The notes beneath the pieces were generated by a model, which did not search any database, was not told where the DNA came from, and worked only from the letters and a program-made list of their open reading frames with translations. A stretch of DNA of 64,000 nt from an uncultured Isosphaeraceae bacterium (GTDB taxonomy: Bacteria > Planctomycetota > Planctomycetia > Isosphaerales > Isosphaeraceae): NCBI GenBank assembly GCA_945957605.1, contig CAMFLR010000018.1:1-64000 (forward strand), in the 5' to 3' direction. Made by a program: the position numbers and the translations under genes. This document shows, one piece after another, positions 1-64,000 of this stretch (position 1 is its first letter; every line of letters begins with the position of its first letter).

Positions 1-34
1 GCTCACGCAAATCCATAGAATAGGCTTTCGACAT
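1..34 (-). mobile_element. N-terminus of an IS630-family-like transposase, cut by the window edge
   Basis: Reading leftwards from an ATG at 34-32, the eleven visible codons give MSKAYSMDLRE. This resembles the start of IS630/Tc1-type transposases, which commonly open with an (x)AYSxDLRERV helix. A strong AAGGAGG lies about 10 bases upstream of the ATG (in 35-52, minus strand), supporting a real start. IS630 transposases cut and paste DNA at TA dinucleotides; the rest of the gene and the far terminal repeat lie outside the window. I could not place the near terminal inverted repeat with confidence; it should fall in about 50-140. The family call rests on 11 residues and is an inference. Confidence 0.5.
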
Positions 35-164
35 CCGTGCGGGCCTCCTTGGCACGGAATTTCTTCAATATCCCCGCTAGGGTCAAGAGGGAATTGCTCT
101 AATTGAGATCTCAAAAGATAAAGACTTATGACTGGTTGCGGGGTGATGGTCGAAAATCTAGCCG

Positions 165-231
165 TGGGGTACCCCACCAGTGCGCCATAAATGGCGTCCA
201 AAACACTGGTTGAGTCCAAAGAGCGGCACCC
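165..231. repeat. Degenerate copy of intergenic palindromic repeat, family A
   Basis: The stretch from CACCAGTG through GTCCAAAACACTGGTTGAGT matches, with a few substitutions, the reverse complement of the element at 42451-42528. It ends in GGCACCC like the other copies. One outer arm is eroded. The remainder of 1-322, apart from the transposase start, shows no gene. Confidence 0.6.
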
Positions 232-322
232 AGAAAACCTGATTCAACGCGGTCCAGGGTCATCACCCCGGGATCTGTTATGAGCCCTTTTCAATACGTG
301 CAAGTGTATTGAACGTTTGGGC

Positions 323-1354
323 CTACCTTGGCCAGGCACGGATAAGGACATGCCCGAGCACGACGAGCGAAATCCCCAGATTCCGCCCAAACGCCGCGAC
401 GACCGAGTAGCGCGGCGGCGCATCACCCTGAACTAGGCTCCGCGCCAGTGCTCTCAGGTGAGTCGGACCAAACGGACCATCATGAATTCGCGCAAGAAGA
501 TCGTCGGAAAGCCCTTCCGAGCCGTGGAGAATCCCAAGCCAGCCGCCGAGAATTGCGGCGATTGAATCGGTATCGCCCCCCGCCGAGATCGCCCGACGAA
601 GCGCGTTCAGCGGTTCATCGCCGAACCGGAGGAAGCAAAACGTCGCAAATGCGAGCGTGTGGACGACATACCCCGTTGTTCCGCATGCGGCTGCCGCTCC
701 GCCGACGGATGCCCCAATGCGGGCCAGCCCGATCGCCTCATCAATCGCAGCGCCCAAGAGCGGATTTCGCACCACTTTGCGGGCCGATTCCACCAGGAGA
801 ACGCGCGACGCGTCAGGATCCGAATTCGCGCATGCCGCAGCCAGCTCGGCGACGAACAGCGATCCCTCAACTGCACGGTCGTCTGTGTGCGTCACATCTG
901 CAAGCGCACGGCCGAACTGCAGACGTTTTTCTGGTTGATCATAAAAATATGCGCCAATGACTGCCGCCCGCATCGCCGAGCCATTCCCCGCCGACTTCAC
1001 TCCACTCTTCGGCCGGCCGACAGCGATTTTCAAACACGCTCGAATCGTCGCCCGTCCAACGCCGAACGGTAGCCGAAAAAACCACCCCAAAAGCGACTTT
1101 CGAAACGCGCGACGACACGCATCAACATCATCCGAATACCTCGCCAGGCTCTGTGCGACGAGTGCAGCCTGCTCTGTATCGTCCGACACGAATCCCGTGT
1201 TTCCCAGCAACCGAAAGCGATCGACCGTGCCGAATCGCCGAGCAATCGTGCGGGCCGATAATCCTTCAGCAGGCAGACCAAGCGCATCACCAAGCGCCGT
1301 TCCCAGCAAGACTCCCTCAAGCCGAGACTGCCGCGCGATCTCTACTTGCATCAT
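323..1354 (-). CDS. ADP-ribosylglycohydrolase family protein
   Basis: A 343-residue DraG/ARH-type hydrolase, predicted to remove ADP-ribose from a protein or small substrate using two magnesium ions, in the cytoplasm. Family marks are an N-terminal GVLLGTALGDALGLPAEG, the metal-binding SDDTEQ motif near residue 57, HTDDRAV in the middle, and a C-terminal GGDTDSIAAILGGWLGILHG that supplies the second set of metal ligands. All key acidic residues are present, so it is probably active. The start is taken at the ATG at 1354 because GGAGGAGGGTGG lies just upstream; a second ATG follows at once. No ADP-ribosyltransferase partner is visible, so the substrate cannot be named. Confidence 0.85.
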   Translation of the reverse strand: MMQVEIARQSRLEGVLLGTALGDALGLPAEGLSARTIARRFGTVDRFRLLGNTGFVSDDTEQAALVAQSLARYSDDVDACRRAFRKSLLGWFFRLPFGVGRATIRACLKIAVGRPKSGVKSAGNGSAMRAAVIGAYFYDQPEKRLQFGRALADVTHTDDRAVEGSLFVAELAAACANSDPDASRVLLVESARKVVRNPLLGAAIDEAIGLARIGASVGGAAAACGTTGYVVHTLAFATFCFLRFGDEPLNALRRAISAGGDTDSIAAILGGWLGILHGSEGLSDDLLARIHDGPFGPTHLRALARSLVQGDAPPRYSVVAAFGRNLGISLVVLGHVLIRAWPR

Positions 1355-1476
1355 CGTTTCCACCCTCCTCCGGCCACTCGCCAACGACCATCTTACAACA
1401 GTCATAGGTCAGGCGAAAGTGCAGTGTAGGTAATCGTCTGCGGGCCGTCCTAATACTCTGCCTCGGCGAAAGACTC

Positions 1477-1551
1477 GGGTGCCACTGGCTATGCCAGTGC
1501 TCTTAAATGCAAATATGAAAGTGCATAACGCTGGCAAAACCAGTGGCACCC
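1477..1551. repeat. Intergenic palindromic repeat, family A
   Basis: A 75-base element with outer inverted arms GGGTGCCACTGG and CCAGTGGCACCC. Inside the left arm is a tight hairpin CACTGGC-TAT-GCCAGTG. It lies in the 398-base gene-free gap 1355-1752 between divergent genes; nothing else was recognised there. Related copies are at 165, 42451, 53591 and 53906. Confidence 0.8.
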
Positions 1552-1752
1552 AACTTTGCAGCTTCTCAGTAGCAGTGCAACAACGGCAACCTACGCGATC
1601 ATCAGGTGCGCTTTTGCCTTGACCCTTTATTTTGCGAGGCTCGAAAATGGACTGCGCGGTTTCGGACAGATTTAACCCAGCCAACCGATCCTGACAGTCG
1701 CGACGCGTGTCGACAAGAATATTGCGACTCGCGCGATCCCTGGACCGAATCG

Positions 1753-2520
1753 ATGCCGACGCTCATTCTTGCACCACGATATTCCGACAGTTCGATTCGA
1801 ATGCGACGCGCGGCGGTCGCACTCGGCTGGGATGTCATGCGACTGTCGAGCTGGCAATGCCCCGACGACTTTGATCCGGACGAGCCGGCCCTCTACGCTG
1901 AACCACTCTTCAGCGCAGCCGTCGCCGAGCAGCTTGGTCTCACGGTTCTCGAACCTCCCGAAGATTTTTTGACCCGATTGCCCGGGGAATATGCGGGTCG
2001 AGAGATTCATTACCTCTCCGCAGGCGAAGCACGCAAACTCGGTGGTCCGCTCTTCATCAAGCCGCCCAACGCCAAAACATTTCGCGCGGGAGTTTTCGCA
2101 AACGGCTCCGACCTACCTGAATTGCCCGATCAGGAAATGGTGCTTACATCAACTCCTGTCGAATGGCTGGCCGAGTTTCGCTACTTTGTGCGCGAGCGGA
2201 CCGTTCGTGCCTGGTCGCCTTACTGGCTGAACGGAGCACTGGCGCGAGACGGTGACGAGTGGATCGTCGAACCTGAATTCGCGGCGCAAACGCGTCGGCT
2301 GGTCGATACTTTGCTCGCCGATTCCCGCATCGAACTGCCGGCCGCCGTTGTGATCGACGCGGGGATCATTCGCGGATTCGGCCCGGCCATTGTCGAGGCG
2401 AACGAGGCGAGCGGTTCTGGAATCTACGGATGCGACCCGCGCGACGTACTCGAAGTGGTTCGGGCGGCGACGATCACGAGGACTTCAGAATCAATCTCAT
2501 CGGAATCTGGTCCAACATGA
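1753..2520 (+). CDS. ATP-grasp domain protein
   Basis: 255 residues, similar in plan to the stand-alone ATP-grasp proteins annotated as DUF4343. The N-terminal half (MPTLILAPRYSDSS onward) is a pre-ATP-grasp fold. The second half carries GGPLFIKPPNAKTF (an ATP-contacting lysine in the usual place), ELRYFV-like EFRYFVRE, and the acidic end VVIDAG...PAIVEANEASGSGIYG, where E and N normally bind magnesium. ATP-grasp enzymes join a carboxylate to an amine or thiol; the substrate here is unknown. The ATG at 1753 is preferred because upstream codons do not look conserved. The stop overlaps the next start in ATGA, so both proteins are probably made together. Confidence 0.7.
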   Translation: MPTLILAPRYSDSSIRMRRAAVALGWDVMRLSSWQCPDDFDPDEPALYAEPLFSAAVAEQLGLTVLEPPEDFLTRLPGEYAGREIHYLSAGEARKLGGPLFIKPPNAKTFRAGVFANGSDLPELPDQEMVLTSTPVEWLAEFRYFVRERTVRAWSPYWLNGALARDGDEWIVEPEFAAQTRRLVDTLLADSRIELPAAVVIDAGIIRGFGPAIVEANEASGSGIYGCDPRDVLEVVRAATITRTSESISSESGPT

Positions 2521-3032
2521 ATCTCGATATCATTACGATTCGCTCAGAATCGCCGGCCGATCGCGCGGCGGTTTACGTCGTCAATCGTACGGCGTTTGGG
2601 CGCGACGATGAGGCGAACCTCGTTGATGATTTGCGCGATGGCAATTACGTCCGCGTTTCGATCGTGGCCGAAGATCGCGGGCGCGTCGTCGGTCATGTTT
2701 TATTCAGCGAATTATCGATCGTTGACAAGACAACGGTCGTGCATGCGTTGGCGCTGGCGCCGCTCGGTGTGCTTCCCGAATTTCAGGGGCGTGGCATTGG
2801 ATCCAGGCTCGTCGAGCGCGGGCTGGAAACCTGTCGTGCGGCCGGGCATCGCATTGTCATCGTTCTGGGCGAGCCGGCGTTTTACAGCCGTTTTGGCTTT
2901 TCATCGCAGCGAGCGCACACACTGCGATCCCCCTACGCCGGCCCTGAATTCATGGCGCTCGAGCTTGAAGCAGGAGCGCTCGAGGATGTTGCGGGCGACG
3001 TCGTTTATCCGCCGCCCTTTGGTGCGTTTTAG
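2517..3032 (+). CDS. GNAT family N-acetyltransferase
   Basis: 171 residues of a YhbS-like acetyltransferase that uses acetyl-CoA. The CoA-binding loop is LGVLPEFQGRGIGSRLVERG near residues 79-98, with the Q/RxxGxG/A core intact, followed by IVIVLGEPAFYSRFGF, typical of this subfamily. The ATG at 2517 shares four bases (ATGA) with the stop of the ATP-grasp gene, so it is likely translated by coupling. The pair may act on one small molecule or peptide, but nothing in the sequence names it. Confidence 0.85.
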   Translation: MNLDIITIRSESPADRAAVYVVNRTAFGRDDEANLVDDLRDGNYVRVSIVAEDRGRVVGHVLFSELSIVDKTTVVHALALAPLGVLPEFQGRGIGSRLVERGLETCRAAGHRIVIVLGEPAFYSRFGFSSQRAHTLRSPYAGPEFMALELEAGALEDVAGDVVYPPPFGAF

Positions 3033-3046
3033 ACCCCAGAAACCGT

Positions 3047-4372
3047 TCAATCTTCGACGACTGCTTTGAACTTGTTCCCAGTATGAGAAATCTTGAGCAT
3101 GTTGAAGTGAGGCAGGCCGCGCGAAGTTAGTGCGACTGGTCCGTCGGAGGGGAGCTTCGAGCGATTGACGATCTCTCCGCCTCGCACCGTAAGGAATTTT
3201 TCAACGACATTTGGTTCGACCGAGTCCTTCACGCTATAGACTGAACCGTCCGCGAAGCCGATCGGGGCGATACTCGTCTTGTCATCGCCCGTTGGGTAGG
3301 GCGCTGCAATTCCGTCCGGCTTGCCGAGACCGAGAATGCCTTTTTCATAAGGAATATCGTCGGGCTTGGTCCAGGGAATTTTCTGCTCGGGGCTTACGGG
3401 AACCACGGCAAAAGTGTTCGACGTGCCGTCGGTCAATTCGCGGATGCCGAATCCCCCGTGACTGGGCAAAGGCAGAGTCTTTCCGCTCATTTTCAGCTTA
3501 CGGTCTGGGAAAACCGTATTCGGGCCCACCACCACGGCGTAGTTGGTGAAACTGCTTCGCGGGTTCTGGTAAATCGGGTCGCGATAAACGCTGGGCATCT
3601 GGTCGATGAGCCGCTTGTTCGCCGGACTGTCCCAGGGCTCGCCAAAGTTGTAGGCGTTGTAGAGCTGCGTGTTTTCGAGGTAGGGCAAAATCAGCACGCG
3701 CCAGCTATGCCAGGGCTTGCCGTCGGGGCCGTAAACAACCGGCGGCGGGAAGGCATTGAAGGTGACGTGATAGTTGTGAATTGCCAGCAAGATCTGCTTG
3801 AGATTGTTGGTCGATTGCTGTCTGTAGGCCGCGAGTCGGGCTGCGCCGATGGACGCAAACAAGCCTGTTGAAGCGCTTCCGGCGCTGGTGCCTTTCGCTG
3901 GGTCGACGGGGTTGATGCCTTCGAGCGCGAGCACGTCGGGAAACGCCTTCATTTCGGCGGTCGTCGCCTGTCGAGGCACCGTGTGACCGCTTCCGAACTT
4001 CATGTAACCGGGATACGGGCGAAAGAGTTGGAGGTGGGTTTGCCCATCCTTGAGCGTTGCGAATGCCTTGGGTCCAACCTTGAGCGTGACTTCCTTCTCG
4101 CCAATCTCCGTCACCTCGCAGTGCATCATGTGAGTCGCGCTTGCTGGACCAGTTCCCAGCAAGAAGATGTACTGCCCCTCGGTCTGCACGGGATAGCCGT
4201 TGAGCTTGACGGTTCCCGTGCCGCTCTTGGTGACGATCGCGGGACCAAGCAGCACCATCGGCCAGGAGTATTTGACTTCCCCCTCGGTAATCAATTGCGC
4301 AAAAGCGTTAGACGTGCTAACACTCATTGCGCATCCAAGGACGATCAATATTGCACTCTTTTTCAAGCGCAT
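3047..4372 (-). CDS. Secreted DUF1559 protein with extra N-terminal domain
   Basis: 441 residues. A signal peptide (MRLKKSAILIVLGCAMSVSTSNAFA) is followed by about 130 residues of unknown fold, then a DUF1559 region starting near NNLKQILLAIHNYHVTFNAFPPP and containing SWRVLILPYLE and FGIRELTDGTSNTFAV. DUF1559 proteins are pilin-like and very numerous in planctomycetes, usually with a prepilin N-terminus; here that helix is missing and replaced by a normal export signal, so it is more likely a free periplasmic or outer protein than a pseudopilin. The ATG at 4372 fits the signal peptide. The gene ends 14 bases from the convergent GNAT gene. Confidence 0.75.
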   Translation of the reverse strand: MRLKKSAILIVLGCAMSVSTSNAFAQLITEGEVKYSWPMVLLGPAIVTKSGTGTVKLNGYPVQTEGQYIFLLGTGPASATHMMHCEVTEIGEKEVTLKVGPKAFATLKDGQTHLQLFRPYPGYMKFGSGHTVPRQATTAEMKAFPDVLALEGINPVDPAKGTSAGSASTGLFASIGAARLAAYRQQSTNNLKQILLAIHNYHVTFNAFPPPVVYGPDGKPWHSWRVLILPYLENTQLYNAYNFGEPWDSPANKRLIDQMPSVYRDPIYQNPRSSFTNYAVVVGPNTVFPDRKLKMSGKTLPLPSHGGFGIRELTDGTSNTFAVVPVSPEQKIPWTKPDDIPYEKGILGLGKPDGIAAPYPTGDDKTSIAPIGFADGSVYSVKDSVEPNVVEKFLTVRGGEIVNRSKLPSDGPVALTSRGLPHFNMLKISHTGNKFKAVVED

Positions 4373-4537
4373 CACTCGGCTCCTGGCACGGAAACTGAAA
4401 GGCAGGCCAATGCATGATGGAACCAAATCGGCTGCAACCGTGCAATGGGATTCTTGCCGTAGTACGAGCCTCGTAGGTGGGTTAAGCGACCCAGGGCGGG
4501 GTGATTCGCTGCCGTTGCCAAGATGGCCGTGTCTCGA

Positions 4538-6466
4538 TCAATCGATCGCCGCCTGAATCGCGTCGAGCAGCGTCGTCAGGCTCACCGGTTTGACAAGATG
4601 CTGCACGAAGCCGGCGTTCAGGCTCGCCTCGACATCATCTTCGCCGCCGAATCCGCTGCAGGCGATTCCGCGCATTCCCTTTAGCTCGCGAAGCTGGCGC
4701 ATCACGTCGTGGCCGCTGCCGTCGGGCAGGCCGATGTCGCTGATCACCAGGTCGAACGACTCGCGCTGGCAGACTTCGAGTGCCTCGGCAACGCTCGTCG
4801 CTGTGCGAACCTCGAAGCCGTTCCAGGTGAGTACGCGCGTGAAGGCGCGAAGCGAGTCGAGGTTGTCTTCGACGAGCAGCAGCTTGATTGGCTCGGGCCG
4901 GTTGCGCGGCGTAGGACGTCGCAACGTCGGTGCGCCTCCCGTGGAAATCGTCCGCAGCTCGACCTGAAACGCCGCCCCCTGATCGCTGGGTCGGTCCACG
5001 ACGCGAATTTCCCCGTCGTGCGCGTTCACGAGCAGCTTGGCGATCGTCAGCCCGAGCCCCATTCCAGTCCGGTTGCGACCGGCGACTTGCTCCCCCTGCT
5101 CGAACGCGTTGAAGATCCGCGGACGCAGATCCTCGGGAACACCAGGGCCCGTATCGCTTACCTCGACAACGATGTTGTCATCTTCGGTGTTAAATGTTTT
5201 GACGCGAATTTGCCCTTCGGGCGGCGTGAATTTCACGGCGTTTCTGATCAGGTTCCAGAACACTTGCTGCAACCGCGCAGAGTCGCCGTGAATCGTGTGA
5301 CGACTTGCGCGAAGCGCGACCGCCAGCTCGTGCTGCTTGCCGTCGATTTCCGGCTGGCAAACGCTGATTGCCGTGCGAATCGCCACGTGAAGGTCGAGCA
5401 CGGTGCGATTGATCGCAAATTTCCCGTGGGCGATGTGTGTCAGGTCGAGCAGGTCGTCGATCAACCGCGCCTCGAGCTCGACATTGCGGCGAATCGTGGC
5501 GATTTCATGACGAACCTCGGCGGAAAGCTCGGGAATTTCTTCGAGGTAGGTCAACGAGGCGAGCGCGGGAGTGAGCGGCGTGCGTAATTCGTGGCTTAGC
5601 ACCGCCAGGAAATGATCCTTCGCGCGGCTGGCGGCTTCGGCCGCATCACGCGCGGCGGCAAGATCGCCGATCAGCTTCTTGCGCTCGGTGACGTCGTAGA
5701 GAATCTTCGATGCGCCGACGATCTGGCCTGATTCGTCGCGAATCGGCGAGATGATGAGCGAGACGTCGATGCGACGGCCGCGTTTGTCGAGCCGCACGGT
5801 GTCGAAGTTGTGGATTCGTTCGCCGTTGCGAATCCGCCTGATGATTTCGAGTTCCTCGTCGTGCCGCTCTTCAGGAATCAGCCGCAAGATCGACGTGCCG
5901 ATCATCTCGCGCGCCGAATAACCCAAAAGATTCTCGGCCGCACGGTTCCACGACGTAACAATGCCATCGAGCGACTTGCTGATAATCGCCGCATCGGATG
6001 AGTCGACAATCGCAGCCAGCCGGGCGCGGGCGGCATCGCCGCGGGCCTCGTCGGTGACGTCGCGGCAAATCACAATCAGCACAACCTTGTTCGGCTCGGT
6101 GCGCCACTGCCGGCCGGTTACCTCCAGCTCGCGATACGACTCGTCGCGCTGCCGTCGGCGATAGCGGGCCGTCACCGTCCCCACTGGCATCCGCACGAGG
6201 GCTTCGGCGAACTCGCGGTATCTCGTGCGATCGTCGGGATGCACGAGAGGGTCGTCGACGAACTGCATCCCCACGCGCGAAATGGCCGGCACGTTGAGAA
6301 ACTGCTCGGCCATCTCCCCTTGTTTGAGAACGATGCCGTTTTCGTCGAGGAGATAAATCGTATCTGCATGATGCGACCAGAGTTCCGGAGCGCTGCTCTC
6401 CGCGAGTCCCTGCACGTTCGGCTTTTCTCGATTTTCGGCCTCATTGCCCTGAGCATCGGAATCCAT
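4538..6466 (-). CDS. PAS-PAS hybrid sensor histidine kinase with C-terminal receiver
   Basis: 642 residues, cytoplasmic. Two PAS domains (about 25-137 and 148-265, the second ending GASKILYDVTERKKL) precede the dimerisation box DHFLAVLSHELRTPL with phospho-accepting H292. The ATPase domain has NLIRNAVKFT, DTGPGVP and GMGLGLTIAK. A receiver domain from about 525 has LLLVEDN and the phosphorylatable aspartate in VISDIGLPDG. There is no transmembrane segment, so it probably senses an internal cue such as redox or a bound ligand. The start at 6466 has a GAAAGG ribosome site; reading further upstream adds unlikely sequence. No response regulator lies next to it, so the partner is unlinked. Confidence 0.85.
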   Translation of the reverse strand: MDSDAQGNEAENREKPNVQGLAESSAPELWSHHADTIYLLDENGIVLKQGEMAEQFLNVPAISRVGMQFVDDPLVHPDDRTRYREFAEALVRMPVGTVTARYRRRQRDESYRELEVTGRQWRTEPNKVVLIVICRDVTDEARGDAARARLAAIVDSSDAAIISKSLDGIVTSWNRAAENLLGYSAREMIGTSILRLIPEERHDEELEIIRRIRNGERIHNFDTVRLDKRGRRIDVSLIISPIRDESGQIVGASKILYDVTERKKLIGDLAAARDAAEAASRAKDHFLAVLSHELRTPLTPALASLTYLEEIPELSAEVRHEIATIRRNVELEARLIDDLLDLTHIAHGKFAINRTVLDLHVAIRTAISVCQPEIDGKQHELAVALRASRHTIHGDSARLQQVFWNLIRNAVKFTPPEGQIRVKTFNTEDDNIVVEVSDTGPGVPEDLRPRIFNAFEQGEQVAGRNRTGMGLGLTIAKLLVNAHDGEIRVVDRPSDQGAAFQVELRTISTGGAPTLRRPTPRNRPEPIKLLLVEDNLDSLRAFTRVLTWNGFEVRTATSVAEALEVCQRESFDLVISDIGLPDGSGHDVMRQLRELKGMRGIACSGFGGEDDVEASLNAGFVQHLVKPVSLTTLLDAIQAAID

Positions 6467-6772
6467 CGCGCAATCGCCTTTCACCTTAAGAACCATTTCG
6501 CAAACGCACGCGCCGGCCTCACCGAAGCACACCCACAAGGAAGATGGCCAACACGATCGATTTTCCGGTGGCCCACTTGGCCACATTATGAAACGCCGCC
6601 CGTCGAGGCCGCTCCCACTATTTTGATCAGTTCGATGAGGATTTTCAATCCACGCTTGCATGATCTTGAACGCCTTCAAGCCTGAATCGGACTGCGATTG
6701 CGATGCTTCGGTCTCCTTCCGGGGATTTCCCCGGCTTTTCAGACCCGCGCGACGGTCGTTAAACTGTATGCC

Positions 6773-8251
6773 ATGAATGTCATAGTCATCGCCTGTAACG
6801 GATTACATCTCGGCTTCCTGGGGACATACGGCAACCCCTGGATCGAAACGCCGAACCTCGATCGCCTCGCATCCGAGGGGGTCGTTTTTGACCACCATTT
6901 CGCCGAGAACCTGACCACACTGCCCACCAGGCGCAGTTGGTGGACGGGGCGTTATGCGTTTCACGACGCCGACTCGGGCTGGACTCCGCTCCGGCACGAC
7001 GAAACGATCCTGCCCGACCTGCTCTGGAGCCAGGGGGTTCGCTCTGCGCTGATCTCCGACGTCCCGCTGCTCCGCGAGGCCGGTCAGGGGTTCGGGCGCG
7101 GGTTCGACGACGTGAAGTGGATTCGAGGCGCAGGCTACGACCCCTACATCTCGCCGACCGATCCCCGCGCGAAGCCCGTCCGCCTGAAGGACGAGCCCGG
7201 TTTGCGCCTCCCGCCTGAGGATGATCCCGATCGCGAAACGTGGATCGCCCGCTGGGAGCAGCTTTTGCGCAACCGCGCTGCGCTCGATGCTCATAAGGAA
7301 GAGAATACACCCGTCGCCCGCACCGTGACCGCCGCGATCAACTGGCTCGAACACGAGGGTCGCCAACCCGGCAAGTTCTGCCTCTGGCTCGACCTGTTCG
7401 CGCCGCACGGTCCGTGGGATCTGCCCGAGTCGTACCGCGATATGTACGCCGCGATCGATCCTGATGAGTTTGAAACCGGCGATGAGGGAGATCTGCTCGA
7501 AGAGGAAGGCGAGGAAGAGACGCTCGACGAGATTCCCGTTCTCATCGACGTTCCCTCGGGCGCAGTGGGCGATGTGATCGACGAACTTGAACTTCTGCGT
7601 CTCCGCCGAACCTATGCCGGGGCCGTTTCGCTGCTCGACACCTGGCTGGGCAAGCTATTCGACGCGCTCAAGCAGCAAGGGCGGCTCGACGACACGCTCA
7701 TCATCTTCACCAGCGACCAGGGCGAACCGTTGGGCGAACATGGTTACGTCAGGCGCTTCCGGCCCTGGCTTTACGAAGAGCTGATCCACACGCCGCTGAT
7801 CATAAGGATGCCCGGCGCAAAGTTTGGTGGCGGGCGGCATCACGCGATCGTGCAAACCGTCGACGTGTTACCCACAATTCTCAGCGCCCTCGGCCTGCCG
7901 GACGAAGAATCGGCCCACGGCCACGACTTGCTCCCCCTCATTCGCGGTGAGCAAACGAAGATTCGCGACTACGCCTGCATGGGGATGGATGTCGAGGAAT
8001 TCGCGCTTCGCACCCACGGCTGGCACTTGATTTTGCCGATCGAAGTCGATCCCGACGATCCGCCGCGCGGCCCGGAGTTGTATCGTAAACCCGAAGACCG
8101 CTGGGATCAAAACAACATCGCCAGCGAGAATCCCGACGTCGCCGAAGTGCTTGAACTGGCACTCCGGCGGTTCGTCGAAACACTCGCTCGTGACGGTGAT
8201 CTCGCGAGTTTGCCGCCGATCCGCGATCAGGACCGCTTCGGCGATCGCTGA
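6773..8251 (+). CDS. Sulfatase-fold protein lacking catalytic residues
   Basis: 492 residues with the overall fold of the arylsulfatase/alkaline phosphatase superfamily: NVIVIACNGLHLGFLGTYGN at the start, ETPNLDRLASEGVVFD, TRRSWWTGRY, FTSDQGEPLGEHG and a C-terminal PEDRWDQNNIA. The formylglycine signature CxPxR is TLPTR, so the cysteine or serine is threonine (T49). The two N-terminal metal-binding aspartates are N-G, and the usual D-N/H pair is D315-Q316. An acidic insert (about residues 233-260) is also unusual. There is no signal peptide. It is therefore likely a binding or otherwise repurposed protein rather than a sulfatase; a phosphatase or phosphoglycerol transferase cannot be excluded. 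Confidence 0.75.
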   Translation: MNVIVIACNGLHLGFLGTYGNPWIETPNLDRLASEGVVFDHHFAENLTTLPTRRSWWTGRYAFHDADSGWTPLRHDETILPDLLWSQGVRSALISDVPLLREAGQGFGRGFDDVKWIRGAGYDPYISPTDPRAKPVRLKDEPGLRLPPEDDPDRETWIARWEQLLRNRAALDAHKEENTPVARTVTAAINWLEHEGRQPGKFCLWLDLFAPHGPWDLPESYRDMYAAIDPDEFETGDEGDLLEEEGEEETLDEIPVLIDVPSGAVGDVIDELELLRLRRTYAGAVSLLDTWLGKLFDALKQQGRLDDTLIIFTSDQGEPLGEHGYVRRFRPWLYEELIHTPLIIRMPGAKFGGGRHHAIVQTVDVLPTILSALGLPDEESAHGHDLLPLIRGEQTKIRDYACMGMDVEEFALRTHGWHLILPIEVDPDDPPRGPELYRKPEDRWDQNNIASENPDVAEVLELALRRFVETLARDGDLASLPPIRDQDRFGDR

Positions 8252-8257
8252 TCCTGA

Positions 8258-9886
8258 TTACTGCCGCGGAAGCGACGAGGGCGACGCGTAAATTGCACGC
8301 GACGGCTTCTTGCCGACGTCGCCGTACGTCGCCCGTACCGGCCGCACGCCCTGTTCGCCTTCGCTCGGGCTATCCGGCTTGGGCTTCCACATCTTGCTCA
8401 GCCGCGGAAAGAACGTCCAGCGAGCGGCTGTACGTTCGCCCGGAGCGTCTTCCTGCGGAGGCGTGGCGCGGGCCACTGGTCCGATCCGCCCGTTGACGTC
8501 GAGCACGCTCTGAATGCTTTGCTCGTGATAAGTCATCGGGAATTCCGCCGCTGGCAGATCCATCGCGGCGACTCGTCCATGATGCGGCGCCCTATGCCGG
8601 TGCGCCGCCGAGCCGTTCCCAGCAGGACCGCTGAGGTCGGGCGTGGGCAGCGGCGTGGGTGTCGGTTCGGAAGAGGGCGGATTCGCCGGCTTCATTGCGG
8701 GCGGGGTCTGCTCGGCTTCCGGCTTCGCAGCAGGCGCTTCTGCGACAGGTGGTGTCAACGGCTCGGCGGGCTTGGTTGCCACGGGCTCGGCCGCAGGGGG
8801 CTCGGCGGGGGTTGCCGCCGGGGGGGCGTCAGGTTCGACCGGCGGGGCCAAGGGCGCGAGCGTCGCGGGAGCCTTTGCCGGCTCGGGCTTGGCTTCGGGT
8901 GGGGCCGGAGGCTCAGGGGGCGAAGCTTCCGCGGGAGCGGGTTTTGCTTCGGGCACCATCGCGTTTGACGTCGGCAAAACGACCTTTGCCCTGGGCACGG
9001 CCGGAGCCGCGGCAGGCGCCGGTTCGTGCGCGGGCTGCGGATCGGGAACGGCCGGGGGCGCAATTTCGTTCGCGCTGGCGGGTTTGCTTTGCGGATCGGC
9101 GGGTGCAGGCTCGGGCACGGCGAGCGGATCCATACCCGCAGGCGGAGCACTCGCAGTGGCCGGCGCGGGTTTCGACTTCGGCGACTCGATGTTGAGGTCG
9201 AGCGACAGCCCGTCGTTCGCTTCCGAGGCCGGTTTCGCAGGCTCGGCGGCAGCGGTTTCGTGCGACGTCAGTTGTTCGTCGCTTCGGGCCGGTGCCTTCG
9301 CCTCGTCCCGCTGCGCGACATTCGTGGCGCTCGGCAACGAACCAGAGGGGGCGTCGGGCGAAGTCTCAACCTTCAGGCCGACCGGCAGTTCCTTTTCGGT
9401 CTCGCCCGTTGCGACGACGTCAGCCGTTGGCTGGAACCTGCCAACCGCCGGCGCTCCGTTCGCGACGAGTGCACCTGGCGCAGGTCCGCCAAGCCTGCCC
9501 CGCGAAAACATCCGGAGAGGCGCGCCGGGATCTCGTCCCTGCAGGCCCGGAAAATACTTCGAAAGGGTGTTTCCCAGCTCGACCTTTGGGGCCTGCGCAG
9601 GCTCTGATTTGAGCTTATTAAAAAAGAGCGAGCCAGGACGGTAGTTCCAGATCGACGGACGTGTCGACGACGCTGTGGTGACCGGTTTGCCCGCCTTCGC
9701 CCAGAACGGAGTGGCGGCTTCGGGCTTGAATACATCTTTTGGCTTCGAAGCCGACTCTTGCGGGTCGGGCTTCCAGTCGCGGTATTGCGGCGGCGCCTCA
9801 ACCCGTTTCGGCGGCGCGGAGCAACCTCCACCCGCCATGGACGCAACCGCCCCTAGCGCGATCCCAGACTTGATCCATGCACGCAT
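8258..9886 (-). CDS. Pro/Ala-rich lipoprotein, function unknown
   Basis: 542 residues. The start MRAWIKSGIALGAVASMAGGGC resembles a lipoprotein signal with C22 as the lipidated residue, preceded by a GGAGG ribosome site. From about residue 150 to 430 the chain is a low-complexity Pro/Ala/Glu/Lys tract with repeated EPA, KPAP, PPA and PEAKP units, likely extended and spanning the periplasm. A folded C-terminal part (about 430-542) holds the motif SAAHRHRAPHHGR and YHEQSIQSVLDVNGRIGPVAR. The architecture resembles TonB-like or envelope-tethering spacers, but no TonB C-terminal domain is seen. It is convergent with the sulfatase-fold gene, six bases apart. Confidence 0.65.
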   Translation of the reverse strand: MRAWIKSGIALGAVASMAGGGCSAPPKRVEAPPQYRDWKPDPQESASKPKDVFKPEAATPFWAKAGKPVTTASSTRPSIWNYRPGSLFFNKLKSEPAQAPKVELGNTLSKYFPGLQGRDPGAPLRMFSRGRLGGPAPGALVANGAPAVGRFQPTADVVATGETEKELPVGLKVETSPDAPSGSLPSATNVAQRDEAKAPARSDEQLTSHETAAAEPAKPASEANDGLSLDLNIESPKSKPAPATASAPPAGMDPLAVPEPAPADPQSKPASANEIAPPAVPDPQPAHEPAPAAAPAVPRAKVVLPTSNAMVPEAKPAPAEASPPEPPAPPEAKPEPAKAPATLAPLAPPVEPDAPPAATPAEPPAAEPVATKPAEPLTPPVAEAPAAKPEAEQTPPAMKPANPPSSEPTPTPLPTPDLSGPAGNGSAAHRHRAPHHGRVAAMDLPAAEFPMTYHEQSIQSVLDVNGRIGPVARATPPQEDAPGERTAARWTFFPRLSKMWKPKPDSPSEGEQGVRPVRATYGDVGKKPSRAIYASPSSLPRQ

Positions 9887-10168
9887 GGCGAATCCTCCGC
9901 CTTCGGACCGCGCCCAATCCTGGGTGGGGCCGACCGGGTCCATCCGGTGGCCGGCCCTCGCGGTTCCGAGACCTTCCCAGGGGATTCCATCGGCCCTCAG
10001 AAGGGTGGAGCGGATCGCTTTTGCACGCAATGGTCGAAGCCCGAAAGCTACGATCCTGATCTTTGCCACAATCGGAACGATCGGTAGAGTGCGTGCGTAG
10101 GATAGAGAGAGAGTGCGATATTCATGGCGCGGCTCGCCAGGGCCGAGGACCGGAAAAGGGGTGACTCG

Positions 10169-10708
10169 ATGTCTCTATCCGTTGCAGCGCAACGGTTTCT
10201 GGCAGGACCTTTGCTCGCGGAGCTTGACGACGACGCGCGCCTGGCGCTCTCGCACGCGCTCCGCGAACAGCAGGTTGCAGCAGGAACAGTACTCATTTCC
10301 GAGGGTAAGCCGAACGATCGTTTGTGGTTTTTAATCGAAGGGTCGGCTGCGGTTCTGCGTCGCGATGTGACGGACCCGAAACCGATCGCGCGACTCGAAG
10401 CGCCTGGGATTTTCGGAGCGACCACATTCTTCCGCCCGGCGAATGCCACGGCGTCGATCAAAACCACGACACCCGTCTCTCTTCTTACGCTCGATCACGA
10501 ATCATACGAACAACTTCGGACAAGTAGCCCACGCGCGGCCGAGGCGCTCGCGCTCGCGACCGTTCGCGTTCTTTCCGATCGATTTGACGTGCTCGATGCA
10601 CGACTTAACGAATTCATCGCCTCGCACCGCGCCAATGGCAATCCGAAGGTCGCCCACGAATGGGCCGACTTCCGCGCCCGGCTCTTCGAGGAGCCGAACA
10701 TCATCTAA
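10169..10708 (+). CDS. Stand-alone cyclic nucleotide-binding (Crp-like) domain protein
   Basis: 179 residues. Residues about 10-125 form one cNMP-binding beta-roll (VAAGTVLISEGKPNDRLWFLIEGSAAVLR, then GIFGATTFFRPANATASI), followed by a helical tail. The FGE phosphate-binding cassette of true cAMP binders reads FGATTF, so the ligand may not be cAMP. There is no helix-turn-helix, so it cannot act as a classical Crp repressor or activator by itself; it may instead regulate a partner protein. The start at 10169 is supported by AAAAGGGG upstream. Confidence 0.7.
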   Translation: MSLSVAAQRFLAGPLLAELDDDARLALSHALREQQVAAGTVLISEGKPNDRLWFLIEGSAAVLRRDVTDPKPIARLEAPGIFGATTFFRPANATASIKTTTPVSLLTLDHESYEQLRTSSPRAAEALALATVRVLSDRFDVLDARLNEFIASHRANGNPKVAHEWADFRARLFEEPNII

Positions 10709-10822
10709 CGCGAGGCCGACTCACGCACATCTGGGACGGGTTTGAAAATATGGGAGCGTGGCCTTCATTCGGCCATGCGGTTCGCGTCGTTCTCCCTCTA
10801 CGAACACGTCGAGACCAATGTC

Positions 10823-11347
10823 ATGAAGCGTTTCAAGACCCGCCTGGGTGACGTCGAGTCGCTCGAAACCCTGGCGCTGCTGTCCACGATCGTTCCTCAG
10901 ACCACAGCAGAAGTTGCGCCCGCGCACGAATCTGCGAAGGGCTCTCATCTCCACCTCAACGGCACAGCTCAGGGCCAGATGACCCTGGGCATGACCGTCG
11001 ACACCGGTCCGACGCATAATCTGCACGGACAGGGGAGTCTGGGTGGTTCAACATTTACGGTAACCGGCGATGTCGAGCGGACGGGACTTATCGTCCTCAA
11101 GCATCGGCCGGTAAGCGGCACTTTGAATCTGTCGAACGCGAACGGCACCATCACGATCGCGCTTCACAGTGACAGTCCGCAGAATGGTCCGAGCGGTCTG
11201 TCGAACCAGATCAATTACGTGATCACCGGCGGTACCGGCAAGTATGCGCACGCTGTCGACCATGGCTTGGCGCACGTGACGTTCCAGACGCCGGTCGACA
11301 TCGGCAGTCCGGGCGGATTCACGATCACCTTGCACTCGGCAAAATAA
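10823..11347 (+). CDS. Secreted protein with planctomycete N-terminal motif, unknown
   Basis: 174 residues. The start MKRFKTRLGDVESLETLALLST is the LExLExRxLLS-type N-terminus often found on large exported planctomycete proteins. The rest is a beta-rich domain: HLHLNGTAQGQMTLGM, GQGSLGGSTFTVTGDVERTG, ANGTITIALHS, GGTGKYAHAVDHG and GGFTITLHS, reminiscent of small allene-oxide-cyclase/dirigent-like or autotransported beta barrels. Probably extracellular. No enzyme motif is visible. Confidence 0.6.
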   Translation: MKRFKTRLGDVESLETLALLSTIVPQTTAEVAPAHESAKGSHLHLNGTAQGQMTLGMTVDTGPTHNLHGQGSLGGSTFTVTGDVERTGLIVLKHRPVSGTLNLSNANGTITIALHSDSPQNGPSGLSNQINYVITGGTGKYAHAVDHGLAHVTFQTPVDIGSPGGFTITLHSAK

Positions 11348-11630
11348 GACCGAAACGTGCGATTCGGGTCCTCGATCGCTTCGCGCGGTCGCGGACCCAA
11401 ATCGACTTCCGTCTGGCCAAAGATTATCAGACTCGTGGCGGCTACGAGGTTGACGGGAAACATCATTGCCCGCACAATGAAAATGCGAAAGTTATGACGC
11501 GACAGTGAAACTCTCCTAAGTTTTTCAGCCGGGCTCCTGTGCGTTGTCCCTTCCCAATTGAGTTCGGCCGAGTCACGGAGGATTCGCACTCCTCCGCATA
11601 CCCTTGCGATCCCGGACGGAGCGTTCCGCC

Positions 11631-12578
11631 ATGGACAGCATGAATGTCGCGTCGCGATGCACCCAGTGGCAACCCGGGTTCGATGACCTGCTCGATACCG
11701 TGAAATCAACCGGATCTCACGGACATCTCGCAGACATCCGAGAAATCCTGCGGACCGCAATCGGCCCCGACCGGCCGCTGGTGATGCTTTGCCCGCACGC
11801 AGACGACGGCGCCATCACCGCCGCCTGCCTGATTCACGAATACGCGATTCGCCGCGGCCTGCCCGTCATCGAAGTCCTCGTTTTCGCGGGCGAACGCAAC
11901 GTTGCAGCCCCCTGGCTCAACGACAAAAAGAAAATCACCGTGCGCGAGGCCGAGTTCCGGCTCGAGTGCAACGTGCTCGGCGCAGAGGCTGTTTGCTGGG
12001 ATCTCGACGCCTATCGTTCGCCCGGCTACAGCCCGTCAGCCAACGACATCGACAAGATCGTCGAGTGGTTCCGGACCAAGAAGCCCGGCGCCGTCATCGT
12101 CCCGCCCGCAACCGACGCCCACCTCGCCCACCGGATGACCCGCGCCCTCGCGGCCGTCGGCCTGCTGGGTGCCCGGCTCAAGGATACGCTCGTCTTCACC
12201 GGCTGGACTCCCTGGGGTCCGCTGCCTCGTCCGAACGCCTATTTCACGTACGACGGCGAAGCCGAACGCACGAAGGAATGGGCGATCCACTGCCACGCGT
12301 CGCAGGTGTTGCTCACCGACTACACCCAGTTCTGCTCGCACCTAGGCCGGGCCTATGCGGCTCTGGCACGCGAGTGGGCCGAAGGGCACAGCCTGTCGGG
12401 CCGCGCTCACCGTACCGACGAGCGATTCGTGGGTGTCGAGCTCTTCCAGCTCGAACAGTACGACCCCTCGCGGCACCTTGAAGCGACCGAGGACGATCCG
12501 ATCCACCGCGCGCTCAAGATGCTCCAGGAAGCCCCGGCGTCTGAGACTTCGCCCGAACGATTTGCGGCGGCTGTTTAA
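11631..12578 (+). CDS. PIG-L family deacetylase (LmbE-like)
   Basis: 315 residues. The zinc motif PHADD (P55-D59) and a distal DAHLAH (HxxH) mark an N-acetylglucosaminyl or related deacetylase of the PIG-L/LmbE/BshB family. It would remove an acetyl group from an amino-sugar conjugate. The neighbour 40 bases downstream is nagB, which also acts on amino sugars, so the two may form a short amino-sugar operon. The substrate may be a low-molecular-weight thiol precursor or a glycan; the sequence does not decide. Confidence 0.8.
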   Translation: MDSMNVASRCTQWQPGFDDLLDTVKSTGSHGHLADIREILRTAIGPDRPLVMLCPHADDGAITAACLIHEYAIRRGLPVIEVLVFAGERNVAAPWLNDKKKITVREAEFRLECNVLGAEAVCWDLDAYRSPGYSPSANDIDKIVEWFRTKKPGAVIVPPATDAHLAHRMTRALAAVGLLGARLKDTLVFTGWTPWGPLPRPNAYFTYDGEAERTKEWAIHCHASQVLLTDYTQFCSHLGRAYAALAREWAEGHSLSGRAHRTDERFVGVELFQLEQYDPSRHLEATEDDPIHRALKMLQEAPASETSPERFAAAV

Positions 12579-12618
12579 CGCAGAGCCAGGATAGCGACCC
12601 GAGAGAGACCTGAGACGA

Positions 12619-13419
12619 ATGCCGGTGGAAACTCGCGCAATTGCCGGGGCAACTGTTCATATCTTTCCCGATTCCGAAGCAGCCTGCCACGCCGCCGCCA
12701 ACCAGATTGCCCGGACCATTCACGACGCGGTCGCCTCGCGCGGCCGCGCCGTCCTTGGATTGGCGACTGGCCAGACTCCCCTGCCCGTCTACCGCCGGCT
12801 CGTCGAGTTGAATCGCGCGAAGGAAGTATCGTTCGCCAAGGTTTCGACCTACAACCTCGACGAATACTATCCCATGGCGCCCGGCGATACGCAGAGCTAT
12901 CGCTACTACATGGAACAGCATCTGTTCCAGCACGTCGATCTCGCCGTGAACGCCGCGCACGTATTCGACGGCACCGTTCCCGCATCATTCGCGAACGAAT
13001 ACGCCGCGCAGGTTGACGGCTGGATCGCCCGCGAAGGCGGTCTCGACCTGCAACTGCTCGGAATCGGCCGCAATGGCCACATCGGCTTCAACGAGCCGAG
13101 CGACGCGACGACCGACGAAGCTGTGAAGCTTCCTTCACGGGTGATGAACCTGCACACCGTGACGATCACCGACGCCGCCCACGAATTTGGCGGTGAAGGC
13201 GACGTTCCTCGCCAGGCAATCACGCTTGGCGTCGGTACGATTCTCGCCGCGCGGTCGATCTTGATTCTGGCATTCGGTGCGCGGAAAGCCGAGATCGTCG
13301 CACAGGCGCTGCGCGGACCGATCACCCCGAAAGTGCCGGCGAGCTTGTTGCGCACTCTGCCCGAAGGACGAGTCACCTGGCTCGTCGATCACGCCGCCAT
13401 CTCGGCGGTTGCTGGCTAA
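12619..13419 (+). CDS. nagB: Glucosamine-6-phosphate deaminase
   Basis: 266 residues, the usual length. It converts glucosamine-6-phosphate to fructose-6-phosphate and ammonia, feeding amino sugars into glycolysis. Diagnostic segments are GLATGQTPLPVYRRLV (phosphate binding), STYNLDEY with catalytic base D81, and GIGRNGHIGFNEP near residues 151-163. The cytoplasmic enzyme follows the PIG-L deacetylase on the same strand at 40 bases, consistent with joint transcription. Confidence 0.9.
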   Translation: MPVETRAIAGATVHIFPDSEAACHAAANQIARTIHDAVASRGRAVLGLATGQTPLPVYRRLVELNRAKEVSFAKVSTYNLDEYYPMAPGDTQSYRYYMEQHLFQHVDLAVNAAHVFDGTVPASFANEYAAQVDGWIAREGGLDLQLLGIGRNGHIGFNEPSDATTDEAVKLPSRVMNLHTVTITDAAHEFGGEGDVPRQAITLGVGTILAARSILILAFGARKAEIVAQALRGPITPKVPASLLRTLPEGRVTWLVDHAAISAVAG

Positions 13420-13603
13420 AACACGCGTCGGGCGTCACGTTCGCGTGAAGCGTGCAAACACCGGCGCGCGCCGAACTCTTACCTCGGGCGCCAGCCGGTG
13501 CATTGACTATAAACGAGCTAGGGGCGCCCCGATAGAATCGGTCGCCCCACGCCTGTTTCGTATTGAGCCGGTACGGCTAGGACTGGCCTAAACGGCCAAT
13601 CGA

Positions 13604-14041
13604 TCAATAGCGGCCGCCGCCGCCACCACCATAGCTGCCGCCGCCACCGCCGTAGCTGCGACCACCGCCGCCGCCACCACCGTAGCTGCCGCCACCGCCG
13701 CCGCCACCACCGTAGCCACGGCCGCCACCGCCGCCGCCGCCACGATAGCCGCCGCCACCGCCACCACCGTAGCCGCCGCCACCGCCACGATCTTCACGCG
13801 GCTTGGCTTCGTTTACGGTCAAACGACGGCCGCCGTGCTCCTGGTCGTGAAGACCAGCGATCGCAGCCTGGGCATCGTTGTCGGATTCCATCTCGACGAA
13901 CCCGAATCCCTTGCTCCGGCCCGTCTCGCGGTCCTGGATCACCTGGGCACTCTGGACCGTACCGTACTGAGCGAAGAGCTGTTCCAGGTCCGACGCGTTC
14001 ACCGCGTAGGCCAGGTTCCCGACATAAAGTTTCTTACCCAC
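13604..14041 (-). CDS. RRM-type RNA-binding protein with glycine-rich tail
   Basis: 145 residues. Residues 1-83 are a single RNA-recognition motif with RNP2 LYVGNL (5-10) and RNP1 KGFGFVEM (44-51), like cyanobacterial Rbp and plant glycine-rich proteins. The tail (about 88-145) is almost entirely GGGGG runs punctuated by Y, R and S. Such proteins act in the cytoplasm as RNA chaperones, often under cold stress. The start is GTG at 14041 with TTGGAG upstream. The tail DNA is a GCC/ACC-rich trinucleotide tract and could be prone to length change. Confidence 0.85.
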   Translation of the reverse strand: MGKKLYVGNLAYAVNASDLEQLFAQYGTVQSAQVIQDRETGRSKGFGFVEMESDNDAQAAIAGLHDQEHGGRRLTVNEAKPREDRGGGGGYGGGGGGGYRGGGGGGGRGYGGGGGGGGSYGGGGGGGRSYGGGGGSYGGGGGGRY

Positions 14042-14320
14042 CGTTCAAATCTCCAACCAAGGCAGATGCGAAACGACCCAACATGAACTTTCCGGGTCGC
14101 GGGGAAAGGGGCGAATTAACACCCGAGCGGTGGGAAGGCGAGGGAGGCGAAGCGGAAAACAGGCTCGGAGAACCCGACTCGCTGAACTCAATCGTCAGAC
14201 CTACCAGCATCCAGAGTAACGCAAAATAAAACAAAAAGATAGGGTTTATTTTCAACACTTTTCAACGATTTTTCGTCCCCATCTTGAACCGTAGTCAGAC
14301 GAACCACGATTCTCTATTTC

Positions 14321-14434
14321 GGGTGCCATGCTTCCACGGAACGCGTAAGCATGCGTATTCTCAAAAACCTCATAAACGCTATGTGTTTTCTTTCATTCGG
14401 CATGCTTACGCCTCGCGACGGAAGCATGGCCCCA
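14321..14434. repeat. Intergenic palindromic repeat, family C
   Basis: The element opens GGGTGCCATGCTTCC and closes GGAAGCATGGCCCC, with a nested pair GCGTAAGCATGC and GCATGCTTACGC inside. It sits in the gap 14042-14458 between the RRM gene and the end of priA. It shares the GGGTGCCA end with family A but has a different core. Confidence 0.75.
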
Positions 14435-14458
14435 GACACTTCAGTTTCGATCGATTAA

Positions 14459-16774
14459 TCAAAGCATATTCACCGGATCGACATCGACCGCCAATTCGAC
14501 GCCCGGCGGCGGATTGAGCGTCGGTAGCACGGCCTGAAGCGCGGTTTGCAACGTCTTCGGCGTCGGTCCTCGCATCTGAAGATGAAAACGATAGAGATCC
14601 TTGATCTTCTCAACCGGCGCCGGCGCTGGCCCGAGAATGCGCACCGATTTCGGAACCACGCCATTCAGGGCTGCGGCCACTTCATCGATAAACAACTTCA
14701 CAACGCGTGCATCAGCCCCGCGCGCGATGATTCGCACAACGCGGCCATACGGCGGCACACCCGTCATTTCGCGCACGGGCAATTCGCTGGCGACGAACCC
14801 GACATAATCGTGTTCGAGGGCACAGCGAATCGCCGCCACATCCGGCGAATGCGTTTGCACCAGCACGCGGCCCGGCTTATCACCGCGCCCCGTGCGGCCC
14901 GCAACCTGCGCCACAAGCTGAAACGTTCGCTCGGCCGCGCGGAAGTCGGGTAGGTGAAGTGCCGTATCCGCGCTAATGACACCAACCAGCGTAACGTTGG
15001 GAAAGTCGAGTCCCTTCGCGATCATCTGCGTTCCAAGCAGAATATCGACTCGCCCTTCGCGAAAGTCGGTCAGCGCGCGCTCGTGGCTGCCATGCCCGCG
15101 CATCGTGTCGGAATCCATCCGCCGGACCACTCGCAGCGGAAATGCATCCGCCACCTCGCGTTCCAGCCGTTCGGTGCCAATTCCGCCGTAAAATAGTTTG
15201 GGGGACCCGCACGACGGGCACTGCTTCGGTTTGTCGCGTTCGGTGTCACAAGTGTGGCACACCAACCGACGACGCTCGCGATGCCACGTCAGCGAAATAT
15301 CGCACGAATCGCATTTCAGCACCTTACCGCACGTCGGCACTGGGCAGAGCGCAAAGGTATGAAATCCGCGGCGATTGAGCAGCAAAATCACCTGCCCGCC
15401 CTTGTCGAGTGCGGAGGTGATTGCCTCTTTCAATGTGTTGCTTAAACCAGCGGTTGGCGTTTTCTCATAGCGCAGGTCGATCAACCCAACCTCGGGCATC
15501 GGCCGGCCTCCCACGCGTTCGGAGAGCGTGAGCTTGCTGAATCGGCCGGTCTCCGCGTTTTGCCAGGTTTCAAGCGCGGGTGTCGCCGAACCAAGAATCA
15601 GCGGCACCCCCGCCCGCCTGGCGCGAATCACCGCGACGTCACGCGCATGATAGCGCGGAGTTGTTTCCTGCTTGAACGTGCTTTCATGTTCTTCGTCGAT
15701 AACGATCAGTCCGAGCCGGCGCGTCGGGGCAAAAATCGCCGACCGCGCACCAACGACAACTTGCACCTCACCGCTAGCGATGCTCCGCCAGTGCCGATGC
15801 CGCTCGGAATCGCTCAGGTGCGAATGCAGCACGGCGACGTGCTCGAATCGACGACGAAACCGGCGGATCGTTTGCGGTGTCAGGCTGATTTCCGGAACCA
15901 GAACGATCGCCTCTTTCCCGCGCGCCACCACCCGCTCGATCGCGCTCAAATACACTTCGGTCTTACCGCTACCCGTCACGCCGTGGAGCAAAAACGTCTC
16001 GTAATGACCCTCCTTATCAAGCGCGGGGGCAAGCTGAGCCAGCACAGTTTCTTGCTCGGGCGTCAATGCGGGAGGCGCGTTATCTTCCGGCAGTTCGATC
16101 ATCTCGTCGATCGGCGGCAGCGGCCCGCTGTCCATCCGGCGCTTCACCGCGCGAATCAAACCGCGCTTGCGCATGGCTATGATCGGCCCTTGCGCAACTT
16201 TCGCACGACGGCAAAGGTCGGCGATCGTCATTGGCTCGGTCGCTTTCGCTAACACGCTAAGCGCACTGGCCTGTTTCGACGAAATCGTCGGCATCACTTC
16301 GTCGAGTCGTTCGCGAACTTCGGGCGGGATCGTCAAACACGTCCAAACCCGCGTCCCTGCGTGCTTCTTCACCCCGGCCGGCACAATCGCCTCGAGCGCC
16401 TGGCCCCACGAGCAGGCGTAGTAGCCGCCAATCCAGCGTGTGAGCTCGAGCATCTCATCGTCGACGAGCGGCGGATTGTCGAGGGCTTCCAGCACATCCT
16501 TGATCTTGCCTTCGGCCACGCCTTCGGGCATTTCGTCATCAACCCGAACGCAATATCCGACCGTCGGCGTATTGCCGCGACCGAGCGGAACTTTCAGGCG
16601 CGCACCAGCTTGCACCGCATTTCGAAGTGGTTCGGGAATGCGATAGGTAAAGACCTGATCAATCGGGCGATTGAACACCACGCCCGCGAAAGGCCCTTCG
16701 GGACGCGACGCGCCGGTGGCGAACAGTTCAGCCTGTTCGGGCTCGTTGCGGTCTTTGCCGTTGACAACTCGCAT
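14459..16774 (-). CDS. priA: Primosomal protein N' (replication restart helicase)
   Basis: 771 residues. PriA recognises stalled or repaired replication forks and reloads the replicative helicase. The N-terminal DNA-binding domain (about 30-130) is followed by helicase motif I GVTGSGKT (265-272), motif II DEEH (360-363) and the cysteine cluster CPVPTC...CDSC...CHTC...CPSC that binds zinc. The C-terminal helicase lobe has QVAGRTGRGDKPG. All motifs are intact. The ATG at 16774 begins a protein of normal length. Its 5' end is about 100 bases from divergent nadD. Confidence 0.93.
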   Translation of the reverse strand: MRVVNGKDRNEPEQAELFATGASRPEGPFAGVVFNRPIDQVFTYRIPEPLRNAVQAGARLKVPLGRGNTPTVGYCVRVDDEMPEGVAEGKIKDVLEALDNPPLVDDEMLELTRWIGGYYACSWGQALEAIVPAGVKKHAGTRVWTCLTIPPEVRERLDEVMPTISSKQASALSVLAKATEPMTIADLCRRAKVAQGPIIAMRKRGLIRAVKRRMDSGPLPPIDEMIELPEDNAPPALTPEQETVLAQLAPALDKEGHYETFLLHGVTGSGKTEVYLSAIERVVARGKEAIVLVPEISLTPQTIRRFRRRFEHVAVLHSHLSDSERHRHWRSIASGEVQVVVGARSAIFAPTRRLGLIVIDEEHESTFKQETTPRYHARDVAVIRARRAGVPLILGSATPALETWQNAETGRFSKLTLSERVGGRPMPEVGLIDLRYEKTPTAGLSNTLKEAITSALDKGGQVILLLNRRGFHTFALCPVPTCGKVLKCDSCDISLTWHRERRRLVCHTCDTERDKPKQCPSCGSPKLFYGGIGTERLEREVADAFPLRVVRRMDSDTMRGHGSHERALTDFREGRVDILLGTQMIAKGLDFPNVTLVGVISADTALHLPDFRAAERTFQLVAQVAGRTGRGDKPGRVLVQTHSPDVAAIRCALEHDYVGFVASELPVREMTGVPPYGRVVRIIARGADARVVKLFIDEVAAALNGVVPKSVRILGPAPAPVEKIKDLYRFHLQMRGPTPKTLQTALQAVLPTLNPPPGVELAVDVDPVNML

Positions 16775-16877
16775 CGGCGGGCCCTATCGTCGCCTCTCGA
16801 TCATAATGCACCATGCATTGTAAACGCTTGTCCAGACATTATCGACCCGAGACTCGCCGAAGGACAGCAGCTTACCC

Positions 16878-17471
16878 ATGCGACTGGGCATTTACGGCGG
16901 CACATTCGATCCAATTCACCTGGGCCACCTGATCCTGGCCGAAGCCGCGCGCGAGGTTTGCCGACTCGATCGCGTCTGGTTCGTGGTCGCCGGATCACCG
17001 CCCCACAAGCAAGGCAAACGGACCGACGCCTCGCACCGCGTGGAGATGGTCCGTACCGCGATCGCCGGCAATGCCGCCTTCGAGGTGTCCGAAATCGAAA
17101 CCAGCCGCCCCGGACCGCACTACAGTTTCGAAACGCTCGAACAGATCGCGCGTGAACGTCCCGGCGACGAACTGTTTTTCCTCATCGGCGCCGACAGCCT
17201 CGTCGACCTTCCCCACTGGCGCAACCCCGCGCGCATCGGCGAGCTGGCGTCAATCGTCGTCATCAACCGCCCAGCGATCGGCGATCCTGATTCTTCGGCC
17301 CTCGCTTCTGCGCTTGGCCCCAATGCTCGACCGATCGAGCATGTGACGATTCCGCCCATTGGCATCGCCTCGCACGAGTTACGCGAGCGGTTGGCCGAGG
17401 GGAGGTCGATTCGCTATCAGGTGCCGCGCGGGGTGGAAGCCTATATCAACGCGAATGGGTTGTATCGCTGA
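16878..17471 (+). CDS. nadD: Nicotinate-nucleotide adenylyltransferase
   Basis: 197 residues. NadD transfers AMP from ATP to nicotinic acid mononucleotide in NAD synthesis. The nucleotidyltransferase motif GGTFDPIHLGHL (7-18) is complete, with SPPHKQ for substrate binding and IASHELRERL in place of the usual ISST/SxxR signature near the end. The ATG at 16878 begins the motif directly. The gene ends five bases from a convergent unknown gene. Confidence 0.92.
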   Translation: MRLGIYGGTFDPIHLGHLILAEAAREVCRLDRVWFVVAGSPPHKQGKRTDASHRVEMVRTAIAGNAAFEVSEIETSRPGPHYSFETLEQIARERPGDELFFLIGADSLVDLPHWRNPARIGELASIVVINRPAIGDPDSSALASALGPNARPIEHVTIPPIGIASHELRERLAEGRSIRYQVPRGVEAYINANGLYR

Positions 17472-17475
17472 CACG

Positions 17476-18225
17476 CTATGAGTTCCTGATCGCAGCAATA
17501 AGAGCATTCCAGTCGCCTCGCTTCTCGACGGGAGGCAGCGATAACGACTCGATAAAGCCTCTCAGCGTGTTGTAGACGTTATCCGTGCCCTTCTTTGGGT
17601 GCTTGATGCCATCTCGATCAGTCTGAATTGCGATCTCAATCTTCTCCGAAATGCGCATCGTAGGGCTCGTCGGCGCCCACTTCGATTCCAACTGGTCCAA
17701 GATCTTCAGCAATGTCGATTTCGATTCCGAATTGGAGATCGATAGTGTCGTAATGATCGCCGTCATGGTGTTCAAAGAGTTGTAACGCGGATGAGCTTGG
17801 GATGGTTGGTAATAATGCTCGAATTGCGTTGCAAATTGCGCACATAAGGATTTTTGAGCTTCAAGAGTGATAATTTCTGAATCCGAGGTTGCCAGCCGTC
17901 CCAATGCATCAATTGCGACTGCTTGGTGCGTTGGGTTATCAATATTTGCGGCGAAGAATTCTACAAGTTTTCGGGATACGCCAAGTCTTTGCGATTTGTT
18001 CGCGATGCGCTGACACTCTGAAACTTGGGCTTTCAAGCGACCAAAGAAGAGTCGCTCTTTTTCCGTGGCAGACGCTTTCTTTGCCGCTTCGTACTTTGTG
18101 ATGTTTGTGGTTACTTGGTTCAGAAGCGTTTCCTCCTGAGCCGCCGCCGAACCGACGACGATCAGGCCGGCGAAAATGGTTACAAATATAGAGACAAGCG
18201 AACACGTTTTTGGTTGACTATGCAT
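17476..18225 (-). CDS. Secreted helical protein, function unknown
   Basis: 249 residues with a clear signal peptide ending near VGSAAAQ (residue 30), after a perfect AGGAGG ribosome site. The mature part is predicted mostly helical and charged (NQVTTNITKYEAAKKASATEKERLFF; LEAQKSLCAQFATQFEHYY). No catalytic motif or known domain was recognised. It lies downstream of the small gene at 18313-18768 on the same strand, 87 bases away, and may share its transcript. Confidence 0.6.
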   Translation of the reverse strand: MHSQPKTCSLVSIFVTIFAGLIVVGSAAAQEETLLNQVTTNITKYEAAKKASATEKERLFFGRLKAQVSECQRIANKSQRLGVSRKLVEFFAANIDNPTHQAVAIDALGRLATSDSEIITLEAQKSLCAQFATQFEHYYQPSQAHPRYNSLNTMTAIITTLSISNSESKSTLLKILDQLESKWAPTSPTMRISEKIEIAIQTDRDGIKHPKKGTDNVYNTLRGFIESLSLPPVEKRGDWNALIAAIRNS

Positions 18226-18312
18226 TACAAATCTCCTCCTAATCGATTGGACCGAGCCACCTCGAACGATTGAAAGCCCCAATCATATTTGATTTTAGTT
18301 TGTTCCGTCCCC

Positions 18313-18768
18313 TTACTGAATGTCCCCATTCGGCGATCCACGATATGGTTCGAACTGGTTCTTATACTCGTCCCAATGACCTCGACGCACCAAACTGATT
18401 GCTTTCTGGGATTCATCGTGATCATGAAATCCTGACATCCCCAGACCAAGTTTAAGAAATATAAGATCCCCAACCCACAACTGTGGATTCGAATCAGCCT
18501 GGCGAAGCAAGCCAATTGGGTCTGGAATGAGAAACAAGTTTTGGCCTTGATACAGCAGCGTCGTCCCGGGCGTAAAAACCACTTCAACCAACGCACCATC
18601 AGCGGCGGAATAGCCGACGTTGACGTTCTCACGATTCTCCGTTGGGTTTCCAAAGTGGTCGGGAAATGCAATGACCGGGGGACCGAGAATCGCCCTCACT
18701 TCTTCGGCCGACATGCCAAATCGGAGAGGTAGCGGCCCAACGAATGGTTCAATTGTAAATTTCATCAT
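18313..18768 (-). CDS. Small protein with PLxFGMSxEEVRxxLGPP motif, unknown
   Basis: 151 residues, no signal peptide. The opening PLPLRFGMSAEEVRAILGPP and the following VNVGYSAADGALVEVVFTPG recall small proteins found beside polymorphic toxins and SmpA/OmlA-like folds (FGMS/T-x-x-E/Q-V). This is a fold-level impression only. No toxin gene is visible nearby. ATG at 18768; a second ATG follows directly. Confidence 0.55.
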   Translation of the reverse strand: MMKFTIEPFVGPLPLRFGMSAEEVRAILGPPVIAFPDHFGNPTENRENVNVGYSAADGALVEVVFTPGTTLLYQGQNLFLIPDPIGLLRQADSNPQLWVGDLIFLKLGLGMSGFHDHDESQKAISLVRRGHWDEYKNQFEPYRGSPNGDIQ

Positions 18769-18932
18769 TTCGTTAATCTACTGCTCCTCCAATCAACTCT
18801 TGGATCGTGTGTCGACGCGTTAACGTTTTGTTCCGAGAGATTCCGGTTAGAGCGATCTCGCTTAAACAGATGAGCCTTGCGCTCATGGGATTCATTCTTC
18901 TTCAACTAAATTCAATCCGAACGATTCCAAGC

Positions 18933-19499
18933 TCACCGTATTAGCGACAAGGAAAGCCAACTTGTAAGCGTAATGCCAACCCAGCCCAAACCCAAAACAA
19001 ACCCTAACCGATCGACCCACGATCGGCCTAGAATCCATCGACCTCCGAGAACTTGCACCGCCCAGGTCCCCATCACGGCCGATCCAGGGTGGGCATTCAT
19101 GCCCCAGGTAAGAGGGCTCACGAAAAAGTCAGACCTTGTACCAGTCAGAACGTGGAAGGCCATCGCGGCAGCCTGCACGACGATGATGCAAGAGGCTGCG
19201 ACGAGTGCCGTCATCCCTGCCGAATCAAATCCCCTTCCGAGTCCAGAACGACCGCGGCCGAACCCTACGACCAAGCAGGCAAGCGTAAGAGGACTTAGGA
19301 ATGCCGCGAAATAAGGGAGCGAGTCCCGCACGCGTGCAAAGAGTTCGGCCGTGACTTGCGTCTTGGGCGGATCCGGAAGAATGCTTTTCAAAGATGTTCG
19401 AGCGAAGTAGAAACCAAAAGCGAGAGCCGCAATCAAGATCATCACATCGCCAATCCGGAAGTCGTGACGTTTCGGCTGCGGCTGATCTTCAATTTCCAT
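18933..19499 (-). CDS. Small integral membrane protein, unknown
   Basis: 188 residues with four likely membrane helices (about 19-36, 65-82, 95-116 and 155-180). The start RHDFRIGDVMILIAALAFGFY is a common planctomycete pattern in which a polar stretch precedes the first helix. No motif of transport or catalysis was seen. It stands alone between unknown genes. Confidence 0.55.
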   Translation of the reverse strand: MEIEDQPQPKRHDFRIGDVMILIAALAFGFYFARTSLKSILPDPPKTQVTAELFARVRDSLPYFAAFLSPLTLACLVVGFGRGRSGLGRGFDSAGMTALVAASCIIVVQAAAMAFHVLTGTRSDFFVSPLTWGMNAHPGSAVMGTWAVQVLGGRWILGRSWVDRLGFVLGLGWVGITLTSWLSLSLIR

Positions 19500-19718
19500 A
19501 AATCATCACTCGTCAATTTCTAGCGCGATCCTTTCTCATTTCCCAATGGCAACGCAACACGAGGCTAACCCAAACGGTCGATGAAAAACACAATTGTGCC
19601 AAAATCGATTCGATACTCCGTAGAACCTAGAACACCTGCGATTTCACTCTTCGTCCTTGCCCTGCCGAGCACAGCCACAACGCGAATCGGGCCGTGCTCG
19701 GCGATCGGCAAAGTCAGC

Positions 19719-20723
19719 TCAAGCGCGTACGCCGCGTCGTTTACGAGCGAATCCCAGAGCTCCAACAATCCCGACACCAAGACCAACGATCGTGCCGGGT
19801 TCAGGAACGGCCGCGGGCGCAACGTTGGGCGAAGCCATTCCCGAGCCAAATGTCAGGTTCCATCCCAGCGCCTCGGGGGTCGTTACATTCCCCTGCGCGT
19901 CGATCACCTTCACGCCGGTTAACCCGGCTGTGTGCAATGCATCGACATAGGATTGATTGAATCCAATGTAACCGACGCTCATATCGGTGTAAGCGCTCAA
20001 ATTAACCGTAAGGTCGCCTTGTACCACGTTGTTGTTCGCCGGAATGACCAGGTCGAAATGAGTTCTGCCCTGGAACTCGAACAGCCGGGGCATGTCGACG
20101 ATCGGCTTCATCGTTGCGTAATCCCAGCCGCCGTAGTCGAATTCAAAGGTATCAATTCCTGTTTGGCGATAGGCGACAGCGTTATCGCTACCGCCGAACG
20201 CCACGCCAGGGACGTATGCGCCAGACATGAGTCGCAGGCCCATGTTGTATTGATGGGTCAAGCTCACCTGAAAGAGCGCGTGCACCGAATACTCGAACCG
20301 AATTGTATAACCGTTCAGATCGCCCGTCCTGGCTACGGTGAATGAGTCTCCATACTCGGACGAGGCTGCGACGGTTCCCCGGCTTGAATAGACCGACGAG
20401 TTCGCTGCCTCGGCCCCGACATAAAGGCTCAGCAAGGTTGGCGCATTGAGATCGAAGGCGTTGTACGTACCGGCAAAGGCTCGGGCTTCACCCGCGTAAT
20501 AGCCGCCATTGATATTTGGATAGACGTGTTCAACGGAAGAAATCGAGCCGTACTGTCCTGTGTCGCTATCACCGACGCCCTGGCCCCGGGCAACGTCGCC
20601 GTCAATCGCCGTGGACGTTTGGGCATAAGTCACTCCTGCCGAGGCCGTCGAGGCAAACAACGATCCGGCTGCGATCGACAGCATCAAAGCGATGTGGTAG
20701 CTGGCGTGCTGACTTCTAATCAT
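19719..20723 (-). CDS. PEP-CTERM sorting-domain protein
   Basis: 334 residues. A signal peptide (to about TASAGV) leads a beta-rich exported domain. The C-terminus reads VPEPGTIVGLGVGIVGALGF followed by ARKRR: the VPEP motif, a membrane helix and a basic tail that exosortases recognise and cut. The protein is therefore sent to the cell surface or matrix; no exosortase is in the window. GAGGA precedes the ATG at 20723. It is divergent from a LuxR-type regulator, with a palindrome between them. Confidence 0.85.
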   Translation of the reverse strand: MIRSQHASYHIALMLSIAAGSLFASTASAGVTYAQTSTAIDGDVARGQGVGDSDTGQYGSISSVEHVYPNINGGYYAGEARAFAGTYNAFDLNAPTLLSLYVGAEAANSSVYSSRGTVAASSEYGDSFTVARTGDLNGYTIRFEYSVHALFQVSLTHQYNMGLRLMSGAYVPGVAFGGSDNAVAYRQTGIDTFEFDYGGWDYATMKPIVDMPRLFEFQGRTHFDLVIPANNNVVQGDLTVNLSAYTDMSVGYIGFNQSYVDALHTAGLTGVKVIDAQGNVTTPEALGWNLTFGSGMASPNVAPAAVPEPGTIVGLGVGIVGALGFARKRRGVRA

Positions 20724-20808
20724 GATATCATCCTCAATTGAAGACTCGAACAATCCTGAGTTGAGACATCGACTGCGTCAATGTAGGAATTGTCCTGACA
20801 GGCCACAT

Positions 20809-20824
20809 CCCCTAGAATTAGGGG
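20809..20824. promoter_or_regulatory. Palindromic operator candidate between divergent genes
   Basis: The 16 bases CCCCTAGAATTAGGGG form a perfect six-base inverted repeat around GAAT. They lie in the 131-base gap between the PEP-CTERM gene (minus) and the LuxR-type regulator (plus), 31 bases before the regulator's ATG. Such a site could be bound by the regulator to control both genes. That is inference; the base pattern is direct. Confidence 0.5.
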
Positions 20825-20854
20825 GGTGAGCCGTATGCTGTGGCAGGGTTTGCG

Positions 20855-21745
20855 ATGTCGAAGTCGAAGCGATTGAAGGTTGGCGATGAGCGCAAGCTCT
20901 GGCTGCTCACGGGCGAGTGCCGGGAGCTTGGCGACGATCGCACAGCCTGGCGCGATCACTGGATTGCGGGACTTGCGAATCTAGTTGATGCCGACATCGG
21001 CCTGGCGGGCGAGATGGCGGGTTGTTTGAATCTCAAGATGCGCGACCTGGGCGTGACATTCTGGTGGCGCAAAGGGGCTCTCGACTTCAATTTTCTGATG
21101 GCCCATCTCGCGCGCTTTCGTCTCGACCCGCGCTATTCGCCAGCGATGATCGAGTACTACCGCCGCTACCGCGAGGAAGCCGGCGTTTGTCTCGCCCGTA
21201 CCGACTTTATTGTCGACGGCGATTGGTACGGCTCGCGCGACCACCAACTCATTCAGGAGCCGATGGGCGCCGACGCCACCCTCTGGTGCTCGTCACCCAT
21301 ATCGGGCGCTGCTCCTGGAGAAACGTCGAACGTGATCTTGCTCAGGAGCGCGAATCGCCGCGACTTCTCATTGCGCGATCGCTCGCTGATTCGCGAAGGT
21401 CAGGCGCTACTTGCCCCGCTCGTCGGTGGTCCGCTCGCGCGTTTCGCCGAACCTTCGCCCTCGGAACTGTCGCCCCGGCTTCGCGACGTGCTCAAGTGCC
21501 TGCTCGAAGGGGATGGCGACAAACAAATCGCCGCCCGGCTTGGCATCAGCCTGTTCACAGTCAACGAATACGTGAAGCAAGTCTTTTATCACTTCGGTGT
21601 CCGCAGCCGACCCGAATTATTGGCCCGATGGATTCGTCGCGGCTGGACCGCCCGCTTTCAATGGGCGAACTCTTCGCCCGCAAATCAGGGCGATGAACAC
21701 ATGGCCTCGTTTGAAGCGGATTACCAGTTCAATTCTTCGCGATAG
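20855..21745 (+). CDS. LuxR-family transcriptional regulator
   Basis: 296 residues. Residues about 205-262 are the LuxR DNA-binding domain (LSPRLRDVLKCLLEGDGDKQ, then IAARLGISLFTVNEYVKQVF). The N-terminal 200 residues look like a GAF/PAS-type sensor without a phosphorylatable receiver aspartate, so it is not a classical response regulator. The ATG at 20855 is chosen over a GTG at 20840. It faces the PEP-CTERM gene, which is its most likely target, perhaps together with its own promoter. Confidence 0.8.
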   Translation: MSKSKRLKVGDERKLWLLTGECRELGDDRTAWRDHWIAGLANLVDADIGLAGEMAGCLNLKMRDLGVTFWWRKGALDFNFLMAHLARFRLDPRYSPAMIEYYRRYREEAGVCLARTDFIVDGDWYGSRDHQLIQEPMGADATLWCSSPISGAAPGETSNVILLRSANRRDFSLRDRSLIREGQALLAPLVGGPLARFAEPSPSELSPRLRDVLKCLLEGDGDKQIAARLGISLFTVNEYVKQVFYHFGVRSRPELLARWIRRGWTARFQWANSSPANQGDEHMASFEADYQFNSSR

Positions 21746-22196
21746 ATTTTCTCAAGAATCCAAGGCCGGATTCTGGTTGAGAATTTCTGGGGCTTCCATC
21801 GCTTCGCTCAGTCCAGTCCCAGCCACACAGTCCGAAACCTTGAATAAGACAAAGCACAGCGCCAGAGTTTAACCGCGCACTTTGCCACAGCGATTCAATC
21901 GGCAGAGTTTCCATACCCTCTCGGGATGATTCGGAAAGCCTGGCTGTTTCGGCCTGAGACGACGGTTAGGCCGAGTGGCGGAATTGGTAACGGTCGGCGA
22001 GAGACGGAAGGCAGGCAGAACCAGCGTCTGCGACGATAACGTAAGCTGTGCTGGCATGTTACGAATCGCCACACGCTCTCGATCGAACCGGCTCAACCCG
22101 TCTGGCCGTTTCGGCCGATACGTTGGGAGGAATGAAACCGCCCGCGGGGTCGGCGTTTCGTAATCGAAGGAACATCGCGAAGCGAGGCGATCAAAC
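21746..22196. other. Gene-free stretch, 451 bases
   Basis: No convincing gene. A 14-base match to a tRNA-Leu D-arm (TGGCGGAATTGGTA at 21977-21990) is present without the rest of a tRNA. The short reading frames here have poor codon use. Confidence 0.4.
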
Positions 22197-22985
22197 ATGG
22201 CGTCACTCAAGGAAGAGTCGCGGAAAACGGCCCCCACCTGGGAAGAGGTGGAGGCGCTCCGCCGCCAGGTCGTCGAACTTCAGCGCGTCAGCAGTCTCGG
22301 CGTGCTTGCCGGCAGCGTTTGTCACGAGTTGAACAACGCGCTCACGCCCATCCTCAACTACGCCAAGCTCGGCCTTCGCAATCCCGACCCGGCTTTCAGT
22401 CGCCGCGCTTTTGAGAAAATTCTCGACGGAGCGGAACGTGCCACGGCGATCACCGGCGGCGTGCTCGGGCTCGCCCGCCCTCGCGCCGATCGACGCTCGC
22501 CCGTCGATCTGGTCCGGCTAGTTGAAGAAGTGCTGCTGCTCATCGGCAAGGATCTGATGAAGCATCGCGTGCAACTCGAGCTTCGCGCAGAAGGTCGGCC
22601 ACACGCCAAGATTAATCCCGCCCAGATTCAGCAAGTTTTGCTCAACCTGATCATCAACGCCCGCCAAGCAATGCCCGAAGGCGGCGTGGTGCGAGTCAAA
22701 ATCGCTCCCGATGCCACCGGTCGTCTCTCCGAAGTGAGCATCGCCGATAGCGGCGTGGGAATCGCTCCCGCCGACTTGAGGCGCATTTTCGAGCCGTTCT
22801 TCACGACGAAAACCGGCCCGGATGAAACCGGACTCGGCGGCACCGGCCTGGGGCTTTCCGTCTGTCGCGAGATTGTTGAAGCCCACAAGGGCCGGCTTCG
22901 CGCAGAGAGTCGTCCAGGCCAGGGGACGACCTTCACCCTGCGACTCCCCGCATGCCCCGCTCCCGCCGAAAAAGGTGCGGCCTGA
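22197..22985 (+). CDS. Small cytoplasmic sensor histidine kinase
   Basis: 262 residues, with no input domain beyond a coiled coil (about 14-32). The H-box is VCHELNNALTPILNY with H43, the NtrB-like HELNN subtype. The ATPase domain has NLIINARQAM, DSGVGI, FEPFFTTK and GTGLGLSV. It presumably pairs with an unlinked response regulator and takes its signal from a partner protein. It ends three bases before the stop of the convergent protease-like gene. Confidence 0.85.
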   Translation: MASLKEESRKTAPTWEEVEALRRQVVELQRVSSLGVLAGSVCHELNNALTPILNYAKLGLRNPDPAFSRRAFEKILDGAERATAITGGVLGLARPRADRRSPVDLVRLVEEVLLLIGKDLMKHRVQLELRAEGRPHAKINPAQIQQVLLNLIINARQAMPEGGVVRVKIAPDATGRLSEVSIADSGVGIAPADLRRIFEPFFTTKTGPDETGLGGTGLGLSVCREIVEAHKGRLRAESRPGQGTTFTLRLPACPAPAEKGAA

Positions 22986-22988
22986 GCT

Positions 22989-24407
22989 TCACGCCTTGTC
23001 GAGATCGCTCATCTCGCGCATGGCTCCCTCGATCGCGGTCCGTCGCGTCGCTTCGAGAAGGCTCAAGCTGATTTCGGCTTGGAGCTGAATCTTGTCGAGC
23101 CGTTCGAGCGCCTGATCGAGCTTCGCTCCGCCTTCGTGCACAAGCGCGAGCCACCACGCATGCTCTTCAGTGTTAAGCACGAGCGGCAGCCGCGATGTTG
23201 TCACCAGGGGTGTGCCGAGCACCATCGTTTCGCCTTTCCCCTTCGTGCGAAACATCGGCATATCGGCCCCCACGGTCGCCTGCGCGTAGTCGAACGCTTG
23301 CTTCGCTGTGACAGTTGCGGGCGTTGTCGTGCCCGTGCCGACAAGCACCGGTGAACCGAGCGGAGTGGCGCCTGCCATCGCAGAGATCCAGCGGCCGGCG
23401 AATCGGCTGAACGTGGGATCGTCGTCGACCGACGACTGAGTGCACGGCCCTGAGGCCGTCGCGATCGCGATATTCGCCGCCCGCGCATGAGCCAGAATCG
23501 GCGCGATGAACGCGCCCGAGTAGCAGGGCTGAAGCACGACCATCAGGTTCTCGATGTGCGGCAGCTTGCGCAGCTCGTCGCAGCACTCGGAAACCGCGAG
23601 CGCGATCGAGTCGTACGCATACAAACAAACCTCGGTGTCGGGAATGTAGCCGTGGTTCGTGGCGAAGAAGAGAAGGCTGTCGTGCGCCTTCAGCTTGTGC
23701 CGCAAGGTTTCAATCACTTGTTGAAACGCCGGGACAGAACCGGGACCATCCACCTTGAGCGTAAAAGTCGGACTATTTCCCGGCCACGATGTACCTAGCA
23801 CCGGCGTAACTTGCTTGTAGTCGCCGGGCAAGCTCCACCACGAGGCCGTTCCATCGAGGTTCAAAACGGTGATGTCTTTAGGATCATAGGCGTAGACGTC
23901 AATCAGCGTGCGATACATGAATTCAAGATCATTAAGATGTCTTTGATTCGTCCAGCCTGAATAGAGAAGCGCGTATCGTCGGCCCTTTGCACGGGGACGC
24001 CAGATGTCGGGAGGCGGCACGGCAGCCGACGGCACCATGTTCGGTTGCCAGACGCAGTGAAACAGCGTGAAGGAAGTGCTGTCGTCGCTCGGGTTTTGAA
24101 TCGGCGGCAGAGTGGCGTCGATTTCGCGATAGACTTCGAGCGAATCGGCGTCGACCAGAATGTATCGGCACAGGTGGCCCCAGTCGTAGTTGGGACGATC
24201 GTCGGCAAAAACCACGACTGTTTTGCGGTCGACCCGCGCTTCACCCCGCAACTTGGGCTGGCGCTGAAGATCAATGGGAACGTGGTCGCCTGCATTCAGT
24301 ACCCCATTCAACACCGAATAGTTTGTCGACTTTGCGCGAGCTCCTTCATAGGCAAAGAATGTTTGCAGGAACATTTGCCCATACTTGCTATTCCAGTTGA
24401 GCGACAT
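22989..24407 (-). CDS. Clan CD (caspase/legumain-like) cysteine peptidase-like protein
   Basis: 472 residues, no signal peptide, so cytoplasmic. Two motifs fit the clan CD dyad: LLFFATNHGYIPD with H252 and VVLQPCYSGAF with C295, each after a run of hydrophobic beta-strand residues, as in legumains, metacaspases and C13-like proteins. Legumain-type enzymes cleave after Asn, metacaspases after Lys/Arg; the pocket cannot be read by eye. The N-terminal 140 residues (VVVFADDRPNYDWGHLCRYI) and the C-terminal helical tail are unfamiliar. The ATG at 24407 avoids an Arg-rich upstream run. A regulatory or altruistic role is speculation. Confidence 0.65.
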   Translation of the reverse strand: MSLNWNSKYGQMFLQTFFAYEGARAKSTNYSVLNGVLNAGDHVPIDLQRQPKLRGEARVDRKTVVVFADDRPNYDWGHLCRYILVDADSLEVYREIDATLPPIQNPSDDSTSFTLFHCVWQPNMVPSAAVPPPDIWRPRAKGRRYALLYSGWTNQRHLNDLEFMYRTLIDVYAYDPKDITVLNLDGTASWWSLPGDYKQVTPVLGTSWPGNSPTFTLKVDGPGSVPAFQQVIETLRHKLKAHDSLLFFATNHGYIPDTEVCLYAYDSIALAVSECCDELRKLPHIENLMVVLQPCYSGAFIAPILAHARAANIAIATASGPCTQSSVDDDPTFSRFAGRWISAMAGATPLGSPVLVGTGTTTPATVTAKQAFDYAQATVGADMPMFRTKGKGETMVLGTPLVTTSRLPLVLNTEEHAWWLALVHEGGAKLDQALERLDKIQLQAEISLSLLEATRRTAIEGAMREMSDLDKA

Positions 24408-24697
24408 TGTTCCCCTCCGGCACCTTCGCGAACGAGAACGTCTCTGCACGTTCATGCACTAAAGCACAACTGCACGCGAATCGCGAAATGAAAGTTTGCT
24501 GAAGCATCAAAAGTGGTGAAATGGGGGAGATCGGCGCTCGTTATTCGGGCCAAGTTTGGCTTCTTATGCTCAGGTCTGATAAAGGCGCTTGACATGACAG
24601 GCGGCACGCCTAAGCATGAATGAGATGTTCGTGCGAGTCATGTCGTGTGTTCACGATTCCGTGCCCGGTAACCTCAATTCTGAGCGAGGACGCTGCG

Positions 24698-25258
24698 ATG
24701 ACGCGTGAACTAAAGCGGAGTGCGATGGCAATGACGGCAATGACGTTAGTAGCTGGTCTGGTCGTCGTCGTCGGCCAGGTGCGGGCCGATGCGCCTGCAA
24801 GCCAGTGGAACATCAAGCAAGTTGTGTACATGGTCGCGTACGCCAACACGACTACGACACCGCCGACTCCCGACACGAAAGACAAGTTCAAGGTGATCGT
24901 CGTGGCGAATCACCCATTCATCGCCGACTCGACCGTCGTTACCAACAAGAAATACAACCTGGTGCTTACGGCATTGTCGAGCCAGCGCGACACGACGGTG
25001 GGAAAGGGTAAGAGCAAGAAGACCGACTTTGACGCCACGAGCCAGGCGTACAATGCGGCGAAGAACCGCGTCGTGGCGATCTTCGAGTTCAAACGTGGCG
25101 ACCTGCCGCCCGGATTCAATCCAGGCGATGGCGGCGGAACGGGTACCTTCACTTTCACGCTGCAAGACACCTCAACTACGTCGGCATTCCCCGATGACTC
25201 GACGCCCGTGATCGCCTTCGACGCGCCGGATCCAGTTTCTCCGACGGTGGGTCCGTGA
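24698..25258 (+). CDS. Secreted protein, function unknown
   Basis: 186 residues. A signal peptide (about residues 1-31, ending QVRADA) follows GAGCGAGGA. The mature chain is short and beta-rich (QVVYMVAYANTTTT; KFKVIVVANHPF), with a Lys-rich loop and a Pro/Gly/Thr-rich C-terminus. No family was recognised. It is divergent from the protease-like gene, with 290 bases between them that hold no other feature I can name. Confidence 0.6.
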   Translation: MTRELKRSAMAMTAMTLVAGLVVVVGQVRADAPASQWNIKQVVYMVAYANTTTTPPTPDTKDKFKVIVVANHPFIADSTVVTNKKYNLVLTALSSQRDTTVGKGKSKKTDFDATSQAYNAAKNRVVAIFEFKRGDLPPGFNPGDGGGTGTFTFTLQDTSTTSAFPDDSTPVIAFDAPDPVSPTVGP

Positions 25259-25333
25259 GTGGTTGGCATTGATGCTCATTCGATGAATATGCTGAAATCC
25301 TGGCGCATTCGCTGGATTCCGTGAGGCTGCGAC

Positions 25334-25738
25334 GTGATATTGATGCTTGAAGACGATGCTGACCGAATCAAACGATTCACGGCCGCCGTCAAAAGAATCA
25401 ACCCAGCACTGTCTCTCGTCCTCTGGTGAAGCGCCGGGAAGATGATCCGCGAGGTCGAGCCATATCTCGCATCCGCGCGACTCATTTCGCTCGATCATGA
25501 TCTCGAACCGCAACCGGGTTACGACGACGATCCCGGTGATGGGATCGATGTCGCCCGATTTCTGGCAGAAAAAACGCCGGTTTGTCCGGTCATCATCCAT
25601 TCCAGCAACGGAAACCGGGCGCGCTGGATGCTCGGGGAATTCGAGCTTGGCGGCTGGAACTGCAGGCCGGTTGCGCCCATCGGTGATGATTGGATCGAAG
25701 CCTACTGGGAAGCCGTGGTCAAAAGGATTCTGCGATAA
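25334..25738 (+). pseudogene. Cyclic-phosphate-processing receiver-like gene broken by an in-frame TGA
   Basis: One frame runs from a GTG at 25334 (ATG at 25343) through ILMLEDDADRIKRF, then ends at TGA 25427-25429, then continues without a shift as SAGKMIREVEPYLASARLIS, LDHDLEPQPGYDDDPGDGID and VIIHSSNGNRARWM to 25738. Together this matches the short receiver-like family (LEDDxxR...ISLDHDL...G.D) annotated as cyclic-phosphate-processing receiver. The stop falls inside the first helix-strand unit. Either the gene is dead, the read has an error at one base, or an internal start at 25442 makes a shortened product lacking the LEDD acidic pocket. Confidence 0.7.
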
Positions 25739-25853
25739 CAGCGCCGGTGTGCCGTTCGTTACACTGCCAAGGCGTGATGGAGATCTTCCCTTTCCGTCGA
25801 TGGACCGACAACTGGCGCCGAACGTTGGCTGCAATCCGGTTTGTTCGCGAACG

Positions 25854-28679
25854 TTATTTCCCCAGCGCATCACGTTCGCGTTCGATCTTGGCAACGGCCG
25901 CCCGGTCGATTTGCCGGCTGGGCAGTTTGTCGAGTGCGCGCTTGTATTCCTCGATTGCAGTAGTGAACAGCGTGCGTGCCTCGTCGAACTTTTTCCGCGC
26001 AGCCGCGATACGTCCCTGTGTCGCGAGAATCTGCCCCTTGATTGACCGCCAGATTGGAAGCTCGCGCGCTTTGAGCAATCGATCGATGTCTTCGAGCGCG
26101 CTTTTCGCTCGTGCCTCGGCGGTGCTGGCATCACCGGCCTGAAACAGCAATTCCGCAAGTCGACCGCTTACTTCCGCTTTCACGCGGCGATACTCGGCAA
26201 TTACCGGAGAGACTTGCACGAGCCGATCAAGAATTTTCAGACTCGACGCCAGATTCTCGGCCGCTTCCTTGCGAGTCGCCAGAACCTGCTCCTGAGCTTG
26301 AGCCTTCTCGAAGAGCATCATGGCGAGCCAGTAGCCATAATTCGGGTCGGACTCGAATGGTTTCGAGCGCGCGAGCGTAATTGCAGCATCACATGATTTA
26401 ATCGCTGTCTCGCGCTCTCCCAGCTCGCGCGACGTCGCCGCTTCGGTATAGATCGCAGCAATCATCAGATTTGCGAACTGGTCGTTCTTCTGCGAGTCGA
26501 TGCCCGACTGATTGAGAATTCCTATCGCCTCACGGATCGCAATGCGGGCGACGTCGTACCGCCCTTGCTGATAGTAAGAATCCGCGAGGTTCATACGAGC
26601 AGAAGCCTCGGCGAAAACAAAATCAGCCGACTTCGGCTCTTGCTTTCGCAGGGGAGAAATCTCCTCCACCGCCTTACCAAAATGCTTCTCAGCGCCAGCG
26701 TAATCGCCCTTCATCCGGAGGAATTCGCCGAAATCGACTTCGAGCATCGCATGATTGATCTCGATCGCCGTTCTCTTGGTGATGGTTTCGGAGGCCTCCG
26801 AAAACTCCTCGAGCAATCCGTCCACCAGCACGAATGCCCGAGCATACCGGGCAGCCGCTGTATCGAAATCGTCGGTCAGCCGGCTGAGATTCGCCGCCTC
26901 GTGATTCGCCTTAAATGCACCTAAACGGACACGAAGGTTAGGACTTCGTCTGAGCAATTGTTCAAACGAGTAGACAAACAGATCGGCCATGGCGACGCGG
27001 CTTGATTCGCTTCCGGGTGTGCGTGCCAGCTCAATCGCCGCCTTCGCATAAAGCTGTTCCGCAGAGCCCAGCGCTAGGTCGCGAGCGATTTTTTCCCTGC
27101 TGAGGGCAATGCTCACCTTACCAAGCGCATCCTGCGTTCGTTCCTTCTCCCGACCCACCCGCACGTCGTCGGCGATCAGCCCAATCACCCCCACAACCGC
27201 CAGCACGCAAGCCGCCGCAACAACTTGCCGGTGCCGCTTCACCCACCGCATTACGCGCTTACCAACCGGGTCGCGATACACGGAGACCGGCTCGTCGGCG
27301 AGAAAGCGATTCACGTCAGCCGCGAGTGCTTTGGCCGTGTGATAGCGATCCCTGGGATCGGCCATCATCGCCTTGAGGCAAATCGCTTCGATCGCCGCCG
27401 GAATCTCGGGATTGATTTGCCGAGGCGGCCGGAATCGCACGAGCTTGGCATTCTCTTCTTTCGCCGCTCCATGATAGGGCGAATGCCCGACCAGGATCGT
27501 GTAGAGCGTCGAGCCGAGCAGGAAAATATCGGTGTGAAATCCGTGATTGTGCGGCTCACCCCGCGCCTGTTCGGGGCTCATATACTCCATCGTGCCAATC
27601 GTCTGGCCGACCTGACTCGGAGCCGTCGATGACCCGCTCGAAGGGCGTAACGTCGCCTCGGCCTGAGATATTTCCTCACTCTCTTCACGCCCGATAATCT
27701 TCGCCAATCCCCAGTCGGCCAGCAGCGCCTCGCCGTAATCTCCCACGAGGATATTCGCGGGCTTGATATCGCGATGGATTACTCCACGCGCATGAGCATA
27801 CGCCGTCGCGTTGCAAACCTGCACGAACGTCGTTAGCAACCCGCGAAACTCGACGGCACGTTCGCTCGCGGATGGCTCGGGCTCGTTGCGTCGCGCACGG
27901 CCGTGAATTTGTTCGAGCCGCGAGCGCAGGTCGCCTTCGGGCAGGTAGCGCATGGCGAAGTAGGAAACGCCGTCTTCGCTCACTCCCAGACAATGCACCG
28001 GCACGACGCCAGGATGTTCGAGCCGACCGCAGACTTCAGCTTCGAGCCGGAATCGCGCCTGGTAGTCGTAATGGTCGCGATATCGTTCCTTGATCGTCTT
28101 GAGCACGACGATCCGGCTCAGATCTGTTTCGAGTGCGGTGGTGACGTCTCCAAGACCACCGCGGCCGGCGATTGTCATGAGTTGATAGTCGATGCGCAGC
28201 CGAACCGTTTCGGGCTGGCCGGCGCCGGGCGGAATCCGAATTTCGGGGTCGGTCGAGCCGCCCAGTGACCGCGTCTCCGCCAGCCTATGCAGACTTTTTT
28301 GTACTTCGGCATCGTGAAGCTGGTCTAGCTCGGGCAAAAGCGATTGCGTGCGAGTGAGGTCGGCCATCCCCTGCTCTGCATCGCCTTTTTGGCTCGCGAG
28401 ATAATCTTCATAAAAGCGATCGAGCAATTGCAGACGTGATTCGGGCACGCCGCCACGCCCTTGCAGAATCTCGCGGATCGGTCGTGACCGGTCGGCGATC
28501 CATGCGCGAATCACTTCGACGAGTGCAGGCTGATCGATGTAATTGACCTGAAGCGCGAGCAGGCCGTAGAGCAAATTCGCCCCGGTGCTGCTCGTTCCCG
28601 ACCCGCCTGGTTTGCCAACATGCTGCGGGTCAGACTTGCGCTGTTCGTCCGGCGCGCGTGGTGTTTGATCTGCGGCCAT
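25854..28679 (-). CDS. Membrane-bound Ser/Thr protein kinase with TPR-like tail
   Basis: 941 residues. Residues 35-75 form the ALQ...LVEVIRAW...EIL module seen before planctomycete kinases. The Hanks kinase domain (about 164-460) has GRGGLGDV (172-179), VVLKTIK with K194, HRDIKPAN (302-309), DWG (322-324) in place of DFG, and GTMEYMSPEQARG. A membrane helix lies at about 485-504, so the kinase is cytoplasmic and the roughly 430-residue helical tail is outside the membrane. That tail has TPR-like pairs (AEKHFGKAVEEI; YDVARIAIREAIGIL). Likely an envelope-sensing kinase. No phosphatase or substrate gene is adjacent. Confidence 0.88.
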   Translation of the reverse strand: MAADQTPRAPDEQRKSDPQHVGKPGGSGTSSTGANLLYGLLALQVNYIDQPALVEVIRAWIADRSRPIREILQGRGGVPESRLQLLDRFYEDYLASQKGDAEQGMADLTRTQSLLPELDQLHDAEVQKSLHRLAETRSLGGSTDPEIRIPPGAGQPETVRLRIDYQLMTIAGRGGLGDVTTALETDLSRIVVLKTIKERYRDHYDYQARFRLEAEVCGRLEHPGVVPVHCLGVSEDGVSYFAMRYLPEGDLRSRLEQIHGRARRNEPEPSASERAVEFRGLLTTFVQVCNATAYAHARGVIHRDIKPANILVGDYGEALLADWGLAKIIGREESEEISQAEATLRPSSGSSTAPSQVGQTIGTMEYMSPEQARGEPHNHGFHTDIFLLGSTLYTILVGHSPYHGAAKEENAKLVRFRPPRQINPEIPAAIEAICLKAMMADPRDRYHTAKALAADVNRFLADEPVSVYRDPVGKRVMRWVKRHRQVVAAACVLAVVGVIGLIADDVRVGREKERTQDALGKVSIALSREKIARDLALGSAEQLYAKAAIELARTPGSESSRVAMADLFVYSFEQLLRRSPNLRVRLGAFKANHEAANLSRLTDDFDTAAARYARAFVLVDGLLEEFSEASETITKRTAIEINHAMLEVDFGEFLRMKGDYAGAEKHFGKAVEEISPLRKQEPKSADFVFAEASARMNLADSYYQQGRYDVARIAIREAIGILNQSGIDSQKNDQFANLMIAAIYTEAATSRELGERETAIKSCDAAITLARSKPFESDPNYGYWLAMMLFEKAQAQEQVLATRKEAAENLASSLKILDRLVQVSPVIAEYRRVKAEVSGRLAELLFQAGDASTAEARAKSALEDIDRLLKARELPIWRSIKGQILATQGRIAAARKKFDEARTLFTTAIEEYKRALDKLPSRQIDRAAVAKIERERDALGK

Positions 28680-28804
28680 TTCAGGTGATTCCAGGCGATG
28701 TGATTCTTGATGCGGACGCAAAAACGATTCCAGGCACCACCCGATTATACGGGCCGCGCCTGAGTACCGCAGACAGAAAAAATGCGATGATCAGAGGGCG
28801 GCCG

Positions 28805-28872
28805 AGGTTCTCGCACCTGGGTGGGATGCCTCTTGCGGCTTCGCCGCCCAGGTTCGAGAACCTGGGCTACCC
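28805..28872. repeat. Intergenic repeat, family B, inverted copy
   Basis: The reverse strand reads GCCCAGGTTCTCGAACCTGG then GCGGCGAAGCCGCAAGAGGC, matching the first 40 bases of the tandem copies at 32150 and 32292. The hairpin word is CAGGTTC-TC-GAACCTG. A second, imperfect word (TTCTCGCACCTGGGTGGG) lies on its left. Confidence 0.8.
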
Positions 28873-28901
28873 GTTTAAATTCAATCATATTTTAGATGTA
28901 A

Positions 28902-30362
28902 TCACGGCGTGATCGAAGTCGTCGCCTGGACTGTTGGCGAGACGTACACGCGCTTCAATCCCGGGAACACCGGTACCTTCGCGTGGGCGAAGAACATCGC
29001 ACCGACGGGCAAGCTCCGCGACGCGGGGATCGTCCAGTGGCCAGTGCTGTCGACGGTTGTGGTTCCCAGCGGCAACTTGGCCGATTTTCCTTCGGCGCGA
29101 GCATAAACGTCGATGGCCGCACCTGGCACACCGGTGCCGGCGAACATCGGTGATTGCGTTGCCGAAAGCGTCAGGTTCGCCGTCAGAGCGCTCGGGTTGA
29201 ATAACGCCGGACCGTTACCCAACTTGGGCACGATGTTCGTTTGATACCAGTTATAAACGCCGACGTCGCCCGCATGACTGATGCCCGAGCCGGTCAGGTT
29301 CGCATAGTGCACCGGCACATTCGGCGCGGCGATGACCGGCACCTGTCCCCAAAGGTTGTACAGCCCGTTATTCGAACCGTGAGCGGCCGAAATCGGCGTG
29401 TGCTGGAAGAAGACCTGGGCGTCGTTGACGTCGGAGGGAACCATCGCGGGCGGGTCGTTTGCCTGCGACTGATACCGCGTAATCTCAGCGCGGGCGATCG
29501 AACCCATCAGGTTGTTCGACACGCTGAACTGCTTCCCCTTGAATCCATTGCTCGCCGAATGCGGGTCGAGCAGCGTCAGTTCCTTGTAGCCGTGAAGGAG
29601 ATTCGGCGTCTGTTCGAGCTTGGCCAGCGAAAGGCCAGCAATCACCGCTCCTTCGCTGTGACCGATCACATGCAGGTCGACCGGGCTATTCGGGTCAATC
29701 TGCTGCGCCGCTTCTTCGATCAGGTGGGCCACGCGAGGCACTTGTTTTCTGGCCGCGCCAGCATGGCCGCTCTCCGCCACCCAGTTGTAGGCGATCACGA
29801 GGTCGTACCCCTCGGCGCGGAGGGATTTCGCCATCGTTTGTTCCCACGGCGGACCGTTTTTCTTCCACCCTTGCGGCTGCACACCGCCGTGAATGATCAC
29901 GCCAATCGTCGTCTTGCGAAACGACGCCGTATCGGTTGGCGCGTTCACCGCGTCGGTGCCGGGATTCGCTACCACAAGCACGTAGGGGTGCTCGGGGTTA
30001 GGTGGCAATCCGCCATCAAGCGGCAGGGTGATTTCGTGTGTACCGAGCGAGAGCGCGTGGTTGCCGGCTGTGTCGAATGACGTGGCTGGAATCGTCACCG
30101 TGCCGGCCGCAATGGCGTTCGAGTCATAGGTCGACGTCGCCGAGCGATAGACGCCGAGCGTGAGAGGCTGAGTCAGCGCCTCGTTATTGATCTGGTAGTC
30201 AACGGTGACGCTTTCGGAGTCGACCGTTGTCGCACTCAGCATGACGACCTGCGCCGGCGCGGCCGTCATGAGCTGGCGCGATTCGAGCACAAAGGAATTG
30301 GTCGCCAGGCTCGTTAGCGTCTGGGAACGATTTCGGTGAGACCGTGCGGTTCGATCGTTCAT
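28902..30362 (-). CDS. Exported alpha/beta hydrolase-like protein
   Basis: 486 residues. The N-terminus (LTSLATNSFVLESRQLMTAA) is the planctomycete export-type LExRxLM motif rather than a classical signal peptide. A beta-sandwich-like region (38-148) is followed by an alpha/beta hydrolase core: GVIIHGG near 154-160, nucleophile S236 in VIGHSEGAV, acid D266 in TLLDPHS and a candidate base in ISHAGDV. The C-terminal 100 residues form a bacterial Ig-like or beta region (NLTLSATQSPMFAGTGVPGA). It may be a lipase/esterase at the surface. A GGGAGGG site precedes the ATG at 30362. Confidence 0.7.
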   Translation of the reverse strand: MNDRTARSHRNRSQTLTSLATNSFVLESRQLMTAAPAQVVMLSATTVDSESVTVDYQINNEALTQPLTLGVYRSATSTYDSNAIAAGTVTIPATSFDTAGNHALSLGTHEITLPLDGGLPPNPEHPYVLVVANPGTDAVNAPTDTASFRKTTIGVIIHGGVQPQGWKKNGPPWEQTMAKSLRAEGYDLVIAYNWVAESGHAGAARKQVPRVAHLIEEAAQQIDPNSPVDLHVIGHSEGAVIAGLSLAKLEQTPNLLHGYKELTLLDPHSASNGFKGKQFSVSNNLMGSIARAEITRYQSQANDPPAMVPSDVNDAQVFFQHTPISAAHGSNNGLYNLWGQVPVIAAPNVPVHYANLTGSGISHAGDVGVYNWYQTNIVPKLGNGPALFNPSALTANLTLSATQSPMFAGTGVPGAAIDVYARAEGKSAKLPLGTTTVDSTGHWTIPASRSLPVGAMFFAHAKVPVFPGLKRVYVSPTVQATTSITP

Positions 30363-30946
30363 CGATCACCCTCCCTGGCGATGGCGAACATGGTTCGCGA
30401 ACGTTGGGCAAGCCCCGCCGTCGTCGCATCCTTGCAATGCCGGCGTCGTCGATATTGGATGGGAGCCCAATCTCTGGATGGGAAACCGCAGACGGAAGGT
30501 GCCATTTTTTTCGAAATTCGTCAACGCGAGCGAAACGCTTAGCGCAACCTTGCAAACGACAGTGACTTAGATGATTAACCAACCCATGCCTTCAATATTC
30601 CATCCATGCCCGGTATGTCCTTGCCAAATGATCCCCAAAATCGCAAAATTACACTGAAGTTTCCCAGATCGAATGCCGAGACCGTAATTCTCGGATGAAC
30701 AGATTTTTTGTAAACACAACTTTATCGTTCTTCACAATTCTTTCACGGATACTTCCTACAGACTTCGCATTCACAAGCAAGAATCTTTGCCTCTTGAGGT
30801 TTCCCACAACCTCGCTGGGTCCACAATTTTTGACTGAATGTGCCACCGGCTCGATGTTCTGAGCTGAGCGGCTGAATATGTTTTTCGAGATAAGTTTCTC
30901 GACCAGTCAGACACATGTGGAAACTGCGTCAGGATTTAAGTAAACG
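30363..30946. other. Gene-free stretch, 584 bases
   Basis: Lies between divergent genes. The part from about 30590 to 30940 is distinctly richer in A and T than the surroundings and presumably holds the promoter and leader of the DUF1559 gene. I see no stable hairpin, repeat or coding frame. Confidence 0.4.
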
Positions 30947-32032
30947 ATGAACCTGCGTCTTCGCCGTGCGTTCACTTTGATCGAACTCCTGGTCGTGATC
31001 GCGATCATCGCGGTTTTGATCGCCCTGCTCTTGCCTGCGGTTCAGGCGGCGCGTGAAGCGGCCCGTCGCGCTCAGTGCACGAACAACCTCAAGCAGATCG
31101 GCCTCGGCTGCCACAACTACGAAAGCGCCAATGGCGCCTTCCCGCCCGCCAACGTCATCGCCGGGTCGTGGGGCGTGTCGATCAAGCCGCCCAAGGCTGG
31201 CTGGACGAACAACTGGAGCGCGCTCGCCCGCATCCTGCCGTTCCTGGAACAGGGCAATGCGATGAACGCCCTGAATTACATCCAGAAGGATAGCGATAAC
31301 GCAAACACAACCGTTTGCGGGATGCTCATCAAGGTCTTCGTTTGCCCGAGCGACCCGAACACCCAGTCGTTCAACGACGGCGGCACGGTCTTCGGCGGTT
31401 CGAACTACGGCTCGAGCGATGGCGACTGGTACGTCTCCAGCCTCGCGACCGGTGCCCCCTCCTCGGCGGGCTGGGCCGGAATGCCCTCGCGTAACGCGTT
31501 CGCACTCAACCGTGGCCGCTCGATTGCCGAATTCAACGACGGCCTGAGCAACTCGATCCTCTTCTCGGAAATCAAGACGTTCGACAACCGCCTCAAGTGT
31601 GCGAACCTGTCGGTGAACAGCCCGTACGTCCAGCCGAGCCCGAACGGTCCCCTCCCCGCCGATTACTCGGGTGGCGGCTGCTCGTTCGGCAATACGATGC
31701 ACACCCGCTGGACGAACGGAGGCGTCTATCACACCGGCTTCACCACCGCCTGGCCGCCGAACAAGGTGACGACCTACACCAACACGACCGCGCTCACGAC
31801 GGGCATCAGCGCATCGCTGGGCACGGTTGATACCGACATCATCAGCGTGAACGAAAACGACGGCGGCCCGACCTTCGGCGCCTTCACCTCACGCAGCTTC
31901 CACCCCGGCGGCGTGAACACCCTGATGGCCGACGGCAGCGTGAAGTTCATCAAGAGCTCAATCGACGGCAACAACTGGCGTGCCCTCGGCACGATCGCCG
32001 GCGGCGAAGTGATCTCGGCCGACGGTTATTGA
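30947..32032 (+). CDS. DUF1559 prepilin-like protein
   Basis: 361 residues. The first 45 residues contain [20 protein letters not shown], the type IV prepilin/pseudopilin helix that prepilin peptidase cuts and methylates. The DUF1559 domain follows, with [22 protein letters not shown] and a C-terminal [20 protein letters not shown] block that is the signature of the family. Planctomycetes carry many such genes; the products are thought to be exported and surface-associated. A rho-independent terminator follows at 32057. Confidence 0.93.
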
Positions 32033-32056
32033 TCTGTAGAGAGATTTGATATTCAG

Positions 32057-32101
32057 AAGCCGCGAGGAGGAGCATTTTCGCCCCTTCTCGCGGCTTTCTT
32101 G
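32057..32101 (+). terminator. Rho-independent terminator of the DUF1559 gene
   Basis: Arms AAGCCGCGAG (32057-32066) and CTCGCGGCTT (32087-32096) pair over ten bases and are followed by TCTTGTTT. It starts 24 bases after the stop codon. Confidence 0.85.
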
Positions 32102-32149
32102 TTTGATAGGAACGACACAGTAAACATTGAACACAAGATGAAACGGGGT

Positions 32150-32427
32150 GGCCCAGGTTCTCGAACCTGGGCGGCGAAGCCGCAAGACGCCGTGGTTCGA
32201 AGGTCGTGTCACCCTCGAACGTCTCTCATGACTTCGTCACACCGATTCAAGAATCGGTGCCACCCAATTGAAATCATCTCCGTTGATGGGTGCGCCAGGT
32301 TCTCGAACCTGGGCGACGAAGCCGCAAGAGGCCATGGTTCGAAGGTCGTGTCACCCTCTGAGGCCTCGCGTGAATTCGTCACACCGATTCAAGAATCGGT
32401 GCCACCCGCTTGAAATCATCTCGATGG
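32150..32427. repeat. Two tandem copies of intergenic repeat family B
   Basis: The units begin at about 32150 and 32292, a period of 142 bases. Each has CAGGTTC-TC-GAACCTG, then CGAAGCCGCAAGA, GGTTCGAAGGTCGTGTCACC, TCGTCACACCGATTCAAGAA, TCGGTGCCACCC and TTGAAATCATCTC. They differ by a few substitutions. They fill most of the gap between the DUF1559 terminator and the end of the FAH gene. Confidence 0.85.
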
Positions 32428-32428
32428 C

Positions 32429-33292
32429 TTACAATCGCGCGGCGACCGGGTTGCTCAACACCCCCAGCCCGTCGATCTCAACCTCAACAAAATCGCCCGC
32501 CTTGAGCCACACGGGCGGCTTGCGTGCCATTCCCACGCCCGGCGGCGTCCCGGTGAAAATCAGGTCGCCCGGCTCGAGTGTGAAAATCTGCGAGAGATAC
32601 GCGATCGTCTCATCAGCCTTGAAAATAAGCTGATTCGTTGACGAATCCTGCATCGTCTCACCATTCAGTCGCAGGCGGATTCCCAGCGAGTGCGGATCCG
32701 GAAGTTCGTCGAGCGTGACAATCGCCGGGCCGATGGGCGCGAACGTGTCAAACGTCTTTCCCGCCATCCACTGCTTGCCTGGCTTGTTGAGCTGCCAGTC
32801 GCGTGCAGACACGTCGTGGCCGATCGTGTAGCCGACGATGTATTCCATCGCACTTTCGCGAGGAATATCACGTCCGCGCTTGCCGATGACGTACACCAAC
32901 TCGGCTTCGTAATCGACCTCGGTGCTCACTTTGGGCAACTCGATCGTCGCGCCTGGGCCAATCACGCTCGTGGCATATTTGCTGAAGAGAATCGGCTCGG
33001 TAGGAATCGCCATGCCGCTCTCTTCGGCATGATCGCGATAGTTCAGACCGAGGCAAACGATCTTCACTGGATCTGGCACCGGCGCCAGCAGCTTCGCACC
33101 CGCCGCTTCGTAGCGAACCGAACCCGATGCCGTCGCCGCGCGGACGCGTTCGAGACCTTCCGTTCCCAGGGCCAGCACGTCGCGCATCCGACTTGGCAAG
33201 CCGGGGTCGGCCGCGTGAATGTCGACGTACTCTCCCTGCCACTCAACGCAGGCGCGTGGCCCGTGTTCCGTACTCACCGTCACAAGTCGCAT
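32429..33292 (-). CDS. Fumarylacetoacetate hydrolase family protein
   Basis: 287 residues. The catalytic domain starts near residue 78 (KIVCLGLNYRDHAEESG) and carries the metal-binding set EVDYEAELVYVIG (two acids), GHDVSARDWQ, KTFDTFAPIGPAIV, and GDLIFTGTPPGVG. FAH-family enzymes cleave or decarboxylate 2,4-diketo acids in aromatic degradation, or act as oxaloacetate decarboxylase/acylpyruvase. No pathway partner is adjacent, so the substrate is open. The length and all metal ligands look normal. Confidence 0.85.
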   Translation of the reverse strand: MRLVTVSTEHGPRACVEWQGEYVDIHAADPGLPSRMRDVLALGTEGLERVRAATASGSVRYEAAGAKLLAPVPDPVKIVCLGLNYRDHAEESGMAIPTEPILFSKYATSVIGPGATIELPKVSTEVDYEAELVYVIGKRGRDIPRESAMEYIVGYTIGHDVSARDWQLNKPGKQWMAGKTFDTFAPIGPAIVTLDELPDPHSLGIRLRLNGETMQDSSTNQLIFKADETIAYLSQIFTLEPGDLIFTGTPPGVGMARKPPVWLKAGDFVEVEIDGLGVLSNPVAARL

Positions 33293-33515
33293 CGATCCGC
33301 TCCCACCTCAATTCCACCTGCGTGCAAAAACGCGCCCCTAAAGTACCGCGAGACCACGCGATCATCCAGGTTTCACGCCTGCACCCGCAGAATCTGCCCA
33401 ATAATCAAAATCTAACTCCGAATAAATTCATTGACGGCGTACCACTTTTGGTTTTACACTTGTCGTGTAAAGGGTTGTACGATTCGCCGTGGCGCGAGGC
33501 GAGGGGTAAGAAGCC

Positions 33516-34814
33516 ATGGATGACATCCCTGTTCAGGCGGCCGTTACGGTTCGCAAACGCGCATGGCGGCGCGGGCTCGACTGGGTCCTCCGCATCAGCG
33601 GCGCCGCAGTCATCGTATTGTTGCTGACTGTTATCTCGATTCGTACGTACAACCTCTGGGGTCTGTCGCGCGTCCCCGAACCGTTTGATGTCGTTGCGTT
33701 TGAAAATCGCCGCGTGCCCGACGCGGAAAACGCCTACCCGTTCTATGCCAAGGCCGGCCTGATGCTCGACGGCAACTTGCCATCGAACGGCCCAGCCAAG
33801 CCCAGACAGCTCGGCAAGGACTGGAGCAATCTTGGCTCAGACGCCCAGCGCTGGGTTGAGCGCAACCTCCCCGCGCTGGAGATCTGGCGACAGGGAACCG
33901 ACCGGCCGCTCTTGCGATTTCCTCGAGGCGCGATTCTTTCCGCCGAGGACTTCAACATCGCCAACCAGCTCGAGCTCTGGCAGTTGCTCTCGCTTCTACA
34001 AGCTAGCCGCCTCGAGGAAACGGGCGACCTTTCCGGCGCCTGGAACTGGCACAAGGCGCGGCTGCGCATGCGGGTTCATTATATCCGCCTACAAACCGTG
34101 ATCCCGATCCACAACCTTACCGTGCTGCTCGATCGCCTGATCGGGCGTGCTGAATTGTGGGGGAAACTCCCGGGAATTACCGTCGCACAGCTTCGCCAGG
34201 CAATTGCCGATGTTCAAGCGATGGAGCTGCTCTACGGCAATCGTTCCGACATGCTCAAGCTTCAATATCTTTACTATCGGGATCAGATTGAAGATCTCGC
34301 TTCTCCAGCCGATCCCGACGCCAAGCACGCGAACGAATCGTACGACTTCTGGCACGATACTGCACTGCCGCTCATTCACCAGGGCGACCTCGTGCTGACC
34401 GCCGAGCCCGAACGCTCGCGCCGGACGTTGCGACACCTGTTCGCAAACTGGCTCGCCGAGGCTGACAAGCCGCCCGATGAACGCGCGCCGGTTCATTCGG
34501 CCAAGCCGCTTGTTTTCCGCTCGAGCGAAGAGTCTGACGCGGCAATCTCCGCCGATACCCTTGCCTGGCAAGCCGCTCATGCCCCCTTGATCGCCCAGGC
34601 TCACGCGGCAAATATCGGCATAGATGACTGGCCGCAGGTGCTCGACTCCGAGCGCCGCGCCTGTGCGAATTTCATCGTGCAGCTTGCCAGTCGAATTTAC
34701 GAGATCGAACAGGGAAAGCTCCCCAATTCGCCCGAACATCTCGTCGGCACCGTGCTCGATAAACTCCCCGACTTTTTCACGCCGATCGCTTCGCCGCCGT
34801 CGAGCGAAATGTGA
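33516..34814 (+). CDS. Membrane-anchored unknown protein, tandem paralog 1 of 3
   Basis: 432 residues. One N-terminal membrane helix (about 23-43, ISGAAVIVLLLTVISI) is followed by RTYNLWGLSRVPEPFDVVAF, which opens a family shared by this gene and the next two. Other shared blocks are VPDAENAYPFYAKA, NLPALEIWRQGTDRPLL, the LLQASRLEETGD...WNWHKARLR segment, HLFANWLAEADKPPDERAP and RIYEIEQGKLPNSPEHLVGT. The last resembles the GKxPxSxxxL pattern of planctomycete DUF1559/TPR neighbours. No known domain or catalytic motif was seen. The bulk is outside the membrane. Confidence 0.7.
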   Translation: MDDIPVQAAVTVRKRAWRRGLDWVLRISGAAVIVLLLTVISIRTYNLWGLSRVPEPFDVVAFENRRVPDAENAYPFYAKAGLMLDGNLPSNGPAKPRQLGKDWSNLGSDAQRWVERNLPALEIWRQGTDRPLLRFPRGAILSAEDFNIANQLELWQLLSLLQASRLEETGDLSGAWNWHKARLRMRVHYIRLQTVIPIHNLTVLLDRLIGRAELWGKLPGITVAQLRQAIADVQAMELLYGNRSDMLKLQYLYYRDQIEDLASPADPDAKHANESYDFWHDTALPLIHQGDLVLTAEPERSRRTLRHLFANWLAEADKPPDERAPVHSAKPLVFRSSEESDAAISADTLAWQAAHAPLIAQAHAANIGIDDWPQVLDSERRACANFIVQLASRIYEIEQGKLPNSPEHLVGTVLDKLPDFFTPIASPPSSEM

Positions 34815-34853
34815 CGTGGACCCCGCCGATTCTCTGGCGAAAAGAGAGCGACC

Positions 34854-36224
34854 ATGACTCCCAGCGAAGCACCGACAGCGATTCCTCGGCTCGAACCGAG
34901 GCGAGGGCGATTCAAGCGCGGCGCGAAGTGGCTGGGCCGGGCCATGGTCGTTCTCATCATCCTGCTTGTGCTGGGAGTCGCGGCGCTCCGGTCTTACAAC
35001 ATGTGGGGGCTCGACGATGCTCCCGAACCGTTCGACATCGCCGCGTTTCAGGCCGAACGTATTCCCGACGATCAGAATGCCTACGCGATTTTCAAGCGCG
35101 CCTACGAGATGCTCGACAAGAAACCGCCGAGCTTCACAAATCTGCAAATGAAGATGAGAGAGGCTGAGTGGGTCGATATCAACGCTGAAGCGCGCGACTG
35201 GATCGACCGAAACCTGCCTGCGCTCGAAGTCTGGCGAACAGGAACCGATCTCCCCTTCTTGCAGAGCCCGAAGGGGCTGCTCGATTTCAGCGAAGATCCA
35301 GCGGTTTCGTGGAATTCCCGAACGCTCTGGTCCCAGATGGCCCTCTTGCAAGCCAGCCGTCTCGAAGACGCTGGCGATTTCAGCGGCGCATGGAAATGGC
35401 ACAAGGCACGGTTGCGCGGCTGGCTGCAAACCGGCTACCGGCAACCGCTGATCAACCTGTTTTCGACGTCATTTCGATTCAGCCAGCTCAGCACCCGATC
35501 ACAAAGCTGGGCCGACCACAAAGGTGTAACCGTCGCACAAATTCGCACCGCCATGGCCGACCTCGAAGCGATGGACGGGCTGACCGGAAAGCCTTCGGAC
35601 ACGCTCAAAGCTCAATACCTTTTCATGGAGCAATCGTTTCAAAACTACTGGCAATACATTCCGCCCAGTGACCCGAATTCTGTGAAAGTCGTTCTCGACC
35701 CGGTTCGACCTGCGATTCAGTGGGTGAAGTATCTGGTCACCAACGAGCCCGAGCGTTCGAAACGCACGCTTCGCCTCATGTTCGCGAACTGGCTTGCCGA
35801 AGCCGATAAGCCGATGGCCGAACGATCGAAGGAGTTCTCGAAAGTCCCGCTCATTTTCCTGCCCGAACCCGGAAAAACGCCACCGATTTCACCGCAAACG
35901 CTCGCCTGGCACGCCGAAAACGGGCCGCTGATCTTCGCAATGCGCGACGGATATCTTCCTATGCGTGCGAACGTTTGGGGTGTCGAGAACTGGCCCCGGC
36001 AAGTTGAAGCCTCGCGGCGCTCCCTCGCTGGCATGAGGGTCGGCATGGCGAGCCGGATCTACGAGATCGAAACTGGAAAGTGGCCGAGTTCTCCCGACGA
36101 GTTGATTGGCAAGGTCATCCCCAAACTGCCGGAAAACTATGTCGAAGCCGGCTCCGATCAGGCTGGGAACCAAGCGGGCGCACCGGCCGGCAAGGCGAAC
36201 GCCAAGACTCCACGAGCGAAATGA
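34854..36224 (+). CDS. Membrane-anchored unknown protein, tandem paralog 2 of 3
   Basis: 456 residues, same architecture as the preceding gene: helix (AMVVLIILLVLGVAA), then RSYNMWGLDDAPEPFDIAAF, IPDDQNAYAIFKRA, NLPALEVWRTGTDLPFL, LMFANWLAEADKPMAERSKE and RIYEIETGKWPSSPDELIGK. The C-terminus has a short Lys/Ala/Gln-rich extension. It starts 40 bases after paralog 1 and its stop overlaps the start of paralog 3 (ATGA at 36221), so all three are almost certainly one transcript. Confidence 0.7.
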   Translation: MTPSEAPTAIPRLEPRRGRFKRGAKWLGRAMVVLIILLVLGVAALRSYNMWGLDDAPEPFDIAAFQAERIPDDQNAYAIFKRAYEMLDKKPPSFTNLQMKMREAEWVDINAEARDWIDRNLPALEVWRTGTDLPFLQSPKGLLDFSEDPAVSWNSRTLWSQMALLQASRLEDAGDFSGAWKWHKARLRGWLQTGYRQPLINLFSTSFRFSQLSTRSQSWADHKGVTVAQIRTAMADLEAMDGLTGKPSDTLKAQYLFMEQSFQNYWQYIPPSDPNSVKVVLDPVRPAIQWVKYLVTNEPERSKRTLRLMFANWLAEADKPMAERSKEFSKVPLIFLPEPGKTPPISPQTLAWHAENGPLIFAMRDGYLPMRANVWGVENWPRQVEASRRSLAGMRVGMASRIYEIETGKWPSSPDELIGKVIPKLPENYVEAGSDQAGNQAGAPAGKANAKTPRAK

Positions 36225-37516
36225 TGAGCGATCAAGCAACACCTGCGGCTGCGGTTTCCAATCGCTCGTTGCGTCGGCGCAGGACCTTTAGCTGGGCCGT
36301 GCGCATGGGGACGGCGCTGTTCATCATGATCACGTTCGTCGTCACCGCGCACCGGTCGTACGTGATGTGGGGACTGCCCGATGCCCCCGATCCATTCGAC
36401 GTCAAAGCGTTCCAAGTCGAGCAGATTCCCGACGCCGAAAATGCCTATCCGGCATACGTCGATGCACAGCGGCGTCTCCTTGTGCGGTTTCCCGCATTCA
36501 CATCGTCCAAAGGGGCGCGTCACTCGCCGGAATGGGCCGATCTCAATGAGGCCGATCGCGCCTGGATCGAGCAAAACATGCCGGCGCTTTTAGTCTGGCA
36601 GCAAGGCACCGAACGCCCTCGCCTGCGCATTCCGGCCGATCGCGATCAGTTCAAGATCGACATGCCGATGGGCCTGCAAGTCGAGGGATGGGAACGTGCT
36701 GCGCTCATTCTGGCGAGCCGCGCCGAAGACTCAGGCGACGTCAAAACCGCGTGGGCCTGGCACAAAGCGCGGTTGCGAATGAAGCTGCAAACACTCGACC
36801 GTGCGACGCCGTTGATCCTCTGGAATCAGTCGTTTCTCTTCCATCAATACATCGCGCGGACGCAGGCTTTAGCCGATCATCCCAAGATGACGGTTGCCCA
36901 ACTCCGAGAGGCGATCGCCGATCTCGAAGCGATGCAATCGCTGCACGTCCGCCCTGCGGATTCACTCAAGGCGCAGTACATCGAGCTCAATCAACAGCTC
37001 GAAAACTATGTGTTGAAGCATCATTCCGACGATCTCTCGATTGGCAACGTGCTGCGCCGCGTCGTTGAGCCGGTCCGCGAATTCTACGAAGCCGAGCCCG
37101 ATCGCACGAGGCGCAGCTTGCGTTTGCTATACGCCAACTGGCTCGCGCAGGCAGAACGCCCGCGGGATCAAAAACATTCCGAGTACTCGAAAACACCGCT
37201 CGTCTTCACGACGCTTCCCGAAGACAACGCGCCGATCTCCGACCGCGCTCTGACATGGCACACCACCAACGCGCCGATCATGAAGCTGTATCGTTCACTG
37301 GAGCGAGGCCCGAGCTCGCTGATCCCGCTCATCGACGACTGGCCCAGGCTCGTCGAAACGAATCGGCGCGCGATTGCGCAATTGATCGTCACCTTCGCCA
37401 GCCGCATTTACGAGCTGGAAAAAGGCAAATGGCCGGATGATCCCGCACAGCTCGTCGGCACTGTTATACAGGAGTTACCGGCGGGCTTCGATCCGAACCC
37501 AACTTCATCGCAGTGA
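36221..37516 (+). CDS. Membrane-anchored unknown protein, tandem paralog 3 of 3
   Basis: 431 residues. ATG at 36221 overlaps the previous stop by four bases; a second ATG at 36224 is possible. Helix (MGTALFIMITFVVTA), RSYVMWGLPDAPDPFDVKAF, IPDAENAYPAYVDA, NMPALLVWQQGTERPRL, HKARLRMKLQ, RLLYANWLAQAERPRDQKHS and RIYELEKGKWPDDPAQLVGT match its neighbours. Identity looks moderate outside these blocks, so the copies have diverged and may form a hetero-oligomer. A thioredoxin-fold protein follows 47 bases later. Confidence 0.7.
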   Translation: MMSDQATPAAAVSNRSLRRRRTFSWAVRMGTALFIMITFVVTAHRSYVMWGLPDAPDPFDVKAFQVEQIPDAENAYPAYVDAQRRLLVRFPAFTSSKGARHSPEWADLNEADRAWIEQNMPALLVWQQGTERPRLRIPADRDQFKIDMPMGLQVEGWERAALILASRAEDSGDVKTAWAWHKARLRMKLQTLDRATPLILWNQSFLFHQYIARTQALADHPKMTVAQLREAIADLEAMQSLHVRPADSLKAQYIELNQQLENYVLKHHSDDLSIGNVLRRVVEPVREFYEAEPDRTRRSLRLLYANWLAQAERPRDQKHSEYSKTPLVFTTLPEDNAPISDRALTWHTTNAPIMKLYRSLERGPSSLIPLIDDWPRLVETNRRAIAQLIVTFASRIYELEKGKWPDDPAQLVGTVIQELPAGFDPNPTSSQ

Positions 37517-37563
37517 TGTTCCATCGCCGCAAACCATGTTGCTGAACTGAGCGAGGCCATCCC

Positions 37564-38805
37564 ATGAGAAGCATCCAGACGAAGCTGGCGATCTGCCTTC
37601 CAGCGCTGCTTCTACTCACCACACTTCGTGGCACCCGAGCCGACGAGCCAAAGGAAATTCGCGGACGAGTCGTCGACGAAGCGGGGAAGCCGGTTGCCGA
37701 CGCAGCCGTCGACTGCTTCTGGCGTGCAAACGGCTCGGCCCGAGATCGAGACGGCAAGCCGTACGACCTCTCCAAACCTGAGAATATCAAGCTCTTCTGG
37801 GGTCATCTTGGCGAGATGGAACCCATTGGCCAACGTCAGCCCATTCACACAGAATCAGACGGCCGATTCTCGATTGGGGATACATCGCCGAATTTCGCTG
37901 TGATGGCCATGGATCGATCGCGGCAGCATGGCGGAATTAGCCTGCTGCCAAGAACTGAGCGAGCCGAACCAGTCGAAATCCGGCTGGCCCCGCTGATCAC
38001 GGTGCGCGGGTCGCTCGAAGGGCCGAATCCCGGCCAGAAGCCGCACTGGACCCACGTCTACGTCCACTTGCCCGAGGACCCCACTCGACCGCTCCACAGC
38101 ACCAGGCTGGTAAGCTGCGGATCGTTCGAGGCCAAGTTTGAATTTCACCTGCCTCCAGGAAAATACACCCTGCAAGCCTACAGCCAGTTTGCCGAGAACG
38201 AGCAGTTCGAAGGTGAACTCATCCCCAATAAACCGTTCGTGCTGGAATCTGGAAGGACCGACGTCGATCTCGGCCGGCTTCGACTGGCGCCTCACCGTCG
38301 CTATCGCCAATCGCTGGAAGCAAAATCCAAAGCCGAGGGTTCCTGGAACGACTACACAAAGCACTACGGCGAGCCATCGCCCCAGTGGCATGCCACCGAT
38401 GCCCGAGGTGTGAGCAAGGACGCCCAGGTCGCCGACTATCGAGGAAAGTGGCTACTCATCGACTTCTGGGGCCTGAGCTGCCGCCCCTGCCTTACGACCG
38501 GCATGCCCAGGCTCATGAAGTTCTATGACGATCACAAGTCTCAGCGTGACAAGTTCGAAATCGTGTCGATTTGCATCGACTGCGACGGCGACCTGAAGTC
38601 GATGGCCGACCTCGATCGGGCGCTGGAGCCGATCGTCAAGTATGTCTGGGACGGCAAGTCCTTGCCGTTCCCCGTCCTGCTCGATCCCACGTTCAGGACC
38701 TGGGAACGATTCGGATTGTCCGGCTTGGGGACCGTCATCCTGGTCGATCCCGAAGGGAAGCTCGTCAAGGGTGACGAACAAACGCTCGCCGAAAAACTCA
38801 AGTGA
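37564..38805 (+). CDS. Secreted thioredoxin-like (TlpA/redoxin) protein with carboxypeptidase-regulatory-like domain
   Basis: 413 residues. A signal peptide (to about RGTRADE) leads a beta-sandwich domain (EIRGRVVDEAGKPVADAAV, near 31-50) and a second one to about 245. The C-terminal thioredoxin fold (about 285-410) has the motif WGLSCRPCL with C306 and C309, then a TlpA-like tail with DPTFRTWERFGLSGLG. It probably reduces disulfides or delivers electrons in the periplasm. Because it follows the three paralogs closely, they may be its substrates, but this is inference. Confidence 0.8.
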   Translation: MRSIQTKLAICLPALLLLTTLRGTRADEPKEIRGRVVDEAGKPVADAAVDCFWRANGSARDRDGKPYDLSKPENIKLFWGHLGEMEPIGQRQPIHTESDGRFSIGDTSPNFAVMAMDRSRQHGGISLLPRTERAEPVEIRLAPLITVRGSLEGPNPGQKPHWTHVYVHLPEDPTRPLHSTRLVSCGSFEAKFEFHLPPGKYTLQAYSQFAENEQFEGELIPNKPFVLESGRTDVDLGRLRLAPHRRYRQSLEAKSKAEGSWNDYTKHYGEPSPQWHATDARGVSKDAQVADYRGKWLLIDFWGLSCRPCLTTGMPRLMKFYDDHKSQRDKFEIVSICIDCDGDLKSMADLDRALEPIVKYVWDGKSLPFPVLLDPTFRTWERFGLSGLGTVILVDPEGKLVKGDEQTLAEKLK

Positions 38806-38824
38806 ATCAACCGCCGGCCAGCGT

Positions 38825-39319
38825 TCACGAGTCGCGTTCCATCCATTTTTTTACCTCTGCCGACTTCGCCCAATCGCCCGCCACTCCCCTGGTGGCGACG
38901 TTGAGTCGGTTCCAAACATTGATCGTCGCAATGGCAATCAGCAAGGCCGCGAGCGCCCGCTCATCGTAGTGTCGGGTGGCCTCGGCCCAGATATCGTCGG
39001 GAACTGGATCCGGACGATCGCTCAGTCGCGTGACGGCTTCCGTGAGTGCCAGCGCGGCGCGCTCAGCGTCGCTGAAATAGGGCGCATCGCGCCAGCCCGC
39101 CACCGTGAAAAGGCGTTCCTCTGTCTCCCCCGCCTTTTTTGCGAGCATGGGGTGCATCGAAAGACATGCACTACAACCATTGATCTGGCTGGCACGCAGG
39201 TGAACCAGGCCGACCGTCGCCGCCGGCAAGCCAGCCTTCTCCGCGCAGGTTCCCAGAGTGAGCAGGGCTTGCATCGCGTCGGGAATGATCATTGCTGGAT
39301 TGGTCATTCGTGCTTTCAT
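38825..39319 (-). CDS. AhpD-like carboxymuconolactone decarboxylase family protein
   Basis: 164 residues. The AhpD signature INGCSACLSMHP has C49, C52 and H56, the redox-active pair and proton relay of alkylhydroperoxidase-type proteins, so it is more likely a peroxidase or disulfide reductase than a decarboxylase. The ATG at 39319 has GGAGGAGAG upstream and avoids an unlikely extended N-terminus. It is divergent from an ECF41-type sigma factor, the known neighbour of this family, and has a matching promoter at 39394-39420. Confidence 0.88.
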   Translation of the reverse strand: MKARMTNPAMIIPDAMQALLTLGTCAEKAGLPAATVGLVHLRASQINGCSACLSMHPMLAKKAGETEERLFTVAGWRDAPYFSDAERAALALTEAVTRLSDRPDPVPDDIWAEATRHYDERALAALLIAIATINVWNRLNVATRGVAGDWAKSAEVKKWMERDS

Positions 39320-39358
39320 GAATTCTCTCCTCCCAAGGTTTTGAAGATAATCGCTTCT

Positions 39359-39385
39359 TGTCACGTTGCCCGAGGTTCGTTCGTC
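39359..39385 (+). promoter_or_regulatory. ECF41-type promoter for the sigma factor gene
   Basis: TGTCACG at 39359-39365 and CGTC at 39382-39385 are 16 bases apart. This matches, with one change in the last base of the -35 box, the pattern TGTCACA-N16-CGTC known for ECF41 sigma factors. It lies 36 bases before the ATG at 39422, so the sigma factor may activate itself. Confidence 0.7.
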
Positions 39386-39393
39386 ATCAGGTT

Positions 39394-39420
39394 GACGAAA
39401 CGTGTTCAAGGAATGTGACC
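39394..39420 (-). promoter_or_regulatory. ECF41-type promoter for the AhpD-like gene
   Basis: On the minus strand GGTCACA (39420-39414) and CGTC (39397-39394) are also exactly 16 bases apart, differing from the pattern only in the first base. It points at the AhpD-like gene, whose ATG is 75 bases further. The -35 box ends one base before the sigma gene's ATG. Confidence 0.7.
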
Positions 39421-39421
39421 G

Positions 39422-40294
39422 ATGACCGAAACAGAATGGCTGGCAGAGCGATTCGAGGCCGACCGCACTCACCTGCAGGCGGTAGCCTTCCAGATGCTCG
39501 GCTCGCTCAGTGAAGCAGACGACGCTGTGCAAGAAGCCTGGCTTAGACTCAACCGAGCCGACACAAGCGGCGTTGAAAACCTGGGCGGATGGCTGACGAC
39601 CGTCGTCGCGCGGGTGTGTTTCGACATGCTCCGCTCACGCAGGGCCCGACGTGAAGAATCGCTGGGCGCGCACGTCCCCGAGCCAATCGCGAACCGCAAA
39701 GGCGAAACTGACCCCGAGCGCGAGGCGATCCTGGCCGACTCGGTCGGTCTCGCGCTACTGGTTGTGCTCGAAAGGCTGGCTCCCGCCGAGCGACTGGCGT
39801 TCGTGCTGCACGACATCTTCGCCGTTTCGTTCGACGAGATCGCCCAAGTCGTGGGGCGCACTCCAACCGCGGCAAGGCAACTCGCAAGTCGCGCGCGTCG
39901 CCGGGTCCGTGGAGCGCCGAAGGCCAATCTTGCCTCTCAGCGAGCCGTGGTCGACACCTTTCTCACCGCCTGGCGCAATGGTGATTTCGGCGCACTCGTG
40001 GCAGTGCTCGACCCCGAAGTCGTGGTCCGCGCGGACGTCGGGGCCGGGGGCGTAAAGACGCCGAGTGAGATTCGTGGTGCACAGACCTGGGCGAAGCAGG
40101 CGATGGTCTTCTCGCGGGGTGCCCTGGCCGCTCGCCCGGCACTCGTGAATGGCGAGTTGGGCGTTGTTGTGGCTCCGCGGGGACGACTTGTCCGCGTGCT
40201 CAGCTTCTCGATTGCGGGCGGGAAGATCGTCGCGATCGAAGTGATCGGCGACCCCTTGCGCTTCGGCGGGCTCGACCTGTCACTGCTCGATTGA
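39422..40294 (+). CDS. ECF41-type RNA polymerase sigma factor with SnoaL-like tail
   Basis: 290 residues, longer than ordinary ECF sigmas. Region 2 (about 8-75: FQMLGSLSEADDAVQEAWLR) and region 4 (about 110-163: PAERLAFVLHDIFAVSFDEI) are followed by a SnoaL-like domain (172-290). The linker has HVPEP where ECF41 proteins have WLPEP. The tail has ADVGAGG for the DGGG motif and ends GDPLRFGGLDLS for NPDKL, so both regulatory motifs are present but altered. In this family the tail, not an anti-sigma factor, controls activity; none is encoded nearby. The AAGGA at 39408 supports the start. Confidence 0.9.
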   Translation: MTETEWLAERFEADRTHLQAVAFQMLGSLSEADDAVQEAWLRLNRADTSGVENLGGWLTTVVARVCFDMLRSRRARREESLGAHVPEPIANRKGETDPEREAILADSVGLALLVVLERLAPAERLAFVLHDIFAVSFDEIAQVVGRTPTAARQLASRARRRVRGAPKANLASQRAVVDTFLTAWRNGDFGALVAVLDPEVVVRADVGAGGVKTPSEIRGAQTWAKQAMVFSRGALAARPALVNGELGVVVAPRGRLVRVLSFSIAGGKIVAIEVIGDPLRFGGLDLSLLD

Positions 40295-40322
40295 GTGCCG
40301 TGAATCGCACCCAAATCCCTTT

Positions 40323-41189
40323 TTATCGCAACAGCCGATCGCTGAGTGCCGATGCCTCTGCATATCCCGGCTTCAGCCTGAGCGCGGTGCGAGCCGCATC
40401 GAGCGCAGCGGTTTTGTTCTTGGCCGCTTCCTGCGCTTGTGCCAGGTGGAAGAACACCTCGGCGCGATCGGCCAGCTTGGTTGATGCGGCTTGCAAATCA
40501 GTCACGGCTTCGAGCGGGCGATTCAGTGCGAGATACACCAATCCGCGTTGATGATGCGCTTCGGCGAGGTCGGGGGCGAGTTCGAGCACCTGGTCGAGCC
40601 GCGCGAGTGCTTGATCGGGCTGCTTGCGGCCGAGCTGAATTGCTGCGACTCGAAGAATGGTTTCCGGCGATGTGCCATCAACCTCAAGCGCACGGAAATA
40701 CGCCGCGAGTGCCTTGCTCGTTTCGCCGAGTGCCTCGAAGCACTGCCCCTCGGCGAAGTGCGCGGCCGCTTTGCGGGGATCGATTTCGATCGCCTGGTCG
40801 AACTTCTTGAGCGCTTCGGTGTGGCGGCCGAGCTGGCTGAGAATCTCGCCCGAGCCGATCAGCGCGTCGACGTAATCGGGGTCGAGCACGAGCGCCTTGG
40901 CGTATTCGTCGGCCGCACCGTCGAGCCAGCCCTGAAGCTGCAAAACGCGGCCCATCTTCATGTGGGCTTCGGCCGATCGTGTGTTGTCGGACACGAGCCG
41001 TTCGAGCAGCACACGGGCTTGCGGGAGGTCTTTGTGATCGATCGCGATTTGCGCCTGTTCGCTGAGCTCTCGACGCTCGGTGAGTTGCGTCGGGCTCGCC
41101 TCGCTTTCGCGAGCGCGTCGAAATGGTGCGCAGCCCGCGATCATCGCGAGGGCGACCGCCCAAACCACGATGTCGGCGCGCTGCCGCAT
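40323..41189 (-). CDS. TPR lipoprotein
   Basis: 288 residues. The lipobox MIAGC places the lipidated cysteine at C20. From residue about 40 to the end there are some seven tetratricopeptide repeats, for example AHMKMGRVLQLQGWLDGAAD, ALIGSGEILSQLGRHTEALK and AHHQRGLVYLALNRPLEAVT. TPR lipoproteins act as scaffolds, often for outer-membrane or cell-wall assembly. It is convergent with the sigma gene, and trpS is upstream on the same strand 187 bases away; no functional link is evident. Confidence 0.85.
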   Translation of the reverse strand: MRQRADIVVWAVALAMIAGCAPFRRARESEASPTQLTERRELSEQAQIAIDHKDLPQARVLLERLVSDNTRSAEAHMKMGRVLQLQGWLDGAADEYAKALVLDPDYVDALIGSGEILSQLGRHTEALKKFDQAIEIDPRKAAAHFAEGQCFEALGETSKALAAYFRALEVDGTSPETILRVAAIQLGRKQPDQALARLDQVLELAPDLAEAHHQRGLVYLALNRPLEAVTDLQAASTKLADRAEVFFHLAQAQEAAKNKTAALDAARTALRLKPGYAEASALSDRLLR

Positions 41190-41376
41190 GCGAGTCCCCC
41201 CTCCTTGGGGTCCTCCCTGTTCGACAATTCCCACACGACAGGCCCGCGCAGCCGATCCTTCAGCCGCGCGTATCCGTCGCCATGTTTGACTTACGCGGAA
41301 CGACCAAAAGCGTCAAGGCCGACCGGGCAGAACTGGCCAGTTCAGTAAATCCAGGCAGTTTGGCGAAACTTCGCGC

Positions 41377-42342
41377 TCACCGGCCCAGACCGCACGCGTT
41401 GCGAGCCTTTTCAAGTACGATTCTGGCGGCCTTGCGTGCGCGCTGCGCGGCATCTTCGCGAACCGCCTCGACTCGCTCCGGATGCGCGACCAACTCCGCC
41501 CGTTTCTCACGCGCCGGCCCGAACGCGGCAATGATCGCCTCAGCCAGGCGCGACTTCATCTCGCCGTAGCCGATACCACCAGCACGATAACGCCCTTCGA
41601 CGTCCGCCAGTTCCGCCGGGCTCGCGAACAACCGGTAGAGCATGAACAGGTTGCACGTGTCGGGATTCTTGGGCGCCTCGACGGGCGTGCTGTCGGTGAC
41701 GATTTTCTTGACCTTCTTCGTGATCGTTTTGGGATCGTCGAAGATTTCGATCGTGTTGTCGTAGCTCTTCGACATCTTCCGGCCGTCGAGCCCCGGCACG
41801 ACTGCAACCTGGTCGAGAATGTACGGCTTGGGCAGCTTGAACGTCTCGCCGTAGACGTGATTGAACCGCTCGGCAATGTCGCGCGTGATTTCGAGGTGCT
41901 GCTTCTGATCCTGACCCACCGGCACAAGATCGGCGTCGTACAGCAAGATGTCGGCCGCTTGAAGCACCGGGTAGGCAAACAGTCCGTGCTCGGCCGGAAT
42001 GCCTTGCTGCACCTTGTCTTTATAACTCACGCACTTCTCGAGCCAGCCCATCGGCGTGACCGACGTCAACAACCAGGCCAGCTCGGTCGTCTCGGGAACG
42101 TCCGACTGCACGAACAGCGTCGCACGCTCGGGATCGAGCCCGAGTGCCAGCAGATCGACGACGACATCAAACACATACTTGCGCAGATTCTCAGCACTTC
42201 TCACACTGGTGAGTGCATGATAATCCGCAACGAAGTAATAGGCGTCGTTCCCTTCCTGCAAGTGAACGTACTGCCGGATCGCGCCGAAGTAATTGCCAAT
42301 ATGAAGCGCCCCGGAGGGCTGAATTCCAGACAGCACGCGCAT
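41377..42342 (-). CDS. trpS: Tryptophanyl-tRNA synthetase
   Basis: 321 residues, normal for the bacterial enzyme, which charges tRNA-Trp in the cytoplasm. Class I signatures are HIGN (14-17) and KMSKSYDN near 193-200; AYPVLQAADILLYDADLVPVG lines the tryptophan pocket. The start at 42342 (MRVLSGIQPSG) is typical for the family. It is transcribed alone or ahead of the TPR lipoprotein. Confidence 0.93.
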   Translation of the reverse strand: MRVLSGIQPSGALHIGNYFGAIRQYVHLQEGNDAYYFVADYHALTSVRSAENLRKYVFDVVVDLLALGLDPERATLFVQSDVPETTELAWLLTSVTPMGWLEKCVSYKDKVQQGIPAEHGLFAYPVLQAADILLYDADLVPVGQDQKQHLEITRDIAERFNHVYGETFKLPKPYILDQVAVVPGLDGRKMSKSYDNTIEIFDDPKTITKKVKKIVTDSTPVEAPKNPDTCNLFMLYRLFASPAELADVEGRYRAGGIGYGEMKSRLAEAIIAAFGPAREKRAELVAHPERVEAVREDAAQRARKAARIVLEKARNACGLGR

Positions 42343-42450
42343 GAGTCAATCTCGATCCTGCGGACAATTCGCCGTCGATTTCCAATGCTTCTACGGTCAT
42401 GCTGCAATTCAGGATGGTGAGCCAAATTCGCGTCTAAGTCAGCCTTTTCT

Positions 42451-42528
42451 GGGTGCCACTGGTTGTACTCAACCAGTGTTTTAGACGTCAGTTAGGGCAC
42501 ACTGGTGGGTTACCACCAGTGGCACCCC
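42451..42528. repeat. Intergenic palindromic repeat, family A
   Basis: Arms GGGTGCCACTGG and CCAGTGGCACCC enclose CACTGGTTG-TACT-CAACCAGTG and CACTGGTGG-GTTA-CCACCAGTG, so the element contains two consecutive hairpins. It lies between trpS and the double-GDPD gene and resembles 165-231. Confidence 0.85.
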
Positions 42529-42621
42529 ACGTCTGATTTCGACCACCATCCCGAAATCCATCATTAACCTACTTCTATCTTACCGGACCACGTCCCCAAT
42601 CTCCACAGATGCACCTTCTGT

Positions 42622-44157
42622 TCATTTGTTCCCAAGAAGTTCCATCGCGCGGAGCACCCTCAAAGGGTGGTCGGTTTGAATCAGGTCGATGCCGTTCTTG
42701 AGTGCGGTTTGATACGCAGCAATTGACTCGTTGGCTCCAAGCGCATCGCTGAAAACTTTCACATTGGCCGCATGGCAGCGGTCAATGAGTGGTTTCGTCA
42801 GGATCGACCATTTCGTGTCGAACGCATACGGCTCAACTCGCGCTACGATCTCGTCAATCCGTTTGGGATCGCCCAGCGGCGGCATCCGGCGCAGCCGAGG
42901 TTCCACCTTCTTCAGCCGTTCCAGAAAATCCACACCGCCATAGACGACCGAGCGGTCGATCATGTCGTACTTCCGCAGAAGCTGCACAAGCACGTCGGGC
43001 GCGATGTCCTTGGCGTCGACATAAAGTTCGACGTGCCCGGTCGCCTTCGTCATGAATGCATCGGCTGTCGGCATCGGCGTGCCGACAAACGGTCGACCGA
43101 ACCAGCTTCCCGCATCGAGACCAGTTAGCTCGCTCGTCGTCCGGTCGCGCATCGGACCTTTGAGCGCGGTGGTACGATTGAGCGTGCCATCGTGCAAAAG
43201 GAACAGGCCGCCATCTTTCGCAGTGCGGACGTCGAACTCGACGAAATCAGCACCAAGGATGATGGCTTTTTCGAGAGCAGGCAACGTGTTCTCGGGAGCA
43301 TACCGCCCTGCCCCACGGTGAAACGCAATCTTCGCGGGCTTCTTGCCAATCGCCTTCAACGCCTGCCGCGCCAGAATCTCTTCGGCGCGATCGGTTTGCA
43401 GCCAGTCGACTCCTGCTGCAATCATTCGATCCCAAACCTCGGGCCGGTCGTCGGCATCGAGCACCTTCGCCTGAACCTTCACGCCCTTTGCGTGCCAAAA
43501 TTTGCAACGCTCGGGGGTAACGTCGGCGACGTTGAACTCAATCGCGGCTGGGCTGAGCTTCTCAATCGCCTCCGCATTCTCGTTTCGCCACTTAGGCATA
43601 AGTGCAAGCGACGATCCCGATGATTCGTTGCGAATCTTCTGCAACGTTTCGAGCGAATCAAAAACCACAACCTGCCGCTCGACACCGGCCTCGACAATTC
43701 CCTTCGCGAGCAGCGCAGGATCGATCTGCTTACAGTCGAGATAGAGATTGATTTTCCCCTTCGCCAGAGCAAGCGCCTGCTTGAGCGTGAGCACCGTCTG
43801 ACCGCCGAACCGTCTGGCGAACCACGAACCAGCGTCAAGCTTTTCAATCTCGGCGAGTGTGGTTTCCGCGACCAGCCCCTTGCCATTGGTCGTGCGGTCG
43901 AGCGTGGCGTCGTGCAGCAAGACGTGATGGCCGTCTTTGGTGAGTCGAACGTCGATTTCGACCCACTCAACGCCGTCAGCAATCGCCTGTTCGATCGCCG
44001 CCGATGTATTTTCAGGTGCCTGTTTTGCCAGGCCCCGATGCGCCATCACCTGAACCGGGCGCGGCGGGTTGATGGGCTGGAAGAAGGGGAAATCGGCGAG
44101 CACATTGCCGGCAAAAAAACTCGACATGAGAATGCAGAGGATCGGCAAACGACTCAT
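42622..44157 (-). CDS. Exported protein with two glycerophosphodiester phosphodiesterase domains
   Basis: 511 residues with a signal peptide (to about VLADF). Two complete GDPD domains follow in tandem: the first starts at AHRG (39-42) with PENTSAAIEQA, EIDV and LLHDATLDRTT; the second at FHRG (279-282) with PENTLPALEKA, EFDV and LLHDGTLNRTT. GDPDs hydrolyse glycerophosphodiesters to glycerol-3-phosphate and an alcohol, recovering phosphate or lipid head groups in the periplasm. Both active sites look intact, so this is a real duplication inside one chain. The ATG at 44157 fits the signal peptide. Confidence 0.88.
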   Translation of the reverse strand: MSRLPILCILMSSFFAGNVLADFPFFQPINPPRPVQVMAHRGLAKQAPENTSAAIEQAIADGVEWVEIDVRLTKDGHHVLLHDATLDRTTNGKGLVAETTLAEIEKLDAGSWFARRFGGQTVLTLKQALALAKGKINLYLDCKQIDPALLAKGIVEAGVERQVVVFDSLETLQKIRNESSGSSLALMPKWRNENAEAIEKLSPAAIEFNVADVTPERCKFWHAKGVKVQAKVLDADDRPEVWDRMIAAGVDWLQTDRAEEILARQALKAIGKKPAKIAFHRGAGRYAPENTLPALEKAIILGADFVEFDVRTAKDGGLFLLHDGTLNRTTALKGPMRDRTTSELTGLDAGSWFGRPFVGTPMPTADAFMTKATGHVELYVDAKDIAPDVLVQLLRKYDMIDRSVVYGGVDFLERLKKVEPRLRRMPPLGDPKRIDEIVARVEPYAFDTKWSILTKPLIDRCHAANVKVFSDALGANESIAAYQTALKNGIDLIQTDHPLRVLRAMELLGNK

Positions 44158-44572
44158 GTGGATGGCTCGAATGACGTTGAGTTGGAGCGCTGTTCTGCGC
44201 CCTGATGGTAGCACGCGCGAGTCAGCTCGGGCACCGATTTTTGCGAACGCGACACGAGACGAAAGACCGTTTGAAGTATCTGATGGATCGGTGTGTGCCG
44301 TATTAAGAAACCGCTCGATTTGTGAGATGAAAAGCCATCGACTCGATGTTCGGTTTTTCGAAGACGACGTCTCTTTTCCTCCTGTGATCAACCACAGGTA
44401 CACTTAATATCATGCCGGCACTTCGCCAATTTGAATCTTCGCAACGCCGGTTCTGGCGGTTCCCCGCGTGGTCGTATTGTGGCTGATACTGCGGGCGCTC
44501 TGTAAACTGAATTATTACTTCAATCTCAAGCAGACCCGACGCAGGGAGTCGTCTGTGCAGAACCGCGAACGA
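44158..44572. other. Gene-free stretch, 415 bases
   Basis: Separates the divergent GDPD and DUF1254 genes and should hold both promoters. No repeat, hairpin or coding frame of quality was recognised. Confidence 0.4.
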
Positions 44573-45973
44573 ATGAAAGCCGTGGAGTTGTTCTTAATCC
44601 TGGCGATGGTCTTGTCCTTCATCGCCTCCAGCGCGTTCGCCGGCGAGCCGGTCGGTGCGAAAGAGGTCGAGGACATTGCCGTCGAAGCTTATATTTACTT
44701 CTATCCGCTCGTGACGATGGACATCACACGGCGACAGGAGACCGGAGTCGAGGCCGGAAAGATGCCCGGTCGCGGACCGGCAAACTCCTTCGCGCACCTG
44801 CGTGCCTTTCCTGACGCGAACTACCGGGAGGTGGTGCGGCCGAACTTTGACACGCTTTACTCGGCCGCATGGCTCGACTTGACCGCCGGACCCGTCGTCG
44901 TCTCGGCGCCCGATACCGGGGGACGCTACTACCTCCTACCCATGCTCGACATGTGGTCCGACGTCTTCGCCGTTCCAGGGAAGCGGACGACTGGCACCAA
45001 GGCAGGGCGGTTCGCCGTTGTCCCGCCAGGTTGGCGTGGCGAACTCCCGCAGGACGCGGAGCGAATCGACGCCCCGACCCCGTACGTCTGGGTCATCGGC
45101 CGGACTCAGACCAATGGCCCCAGCGACTACGAAGCGGTGCACAATATTCAGGACGGCTTCACCATCACCCCCTCTGCCCTGCAGAGTCCGAAGCCGCAGA
45201 CGATCGCAAACGACGCGATTCCACCCTTGGACCTGAAAACACCGCCGTTGCAGCAGGTCAATGGGATGTCGGCCACGGCGTACTTCCGCTACGCGGCCGA
45301 ACTGATGAAGATGCACCCGCCACACATCACCGACCAGCCCATTGTCGCCCGGATGCGGCGGATCGGCATCAAGGTCGGCGAGAGCTTTGAACCGGAACGG
45401 CTCGACCTCGCTGTCCGCCAGGCGTTAGACAATGCCCCCGCCGCCGCTCTCGCACGGATGAAAACCAAGCTCCCGACGCTGGCCCGCGTCGTCAACGGCT
45501 GGCAGATGAACACCGATACAATGGGGGTGTATGGCAACTTCTACCTGAAGCGTGCCCTCGTCGCGATGGTCGGCCTCGGGGCGAATCTACCCGAAGACGC
45601 CATCTATCCGCTCTCCGTCGCCGATGCCGCCGGTCGGCCGATTACCGGTGAAAGCAAGTACGTCCTCCACTTTCCAAAGGAAGCACTGCCGCCGGTCGAT
45701 GCCTTCTGGTCGATCACGATGTACGACGCCGAGGGTTTCCAGGCCGCCAACCGCATCAATCGCTTCGCCATCGGCGACCGCGACAAGCTGACGTACAACG
45801 CCGACGGATCGCTCGACCTGTACATTCAGCACGCTGACCCCGGGTCCGACAAAAGCGCGAACTGGCTGCCGGCGCCGCTTGGCCCGTTGGGCGTGACCAT
45901 GCGACTTTATGGGCCGAAACCGCAAGCAATCGACGGTCGATGGAATCCACCGGCTTTGAAGCGGGTGGATTGA
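44573..45973 (+). CDS. Secreted DUF1254/DUF1214 protein
   Basis: 466 residues with a signal peptide (MKAVELFLILAMVLSFIASS...AFAG). The DUF1254 region (about 35-165) has AVEAYIYFYPLVTMDITRRQ and NFDTLYSAAWLDL; the DUF1214 region (about 350-455) has KYVLHFPKEALPPVDAFWSI, NRFAIGDRD and NWLPAPLGP. The pair is widespread in exported bacterial proteins but its biochemical role is not settled. The length and arrangement are typical. Confidence 0.85.
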   Translation: MKAVELFLILAMVLSFIASSAFAGEPVGAKEVEDIAVEAYIYFYPLVTMDITRRQETGVEAGKMPGRGPANSFAHLRAFPDANYREVVRPNFDTLYSAAWLDLTAGPVVVSAPDTGGRYYLLPMLDMWSDVFAVPGKRTTGTKAGRFAVVPPGWRGELPQDAERIDAPTPYVWVIGRTQTNGPSDYEAVHNIQDGFTITPSALQSPKPQTIANDAIPPLDLKTPPLQQVNGMSATAYFRYAAELMKMHPPHITDQPIVARMRRIGIKVGESFEPERLDLAVRQALDNAPAAALARMKTKLPTLARVVNGWQMNTDTMGVYGNFYLKRALVAMVGLGANLPEDAIYPLSVADAAGRPITGESKYVLHFPKEALPPVDAFWSITMYDAEGFQAANRINRFAIGDRDKLTYNADGSLDLYIQHADPGSDKSANWLPAPLGPLGVTMRLYGPKPQAIDGRWNPPALKRVD

Positions 45974-46087
45974 CCGCTGTCCGAGCCGCTCTTGGATTGT
46001 CAGAACCCCAACAGCAAAGTAATGCTTTTGGTGCGGTTTCGATTGGCATTAAGCCGCGAAGCATCCCGACCCTCGACGGATTTTACG

Positions 46088-46522
46088 ATGGCAGTGAACA
46101 TTTTCGACGACCACGGTGTCCGCTTCGAGTACCCCGCCGAGTGGGAAATCGACGAGTCCGACGACGGTACGCGCAACTCGGTGACCGTGCAGTCGCCCGA
46201 TGGACCGGCGTTCTCGCTCGTCACCGTCGATAGCGATCGTCCCAGTCCCAAGGACCTCGTGAACGAAGCGCTCTCTGCCCTGAAAGATGATTACCCCACG
46301 CTCGAAGCATCAAGCTCCGACGAGGTGATCGATGGTCACGCCACGGTTGGGTTCGACATCGAATTCTTCACGCTCGACATGCTCAACTCGTGCGCAATTC
46401 GCTGTTTTCGCACGCCAAGGCGGACTGTGTTTGTGATGTCGCAATGGTCCGGCGCCGATCGCGAAGATTCCGAAGATTCACTTCGCGCCATTCGGAGCTC
46501 CCTCGAAGAGACGGATTCGTAA
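46088..46522 (+). CDS. Small cytoplasmic protein of unknown function
   Basis: 144 residues, no signal peptide. The fold hinted at by VRFEYPAEWEIDES, FSLVTVDSDRPSP, GHATVGFDIEFFTLDMLNSC and RRTVFVMSQWSGADRE looks like the PsbP/DUF1795-type alpha-beta sandwich, which includes small proteins near secretion systems, but this is weak. It lies 19 bases before the methyltransferase gene and is probably co-transcribed with it. Confidence 0.65.
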   Translation: MAVNIFDDHGVRFEYPAEWEIDESDDGTRNSVTVQSPDGPAFSLVTVDSDRPSPKDLVNEALSALKDDYPTLEASSSDEVIDGHATVGFDIEFFTLDMLNSCAIRCFRTPRRTVFVMSQWSGADREDSEDSLRAIRSSLEETDS

Positions 46523-46541
46523 ATCATGAGGTGATAAATCC

Positions 46542-47291
46542 ATGAGCGCACCGAGCGACTGGTGGCGAACGTTCTTTTCGGGCCCCACGGTTGAGTGGTG
46601 GCTGCGCGCCGTGCCGGAAGACTTCACCAAGGCCGAGGCGCTGTTCGTCGAATCGGCGCTCGATCTCAGGCCAGGCGCCAAGGTGCTCGACGTCCCCTGC
46701 GGGGGAGGTCGTCATGCCCTGGCGCTCGCCGCGCGTGGTCACAAGTTGACGGCCGTCGATATTTCCGAGGAATTTCTCGTCGTCGCCCAGACGCTTTGTT
46801 ACGAGCGTGAGTTGAAGATCGACTGGCGCGAAGGCGACATGCGCGACCTTCCCTGGAACGGCGAATTCGACGGTGCGTATTGCATGGGCAATAGCTTCGG
46901 CTATTTGCTCGACGACGAAAATGCCGCGTTCTTGCAAGCAGTTTCCCGCACACTTCGACCCGGCGCCCGATTTGTGCTAGATACGGGATACATCGCGGAG
47001 TGCCTGTTTCCCACGTTGCAAGAACGCGCCTGGTATCCCGACGGCGAGAATCACGTACTCGCCTCGCGACGTTACGAGCCCGTCGACGCGCGACTGCACG
47101 TCGCCTACACATTTGTTAGTAAGACAAGGCAATCGACCAGCGTGATGTCTGCACGCATTTATACGTGCCACGAAGTGGTTGAGTTGCTGAAAGATGCAGG
47201 CTTTGGTGCGATAGAGTTGCTCGGCTCAATTTCACGCGAGCCATTTCGCCTTGGCTCACAGCGATTGCTGATCGTCGCAACGAAATCCTGA
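46542..47291 (+). CDS. Class I SAM-dependent methyltransferase
   Basis: 249 residues. Motif I VLDVPCGGGRHALALAARG (48-66) binds S-adenosylmethionine; AVDIS (71-75) carries the acidic residue for the ribose; EGDMRDLPWNGEFD and YCMGNSFGYL follow as motifs II and III. The N-terminal WWRTFFSGPTVEWW is shared by a small subfamily of planctomycete and actinobacterial methyltransferases. The target molecule is unknown. Confidence 0.85.
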   Translation: MSAPSDWWRTFFSGPTVEWWLRAVPEDFTKAEALFVESALDLRPGAKVLDVPCGGGRHALALAARGHKLTAVDISEEFLVVAQTLCYERELKIDWREGDMRDLPWNGEFDGAYCMGNSFGYLLDDENAAFLQAVSRTLRPGARFVLDTGYIAECLFPTLQERAWYPDGENHVLASRRYEPVDARLHVAYTFVSKTRQSTSVMSARIYTCHEVVELLKDAGFGAIELLGSISREPFRLGSQRLLIVATKS

Positions 47292-47371
47292 TTCGGCAAC
47301 AACGAGCGACCGAGATTTCAGGGCCAATCGAGTCCCCGCCAGAGTCTTTTTTACCCGCAGTTCGGAAGAGA

Positions 47372-47640
47372 TTTTGAACAGAAGGTAACAAAGGAAACGA
47401 AGTGGGGAAAACGGTAGAAATTCAGCAGAAATCAGTGACCAACCGAACTGACGAGTTATGGGACTTTTATCCAAACCTTCGTTGCCTTCGTTACCTTCTG
47501 TTCAGAACGAATTTTTGAACAGAAGGTAGCAAAGGAAGCGAAGTAGGACAGACGCAAGAATTCGGCAAAAATCAGCGGCCTACCGAACTTGTTAGCCATG
47601 AGATTCTTATCCAATCCTTCGCTAACTTCTGTTCAAAAAA
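47372..47640. repeat. Two tandem long-hairpin repeats, family D
   Basis: Units at 47372-47505 and 47512-47640 each open TTTGAACAGAAGGTA(A/G)C and close with the inverse (ACCTTCTGTTCA; AACTTCTGTTCAAAA). Between the arms, CAAAGGAA(A/G)CGAAG pairs with CTTCGTTGCCTTCG or CCTTCGCT. The centres share ATTC(A/G)GCA(G/A)AAATCAG and ACCGAACT. They fill most of the 406-base gap 47292-47697 between convergent genes. Confidence 0.85.
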
Positions 47641-47697
47641 TCTGGAAGAAGTGCTAGCAAACGTGCAGGACAACGGGCAGAAGGCTTGCGAATAGAC

Positions 47698-48630
47698 TTA
47701 TTTGATTTGTAAGGCTGCCAGTGCGGGAACGTTGTCGAGAAATGCGCCGACGCGTGCGATCAGCTCAGCGCCGCCGACATCCAGCACCTTGCTGTGCCGC
47801 GCTCCTTCGACTTCGATGTGCTCGACCGATCCACTGATCGCGTGTCCCAGCGCCACCGTTTCCTCGTGCGAAATAAGTGCGTCGTGCGTGCCTCGAAGAA
47901 TCAGCGTAGGGACATTCACCTGTGGCGCGGCGTCGATCGGTCGCGGACGATGGAGCGAAACTCCCGCCAGTCGGCGAGCATGTCGTAGCACCAGCACCGC
48001 GAAGAAGCGCGACGCGGGGATTCGATAGCGGCGTAAGAGCGTAATGGCCGTTTTGTGGAGATCGTTGTAAGGAGCTTCGAGCACCAATGCTTTAATGCGA
48101 TCGTCCTCACTCGCAGCCCGCAATGCAATGCCTGCTCCCATCGACCGGCCCCAAACCGCGAGCATCATTCCAGGGCCAACCTCGGTCGACACTTTATCAA
48201 TCCAGGCACGCAAATCGGCCACTTCTCGACCACCGAACGATGCGAGCGCACCGCCGCTCTCGCCGTAGCCGCGGGCGTCGAGCACTGCCACGTTCCATCC
48301 GCGTTCATAAATGCCGTCGGCGCGGGCGCGCATCGTTTGCCGTTGCTCGGCCAGGCCGTGAAGCAAAAGCAGCGTGCGGCCGTTGGCCTCGGGATGACCG
48401 TGCCAGGTGCCGGCGAGCACGGTTCCGTCTCCTGCGGTTGCGCGGATGGGAACGCCGGGATAGGGATCTTCGCCGGGATGTTTGATTGCGCGTCCAGGCG
48501 ATACGAGAATCCACGCGCCGAATTCGATGATCGCCAGGCTGATCGCCCAGACCAGGCCCAGCACGATTCCCGCGATTGAAACGATCGCCGGATAATTGGT
48601 CAGGAATTCGACGATTTGCGGCAAATTCAT
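47698..48630 (-). CDS. Membrane-anchored alpha/beta hydrolase
   Basis: 310 residues. A membrane helix (about 17-40, SIAGIVLGLVWAISLAIIEF) precedes a serine hydrolase fold with nucleophile S163 in WGRSMGAG, the acid in GTHDALIS near 250 and the histidine in GARHSK near 281. The LLLHGL oxyanion segment is present. Substrate unknown. The start overlaps the comEC stop by four bases, so it is translationally coupled to comEC. Confidence 0.82.
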   Translation of the reverse strand: MNLPQIVEFLTNYPAIVSIAGIVLGLVWAISLAIIEFGAWILVSPGRAIKHPGEDPYPGVPIRATAGDGTVLAGTWHGHPEANGRTLLLLHGLAEQRQTMRARADGIYERGWNVAVLDARGYGESGGALASFGGREVADLRAWIDKVSTEVGPGMMLAVWGRSMGAGIALRAASEDDRIKALVLEAPYNDLHKTAITLLRRYRIPASRFFAVLVLRHARRLAGVSLHRPRPIDAAPQVNVPTLILRGTHDALISHEETVALGHAISGSVEHIEVEGARHSKVLDVGGAELIARVGAFLDNVPALAALQIK

Positions 48631-51164
48631 GGTCCGTCGGGCAACTCGGTGTCGGAGAGATTGGGGTCGAGAAAGGGAGTCGCTTCGATTCCGGCGACAG
48701 ACCAGCGTAGCCGGATTGCGCCATTTTTCCAGGTGCGAAAGACCGGCGTGTCTTCCTTTTCGAGCATTTCAAGCGCATCGCGCGTACCGTCGGTCGGCTT
48801 CCGCTGGCTCGAAACCACCGTCTTCGCCAGCGCCCAAACATACAGGCTCGAAGGATTCGAAGCGCGTCCCCCGTGGTGCGGCGAAAGGAACACGTCGATC
48901 GGCAATTGCGGCTGCTCGATAAGACTCGTCAGGCCGCTCGCTTCGAGATCGCCCGTAAGCACCAGATGCCGCCCGCGCGCTTCGATATCGAGCACCAGAC
49001 TTCGCGCATTATCGGTTGTGTTTTTTGGAAAATCGCTGGGCGGGTGAAGAACCGTGATATGAACATCAGAACCAAGCGTCCAACGATCGGATTCAACCGC
49101 TTTGCGGATCGGAATCCGCGCGTGTGCGATCGCCCGCAACAACTTCTCGGCATCGGGATTTTGTGCACCAACGAAGTTGGGCGTAACGACAATCTCGCCG
49201 ATGGAGAAGCGATCGAGCAAATCAGGCAGGCCGTTGTAGTGATCAGAATCAGCGTGGCTCAGGACAACGGTGTCGATCCGCGAAATCCCCAGATCCCAAA
49301 GCGCGGGGGCAATAATGCGGCGCCCGACGCGCGGGTCGCCCATCCTCCCGCAGTCGTAAAGCAAGACGTGACCGTTCGTCGACTGCACGACGACCGCCAG
49401 GCCGTGTCCCACGGAAAGAACCTCGGCGTGCGGCGCATCGATGCGATGAGGAAACCACGGCCGCACAAGCATGATCATCGCGCAAACGATGACCGCGCCC
49501 CACGATCCTCGCCGGAGCCAGCGTGGCCAGGGGTTGAGCGTGAACACCGCCGCAACCGCGAGTACCAGGTAGAACGTGCAGACCAGAGGTAAGCCCGGGC
49601 CGGGCCCAAACGCGTAGGCCCATTTCTGCTTCGCGCCCCACATGACGAAGGCGTCGGTCAGGCTCAGCAGCCAGCGGCATTCGATCGCGGTCGCCAGGCT
49701 GAGAGGTGGCCAAATCGCCGCTAGGATGAGCGTGAGCCCCGCAAGCAACATCGCCATACTCGTGATCGGCACGAGCGGCAGATTGAGCAACACGCTGACT
49801 GGCGAACTCAGGTGGAACTGGTGCGAGACCAGCGGCAGAGCAACCGCCCAAACGACGATTGAGAGAACGATGCTCGTTCGCAAGTTATTGAGGAGCGCTC
49901 CAACCTTGCGCCGCCAAGGCGATTGGAACGCGCGTTCGACCTCATCGAGTTGACTCGTTCGCCAGCGCAAAGCCCGATCGACAATCGGCACGATCCAGAC
50001 GATTGCCGCCACTGCCAGGAACGAAAGCTGGCAACCGGCGTCGAACAGGTGCGCGGGATTGAGCGCCAGCGTCACCACAACCGCGACGGCAAGCTGGTTT
50101 GCGAACCTGTGCCGGCGATCGAGCAATCCAGCGACGCAGACCACGAGCGTCATCGCCAGCGATCGCACGACTGACGGAGCAAGCCCAACCAGCACCGCAT
50201 AGGCAATCGAACAGATGATTACAGTCATCATCGTTCTGCGACGGCCAACGCCTAAGAATCGGCAAACGCCCCACAACAACCACGCCAGCACTTGCATGTG
50301 CAGGCCAGAAATCGCGAGCAAGTGCGTGGTGCCGGTGCGGGCGAAGGCGTCGTTCAGCTCGGGGTCGACCATTTCGCGACGTCCCAGCAACAACGCAGCA
50401 GCCAGCGGTGCGACGTTTTGATTCAAGCTCGCCACCAGCCGCCGATAGCTCCATTCGCGCATCTGGCCGAGTGCGTACGTCCAGCGCCAGGTTTGGCCGT
50501 CGAGGTCGCTCCAGATGCCTGATTCAGATCCGGCCACCATTCGCAAGCGAACACCATCGGCCCGCCACCAGGCGCGGGTGTCGCGTTCGCCGGGATTGTG
50601 CGGCCCGTCGATCGGACTGATCGCCCCGGCGATTTGCACCGGCCGTCCCGGTTTGAGATCGGTGCGATCGCCGCCGATCCAAACGGCCACGCGACCGCTC
50701 GACGCGCTCCAGGTCTGGCCGTCGCTTAGCCCGGTTACCGCCAGAATGGTCCGCGTCGATCCGTCAGAATCGGGGCGTTCGGGGTCGGGGCGATAGATTG
50801 GCGTGTCGACGATCACCCCTTTGATCCACGCGGGCGACCCGGCGTCGCGCGGGCCGAAGCGTCGGGAAATGTCGTCAGCCGGGCGGTCAAACCAGCGCGC
50901 GTGGTGCCAGGCCCCGCCGATTCCGCACCATGCCACGAGGATGGCGAAAAGTAGCCTTCTGAGCAAAGCGTACTCGACCGCCGCCAGTACGATTGCGACT
51001 GCGGTAATGCCAATCCAAACAGTGGTTGCGCCGTTCCAGAAGAAGCGGTCGATGACGACTCCGGCCGACATCGCCACGGCGGCCGGCATCATTGGCGCGA
51101 TTTCGAGCACTCGTTTGCGGCGCTCGGGCGGCAGCATCGATCCGCCCACTGTAGAAACGCTCAT
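48627..51164 (-). CDS. comEC: ComEC/Rec2 DNA-uptake channel protein
   Basis: 845 residues. The N-terminal part (about 20-260) includes the OB-like DUF4131 region; the competence core (about 260-510) has LAISGLHMQVLAWLLW and many membrane helices; the C-terminal metallo-beta-lactamase domain (about 570-830) has LSVGHGLAVVV, LLYDCG, SHADSDHYNG and SPHHGG, all typical nuclease-fold metal ligands. ComEC passes single-stranded DNA through the inner membrane during natural transformation. All three parts are intact. No other competence gene is nearby; planctomycetes often carry comEC alone. Confidence 0.9.
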   Translation of the reverse strand: MSVSTVGGSMLPPERRKRVLEIAPMMPAAVAMSAGVVIDRFFWNGATTVWIGITAVAIVLAAVEYALLRRLLFAILVAWCGIGGAWHHARWFDRPADDISRRFGPRDAGSPAWIKGVIVDTPIYRPDPERPDSDGSTRTILAVTGLSDGQTWSASSGRVAVWIGGDRTDLKPGRPVQIAGAISPIDGPHNPGERDTRAWWRADGVRLRMVAGSESGIWSDLDGQTWRWTYALGQMREWSYRRLVASLNQNVAPLAAALLLGRREMVDPELNDAFARTGTTHLLAISGLHMQVLAWLLWGVCRFLGVGRRRTMMTVIICSIAYAVLVGLAPSVVRSLAMTLVVCVAGLLDRRHRFANQLAVAVVVTLALNPAHLFDAGCQLSFLAVAAIVWIVPIVDRALRWRTSQLDEVERAFQSPWRRKVGALLNNLRTSIVLSIVVWAVALPLVSHQFHLSSPVSVLLNLPLVPITSMAMLLAGLTLILAAIWPPLSLATAIECRWLLSLTDAFVMWGAKQKWAYAFGPGPGLPLVCTFYLVLAVAAVFTLNPWPRWLRRGSWGAVIVCAMIMLVRPWFPHRIDAPHAEVLSVGHGLAVVVQSTNGHVLLYDCGRMGDPRVGRRIIAPALWDLGISRIDTVVLSHADSDHYNGLPDLLDRFSIGEIVVTPNFVGAQNPDAEKLLRAIAHARIPIRKAVESDRWTLGSDVHITVLHPPSDFPKNTTDNARSLVLDIEARGRHLVLTGDLEASGLTSLIEQPQLPIDVFLSPHHGGRASNPSSLYVWALAKTVVSSQRKPTDGTRDALEMLEKEDTPVFRTWKNGAIRLRWSVAGIEATPFLDPNLSDTELPDGP

Positions 51165-51291
51165 CGCCGCGCAGTCCTGGCCCGTTCGGCGCGTGCAAGA
51201 ATCACACGCAGTTCAATCACCGCTTGACGCCCCGAAATCCGATTCAATAATAGAAGATCATACCTCAGGGCATCGGTCGAGGGATTTGCGG

Positions 51292-51807
51292 ATGCAGCGC
51301 GGCTTGCGGAAACACTCACGAGGCAGGTTCCTCGGCATCAGCTTGCTGATCCTGAGCCTGTTCCACGTGCCGCTGCCGCAGCTCGATTTCCACAACGTCC
51401 GCCATCACGATGCTCCCGGCGAACTCTGCGAATATCACGACCATCTCCTCCGCTGGCATGCCCAGGCGGGTGATGCAAAAGACGTCGCAACCCTGCACTG
51501 GCACTGGGTTTACCCCTCGTCGGATCCGCTCGATCTCAGCGGCCCAGGCGATGGCCCCGCCCTTCACGCTCACATCGGCAACTGGGATGCTCCTGGCTTC
51601 CAGCCGAGCCAACCCGAGCTGAATCAGGCCAGTTCTCGCACGCTCGACCTGGATTTGAACGACCAGGTGCCAGCGCTGTTTGCGACGCTCGATCTCAACC
51701 TCGATCACACGATTGCGCAGCCTCGGCCAAACGCGGTCCGAGCTTTCTGCGCCACCTTTGCGCCCCACGCAAGCCTGCCTTGCCTCGTCCAACGCTGGAC
51801 GTGCTAA
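51292..51807 (+). CDS. Small His-rich protein at the head of a metal-efflux cluster
   Basis: 171 residues. A hydrophobic start (RFLGISLLILSLFHVPLP) suggests export. It is followed by a histidine cluster: DFHNVRHHDAPGELCEYHDH, LLRWH, ATLHWHW and ALHAHIGNWD. Around 16 histidines with Cys/Asp/Glu make metal binding plausible. The C-terminal half is Asp/Asn/Leu-rich. It precedes the CzcB-type adaptor by 187 bases on the same strand and may deliver metal to, or sense it for, the pump. The family is not one I can name. Confidence 0.65.
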   Translation: MQRGLRKHSRGRFLGISLLILSLFHVPLPQLDFHNVRHHDAPGELCEYHDHLLRWHAQAGDAKDVATLHWHWVYPSSDPLDLSGPGDGPALHAHIGNWDAPGFQPSQPELNQASSRTLDLDLNDQVPALFATLDLNLDHTIAQPRPNAVRAFCATFAPHASLPCLVQRWTC

Positions 51808-51994
51808 ACATCCCTCCTCGTCTCTGAACCTCGTTCACCGAACGCGGGTGCGTCTGCGCATCTCGTTCCGGCGCAACATCTTTCACTCCCGCATCATTCA
51901 TTCGCTCGCGCTCATTGATCGATTTCGTCGCGTTGGTTCGCCGCTTCATGTCCCGACATTGAGCGGTGCGGCGGAGTCGAGGAGGATTCCTTCA

Positions 51995-53575
51995 ATGCAC
52001 GACCATTCGCCCGCCGTCTCGGCGCACGCGCTTGCTGGCGCAGTTCCCTCGCGCACACATAAACCTGCGGGCACGAAGCCGTCGCCGCTCGTTTCCGTTC
52101 TCATGCTCGCCATTCTCGGCCTCGTTGTGGCCGGGGTGTTTTTCGTTCCCAGGTGGATCGGCCCGCGCGCAACCGGCGTCGCGGCCGCGACTGGCGAGAA
52201 AGAAGAAAAGCCGTCGTTTGATCCCAAAACAACCGTCGTTCTCGCCGACGGCAAGCGCAAGGTCGCCGGGATTGCACTCGGCGAGGTCCGCAAGGATGAA
52301 CTTGCGACCGAAGTGACTGTCGCCGGCACGGTTTCGCTCAATCGTGACCGTCAGGTCGAAATCAAGCCGCGAGTTCCGGGCGTGGTGCGATCGGTGGCGG
52401 TGATGATCGGCCGCAAGGTGAAGGCAGGCGACGTGCTTGCGACGCTCGATAGCGCCGAAGTTGGAGCCGCTCGGCTGAATCTGCGCGCCCGCCAGCGCGA
52501 ATTGGCGACGACCAAGGTCGAGGCCGAGTGGAAGCGTGAGGTGAACAATAACGTCGCCGAGCTGGTGCCGCTTCTGCGCAAATCGACGCCGATGCGCAAG
52601 CTCGAAGACATGTTCCGCGACAAGCCGCTTGGTGCGTATCGCGGCGATTTGCTCGGCACCTACGCTGAGTTCGAAATCGCCTCGCACGAGGAAGAAAAGC
52701 AGGCGGATATGTTCAAGAACAACCTCGTCGGCGAGCACCCGGTGTTTGTCAGCAAGCACACCCGCGAAGGGAAACAGGCGCGGTTCGAATCGTCGCTGGA
52801 ACAGGTGCGGTTTGACGCCTCGCTCCAGTCGCGCCTGGCCGATCAGCAGGTGCGCGCGGCCGAGGCGTCCGTCATCGATGCAGCCCAGCGTTTGCGCATC
52901 CTGGGAGTTTCGGAAGATCTCTCCAAGGTGTTCGACCCGCCGCCGCCCATTAAAACGGCTGATGGTCAGTTTGAAGACGTGACGATTTACTCGATCGTTG
53001 CTCCATTCGACGGCACGATCGTCTCGCGTACCGCCGTTCCGTCGCAGCGCGTCGAACTGACTGATTCGTTGTTCAATCTGGCCGATCTCACGACCGTGCG
53101 CGTGACGGCAAATGTGCCCGAATCGCTCCTCGGCCTCCTGCCCGCGCTCGGCAAGCCGACGTTGCAAGTCACCGCGACGGCGTATCCCGGCAAGCAATTT
53201 CCGGCGAGTGTGATTTACGTCAGCGAGGAAGTCGACCCAGCCACGCGCACCGTGGGCTTGATCGCCGAAATGCCCAATCCCGATGGTCAGCTCCGTCCCG
53301 GCATGTTTGTACAGATCAAGCTCGACTCGCCAGTGAAGACGACGGCATTCACGCTTCCTTCGGGTGCGATCGTTGAAATCGAAGGAAAAACCGGCGTGTT
53401 TTGCATCGGTAAAGATCCAAACACGTTCGTATTCCATTATGTTCAGGCCAAGGCCGAGGCTAACGGTCGACGGGCGATCATCTCCGGCTTGAAAGAGGGA
53501 GAGCAGGTTGTCGTAACGGGGGCGTTCACGCTCAAGAGCGAGCTCGTGTTGCAGAACGAGACGGAGGAAGACTGA
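51995..53575 (+). CDS. CzcB-type RND periplasmic adaptor protein
   Basis: 526 residues. A membrane anchor (about 35-56, VLMLAILGLVVAGVFFVP) precedes the barrel and lipoyl halves (GTVSLNRDRQVEIKPRVPGV, VMIGRKVKAGDVLATLDSAE), a long helical hairpin (about 165-300) and the beta-barrel with IYSIVAPFDGTIVSRTAVPS, EEVDPATRTVGLIAEMPNPD and LRPGMFVQIKL. Together with the following gene it forms the inner part of a heavy-metal (cobalt/zinc/cadmium or copper/silver type) efflux complex. GGAGG supports the ATG at 51995. No outer-membrane partner is in the window. Confidence 0.88.
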   Translation: MHDHSPAVSAHALAGAVPSRTHKPAGTKPSPLVSVLMLAILGLVVAGVFFVPRWIGPRATGVAAATGEKEEKPSFDPKTTVVLADGKRKVAGIALGEVRKDELATEVTVAGTVSLNRDRQVEIKPRVPGVVRSVAVMIGRKVKAGDVLATLDSAEVGAARLNLRARQRELATTKVEAEWKREVNNNVAELVPLLRKSTPMRKLEDMFRDKPLGAYRGDLLGTYAEFEIASHEEEKQADMFKNNLVGEHPVFVSKHTREGKQARFESSLEQVRFDASLQSRLADQQVRAAEASVIDAAQRLRILGVSEDLSKVFDPPPPIKTADGQFEDVTIYSIVAPFDGTIVSRTAVPSQRVELTDSLFNLADLTTVRVTANVPESLLGLLPALGKPTLQVTATAYPGKQFPASVIYVSEEVDPATRTVGLIAEMPNPDGQLRPGMFVQIKLDSPVKTTAFTLPSGAIVEIEGKTGVFCIGKDPNTFVFHYVQAKAEANGRRAIISGLKEGEQVVVTGAFTLKSELVLQNETEED

Positions 53576-53590
53576 GCCGCACGCACGGCA

Positions 53591-53668
53591 GCACTGGCAA
53601 AGCCAGTGGCACCCTGAATAATCCCCGTTTCGATCAAGATTGGGTGCCACTGGCTTTGCCAGTGCCCC
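53591..53668. repeat. Intergenic palindromic repeat, family A, first direct copy
   Basis: Contains GCACTGGC-AAA-GCCAGTG with GGCACCC, then GGGTGCCACTGGC-TTT-GCCAGTG after a 26-base spacer. The flanking bases (CGCACG before, CAATCTGCTCTCG after) recur around the second copy at 53906. Confidence 0.85.
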
Positions 53669-53757
53669 TTCTCTTGAATCGGCAAGCAATCTGCTCTCGG
53701 CGAAGCCACAAGAGGCCGAAGCGTAAGAGTTCGTGACATCCTCTTGTCGCTTCGCGA

Positions 53758-53779
53758 CCGGGACAACAAGTTGTCCCGG
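53758..53779. repeat. Short hairpin word inside the repeat block
   Basis: CCGGGACAAC-AA-GTTGTCCCGG is a near-perfect inverted repeat, followed by CCACCC. Just before it, at about 53700-53745, CGAAGCCACAAGAGGCC and GTTCGTGAC match family B, so this gap mixes pieces of families A and B. Confidence 0.7.
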
Positions 53780-53905
53780 CCACCCGATTCGGCCTCATAT
53801 CCGACCCAAATGCGCAATTCCTAGACCTATGCAAGATGCAGAATTCTCGGACGGCCTCAACAAGTTTTCCCGGCCACCCGTGAAGAAAGACGGAGCTACG
53901 CACGA

Positions 53906-53985
53906 TGGCACTGGCATAGCCAGTGGCACCCTGAAAATCTCTCGTTCCCTTCAAGACGGGTGCCACTGGCTATGCCAGTGTCCCC
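53906..53985. repeat. Intergenic palindromic repeat, family A, second direct copy
   Basis: Contains GGCACTGGC-ATA-GCCAGTGG and GGGTGCCACTGGC-TAT-GCCAGTG, spaced as in the first copy. It is a direct repeat of 53591-53668 displaced by about 317 bases, and it ends 45 bases before the pump gene. Confidence 0.85.
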
Positions 53986-54029
53986 AGCCCCTCAATAAGA
54001 CAATCTGCTCTCGCCCCGAGATGTGAATC

Positions 54030-57000
54030 ATGCTCAATGCGTTGATTGAAGCCTCCCTCCGCAATCGCTTTCTCGTCCTCGCCCTCACGGTTCTGGTCGC
54101 CGGCCTCGGCATCTACTCGGCGCTTCACTTGCCGATCGACGCCGTGCCCGACCTGACGAACGTGCAGGTGCAGGTCATCACCGAAGCCCCCGCGCTCAGC
54201 CCGATGGAAGTCGAGACGCTCCTCTCGTTCCCCGTCGAAGGAGCGATGAGCGGTCTGCCCGACGTCGAGCAAATTCGCTCGATCTCAAAATTCGGCATCT
54301 CGGTCGTCACGATCGTCTTCCACGAAGGGACCGACCTCTACCGCGCCCGCCAGCTCGTCAGCGAACGACTCGGCCGCGCGGCGCAGGCGATTCCGCCCGG
54401 CTACGGCACGCCGATGCTCGGGCCGATTTCCACCGCACTTGGCGAAATCTTCCAGTTTCAAGTCAAGGCGATGGACAACGAGCAGGGTCGCAAGCTCACG
54501 CCGATGGACCTGCGCACCAAGCTCGACTGGTTCATCGCCTATCAGCTTCGCGGCGTGCCAGGCGTTACCGAAATCAACTCGCACGGCGGCGAACTCAAGA
54601 CATTTCAGGTCGAGATCGACCCCGACAAGCTCGGTACTTATCGTCTCAGCATGACGCGCGTTTTCGAGGCGCTTCGGGCGAATAACGAAAACGTCGGCGG
54701 CGGATATCTCGTTCATGAAGGCGAAGCGCGTTACATCCGCGGCGTAAGCCAGGTGAAGTCGACCGCCGATATTGCCGCGATCGTCATCGACGAACGCAAC
54801 GGCGTGCCTGTCACAATTGGCGACGTCGCCACTGTTCACCCCGCGCCGATGATTCGTGCGGGTCTCGTCACCAAGGACGGCAAAGGGGAGATCGTTACCG
54901 GCCTGGTGATGATGCTGATCGGCGAGAATTCGCGCAAGGTTGTCGAGCATGTGAAGGCGGAAATCGAAAGGCTCTCGGCCGATCTTGCGAATCAAGGGAT
55001 CGAAATCGTCCCGCTCTACGATCGCACGCATCTCATCGACCAAACGCTGCATACCGTGCTGAAAAACCTGGCAGAAGGCGGCGCGCTCGTCGTTGTGATT
55101 TTGCTCGTGCTGCTGGGCAATATTCGTGCAGGTTTGATTGTCGCCCTGGCAATTCCCCTCGCGATGATGTCGGCCTCGACCATCATGCTCGCGACCGGCG
55201 TCACGGCCAGTTTGATGAGCCTGGGGGCGATCGACTTCGGGCTGATCGTCGATTCCAGCGTGATCATGATCGAAAACTGCGTCCGGCGCCTGGGACACGA
55301 AGGCGGCACGCGGCCGAAGCTCGAAATCATTCGCGATGCCGCGGTCGAAGTGCGCCGGCCGACGATGTTCGGCGAGCTGATCATCGCGATCGTCTATCTG
55401 CCGATCCTGGCGCTTCAAGGAACCGAGGGCAAGTTGTTCCGGCCGATGGCGCTCACTGTCATTTTTGCGCTCGTCGGCTCGATGATTCTTTCGCTCTCGG
55501 TGATGCCGGTGCTGGCGTCTCTGGGCCTTGGTTCCAAGCCAGAGGAGAAGGAAATCTGGCTGATTCGTGCACTCAAACGCGTCTATCGGCCGGTGCTCGA
55601 CGCCGTGGTGATGCGCCCGGTGGTCGCAGTCGGGTTGGCGCTTGCGTTGGTAGGAGTCAGCATTCCGGTGGCGCTCAACCTGGGCGGCGAATTCATGCCC
55701 CGGCTCAATGAGGGCGACCTTCTTATTGAGGCGGTGCGGCTGCCGTCGGCCTCGCTTGAGGGAGCAGTGACGGCCTCGACGCAGATCGAGGATATCCTCA
55801 AGAAGTTCCCTGAAGTGCGGATGGTTTACTGCAAAACCGGCCGGCCCGAAATCGCCAACGACGTGATGGGCGTGCATCAGACCGACGTCTGGACGATGCT
55901 CAAGCCGCAAGCTGACTGGCGCGAAGGGATGACGCGCGACGCTCTCATTGAGGAAATGGACAAGGCGCTTTCCGAAAATGTCCCCGGCGTGAAATTCGGC
56001 TTCAGCCAGCCGATCGAGATGCGCGTGAACGAACTCGTCGCCGGCGTGAAGAGCGACGTCGCCGCTTTGATCTACGGGCCGGATCTCGATCAGCTTCGGA
56101 AGATCGCGTCTGAAGTTGAGCATGTGCTGTCGAAAATCCCCGGCGCGCAGGATCTCAAATCGCCGAGCGCCGGCCGCTTGCCGATGCTCCGCGTGCTCGT
56201 CCGGCGCGATCAACTTGCGCGGTACGGCATCAAGGCGTCCGACGTGCTCGACGCCATCGCCGCGCTTGGTGGAACGACGGTCGGCACTGTGTTCGAGGGG
56301 GAAGTTCGCAGTCCAATTCAGGTGCGACTGCCCGAAAGTTGGCGGAACGATCCCAATCGCATCGCATCGATTCGCGTCGTCGACCCAATGGGCCGGCCGA
56401 TTGCGCTTCGCGATCTGGCCGATGTCACCTTTGAAGAAGGACCGAACGAAGTCGAGCGTGATAACGTCCAGCGCAGGGCTGTCGTGGGTGTGAATGTTCG
56501 CGGACGGGATATCGCGGGTTTCGTCGCCGAGGCTCAGGCCGCGATCAATCGCCAGGTCGTCCGACCGCCGGGATATATCCTGCGATGGGGCGGTCAGTTC
56601 GAGCACCTTCAGACGGCGAGCCAGCGATTGCTGATCGTCGTACCGCTCGCCCTGGCGCTGATCGGACTCCTCCTTTATACAACGCTTGGCTCGGTGAAGC
56701 TGGCGGCGCTCATCTTCATGGCCGTGCCGATGGCCGCCACCGGCGGGATTTTCGCGCTCGCGGCGCGCGGATTGCCGTTCTCGATCTCCGCGGGCGTGGG
56801 ATTCATCGCTCTTTTCGGTGTCGCGGTGTTGAATGGCCTTGTGTGGGTGAGCGCGGTCGAGCACTTGCGGCTCGAAGGCGTCGAACCGCATGCGGCGGCG
56901 GAAGAGGCGGCGCTGGGACGACTCCGGCCGGTCTTGATGACGGCTCTCGTCGCCGGTTTCGGCTTCGTACCGATGGCGGTCGCCACGACGCCAGGGGCCG

Positions 57001-57230
57001 AGATTCAGCGCCCGCTGGCTACGGTTGTGATCGGTGGTCTCGTTACGTCAACACTTTTGACGTTGCTTGTTCTCCCCTCGATCTACCCCTGGTTTGCCGA
57101 CAAGAGTAAGGTAAATGAGGAGCCGTTTACTTTCGGCGACTCAAACGGCGCTCCCGAATCAGACGGAAACCCGACCCAAGAAAACGCGACACCCGTTCCG
57201 TCGGCCCCTCTCAACGCACCAGAAGGATAG
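54030..57230 (+). CDS. CzcA-type heavy-metal RND efflux pump
   Basis: 1066 residues, the normal RND length plus a polar C-terminal tail (about 1030-1066). Twelve membrane helices and two large periplasmic loops are expected. The proton-relay helix reads LGAIDFGLIVDSSVIMIENC, the HME-RND signature with two aspartates; GGEFMPRLNEGDL and the N-terminal RNRFLVLALTVLVAGLGIYS are also typical of the CzcA/CusA group. It exports divalent or monovalent metal ions from periplasm or cytoplasm using protons. The specific metal cannot be read by eye. Confidence 0.92.
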   Translation: MLNALIEASLRNRFLVLALTVLVAGLGIYSALHLPIDAVPDLTNVQVQVITEAPALSPMEVETLLSFPVEGAMSGLPDVEQIRSISKFGISVVTIVFHEGTDLYRARQLVSERLGRAAQAIPPGYGTPMLGPISTALGEIFQFQVKAMDNEQGRKLTPMDLRTKLDWFIAYQLRGVPGVTEINSHGGELKTFQVEIDPDKLGTYRLSMTRVFEALRANNENVGGGYLVHEGEARYIRGVSQVKSTADIAAIVIDERNGVPVTIGDVATVHPAPMIRAGLVTKDGKGEIVTGLVMMLIGENSRKVVEHVKAEIERLSADLANQGIEIVPLYDRTHLIDQTLHTVLKNLAEGGALVVVILLVLLGNIRAGLIVALAIPLAMMSASTIMLATGVTASLMSLGAIDFGLIVDSSVIMIENCVRRLGHEGGTRPKLEIIRDAAVEVRRPTMFGELIIAIVYLPILALQGTEGKLFRPMALTVIFALVGSMILSLSVMPVLASLGLGSKPEEKEIWLIRALKRVYRPVLDAVVMRPVVAVGLALALVGVSIPVALNLGGEFMPRLNEGDLLIEAVRLPSASLEGAVTASTQIEDILKKFPEVRMVYCKTGRPEIANDVMGVHQTDVWTMLKPQADWREGMTRDALIEEMDKALSENVPGVKFGFSQPIEMRVNELVAGVKSDVAALIYGPDLDQLRKIASEVEHVLSKIPGAQDLKSPSAGRLPMLRVLVRRDQLARYGIKASDVLDAIAALGGTTVGTVFEGEVRSPIQVRLPESWRNDPNRIASIRVVDPMGRPIALRDLADVTFEEGPNEVERDNVQRRAVVGVNVRGRDIAGFVAEAQAAINRQVVRPPGYILRWGGQFEHLQTASQRLLIVVPLALALIGLLLYTTLGSVKLAALIFMAVPMAATGGIFALAARGLPFSISAGVGFIALFGVAVLNGLVWVSAVEHLRLEGVEPHAAAEEAALGRLRPVLMTALVAGFGFVPMAVATTPGAEIQRPLATVVIGGLVTSTLLTLLVLPSIYPWFADKSKVNEEPFTFGDSNGAPESDGNPTQENATPVPSAPLNAPEG

Positions 57231-57315
57231 TCAAAAAGCCCAGAGCGGCGTAACGCTCACACAAAGGTTCGCGATCGGCATGGCTATTTCGGCCGGCCGG
57301 TCGCCGGAGATCGTC

Positions 57316-58080
57316 ATGGCGATCGACCCGACGATTGAGCCGATCGACCGACTGAGCCCCATCATCCGCCCGCCGCATGTTCCCGTCATGTATCAGGAGT
57401 GGCGCCACCTCACCTTTCTCCACTGGGAGGTCGCGCCAGATTGCCTCCGCCTACTCCTTCCCCCAGACCTTGAACTCGACACCTTCGACGGCCGCGCCTA
57501 CGTGGGGCTTGTTTCCTTTACGATGCGCGGGGTGCGGCCGAAGTTTCTTCCCAGCTTGCCCTGGCTCTCTTTTTTCCACGAAACGAACGTGCGGACCTAC
57601 GTCCACAGGGGCGGAAAAGACCCTGGCGTGTGGTTTTTTAGCCTCGAAGCGGCGAACCCGGTGGCGGTGGCGATCGCCCGCGCGACGTTCGGCCTTCCTT
57701 ATTACCACGCGAGAATGTGCTTGATGTCGGAGAATGGGGAAGCTTTTCCGAGGCTCAATTATGTCTCGGAAAGGTGCGGTGAATGGAGTCCACCGGCCCG
57801 TTCAGAAGTCCGTGCCCACGTTGTCGGGCCGGTGACCCCTGCTCTCCCGGGAACGCTCGAGCACTTTCTGGCCGAGCGCTATGTCCTTTATTCCCAGCGC
57901 GGGGGAAAACTTTTTCGGGGGCAGGTTCACCACCAACCCTACCCTCTTCAATTGGCGAACGTCGATACGTTCGATGAGAACCTTGTGACGCGCCTGGGAA
58001 TCGCCTGTCCGCCCGCCGCCCCGCTCGCTCATTACGCGTCGGGCGTGAAAGTGGAAGTGTTCAGATTAACACCTCTATAA
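57316..58080 (+). CDS. DUF2071 (YqjF-like) protein
   Basis: 254 residues with this start. The family pattern is clear: MYQEWRHLTFLHWEVAPDCL, LLPPDLELDTFDGRAYVGLV, FHETNVRTYV and GVWFFSLEAANPVAVAIARA, then LPYYHARM. DUF2071 proteins are cytoplasmic and resemble the acetoacetate-decarboxylase fold; their reaction is not established. A GGAG site eight bases before the ATG at 57316 favours it over an ATG at 57280. The gene follows the pump closely on the same strand, but a functional tie is not obvious. Confidence 0.8.
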   Translation: MAIDPTIEPIDRLSPIIRPPHVPVMYQEWRHLTFLHWEVAPDCLRLLLPPDLELDTFDGRAYVGLVSFTMRGVRPKFLPSLPWLSFFHETNVRTYVHRGGKDPGVWFFSLEAANPVAVAIARATFGLPYYHARMCLMSENGEAFPRLNYVSERCGEWSPPARSEVRAHVVGPVTPALPGTLEHFLAERYVLYSQRGGKLFRGQVHHQPYPLQLANVDTFDENLVTRLGIACPPAAPLAHYASGVKVEVFRLTPL

Positions 58081-58502
58081 GCCGTCGACGACGACGATCA
58101 TCGCAAAACGCTTGTTTTCTCGACTCAAACGCGATGAGTGGGTGAATGGACCGGCGTGCGACCACGTCGCGGTCGTTCTATCGCCACTGACGTTCGTTTA
58201 TGTTTTGTAATTTCGTATTTGCTTAATCGAAAAACGAGAACGTGTGCGATTTTGTTTGATGCAAACGACACAACGGGAGATGACGGCCGTATAGCACACG
58301 TTTCTGCGTATCGCGGGAATTTATTTGGTTAATCCGCAAAAACATCTTGCAATTCCGTCGGAACTCTCCCATTCTGGCAAACCACCGTGGGTGATGCGGG
58401 ATGCCAAATCCCTTGACCGAAGGGATGAGGAATCGTCGCCCCGCGTGATCTCAGCCGTAACGGAGCGGTTGACGCCCTCGGGTTCTCCAGGGAGTCGGAA
58501 AG
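58081..58502. other. Gene-free stretch, 422 bases
   Basis: Separates DUF2071 from the CAP-domain gene. It includes an AT-rich patch near 58190-58260 that may hold a promoter. Nothing else was recognised. Confidence 0.4.
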
Positions 58503-59060
58503 TTGCACCTTCGAATCTTCACCTCGTTCTCCGGCCGCGCCCTGTCGCTCGCCATCGCGCTGATGGCCACGTCGTCGATCGCGAACGCCCAGCAGGTGGT
58601 TCGTGCCGATGGCGCCGTTGCGACCGCTGTCCAGCCGACGACGACCGTCGTTACCCAGCCTGCCGCAGCCGCTCAGCCCGCCGCCACGACGGAAGCTGCG
58701 CAGCCTGCTGCTGCCGCTGCCACCACGGAAACTGCCGCCGCACAGCCGGTTTATGGCGATCCCTACGGTTTTGTGAACTGGCTGAACGCAACCCGCGCTC
58801 AGTATGGACTTTCGGCCGTTGGTTATGACCCGAATCTTACGAACTGGGCCGCTGTGAACAACAGCCACCAGGCCTCGCGTGGCATCGGCCACTACGTGAT
58901 GGGCCCCGCCCGTCGCCAGAATTCGGCCATGGGTCACTACACCAGCATCGGTGCCATGTGGATGGCCTCGCCCGCCCACCGCGCCGCTCTGCTCGACCCC
59001 ACCATCCGGTTCGTCGGCATCGCTGGTGCCGGTGCGTACTGGACCTACAACGCCTATTGA
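58503..59060 (+). CDS. Secreted CAP (SCP/PR-1-like) domain protein
   Basis: 185 residues with a TTG start at 58503, chosen because AGGGAG lies 9 bases upstream and a good signal peptide begins there (ending SSIANAQ). A low-complexity Ala/Thr/Pro/Gln linker (about 35-85) leads to the CAP domain: FVNWLNATRAQYGLSAVGYD, ANSHQAS-like NNSHQASRGIGHYVMG and AMWMASPAHRAALLDPTIRF. CAP domains bind lipids, sterols or metals or act as toxins; here the site is only partly conserved. Exported. Confidence 0.82.
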   Translation: MHLRIFTSFSGRALSLAIALMATSSIANAQQVVRADGAVATAVQPTTTVVTQPAAAAQPAATTEAAQPAAAAATTETAAAQPVYGDPYGFVNWLNATRAQYGLSAVGYDPNLTNWAAVNNSHQASRGIGHYVMGPARRQNSAMGHYTSIGAMWMASPAHRAALLDPTIRFVGIAGAGAYWTYNAY

Positions 59061-59219
59061 TGGGCGTTCGCGAGTTGCGTTCCCTGTGTTGAACGCATCG
59101 CACTACCGGCATTGACGCCGGGCTCAAGTCGGCCACGTTCAAGGCTCGCCGCTCGCGGCAGATTGGATCGTCGTGCGCCTTGGACCCCGCGACGCTATGG
59201 TCGCCCTGTTAAAGCGAAG

Positions 59220-59239
59220 CGCCCCCACGGACGGGGGCG
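59220..59239 (+). terminator. Hairpin between convergent genes, likely terminator
   Basis: CGCCCCC (59220-59226) pairs with GGGGGCG (59233-59239) over an ACGGAC loop. It sits between the CAP-domain gene (plus) and the lipoprotein gene (minus), so it may serve both. The following T-run is weak. Confidence 0.6.
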
Positions 59240-59266
59240 TCGCTATTTCGTGCGTCGAGCGACCGA

Positions 59267-59845
59267 TCACAAGAACAGATTTGCCTTGATCTTACCGAGA
59301 ATCTGCTGCTCGAGTGCCGTATCTCGGCCGCGGGGAATCCAGCCGTTCGCGGCGGGCAGCGGGCCGACGACGTCTCGGGCGCGATTGACGGGGATGGTGT
59401 TGTCGAACACCGCACGGCCGTAAAGTTGCTTCTCTGGCCTAATCATGTCTTCGAGCTCTTTGAAGACTTCGACCTTCACCGCGAAGGTGCCGGTCGACGT
59501 TGGGTTCACCGTGATCCGGGCCCAGCGGCGAATCGTTTGTAGGCTCGACTCGAGCCGCTCCTTGAAGCCGACCGAGTCGCCATACCAAGGCTCGAGCAAA
59601 GTCGCGCCGGTCTTCGGCTGCGTGATGATCACGCGCTGAAGGCGGTTCTCGCTCGCGATGTCGAAGTAGTCGTCGAGAACGGTGATCGACGCCTTCCAGA
59701 CCGTTTCGAAATCGGCAGAGGGAACGCTTAGCGGGTTCGTCGCCTGCGCCTGCGGCCCAGTCATGATCGAGCAACCGACCTGGTTTGCCAGGATGGCCAA
59801 ACCGAGCCATCCTGCCACAACCTTCCGCCTTGCCTCATTACTCAT
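59267..59845 (-). CDS. Probable lipoprotein of unknown function
   Basis: 192 residues. A hydrophobic start ends in NQVGC with C25 as a candidate lipidated cysteine (the lipobox is imperfect). The mature part has ADFETVWKASITVLDDYFDI, LEPWYGDSVGFKERLESSLQ and TIRRWARITVNP, a pattern I recall from other planctomycete lipoproteins, with no known role. The start at 59845 has GAGGGTG upstream. Confidence 0.65.
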   Translation of the reverse strand: MSNEARRKVVAGWLGLAILANQVGCSIMTGPQAQATNPLSVPSADFETVWKASITVLDDYFDIASENRLQRVIITQPKTGATLLEPWYGDSVGFKERLESSLQTIRRWARITVNPTSTGTFAVKVEVFKELEDMIRPEKQLYGRAVFDNTIPVNRARDVVGPLPAANGWIPRGRDTALEQQILGKIKANLFL

Positions 59846-60216
59846 ATAACACACCCTCGCCGGCTGGCCTGGCACGTCCAGGCGTGTCGGCGGCTCATTT
59901 GAGTGCCGAGTCCGCCCGTTTGGACGCTTGATTCGCGCGTGGATCGAGGAACGGGGAGCTTCGGCGAGGTGTGATCACGGGCTTGGTGGTGGAAAAATCC
60001 GGCCACGCACCCTTGCGCGGTGGGAATGGTGCGGTTTTTCTCAATTTGCAGCAAGACCGATTTGTGCGCGTTTGTAAAAAGTGACCTAAAATCGAGTGTC
60101 TAGAACCAGGCACCTGTTCACTAACTTATGAGTCTAAGTGAACGTGATTCTCCCGACGTTAGGGTAAATCGTCCCGTCATCGGGAGCGATGTCTGGACAG
60201 ACGGGAGAATATGGTC
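59846..60216. other. Structured leader region between divergent genes, 371 bases
   Basis: The last 100 bases before the GGDEF-fold gene contain two inverted repeats: GTTCACT (60116-60122) with AGTGAAC (60137-60143), and CTCCCGA (60150-60156) with TCGGGAG (60180-60186). They may form hairpins in the leader. No known riboswitch was recognised. The remainder shows nothing I can name. Confidence 0.4.
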
Positions 60217-61257
60217 ATGTCCATCCCTTCAACTCCGCGAAACCTCCCGGCTTCGCCGGCCGTTTTTCCTGATTCGTCCAGCAGCGTCCCTGCGCACGTC
60301 GCCGCTTGGCTTGGCGAGGCTCTCGCACACTGGTCCCGCCGCCGTGCAGACACCCCCGATACCGCCATCGACGAAGCCGCCGATCTGCTCGCCGTGCCTT
60401 GCAGCGCCCAGGCTTTTGACAACGCGCTCATCGCGCTGGCCAAGCGCGTTGCCGGTCCTGGAGTTCGCGACGTTCAGGTCGTTCGGCCCTCACCAGGCAA
60501 GCCCCGGGCCGAGCTCGCCGAGAACGGCACGATGGTGGAAATCCCGCTCCGGTTCGACGGCAAGGACCACGGCCTGATCCGCCTGACCTTTGAAGGTCCG
60601 CACCACTTCAGCCCCGAACGCTATCGCCGTCTGACCACGCTGGGCATTCTCGGCGGTGCGGTCGACGTTCGCTCCGGCACCGACTCGCCTTCAGCGGTCT
60701 CCAGGCGCCCGCAGGACCTGGCGATTACCCACGACGCGACGACCGGCCTGCCCAACGCATCCTTCCTGACGGCCTATCTCAACTACGCCCTCGCGCTGGC
60801 GGGACGTCGCCACGAACCGATTTCGCTGCTCTGCATCGGCATCGATCGTCTCACGGCGATTCGTGCCCTCCACGGCCCCGGTCTGGCAGACGAGGTTGTG
60901 CGCAAGGTCGCCCGAACAATCGCCGGCACGCTCCGCAGCAGCGATCTGATCGCCCGCCTCGACGACGGCCGCCTCATGGCGGTTCTGCCGGGTGCGTCGC
61001 ACGAAGACAGCCGGGAGGTTGCAGAAACCGTCCGACTGGCCATTTCCGCCGCAGGTGTCGCGACGCCCCGAATGCCGATCATCACCGCGGCAATCGGCGT
61101 GGCAAGTTACCCCGATCACGCAGCCGACGCCGTCTCCCTTCGTGCCATGGCCGCCGCCGCGCTCGCGGATGCACGATCGAAAGGCCACAACCGAGTCGCC
61201 GCCGCTCCCGAGCCGTCGGTCGAAGAGACGGTGGTTCTGCATCTCGTCGAAGCCTGA
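60217..61257 (+). CDS. GGDEF-fold protein with degenerate active site
   Basis: 346 residues. An N-terminal helical and GAF-like region (about 15-155) is followed by a diguanylate-cyclase fold (about 165-335) with DATTGLPNASFLTAYLNYAL, CIGIDRLTAIRALHGPGLAD and TAAIGVASYPDHAADAVSLR. The GGDEF motif is LDDGR (248-252), and the guanine-binding N and D of the usual DxxxxFKxxND are replaced, so it should not make c-di-GMP. It may bind a nucleotide or a partner instead. GGGAG is 10 bases before the ATG at 60217; an ATG at 60211 is too close to it. Confidence 0.85.
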   Translation: MSIPSTPRNLPASPAVFPDSSSSVPAHVAAWLGEALAHWSRRRADTPDTAIDEAADLLAVPCSAQAFDNALIALAKRVAGPGVRDVQVVRPSPGKPRAELAENGTMVEIPLRFDGKDHGLIRLTFEGPHHFSPERYRRLTTLGILGGAVDVRSGTDSPSAVSRRPQDLAITHDATTGLPNASFLTAYLNYALALAGRRHEPISLLCIGIDRLTAIRALHGPGLADEVVRKVARTIAGTLRSSDLIARLDDGRLMAVLPGASHEDSREVAETVRLAISAAGVATPRMPIITAAIGVASYPDHAADAVSLRAMAAAALADARSKGHNRVAAAPEPSVEETVVLHLVEA

Positions 61258-61289
61258 GATTGGTTCGACTTCTTATAGATGAATGAAGA

Positions 61290-61314
61290 GGGCGGCCTTG
61301 TGCCGCCCTTTTTT
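61290..61314 (+). terminator. Rho-independent terminator of the GGDEF-fold gene
   Basis: GGGCGGC (61290-61296) and GCCGCCC (61302-61308) flank CTTGT and are followed by six T residues. It begins 33 bases after the stop codon. Confidence 0.93.
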
Positions 61315-61508
61315 GTTCGTTCGATTTGAATTCGTGCGGGCTTGTTCTACTCATTCTTTCCGCAATCGTAGACACCCTCGTGACGACGCTCTGCGGTCAT
61401 TTGATACCGCAACGATGAATCACAGCAGAAAACAAATCAGTCATTTTTCAAGTAGCCTTCTACGCCTTCACGACATCCCAATCTGCTGGCGCTGGCCAAT
61501 GCCATCGC

Positions 61509-62189
61509 TCACTGCGACTTGGCCTTGGCTGCGACGCGTCTCTCATACGCGATCTCCGCAGCCCGCCAGTACGGGCCGTGAATTTCGGCCGCATTCACGT
61601 TCGTCCAGGGAACCCAAAGTGCGAGAAAATAAGCATCGCGGAGCGCGAGACTAGTGTCACAGGTTGCTCGTGCAAACGGATAAAGATCGGGATCGCGCAC
61701 GCCTGTGTGATCCGTTAGCAACAACTCAAAATCTTTGACATATAAAGCGCTTTCTGAACAATACCATTGATACTTTTGCAAGTTGTGGAACCAATTCGTC
61801 CAAGTCGAGCATGTCGGCTGCCAACTCGTAAAGGCAACGCTCACAATTGCAACGACACCGAGCAACGAACGAGTCGAGACTCGCGGGATCAATCGGATCT
61901 GTTTTCTTGTCAACCCAAAGAGCAAGCTGGCGCAGACGATGATACTGCCAAGCGTGACGGAGAGATTCCACGTCTCATCCAAATACAACGAATCGAGGCA
62001 ACCAAACCTCAACCCGCGTGTTCGAATCGATTCGCCCAGACGAACGGCCGGGGAATAGAGAGGCGACATCGAACAGCCGAAGCCGTCGGGCGTCTGGTTC
62101 AGCCGCTCCCAAAATCCGGCGGCGCTCGTGTAAAGAACAAGCGCACAGGCGACGATCCCAACTTTCTTGAGCCACGTGAATTTGCTCAT
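61509..62189 (-). CDS. Membrane protein of unknown function
   Basis: 226 residues. A hydrophobic start (KKVGIVACALVLYTSAAGFW) and two further helices (about 75-95 and 105-122) give three likely membrane segments. The C-terminal half is cytoplasmic or periplasmic and has TWTNWFHNLQKYQWYCSES and GPYWRAAEIAYERR. No domain was recognised. It stands alone with flanking gaps. Confidence 0.5.
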   Translation of the reverse strand: MSKFTWLKKVGIVACALVLYTSAAGFWERLNQTPDGFGCSMSPLYSPAVRLGESIRTRGLRFGCLDSLYLDETWNLSVTLGSIIVCASLLFGLTRKQIRLIPRVSTRSLLGVVAIVSVAFTSWQPTCSTWTNWFHNLQKYQWYCSESALYVKDFELLLTDHTGVRDPDLYPFARATCDTSLALRDAYFLALWVPWTNVNAAEIHGPYWRAAEIAYERRVAAKAKSQ

Positions 62190-62628
62190 TCGACATCCTC
62201 TCCTCTCAATCAAGAGAATCAGGGAGGCCGGTCGATCTGGAATGCGAAATCAAATGCATTCGCCGCGAAACCAATCTTCTACCCACGTACCATCCAATAA
62301 ATCGCAAAGCGATGCCGGGAAACGTCAGCCAGCTTTTCAAGTCTCCGGATCGCTAACCGCTCCACAGTTATTCCTGCCCGCTGTACGCAGCGAAGTAACG
62401 GTGGTGGTAGCTTGTCGGCCCCGGCGATCGCGCGGCCGAAAGAGCTTGACTCCGCTTTGAATTGTTACGAGGGGCAAAGACTTCAACAAAACAAATCACG
62501 TAGGCAATGCTGGTTTGATCGTAATCGGAATGTTTTAGTGGAAGGAGTCTGCCGGACCGATCGCGCAACTAGGTCCACGCCAGAAACGGTGACTTCAAAG
62601 CCCAATCTGATAAGCTTGCGAGAGCGTC
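62190..62628. other. Gene-free stretch, 439 bases
   Basis: Lies between the divergent membrane-protein and DUF1559 genes. Base composition is nearer even than in coding parts. No repeat or conserved frame is seen, though short open frames exist. Confidence 0.35.
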
Positions 62629-63423
62629 TTGAACTCCTCCGCGTCCGACTCTCACTCAATCGAAATGCCGTCGCCCGGTCCTCGCCGTCGCTCCTCTACT
62701 TGGCGATGGATGATACGAATCGCCATTGTTGCATGCGTCTTCGCTGCATTTGCAGAGGCAATGAAAGCTGCGCGGGAAGCCGCACAATCTTCCTGGTGCT
62801 CTAGCAACTTCAAACAGATCGCGCTTGCTCTTCACAATTATCACAACGTCTACGGATCGCTGCCGCCGGCGTACCTTACCGACGCCAAAGGTCGGCCCAC
62901 GCTAAGCTGGCGCGTTTTGATCCTTCCGTTCATGGAACAGCAGGCGCTCTATAACCAGTTTAACCTGTCCGAACCCTGGGACGGACCGAACAACATCAAG
63001 CTCCTGTCATCGATACCAGGGCCCTTCAAATGTCCCGATCACCCCGACGATCAGCAGACGGGTCGTTCAAAATGCGCGGCCATCACGGGGCCGGGCACAA
63101 TGTTCCCTGGCGCGACGTCGGTGCGGTTTTCGGACGTCAGCGACGGTACAGCCAACACCGTCATGCTGGCCGAGGTCGAAAGCGTGACCATTCCGTGGAC
63201 AGCGCCCATCGATCTCGACATCCGCACCATGAGCTTCGTTTTGAACGACCCGACAAAACCTTCGATTTCGAGTCCACATTTCAGCGGTCCGTTAGTCACG
63301 ATGGGCAATGGCATGTTCCGGCATTCACTGCCACGTAACCTCGCTCCGGCGACGCTGAAAGGACTCCTCACCATTGCGGGGGGCGAGCGAATCGACCTGG
63401 ATGAAGTGCTCTCTGGAAAATGA
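62629..63423 (+). CDS. Membrane-anchored DUF1559 protein
   Basis: 264 residues from a TTG at 62629; an ATG at 62665 (12 codons later) is an alternative with no clear ribosome site. A helix (about 27-44, MIRIAIVACVFAAFAEAM) precedes the DUF1559 domain with NFKQIALALHNYHNVYGSLP, SWRVLILPFMEQQALYNQF and VRFSDVSDGTANTVMLAEVE. The prepilin FTLIELL start is absent, so it is anchored like an ordinary membrane protein. It resembles the domain in the gene at 3047. Confidence 0.75.
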   Translation: MNSSASDSHSIEMPSPGPRRRSSTWRWMIRIAIVACVFAAFAEAMKAAREAAQSSWCSSNFKQIALALHNYHNVYGSLPPAYLTDAKGRPTLSWRVLILPFMEQQALYNQFNLSEPWDGPNNIKLLSSIPGPFKCPDHPDDQQTGRSKCAAITGPGTMFPGATSVRFSDVSDGTANTVMLAEVESVTIPWTAPIDLDIRTMSFVLNDPTKPSISSPHFSGPLVTMGNGMFRHSLPRNLAPATLKGLLTIAGGERIDLDEVLSGK

Positions 63424-63571
63424 GCACGACTTGAGGCGACAGGCGTCAAACACATCGCAAAGCCTGGCCCAGAAACGCCAACCGGCCGCCCAGGTTTGAC
63501 TCAATGGTCAATCCCGGCCAGCCGGAGTTTTGCGTTTAGATCGAAAGGGCGATCGGTCGTCGCGAATCAAA

Positions 63572-63958
63572 TCAACGACGATAGTAGGGACGGCCAGGTC
63601 CCGGGTAGCCGTAGCGATATCCGCCATAACCATAGGGCGCACCGACGACAATCGGTCGCGGGGCGACAACCACCGGCGGGCGCGCGACTACGAATGGAGC
63701 CGGTGCAACCACGACCGGCGGACGAGCAACAACCACGGGGGGCGCGGCGACGATCGGCGGGGCGACAACGGCCGGGCGATATCCGTAGCCGTAACCATAA
63801 CCGCCGTAAACCGGGGCCGCGTTGCCTACGCTTAAGCCGAAACCGGGGCTCGCGTAGCTGAACCCGAAGGCCTGAGCGTTTGCGGACGATCCCGCGCAGC
63901 CCAGGGCGAGCGCCACGAGTGCGAAACGAACCATCGTGCGTCGGGTCGAGGTCTTCAT
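63572..63958 (-). CDS. Secreted Val/Pro/Tyr/Gly repeat protein
   Basis: 128 residues. A signal peptide ends near SSANAQA after a strong AAGGAAGGA site. The mature chain is low complexity: YGGYGYGYGYRP, then repeated APPVVVA, RPPVVVAP and RPIVVGAP units, and a YGYGGYRYGYPGPGRPYYRR end. Such chains are usually structural or adhesive envelope components. No catalytic part exists. Confidence 0.75.
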   Translation of the reverse strand: MKTSTRRTMVRFALVALALGCAGSSANAQAFGFSYASPGFGLSVGNAAPVYGGYGYGYGYRPAVVAPPIVAAPPVVVARPPVVVAPAPFVVARPPVVVAPRPIVVGAPYGYGGYRYGYPGPGRPYYRR

Positions 63959-64000
63959 TGTGGATCCTTCCTTCTTGTTGGGTCGCGTGCGAGATTCCCG

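Follow-up and report, generated by a model that had tools for sequence, protein, structure and literature searches.

A 62-bp element between the divergent genes of an ECF41-type sigma factor and an AhpD-like protein (positions 39359-39420 of the window, that is, of the whole 64,000-nucleotide stretch of DNA analysed here) is probably a reciprocal bidirectional promoter, which the adjacent sigma factor would read on both strands and for which polymerases would compete. This is the best explanation of the promoter sequences, the gene families on either side, the conservation and geometry of the element in relatives and the variability of the partner gene; dependence on ECF41, the positions of the starts, exclusion between polymerases and a physiological effect are what it predicts.

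Promoter P has its -35 box TGTCACG at 39359-39365 and, exactly 16 nt further on, its -10 box CGTC at 39382-39385 (both plus strand), and faces the sigma gene (ATG at 39422, plus strand). Promoter M, on the minus strand, has its -35 box GGTCACA at 39414-39420 (read 39420-39414) and, again exactly 16 nt past it, its -10 box CGTC at 39394-39397 (read 39397-39394), and faces the carboxymuconolactone decarboxylase (CMD)-family gene (ATG at 39319, minus strand). The preliminary description had reported TGTCACG-N16-CGTC (plus strand, 39359-39385) and GGTCACA-N16-CGTC (minus strand, 39420-39394) within 62 bases, and this was confirmed base for base. Its assignment of both promoters to the ECF41 type also stands: they match the consensus derived from reporter assays and 5' RACE (PMC3426412), and each deviates once, in the -35 heptamer, from the published TGTCACA-n16-CGTC. 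The M -35 box sits between the Shine-Dalgarno sequence of the sigma gene (AAGGAA, 39408-39413, plus strand) and its ATG; the Shine-Dalgarno sequence of the CMD/AhpD-like gene (GGGAGGAGAG) is at 39325-39334 on the minus strand. The central gap between the two -10 boxes is 8 bp, and the boxes lie in a symmetric core (39381-39398; consensus CGTCA-N6-TGACG in a sequence logo of 23 paired loci), the predicted shared bubble of P and M. The element thus consists of pseudo-symmetric core-promoter DNA facing both ways, as in bidirectional promoters. A search of the region for a housekeeping-type promoter or a terminator found none.

The sigma gene (39422-40294, plus strand) encodes a 290-aa ECF41/SigJ-type protein with sigma2, sigma4 and a SnoaL-like C-terminal part, as judged by domain searches, alignment and fold comparison. 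PF04542 was found at residues 14-75 and PF08281 at 111-161, with no sigma3 region, as in ECF41 factors; the alignment with Mycobacterium tuberculosis SigJ (5xe7) is full-length and covers residues 9-286 (E 1e-46). We call the protein SigJ-like rather than SigJ because its score against the NCBIfam SigJ subfamily NF007214 (264 bits) falls just under the curated cut-off of 271. The C-terminal SnoaL-like extension typical of ECF41 is present: SnoaL_2 is weak in this protein alone (E 0.005), was detected at E ≤ 0.001 in 8 of 12 aligned members, and a fold search with the predicted model (pTM 0.44, so that the domain arrangement is uncertain) returned SigJ first and then the SnoaL-bearing SigG1. 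ECF41 proteins carry WLPEP-, DGGGK- and NPDKL-type motifs in the linker and C-terminal part. The window protein has VPEPI in the linker, and VGAGGVK and GDPLRF replace the DGGGK- and NPDKL-type motifs, with SigJ aligned at the same places. The gene adjoins a CMD-family gene and has no adjacent anti-sigma gene, again as in ECF41 loci, whose neighbor is a CMD, oxidoreductase or epimerase gene. The sigma2/sigma4 architecture, the SigJ alignment, the SnoaL-like end and the ECF41-type promoters together bear out the ECF41 identity first proposed for this gene.

At 57-66% identity, the sequences closest to the sigma factor belong to Actinomycetota, Acidobacteriota, Chloroflexota and other groups, and the genome's own order offers relatives at only about 33-42% identity. 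In a quick tree, in which many branches are weak, the protein groups with acidobacterial sequences and a single sequence from Cohnella (support 84). From these sequence relationships, the locus was likely acquired horizontally. The same genome encodes a second ECF41-like sigma factor (L002, contig C7:352749-353573) that is about 34% identical; it has no TGTCAC/CGTC motif upstream and no CMD gene nearby, and such relatives are common in the window's order.

The partner gene (38825-39319, minus strand) encodes a 164-aa carboxymuconolactone decarboxylase/AhpD-like protein. PF02627 (63 bits, cut-off 23), TIGR00778 and the CxxC...H motif of the CMD/AhpD family (GCSACLSMH in the translation) agree with the partner identity given in the preliminary description. 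The remaining neighbors of the sigma locus encode AhpC/TSA-type and TPR proteins. Adjoining and facing the AhpD-like gene is a gene (37564-38805, plus strand) for an AhpC/TSA-thioredoxin-like protein with a carboxypeptidase-regulatory-like N-terminal part, and the two products may have a redox link. Further away (33516-37516, plus strand), three successive genes encode similar proteins of 432-478 aa that share stretches including 'RSYNMWGL..PEPFD' and 'SRIYEIE.GK.P', and are apparently tandem paralogues.

A single ECF41-type motif is not significant alone. Allowing one mismatch, 8 matches were found in the window against 5.4 expected, and the 8.8-Mb genome contains 21 perfect matches against about 21 expected from base composition by our own arithmetic; a genome-wide single-motif search for further targets was abandoned as uninformative for this reason. 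The pair, unlike the single motif, is highly significant: in 294 genomes from the window's own phylum, by gene content probably Planctomycetota, a 60-bp composite of both promoters had a single match, at the present locus, and its reversed control had none.

To examine conservation, 80 loci were fetched by sigma-protein similarity, of which 78 (57-66% identical) were usable under a strict motif. Across the 80 loci, both promoters are seen again with their 16-nt spacers, P at about -63 and M at -1 or -2 relative to the sigma ATG. Among the 78, strict pairs span 62 bp in 22 loci, 63 bp in 4, 65 bp in 1 and 98 bp in 1. The preliminary description had made its reading depend on the layout being kept in relatives, and kept it was: a strict pair of 62-63 bp is present in 26 of 78 relatives and in 0 of 1,560 shuffled loci, counts that are inflated by kinship. 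The 1,560 dinucleotide shuffles yielded one pair at any span and none at 62-63 bp. Paired loci outside the window come from Actinomycetota, Acidobacteriota, Chloroflexota, Thermomicrobiota and Pseudomonadota, and the deepest branch of the sigma clade in the quick tree (L091) is itself a paired locus. The description of the layout as unusual is therefore not supported: many ECF41 loci, from at least five phyla, share it, which makes it a conserved design and no peculiarity of one genome. Between one paired locus and another, only about 47-49% of spacer positions are identical, so selection, and not recent shared descent alone, keeps the boxes in place.

Several relatives depart from the standard arrangement. 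In L038 the pair still spans 62 bp despite a sigma ATG placed 84 nt further downstream (one locus); the ATG beside the intact pair (about 2321-2471 of that locus) opens a frame of only 16 codons, and the pair is uncoupled from the sigma start. L043 (3887-4000), a divergent CMD locus, breaks the 62-bp rule with promoters 98 bp apart and a duplicated TGTCACATCG-N5 -35 region. L048, L050, L053, L054, L069, L070, L076, L080, L086, L088 and L106 have mostly NmrA- or SDR-type partners, and many of them carry a TGTC or GGTC -10 box in place of CGTC on one or both strands; they perhaps represent a sigma subgroup with a different -10 preference. L052 and L094 keep TGTGACCG-ATG (the M -35 box) at the sigma start but lack both a recognised divergent partner and the M -10 box, and may have lost a partner of which the -35 box is a relic.

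So that the choice of loci did not depend on the sigma gene, we also searched 447 actinobacterial genomes (246 from the phylum of an Actinoallomurus genome and 201 from its order) with the pattern GTCAC-N17-CGTC-N{0,20}-GACG-N17-GTGAC. This free-gap pattern (0-20 bp) gave 34 matches, with gap 8 in 20 of 34 and gap 9 in 4 of 34, and its reversed control gave none in the same 447 genomes. The excess at gap 8 corresponds to a binomial p of about 3e-18 if all 21 gaps are alike, with counts inflated by kinship. All 18 gap-8 loci that were fetched (two of the 20 were not) lie at an ECF41 start, as do 3 of the 4 gap-9 matches, the other being at a contig end. An ECF41 gene is also present at the gap 4, 11 and 20 matches and at one of the two gap-14 matches; the other gap-14 match and those with gaps 0 (two), 15, 18 and 19 have none. 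The preference for gap 8 is sharp, not absolute, and exact reciprocity is not essential, since some paired loci have gaps of 4, 9, 11 or 14 and L043 spans 98 bp. At two gap-8 loci the sigma factors are only 42-43% identical to that of the window, so the layout is either old or rebuilt.

Why the gap should be 8 bp is suggested by the predicted transcription starts. The printed promoter sequence of the Sinorhizobium meliloti ECF41 target SMb20029 ends at a G 9 nt after CGTC (PMC6180224); a neighboring entry in that source prints its start as the last, lower-case letter, and the SMb20029 start was read likewise from the end of the sequence. For the promoters mapped by Wecke et al., leaders of 22/23 nt from the mapped G are given in the text and of 31/32 nt in the table (PMC3426412), and the difference of 9 nt in both organisms would be accounted for if the table counted from the -10 box. 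Of 28 relatives with P only, 25 carry G as the ninth base after CGTC and 19 carry A directly behind it; in distant relatives a G stands at 9 or 10. These data suggest that ECF41 transcription starts 9 bases after CGTC. The preliminary description had expected starts near 39390 and 39388; on the 9-nt rule they are better placed at about G39394 for P (plus strand, 28-nt leader) and at a G at 39385 for M (minus strand, 66-nt leader). If these starts are right, each predicted +1 G at gap 8 pairs with the C that ends the -10 box of the other strand. Both predicted RNAs begin with GACG and do not overlap, and the predicted starts are separated by 9 bp, a distance that falls in the 7-25 bp counted for known bidirectional promoters.

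We propose the following mechanism. Once the SnoaL-like domain permits activity of the sigma factor, holoenzyme would transcribe the sigma gene from G39394 when bound in one orientation, and the AhpD-like partner from 39385 when bound in the other. Because each predicted +1 G faces the last C of the other strand's -10 box, both open complexes would need the same melted stretch (about 39383-39396), so that only one polymerase at a time could use the 62 bp, and the predicted polymerase footprints overlap as well; it is plausible, with precedents elsewhere (PMC12825309, PMC5263251), that polymerases at P and M hinder one another in this way. Active sigma factor would raise its own gene and the target together, and competition would limit the positive feedback at high activity.

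The gene opposite the sigma factor varies among relatives. Partner genes were called by tblastn with reference partners and by Pfam, which replaced ORF-length calling, a noisy procedure in GC-rich loci. A recognised divergent partner is CMD/AhpD-like in 15 loci, counting the window, and NmrA-type in 12, with DoxX-like, epimerase-type and MFS genes as further types; paired loci outside these types have glyoxalase, flavodoxin-type reductase, polyketide-cyclase-type, NUDIX or NAD(P)-binding genes. Of 32 loci whose divergent partner was recognised, 29 have M at -2 to +1, against 9 of the 46 others (Fisher p 3e-10 for divergent partner versus M/pair, with kinship left in); a phylogeny-controlled test of divergent partner versus pair, with too few independent pairs, gave a median p of 0.25. 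The promoter appears to behave like a cassette with an exchangeable target slot.

An alternative, which we consider unlikely though it has some support, is that two ordinary ECF41 promoters are merely packed into a short intergenic region and have no regulatory interaction, the fixed span being set by the length of the sigma leader and by the place of M between the Shine-Dalgarno sequence and the ATG. Loci that lack M still have P at -58 to -77, so a constraint acts on the leader length by itself, and at Escherichia coli bidirectional promoters there is no competition at basal activity, competition being possible when one side is strongly activated (PMC12825309). Packing would not lead one to expect, however, that the placement of P at -63 tightens from a standard deviation of 5.3 nt without M to 0.9 nt once M is present, that gap 8 prevails in the search unconditioned on the sigma gene, or that the span in L038 (a single locus) survives displacement of the sigma ATG.

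The preliminary description had instead suggested that the paired promoter gives a switch-like response through mutual hindrance. Positive autoregulation alone does give a steep threshold in a minimal model, but that model, with the sigma factor acting as a monomer, has a single steady state throughout; when P and M exclude each other, each output reaches only half its maximum and the peak log gain drops by roughly 30%. Interference at bidirectional promoters of E. coli also cut cell-to-cell variation (PMC12825309). Bistability is thus very improbable here, and on the strength of the model, the E. coli promoters and the precedent of HrpL, a self-limiting loop is to be expected, not a switch. 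We reject as hardly credible the reading of the 62-bp inverted repeat as the operator of a dimeric regulator or an RNA hairpin with only secondary resemblance to promoters: the 62 nt folded as RNA are indeed more stable than shuffles (z -3.1), as follows from the boxes being inverted repeats, but complementarity in relatives is confined to the boxes (97%), the spacers pairing at 33% against 29% after halves were swapped between loci, P alone in the correct orientation precedes sigma genes that have no divergent partner, and the whole repeat is in neither transcript if the predicted starts are right. RNA structures in the leaders were less stable than shuffles.

Returning to the competing two-way promoter, we advance a broader proposal more tentatively, giving it not quite an even chance. 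ECF41 promoters would be near-symmetric by nature, because the preferred start (T at -1, G at +1, A at +2) complements the end of their own -10 box (TCA), and evolution may therefore have repeatedly built or kept a single-bubble two-way promoter, a portable, self-limiting cassette present in many phyla with an exchangeable enzyme or transporter gene opposite the sigma factor. If the two-way promoter is real, it would extend bidirectional promoters based on sequence symmetry from the housekeeping sigma factor to ECF sigma factors, and account for the presence of two promoters at many divergent ECF41 loci, as remarked in the literature. It would also offer a natural system in which regulator and target compete for one bubble, where the effect of polymerase competition on positive feedback and noise could be tested with single-base mutants, and a DNA signature for finding ECF41 start sites where a genome lacks annotation.

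Two ECF41 promoters between divergent genes are in themselves not new, as they have already been tabulated. Wecke et al. (2012) established TGTCACA-n16-CGTC as the ECF41 motif, demonstrated its use by the CMD genes of Bacillus licheniformis and Rhodobacter sphaeroides with reporter assays and 5' RACE, and listed 55 divergent <ECF< >COE> loci with the motif before ECF in 36, before COE in 41 and 'often both' (PMC3426412). Those loci share with the present one an ECF41 gene divergent from a CMD-type gene and the motif before both; the main text of that paper does not discuss the promoter geometry, namely the 8-bp gap, the 62-bp span and the reciprocal starts. Within the incomplete literature covered, the interlocked, conserved geometry appears not to have been described before.

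The nearest mechanistic parallels lie outside ECF41. Warman, Grainger and co-workers described bidirectional promoters that arise from DNA-sequence symmetry, with divergent starts a few to 25 bp apart (7-25 bp counted; 18, 10 and 23 common; PMC12825309, PMC10268837). Common to these and the 62-bp element are pseudo-symmetric DNA, close divergent starts (here predicted) and, as we infer for the present case, polymerase exclusion. They differ in that the former are sigma-70-type promoters with near-palindromic -10 elements, whereas in the 62-bp element an ECF -10 box is joined to the opposite predicted start, and in that one product of the latter would be the very sigma factor that reads the promoter. 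In the negative autogenous control of HrpL, the ECF holoenzyme, bound at the promoter of a divergent target, impedes transcription of its own sigma gene (PMC5263251). The HrpL gene has a sigma-54 promoter, so that the effect is pure negative feedback, whereas at the present locus both promoters appear to use the same sigma factor.
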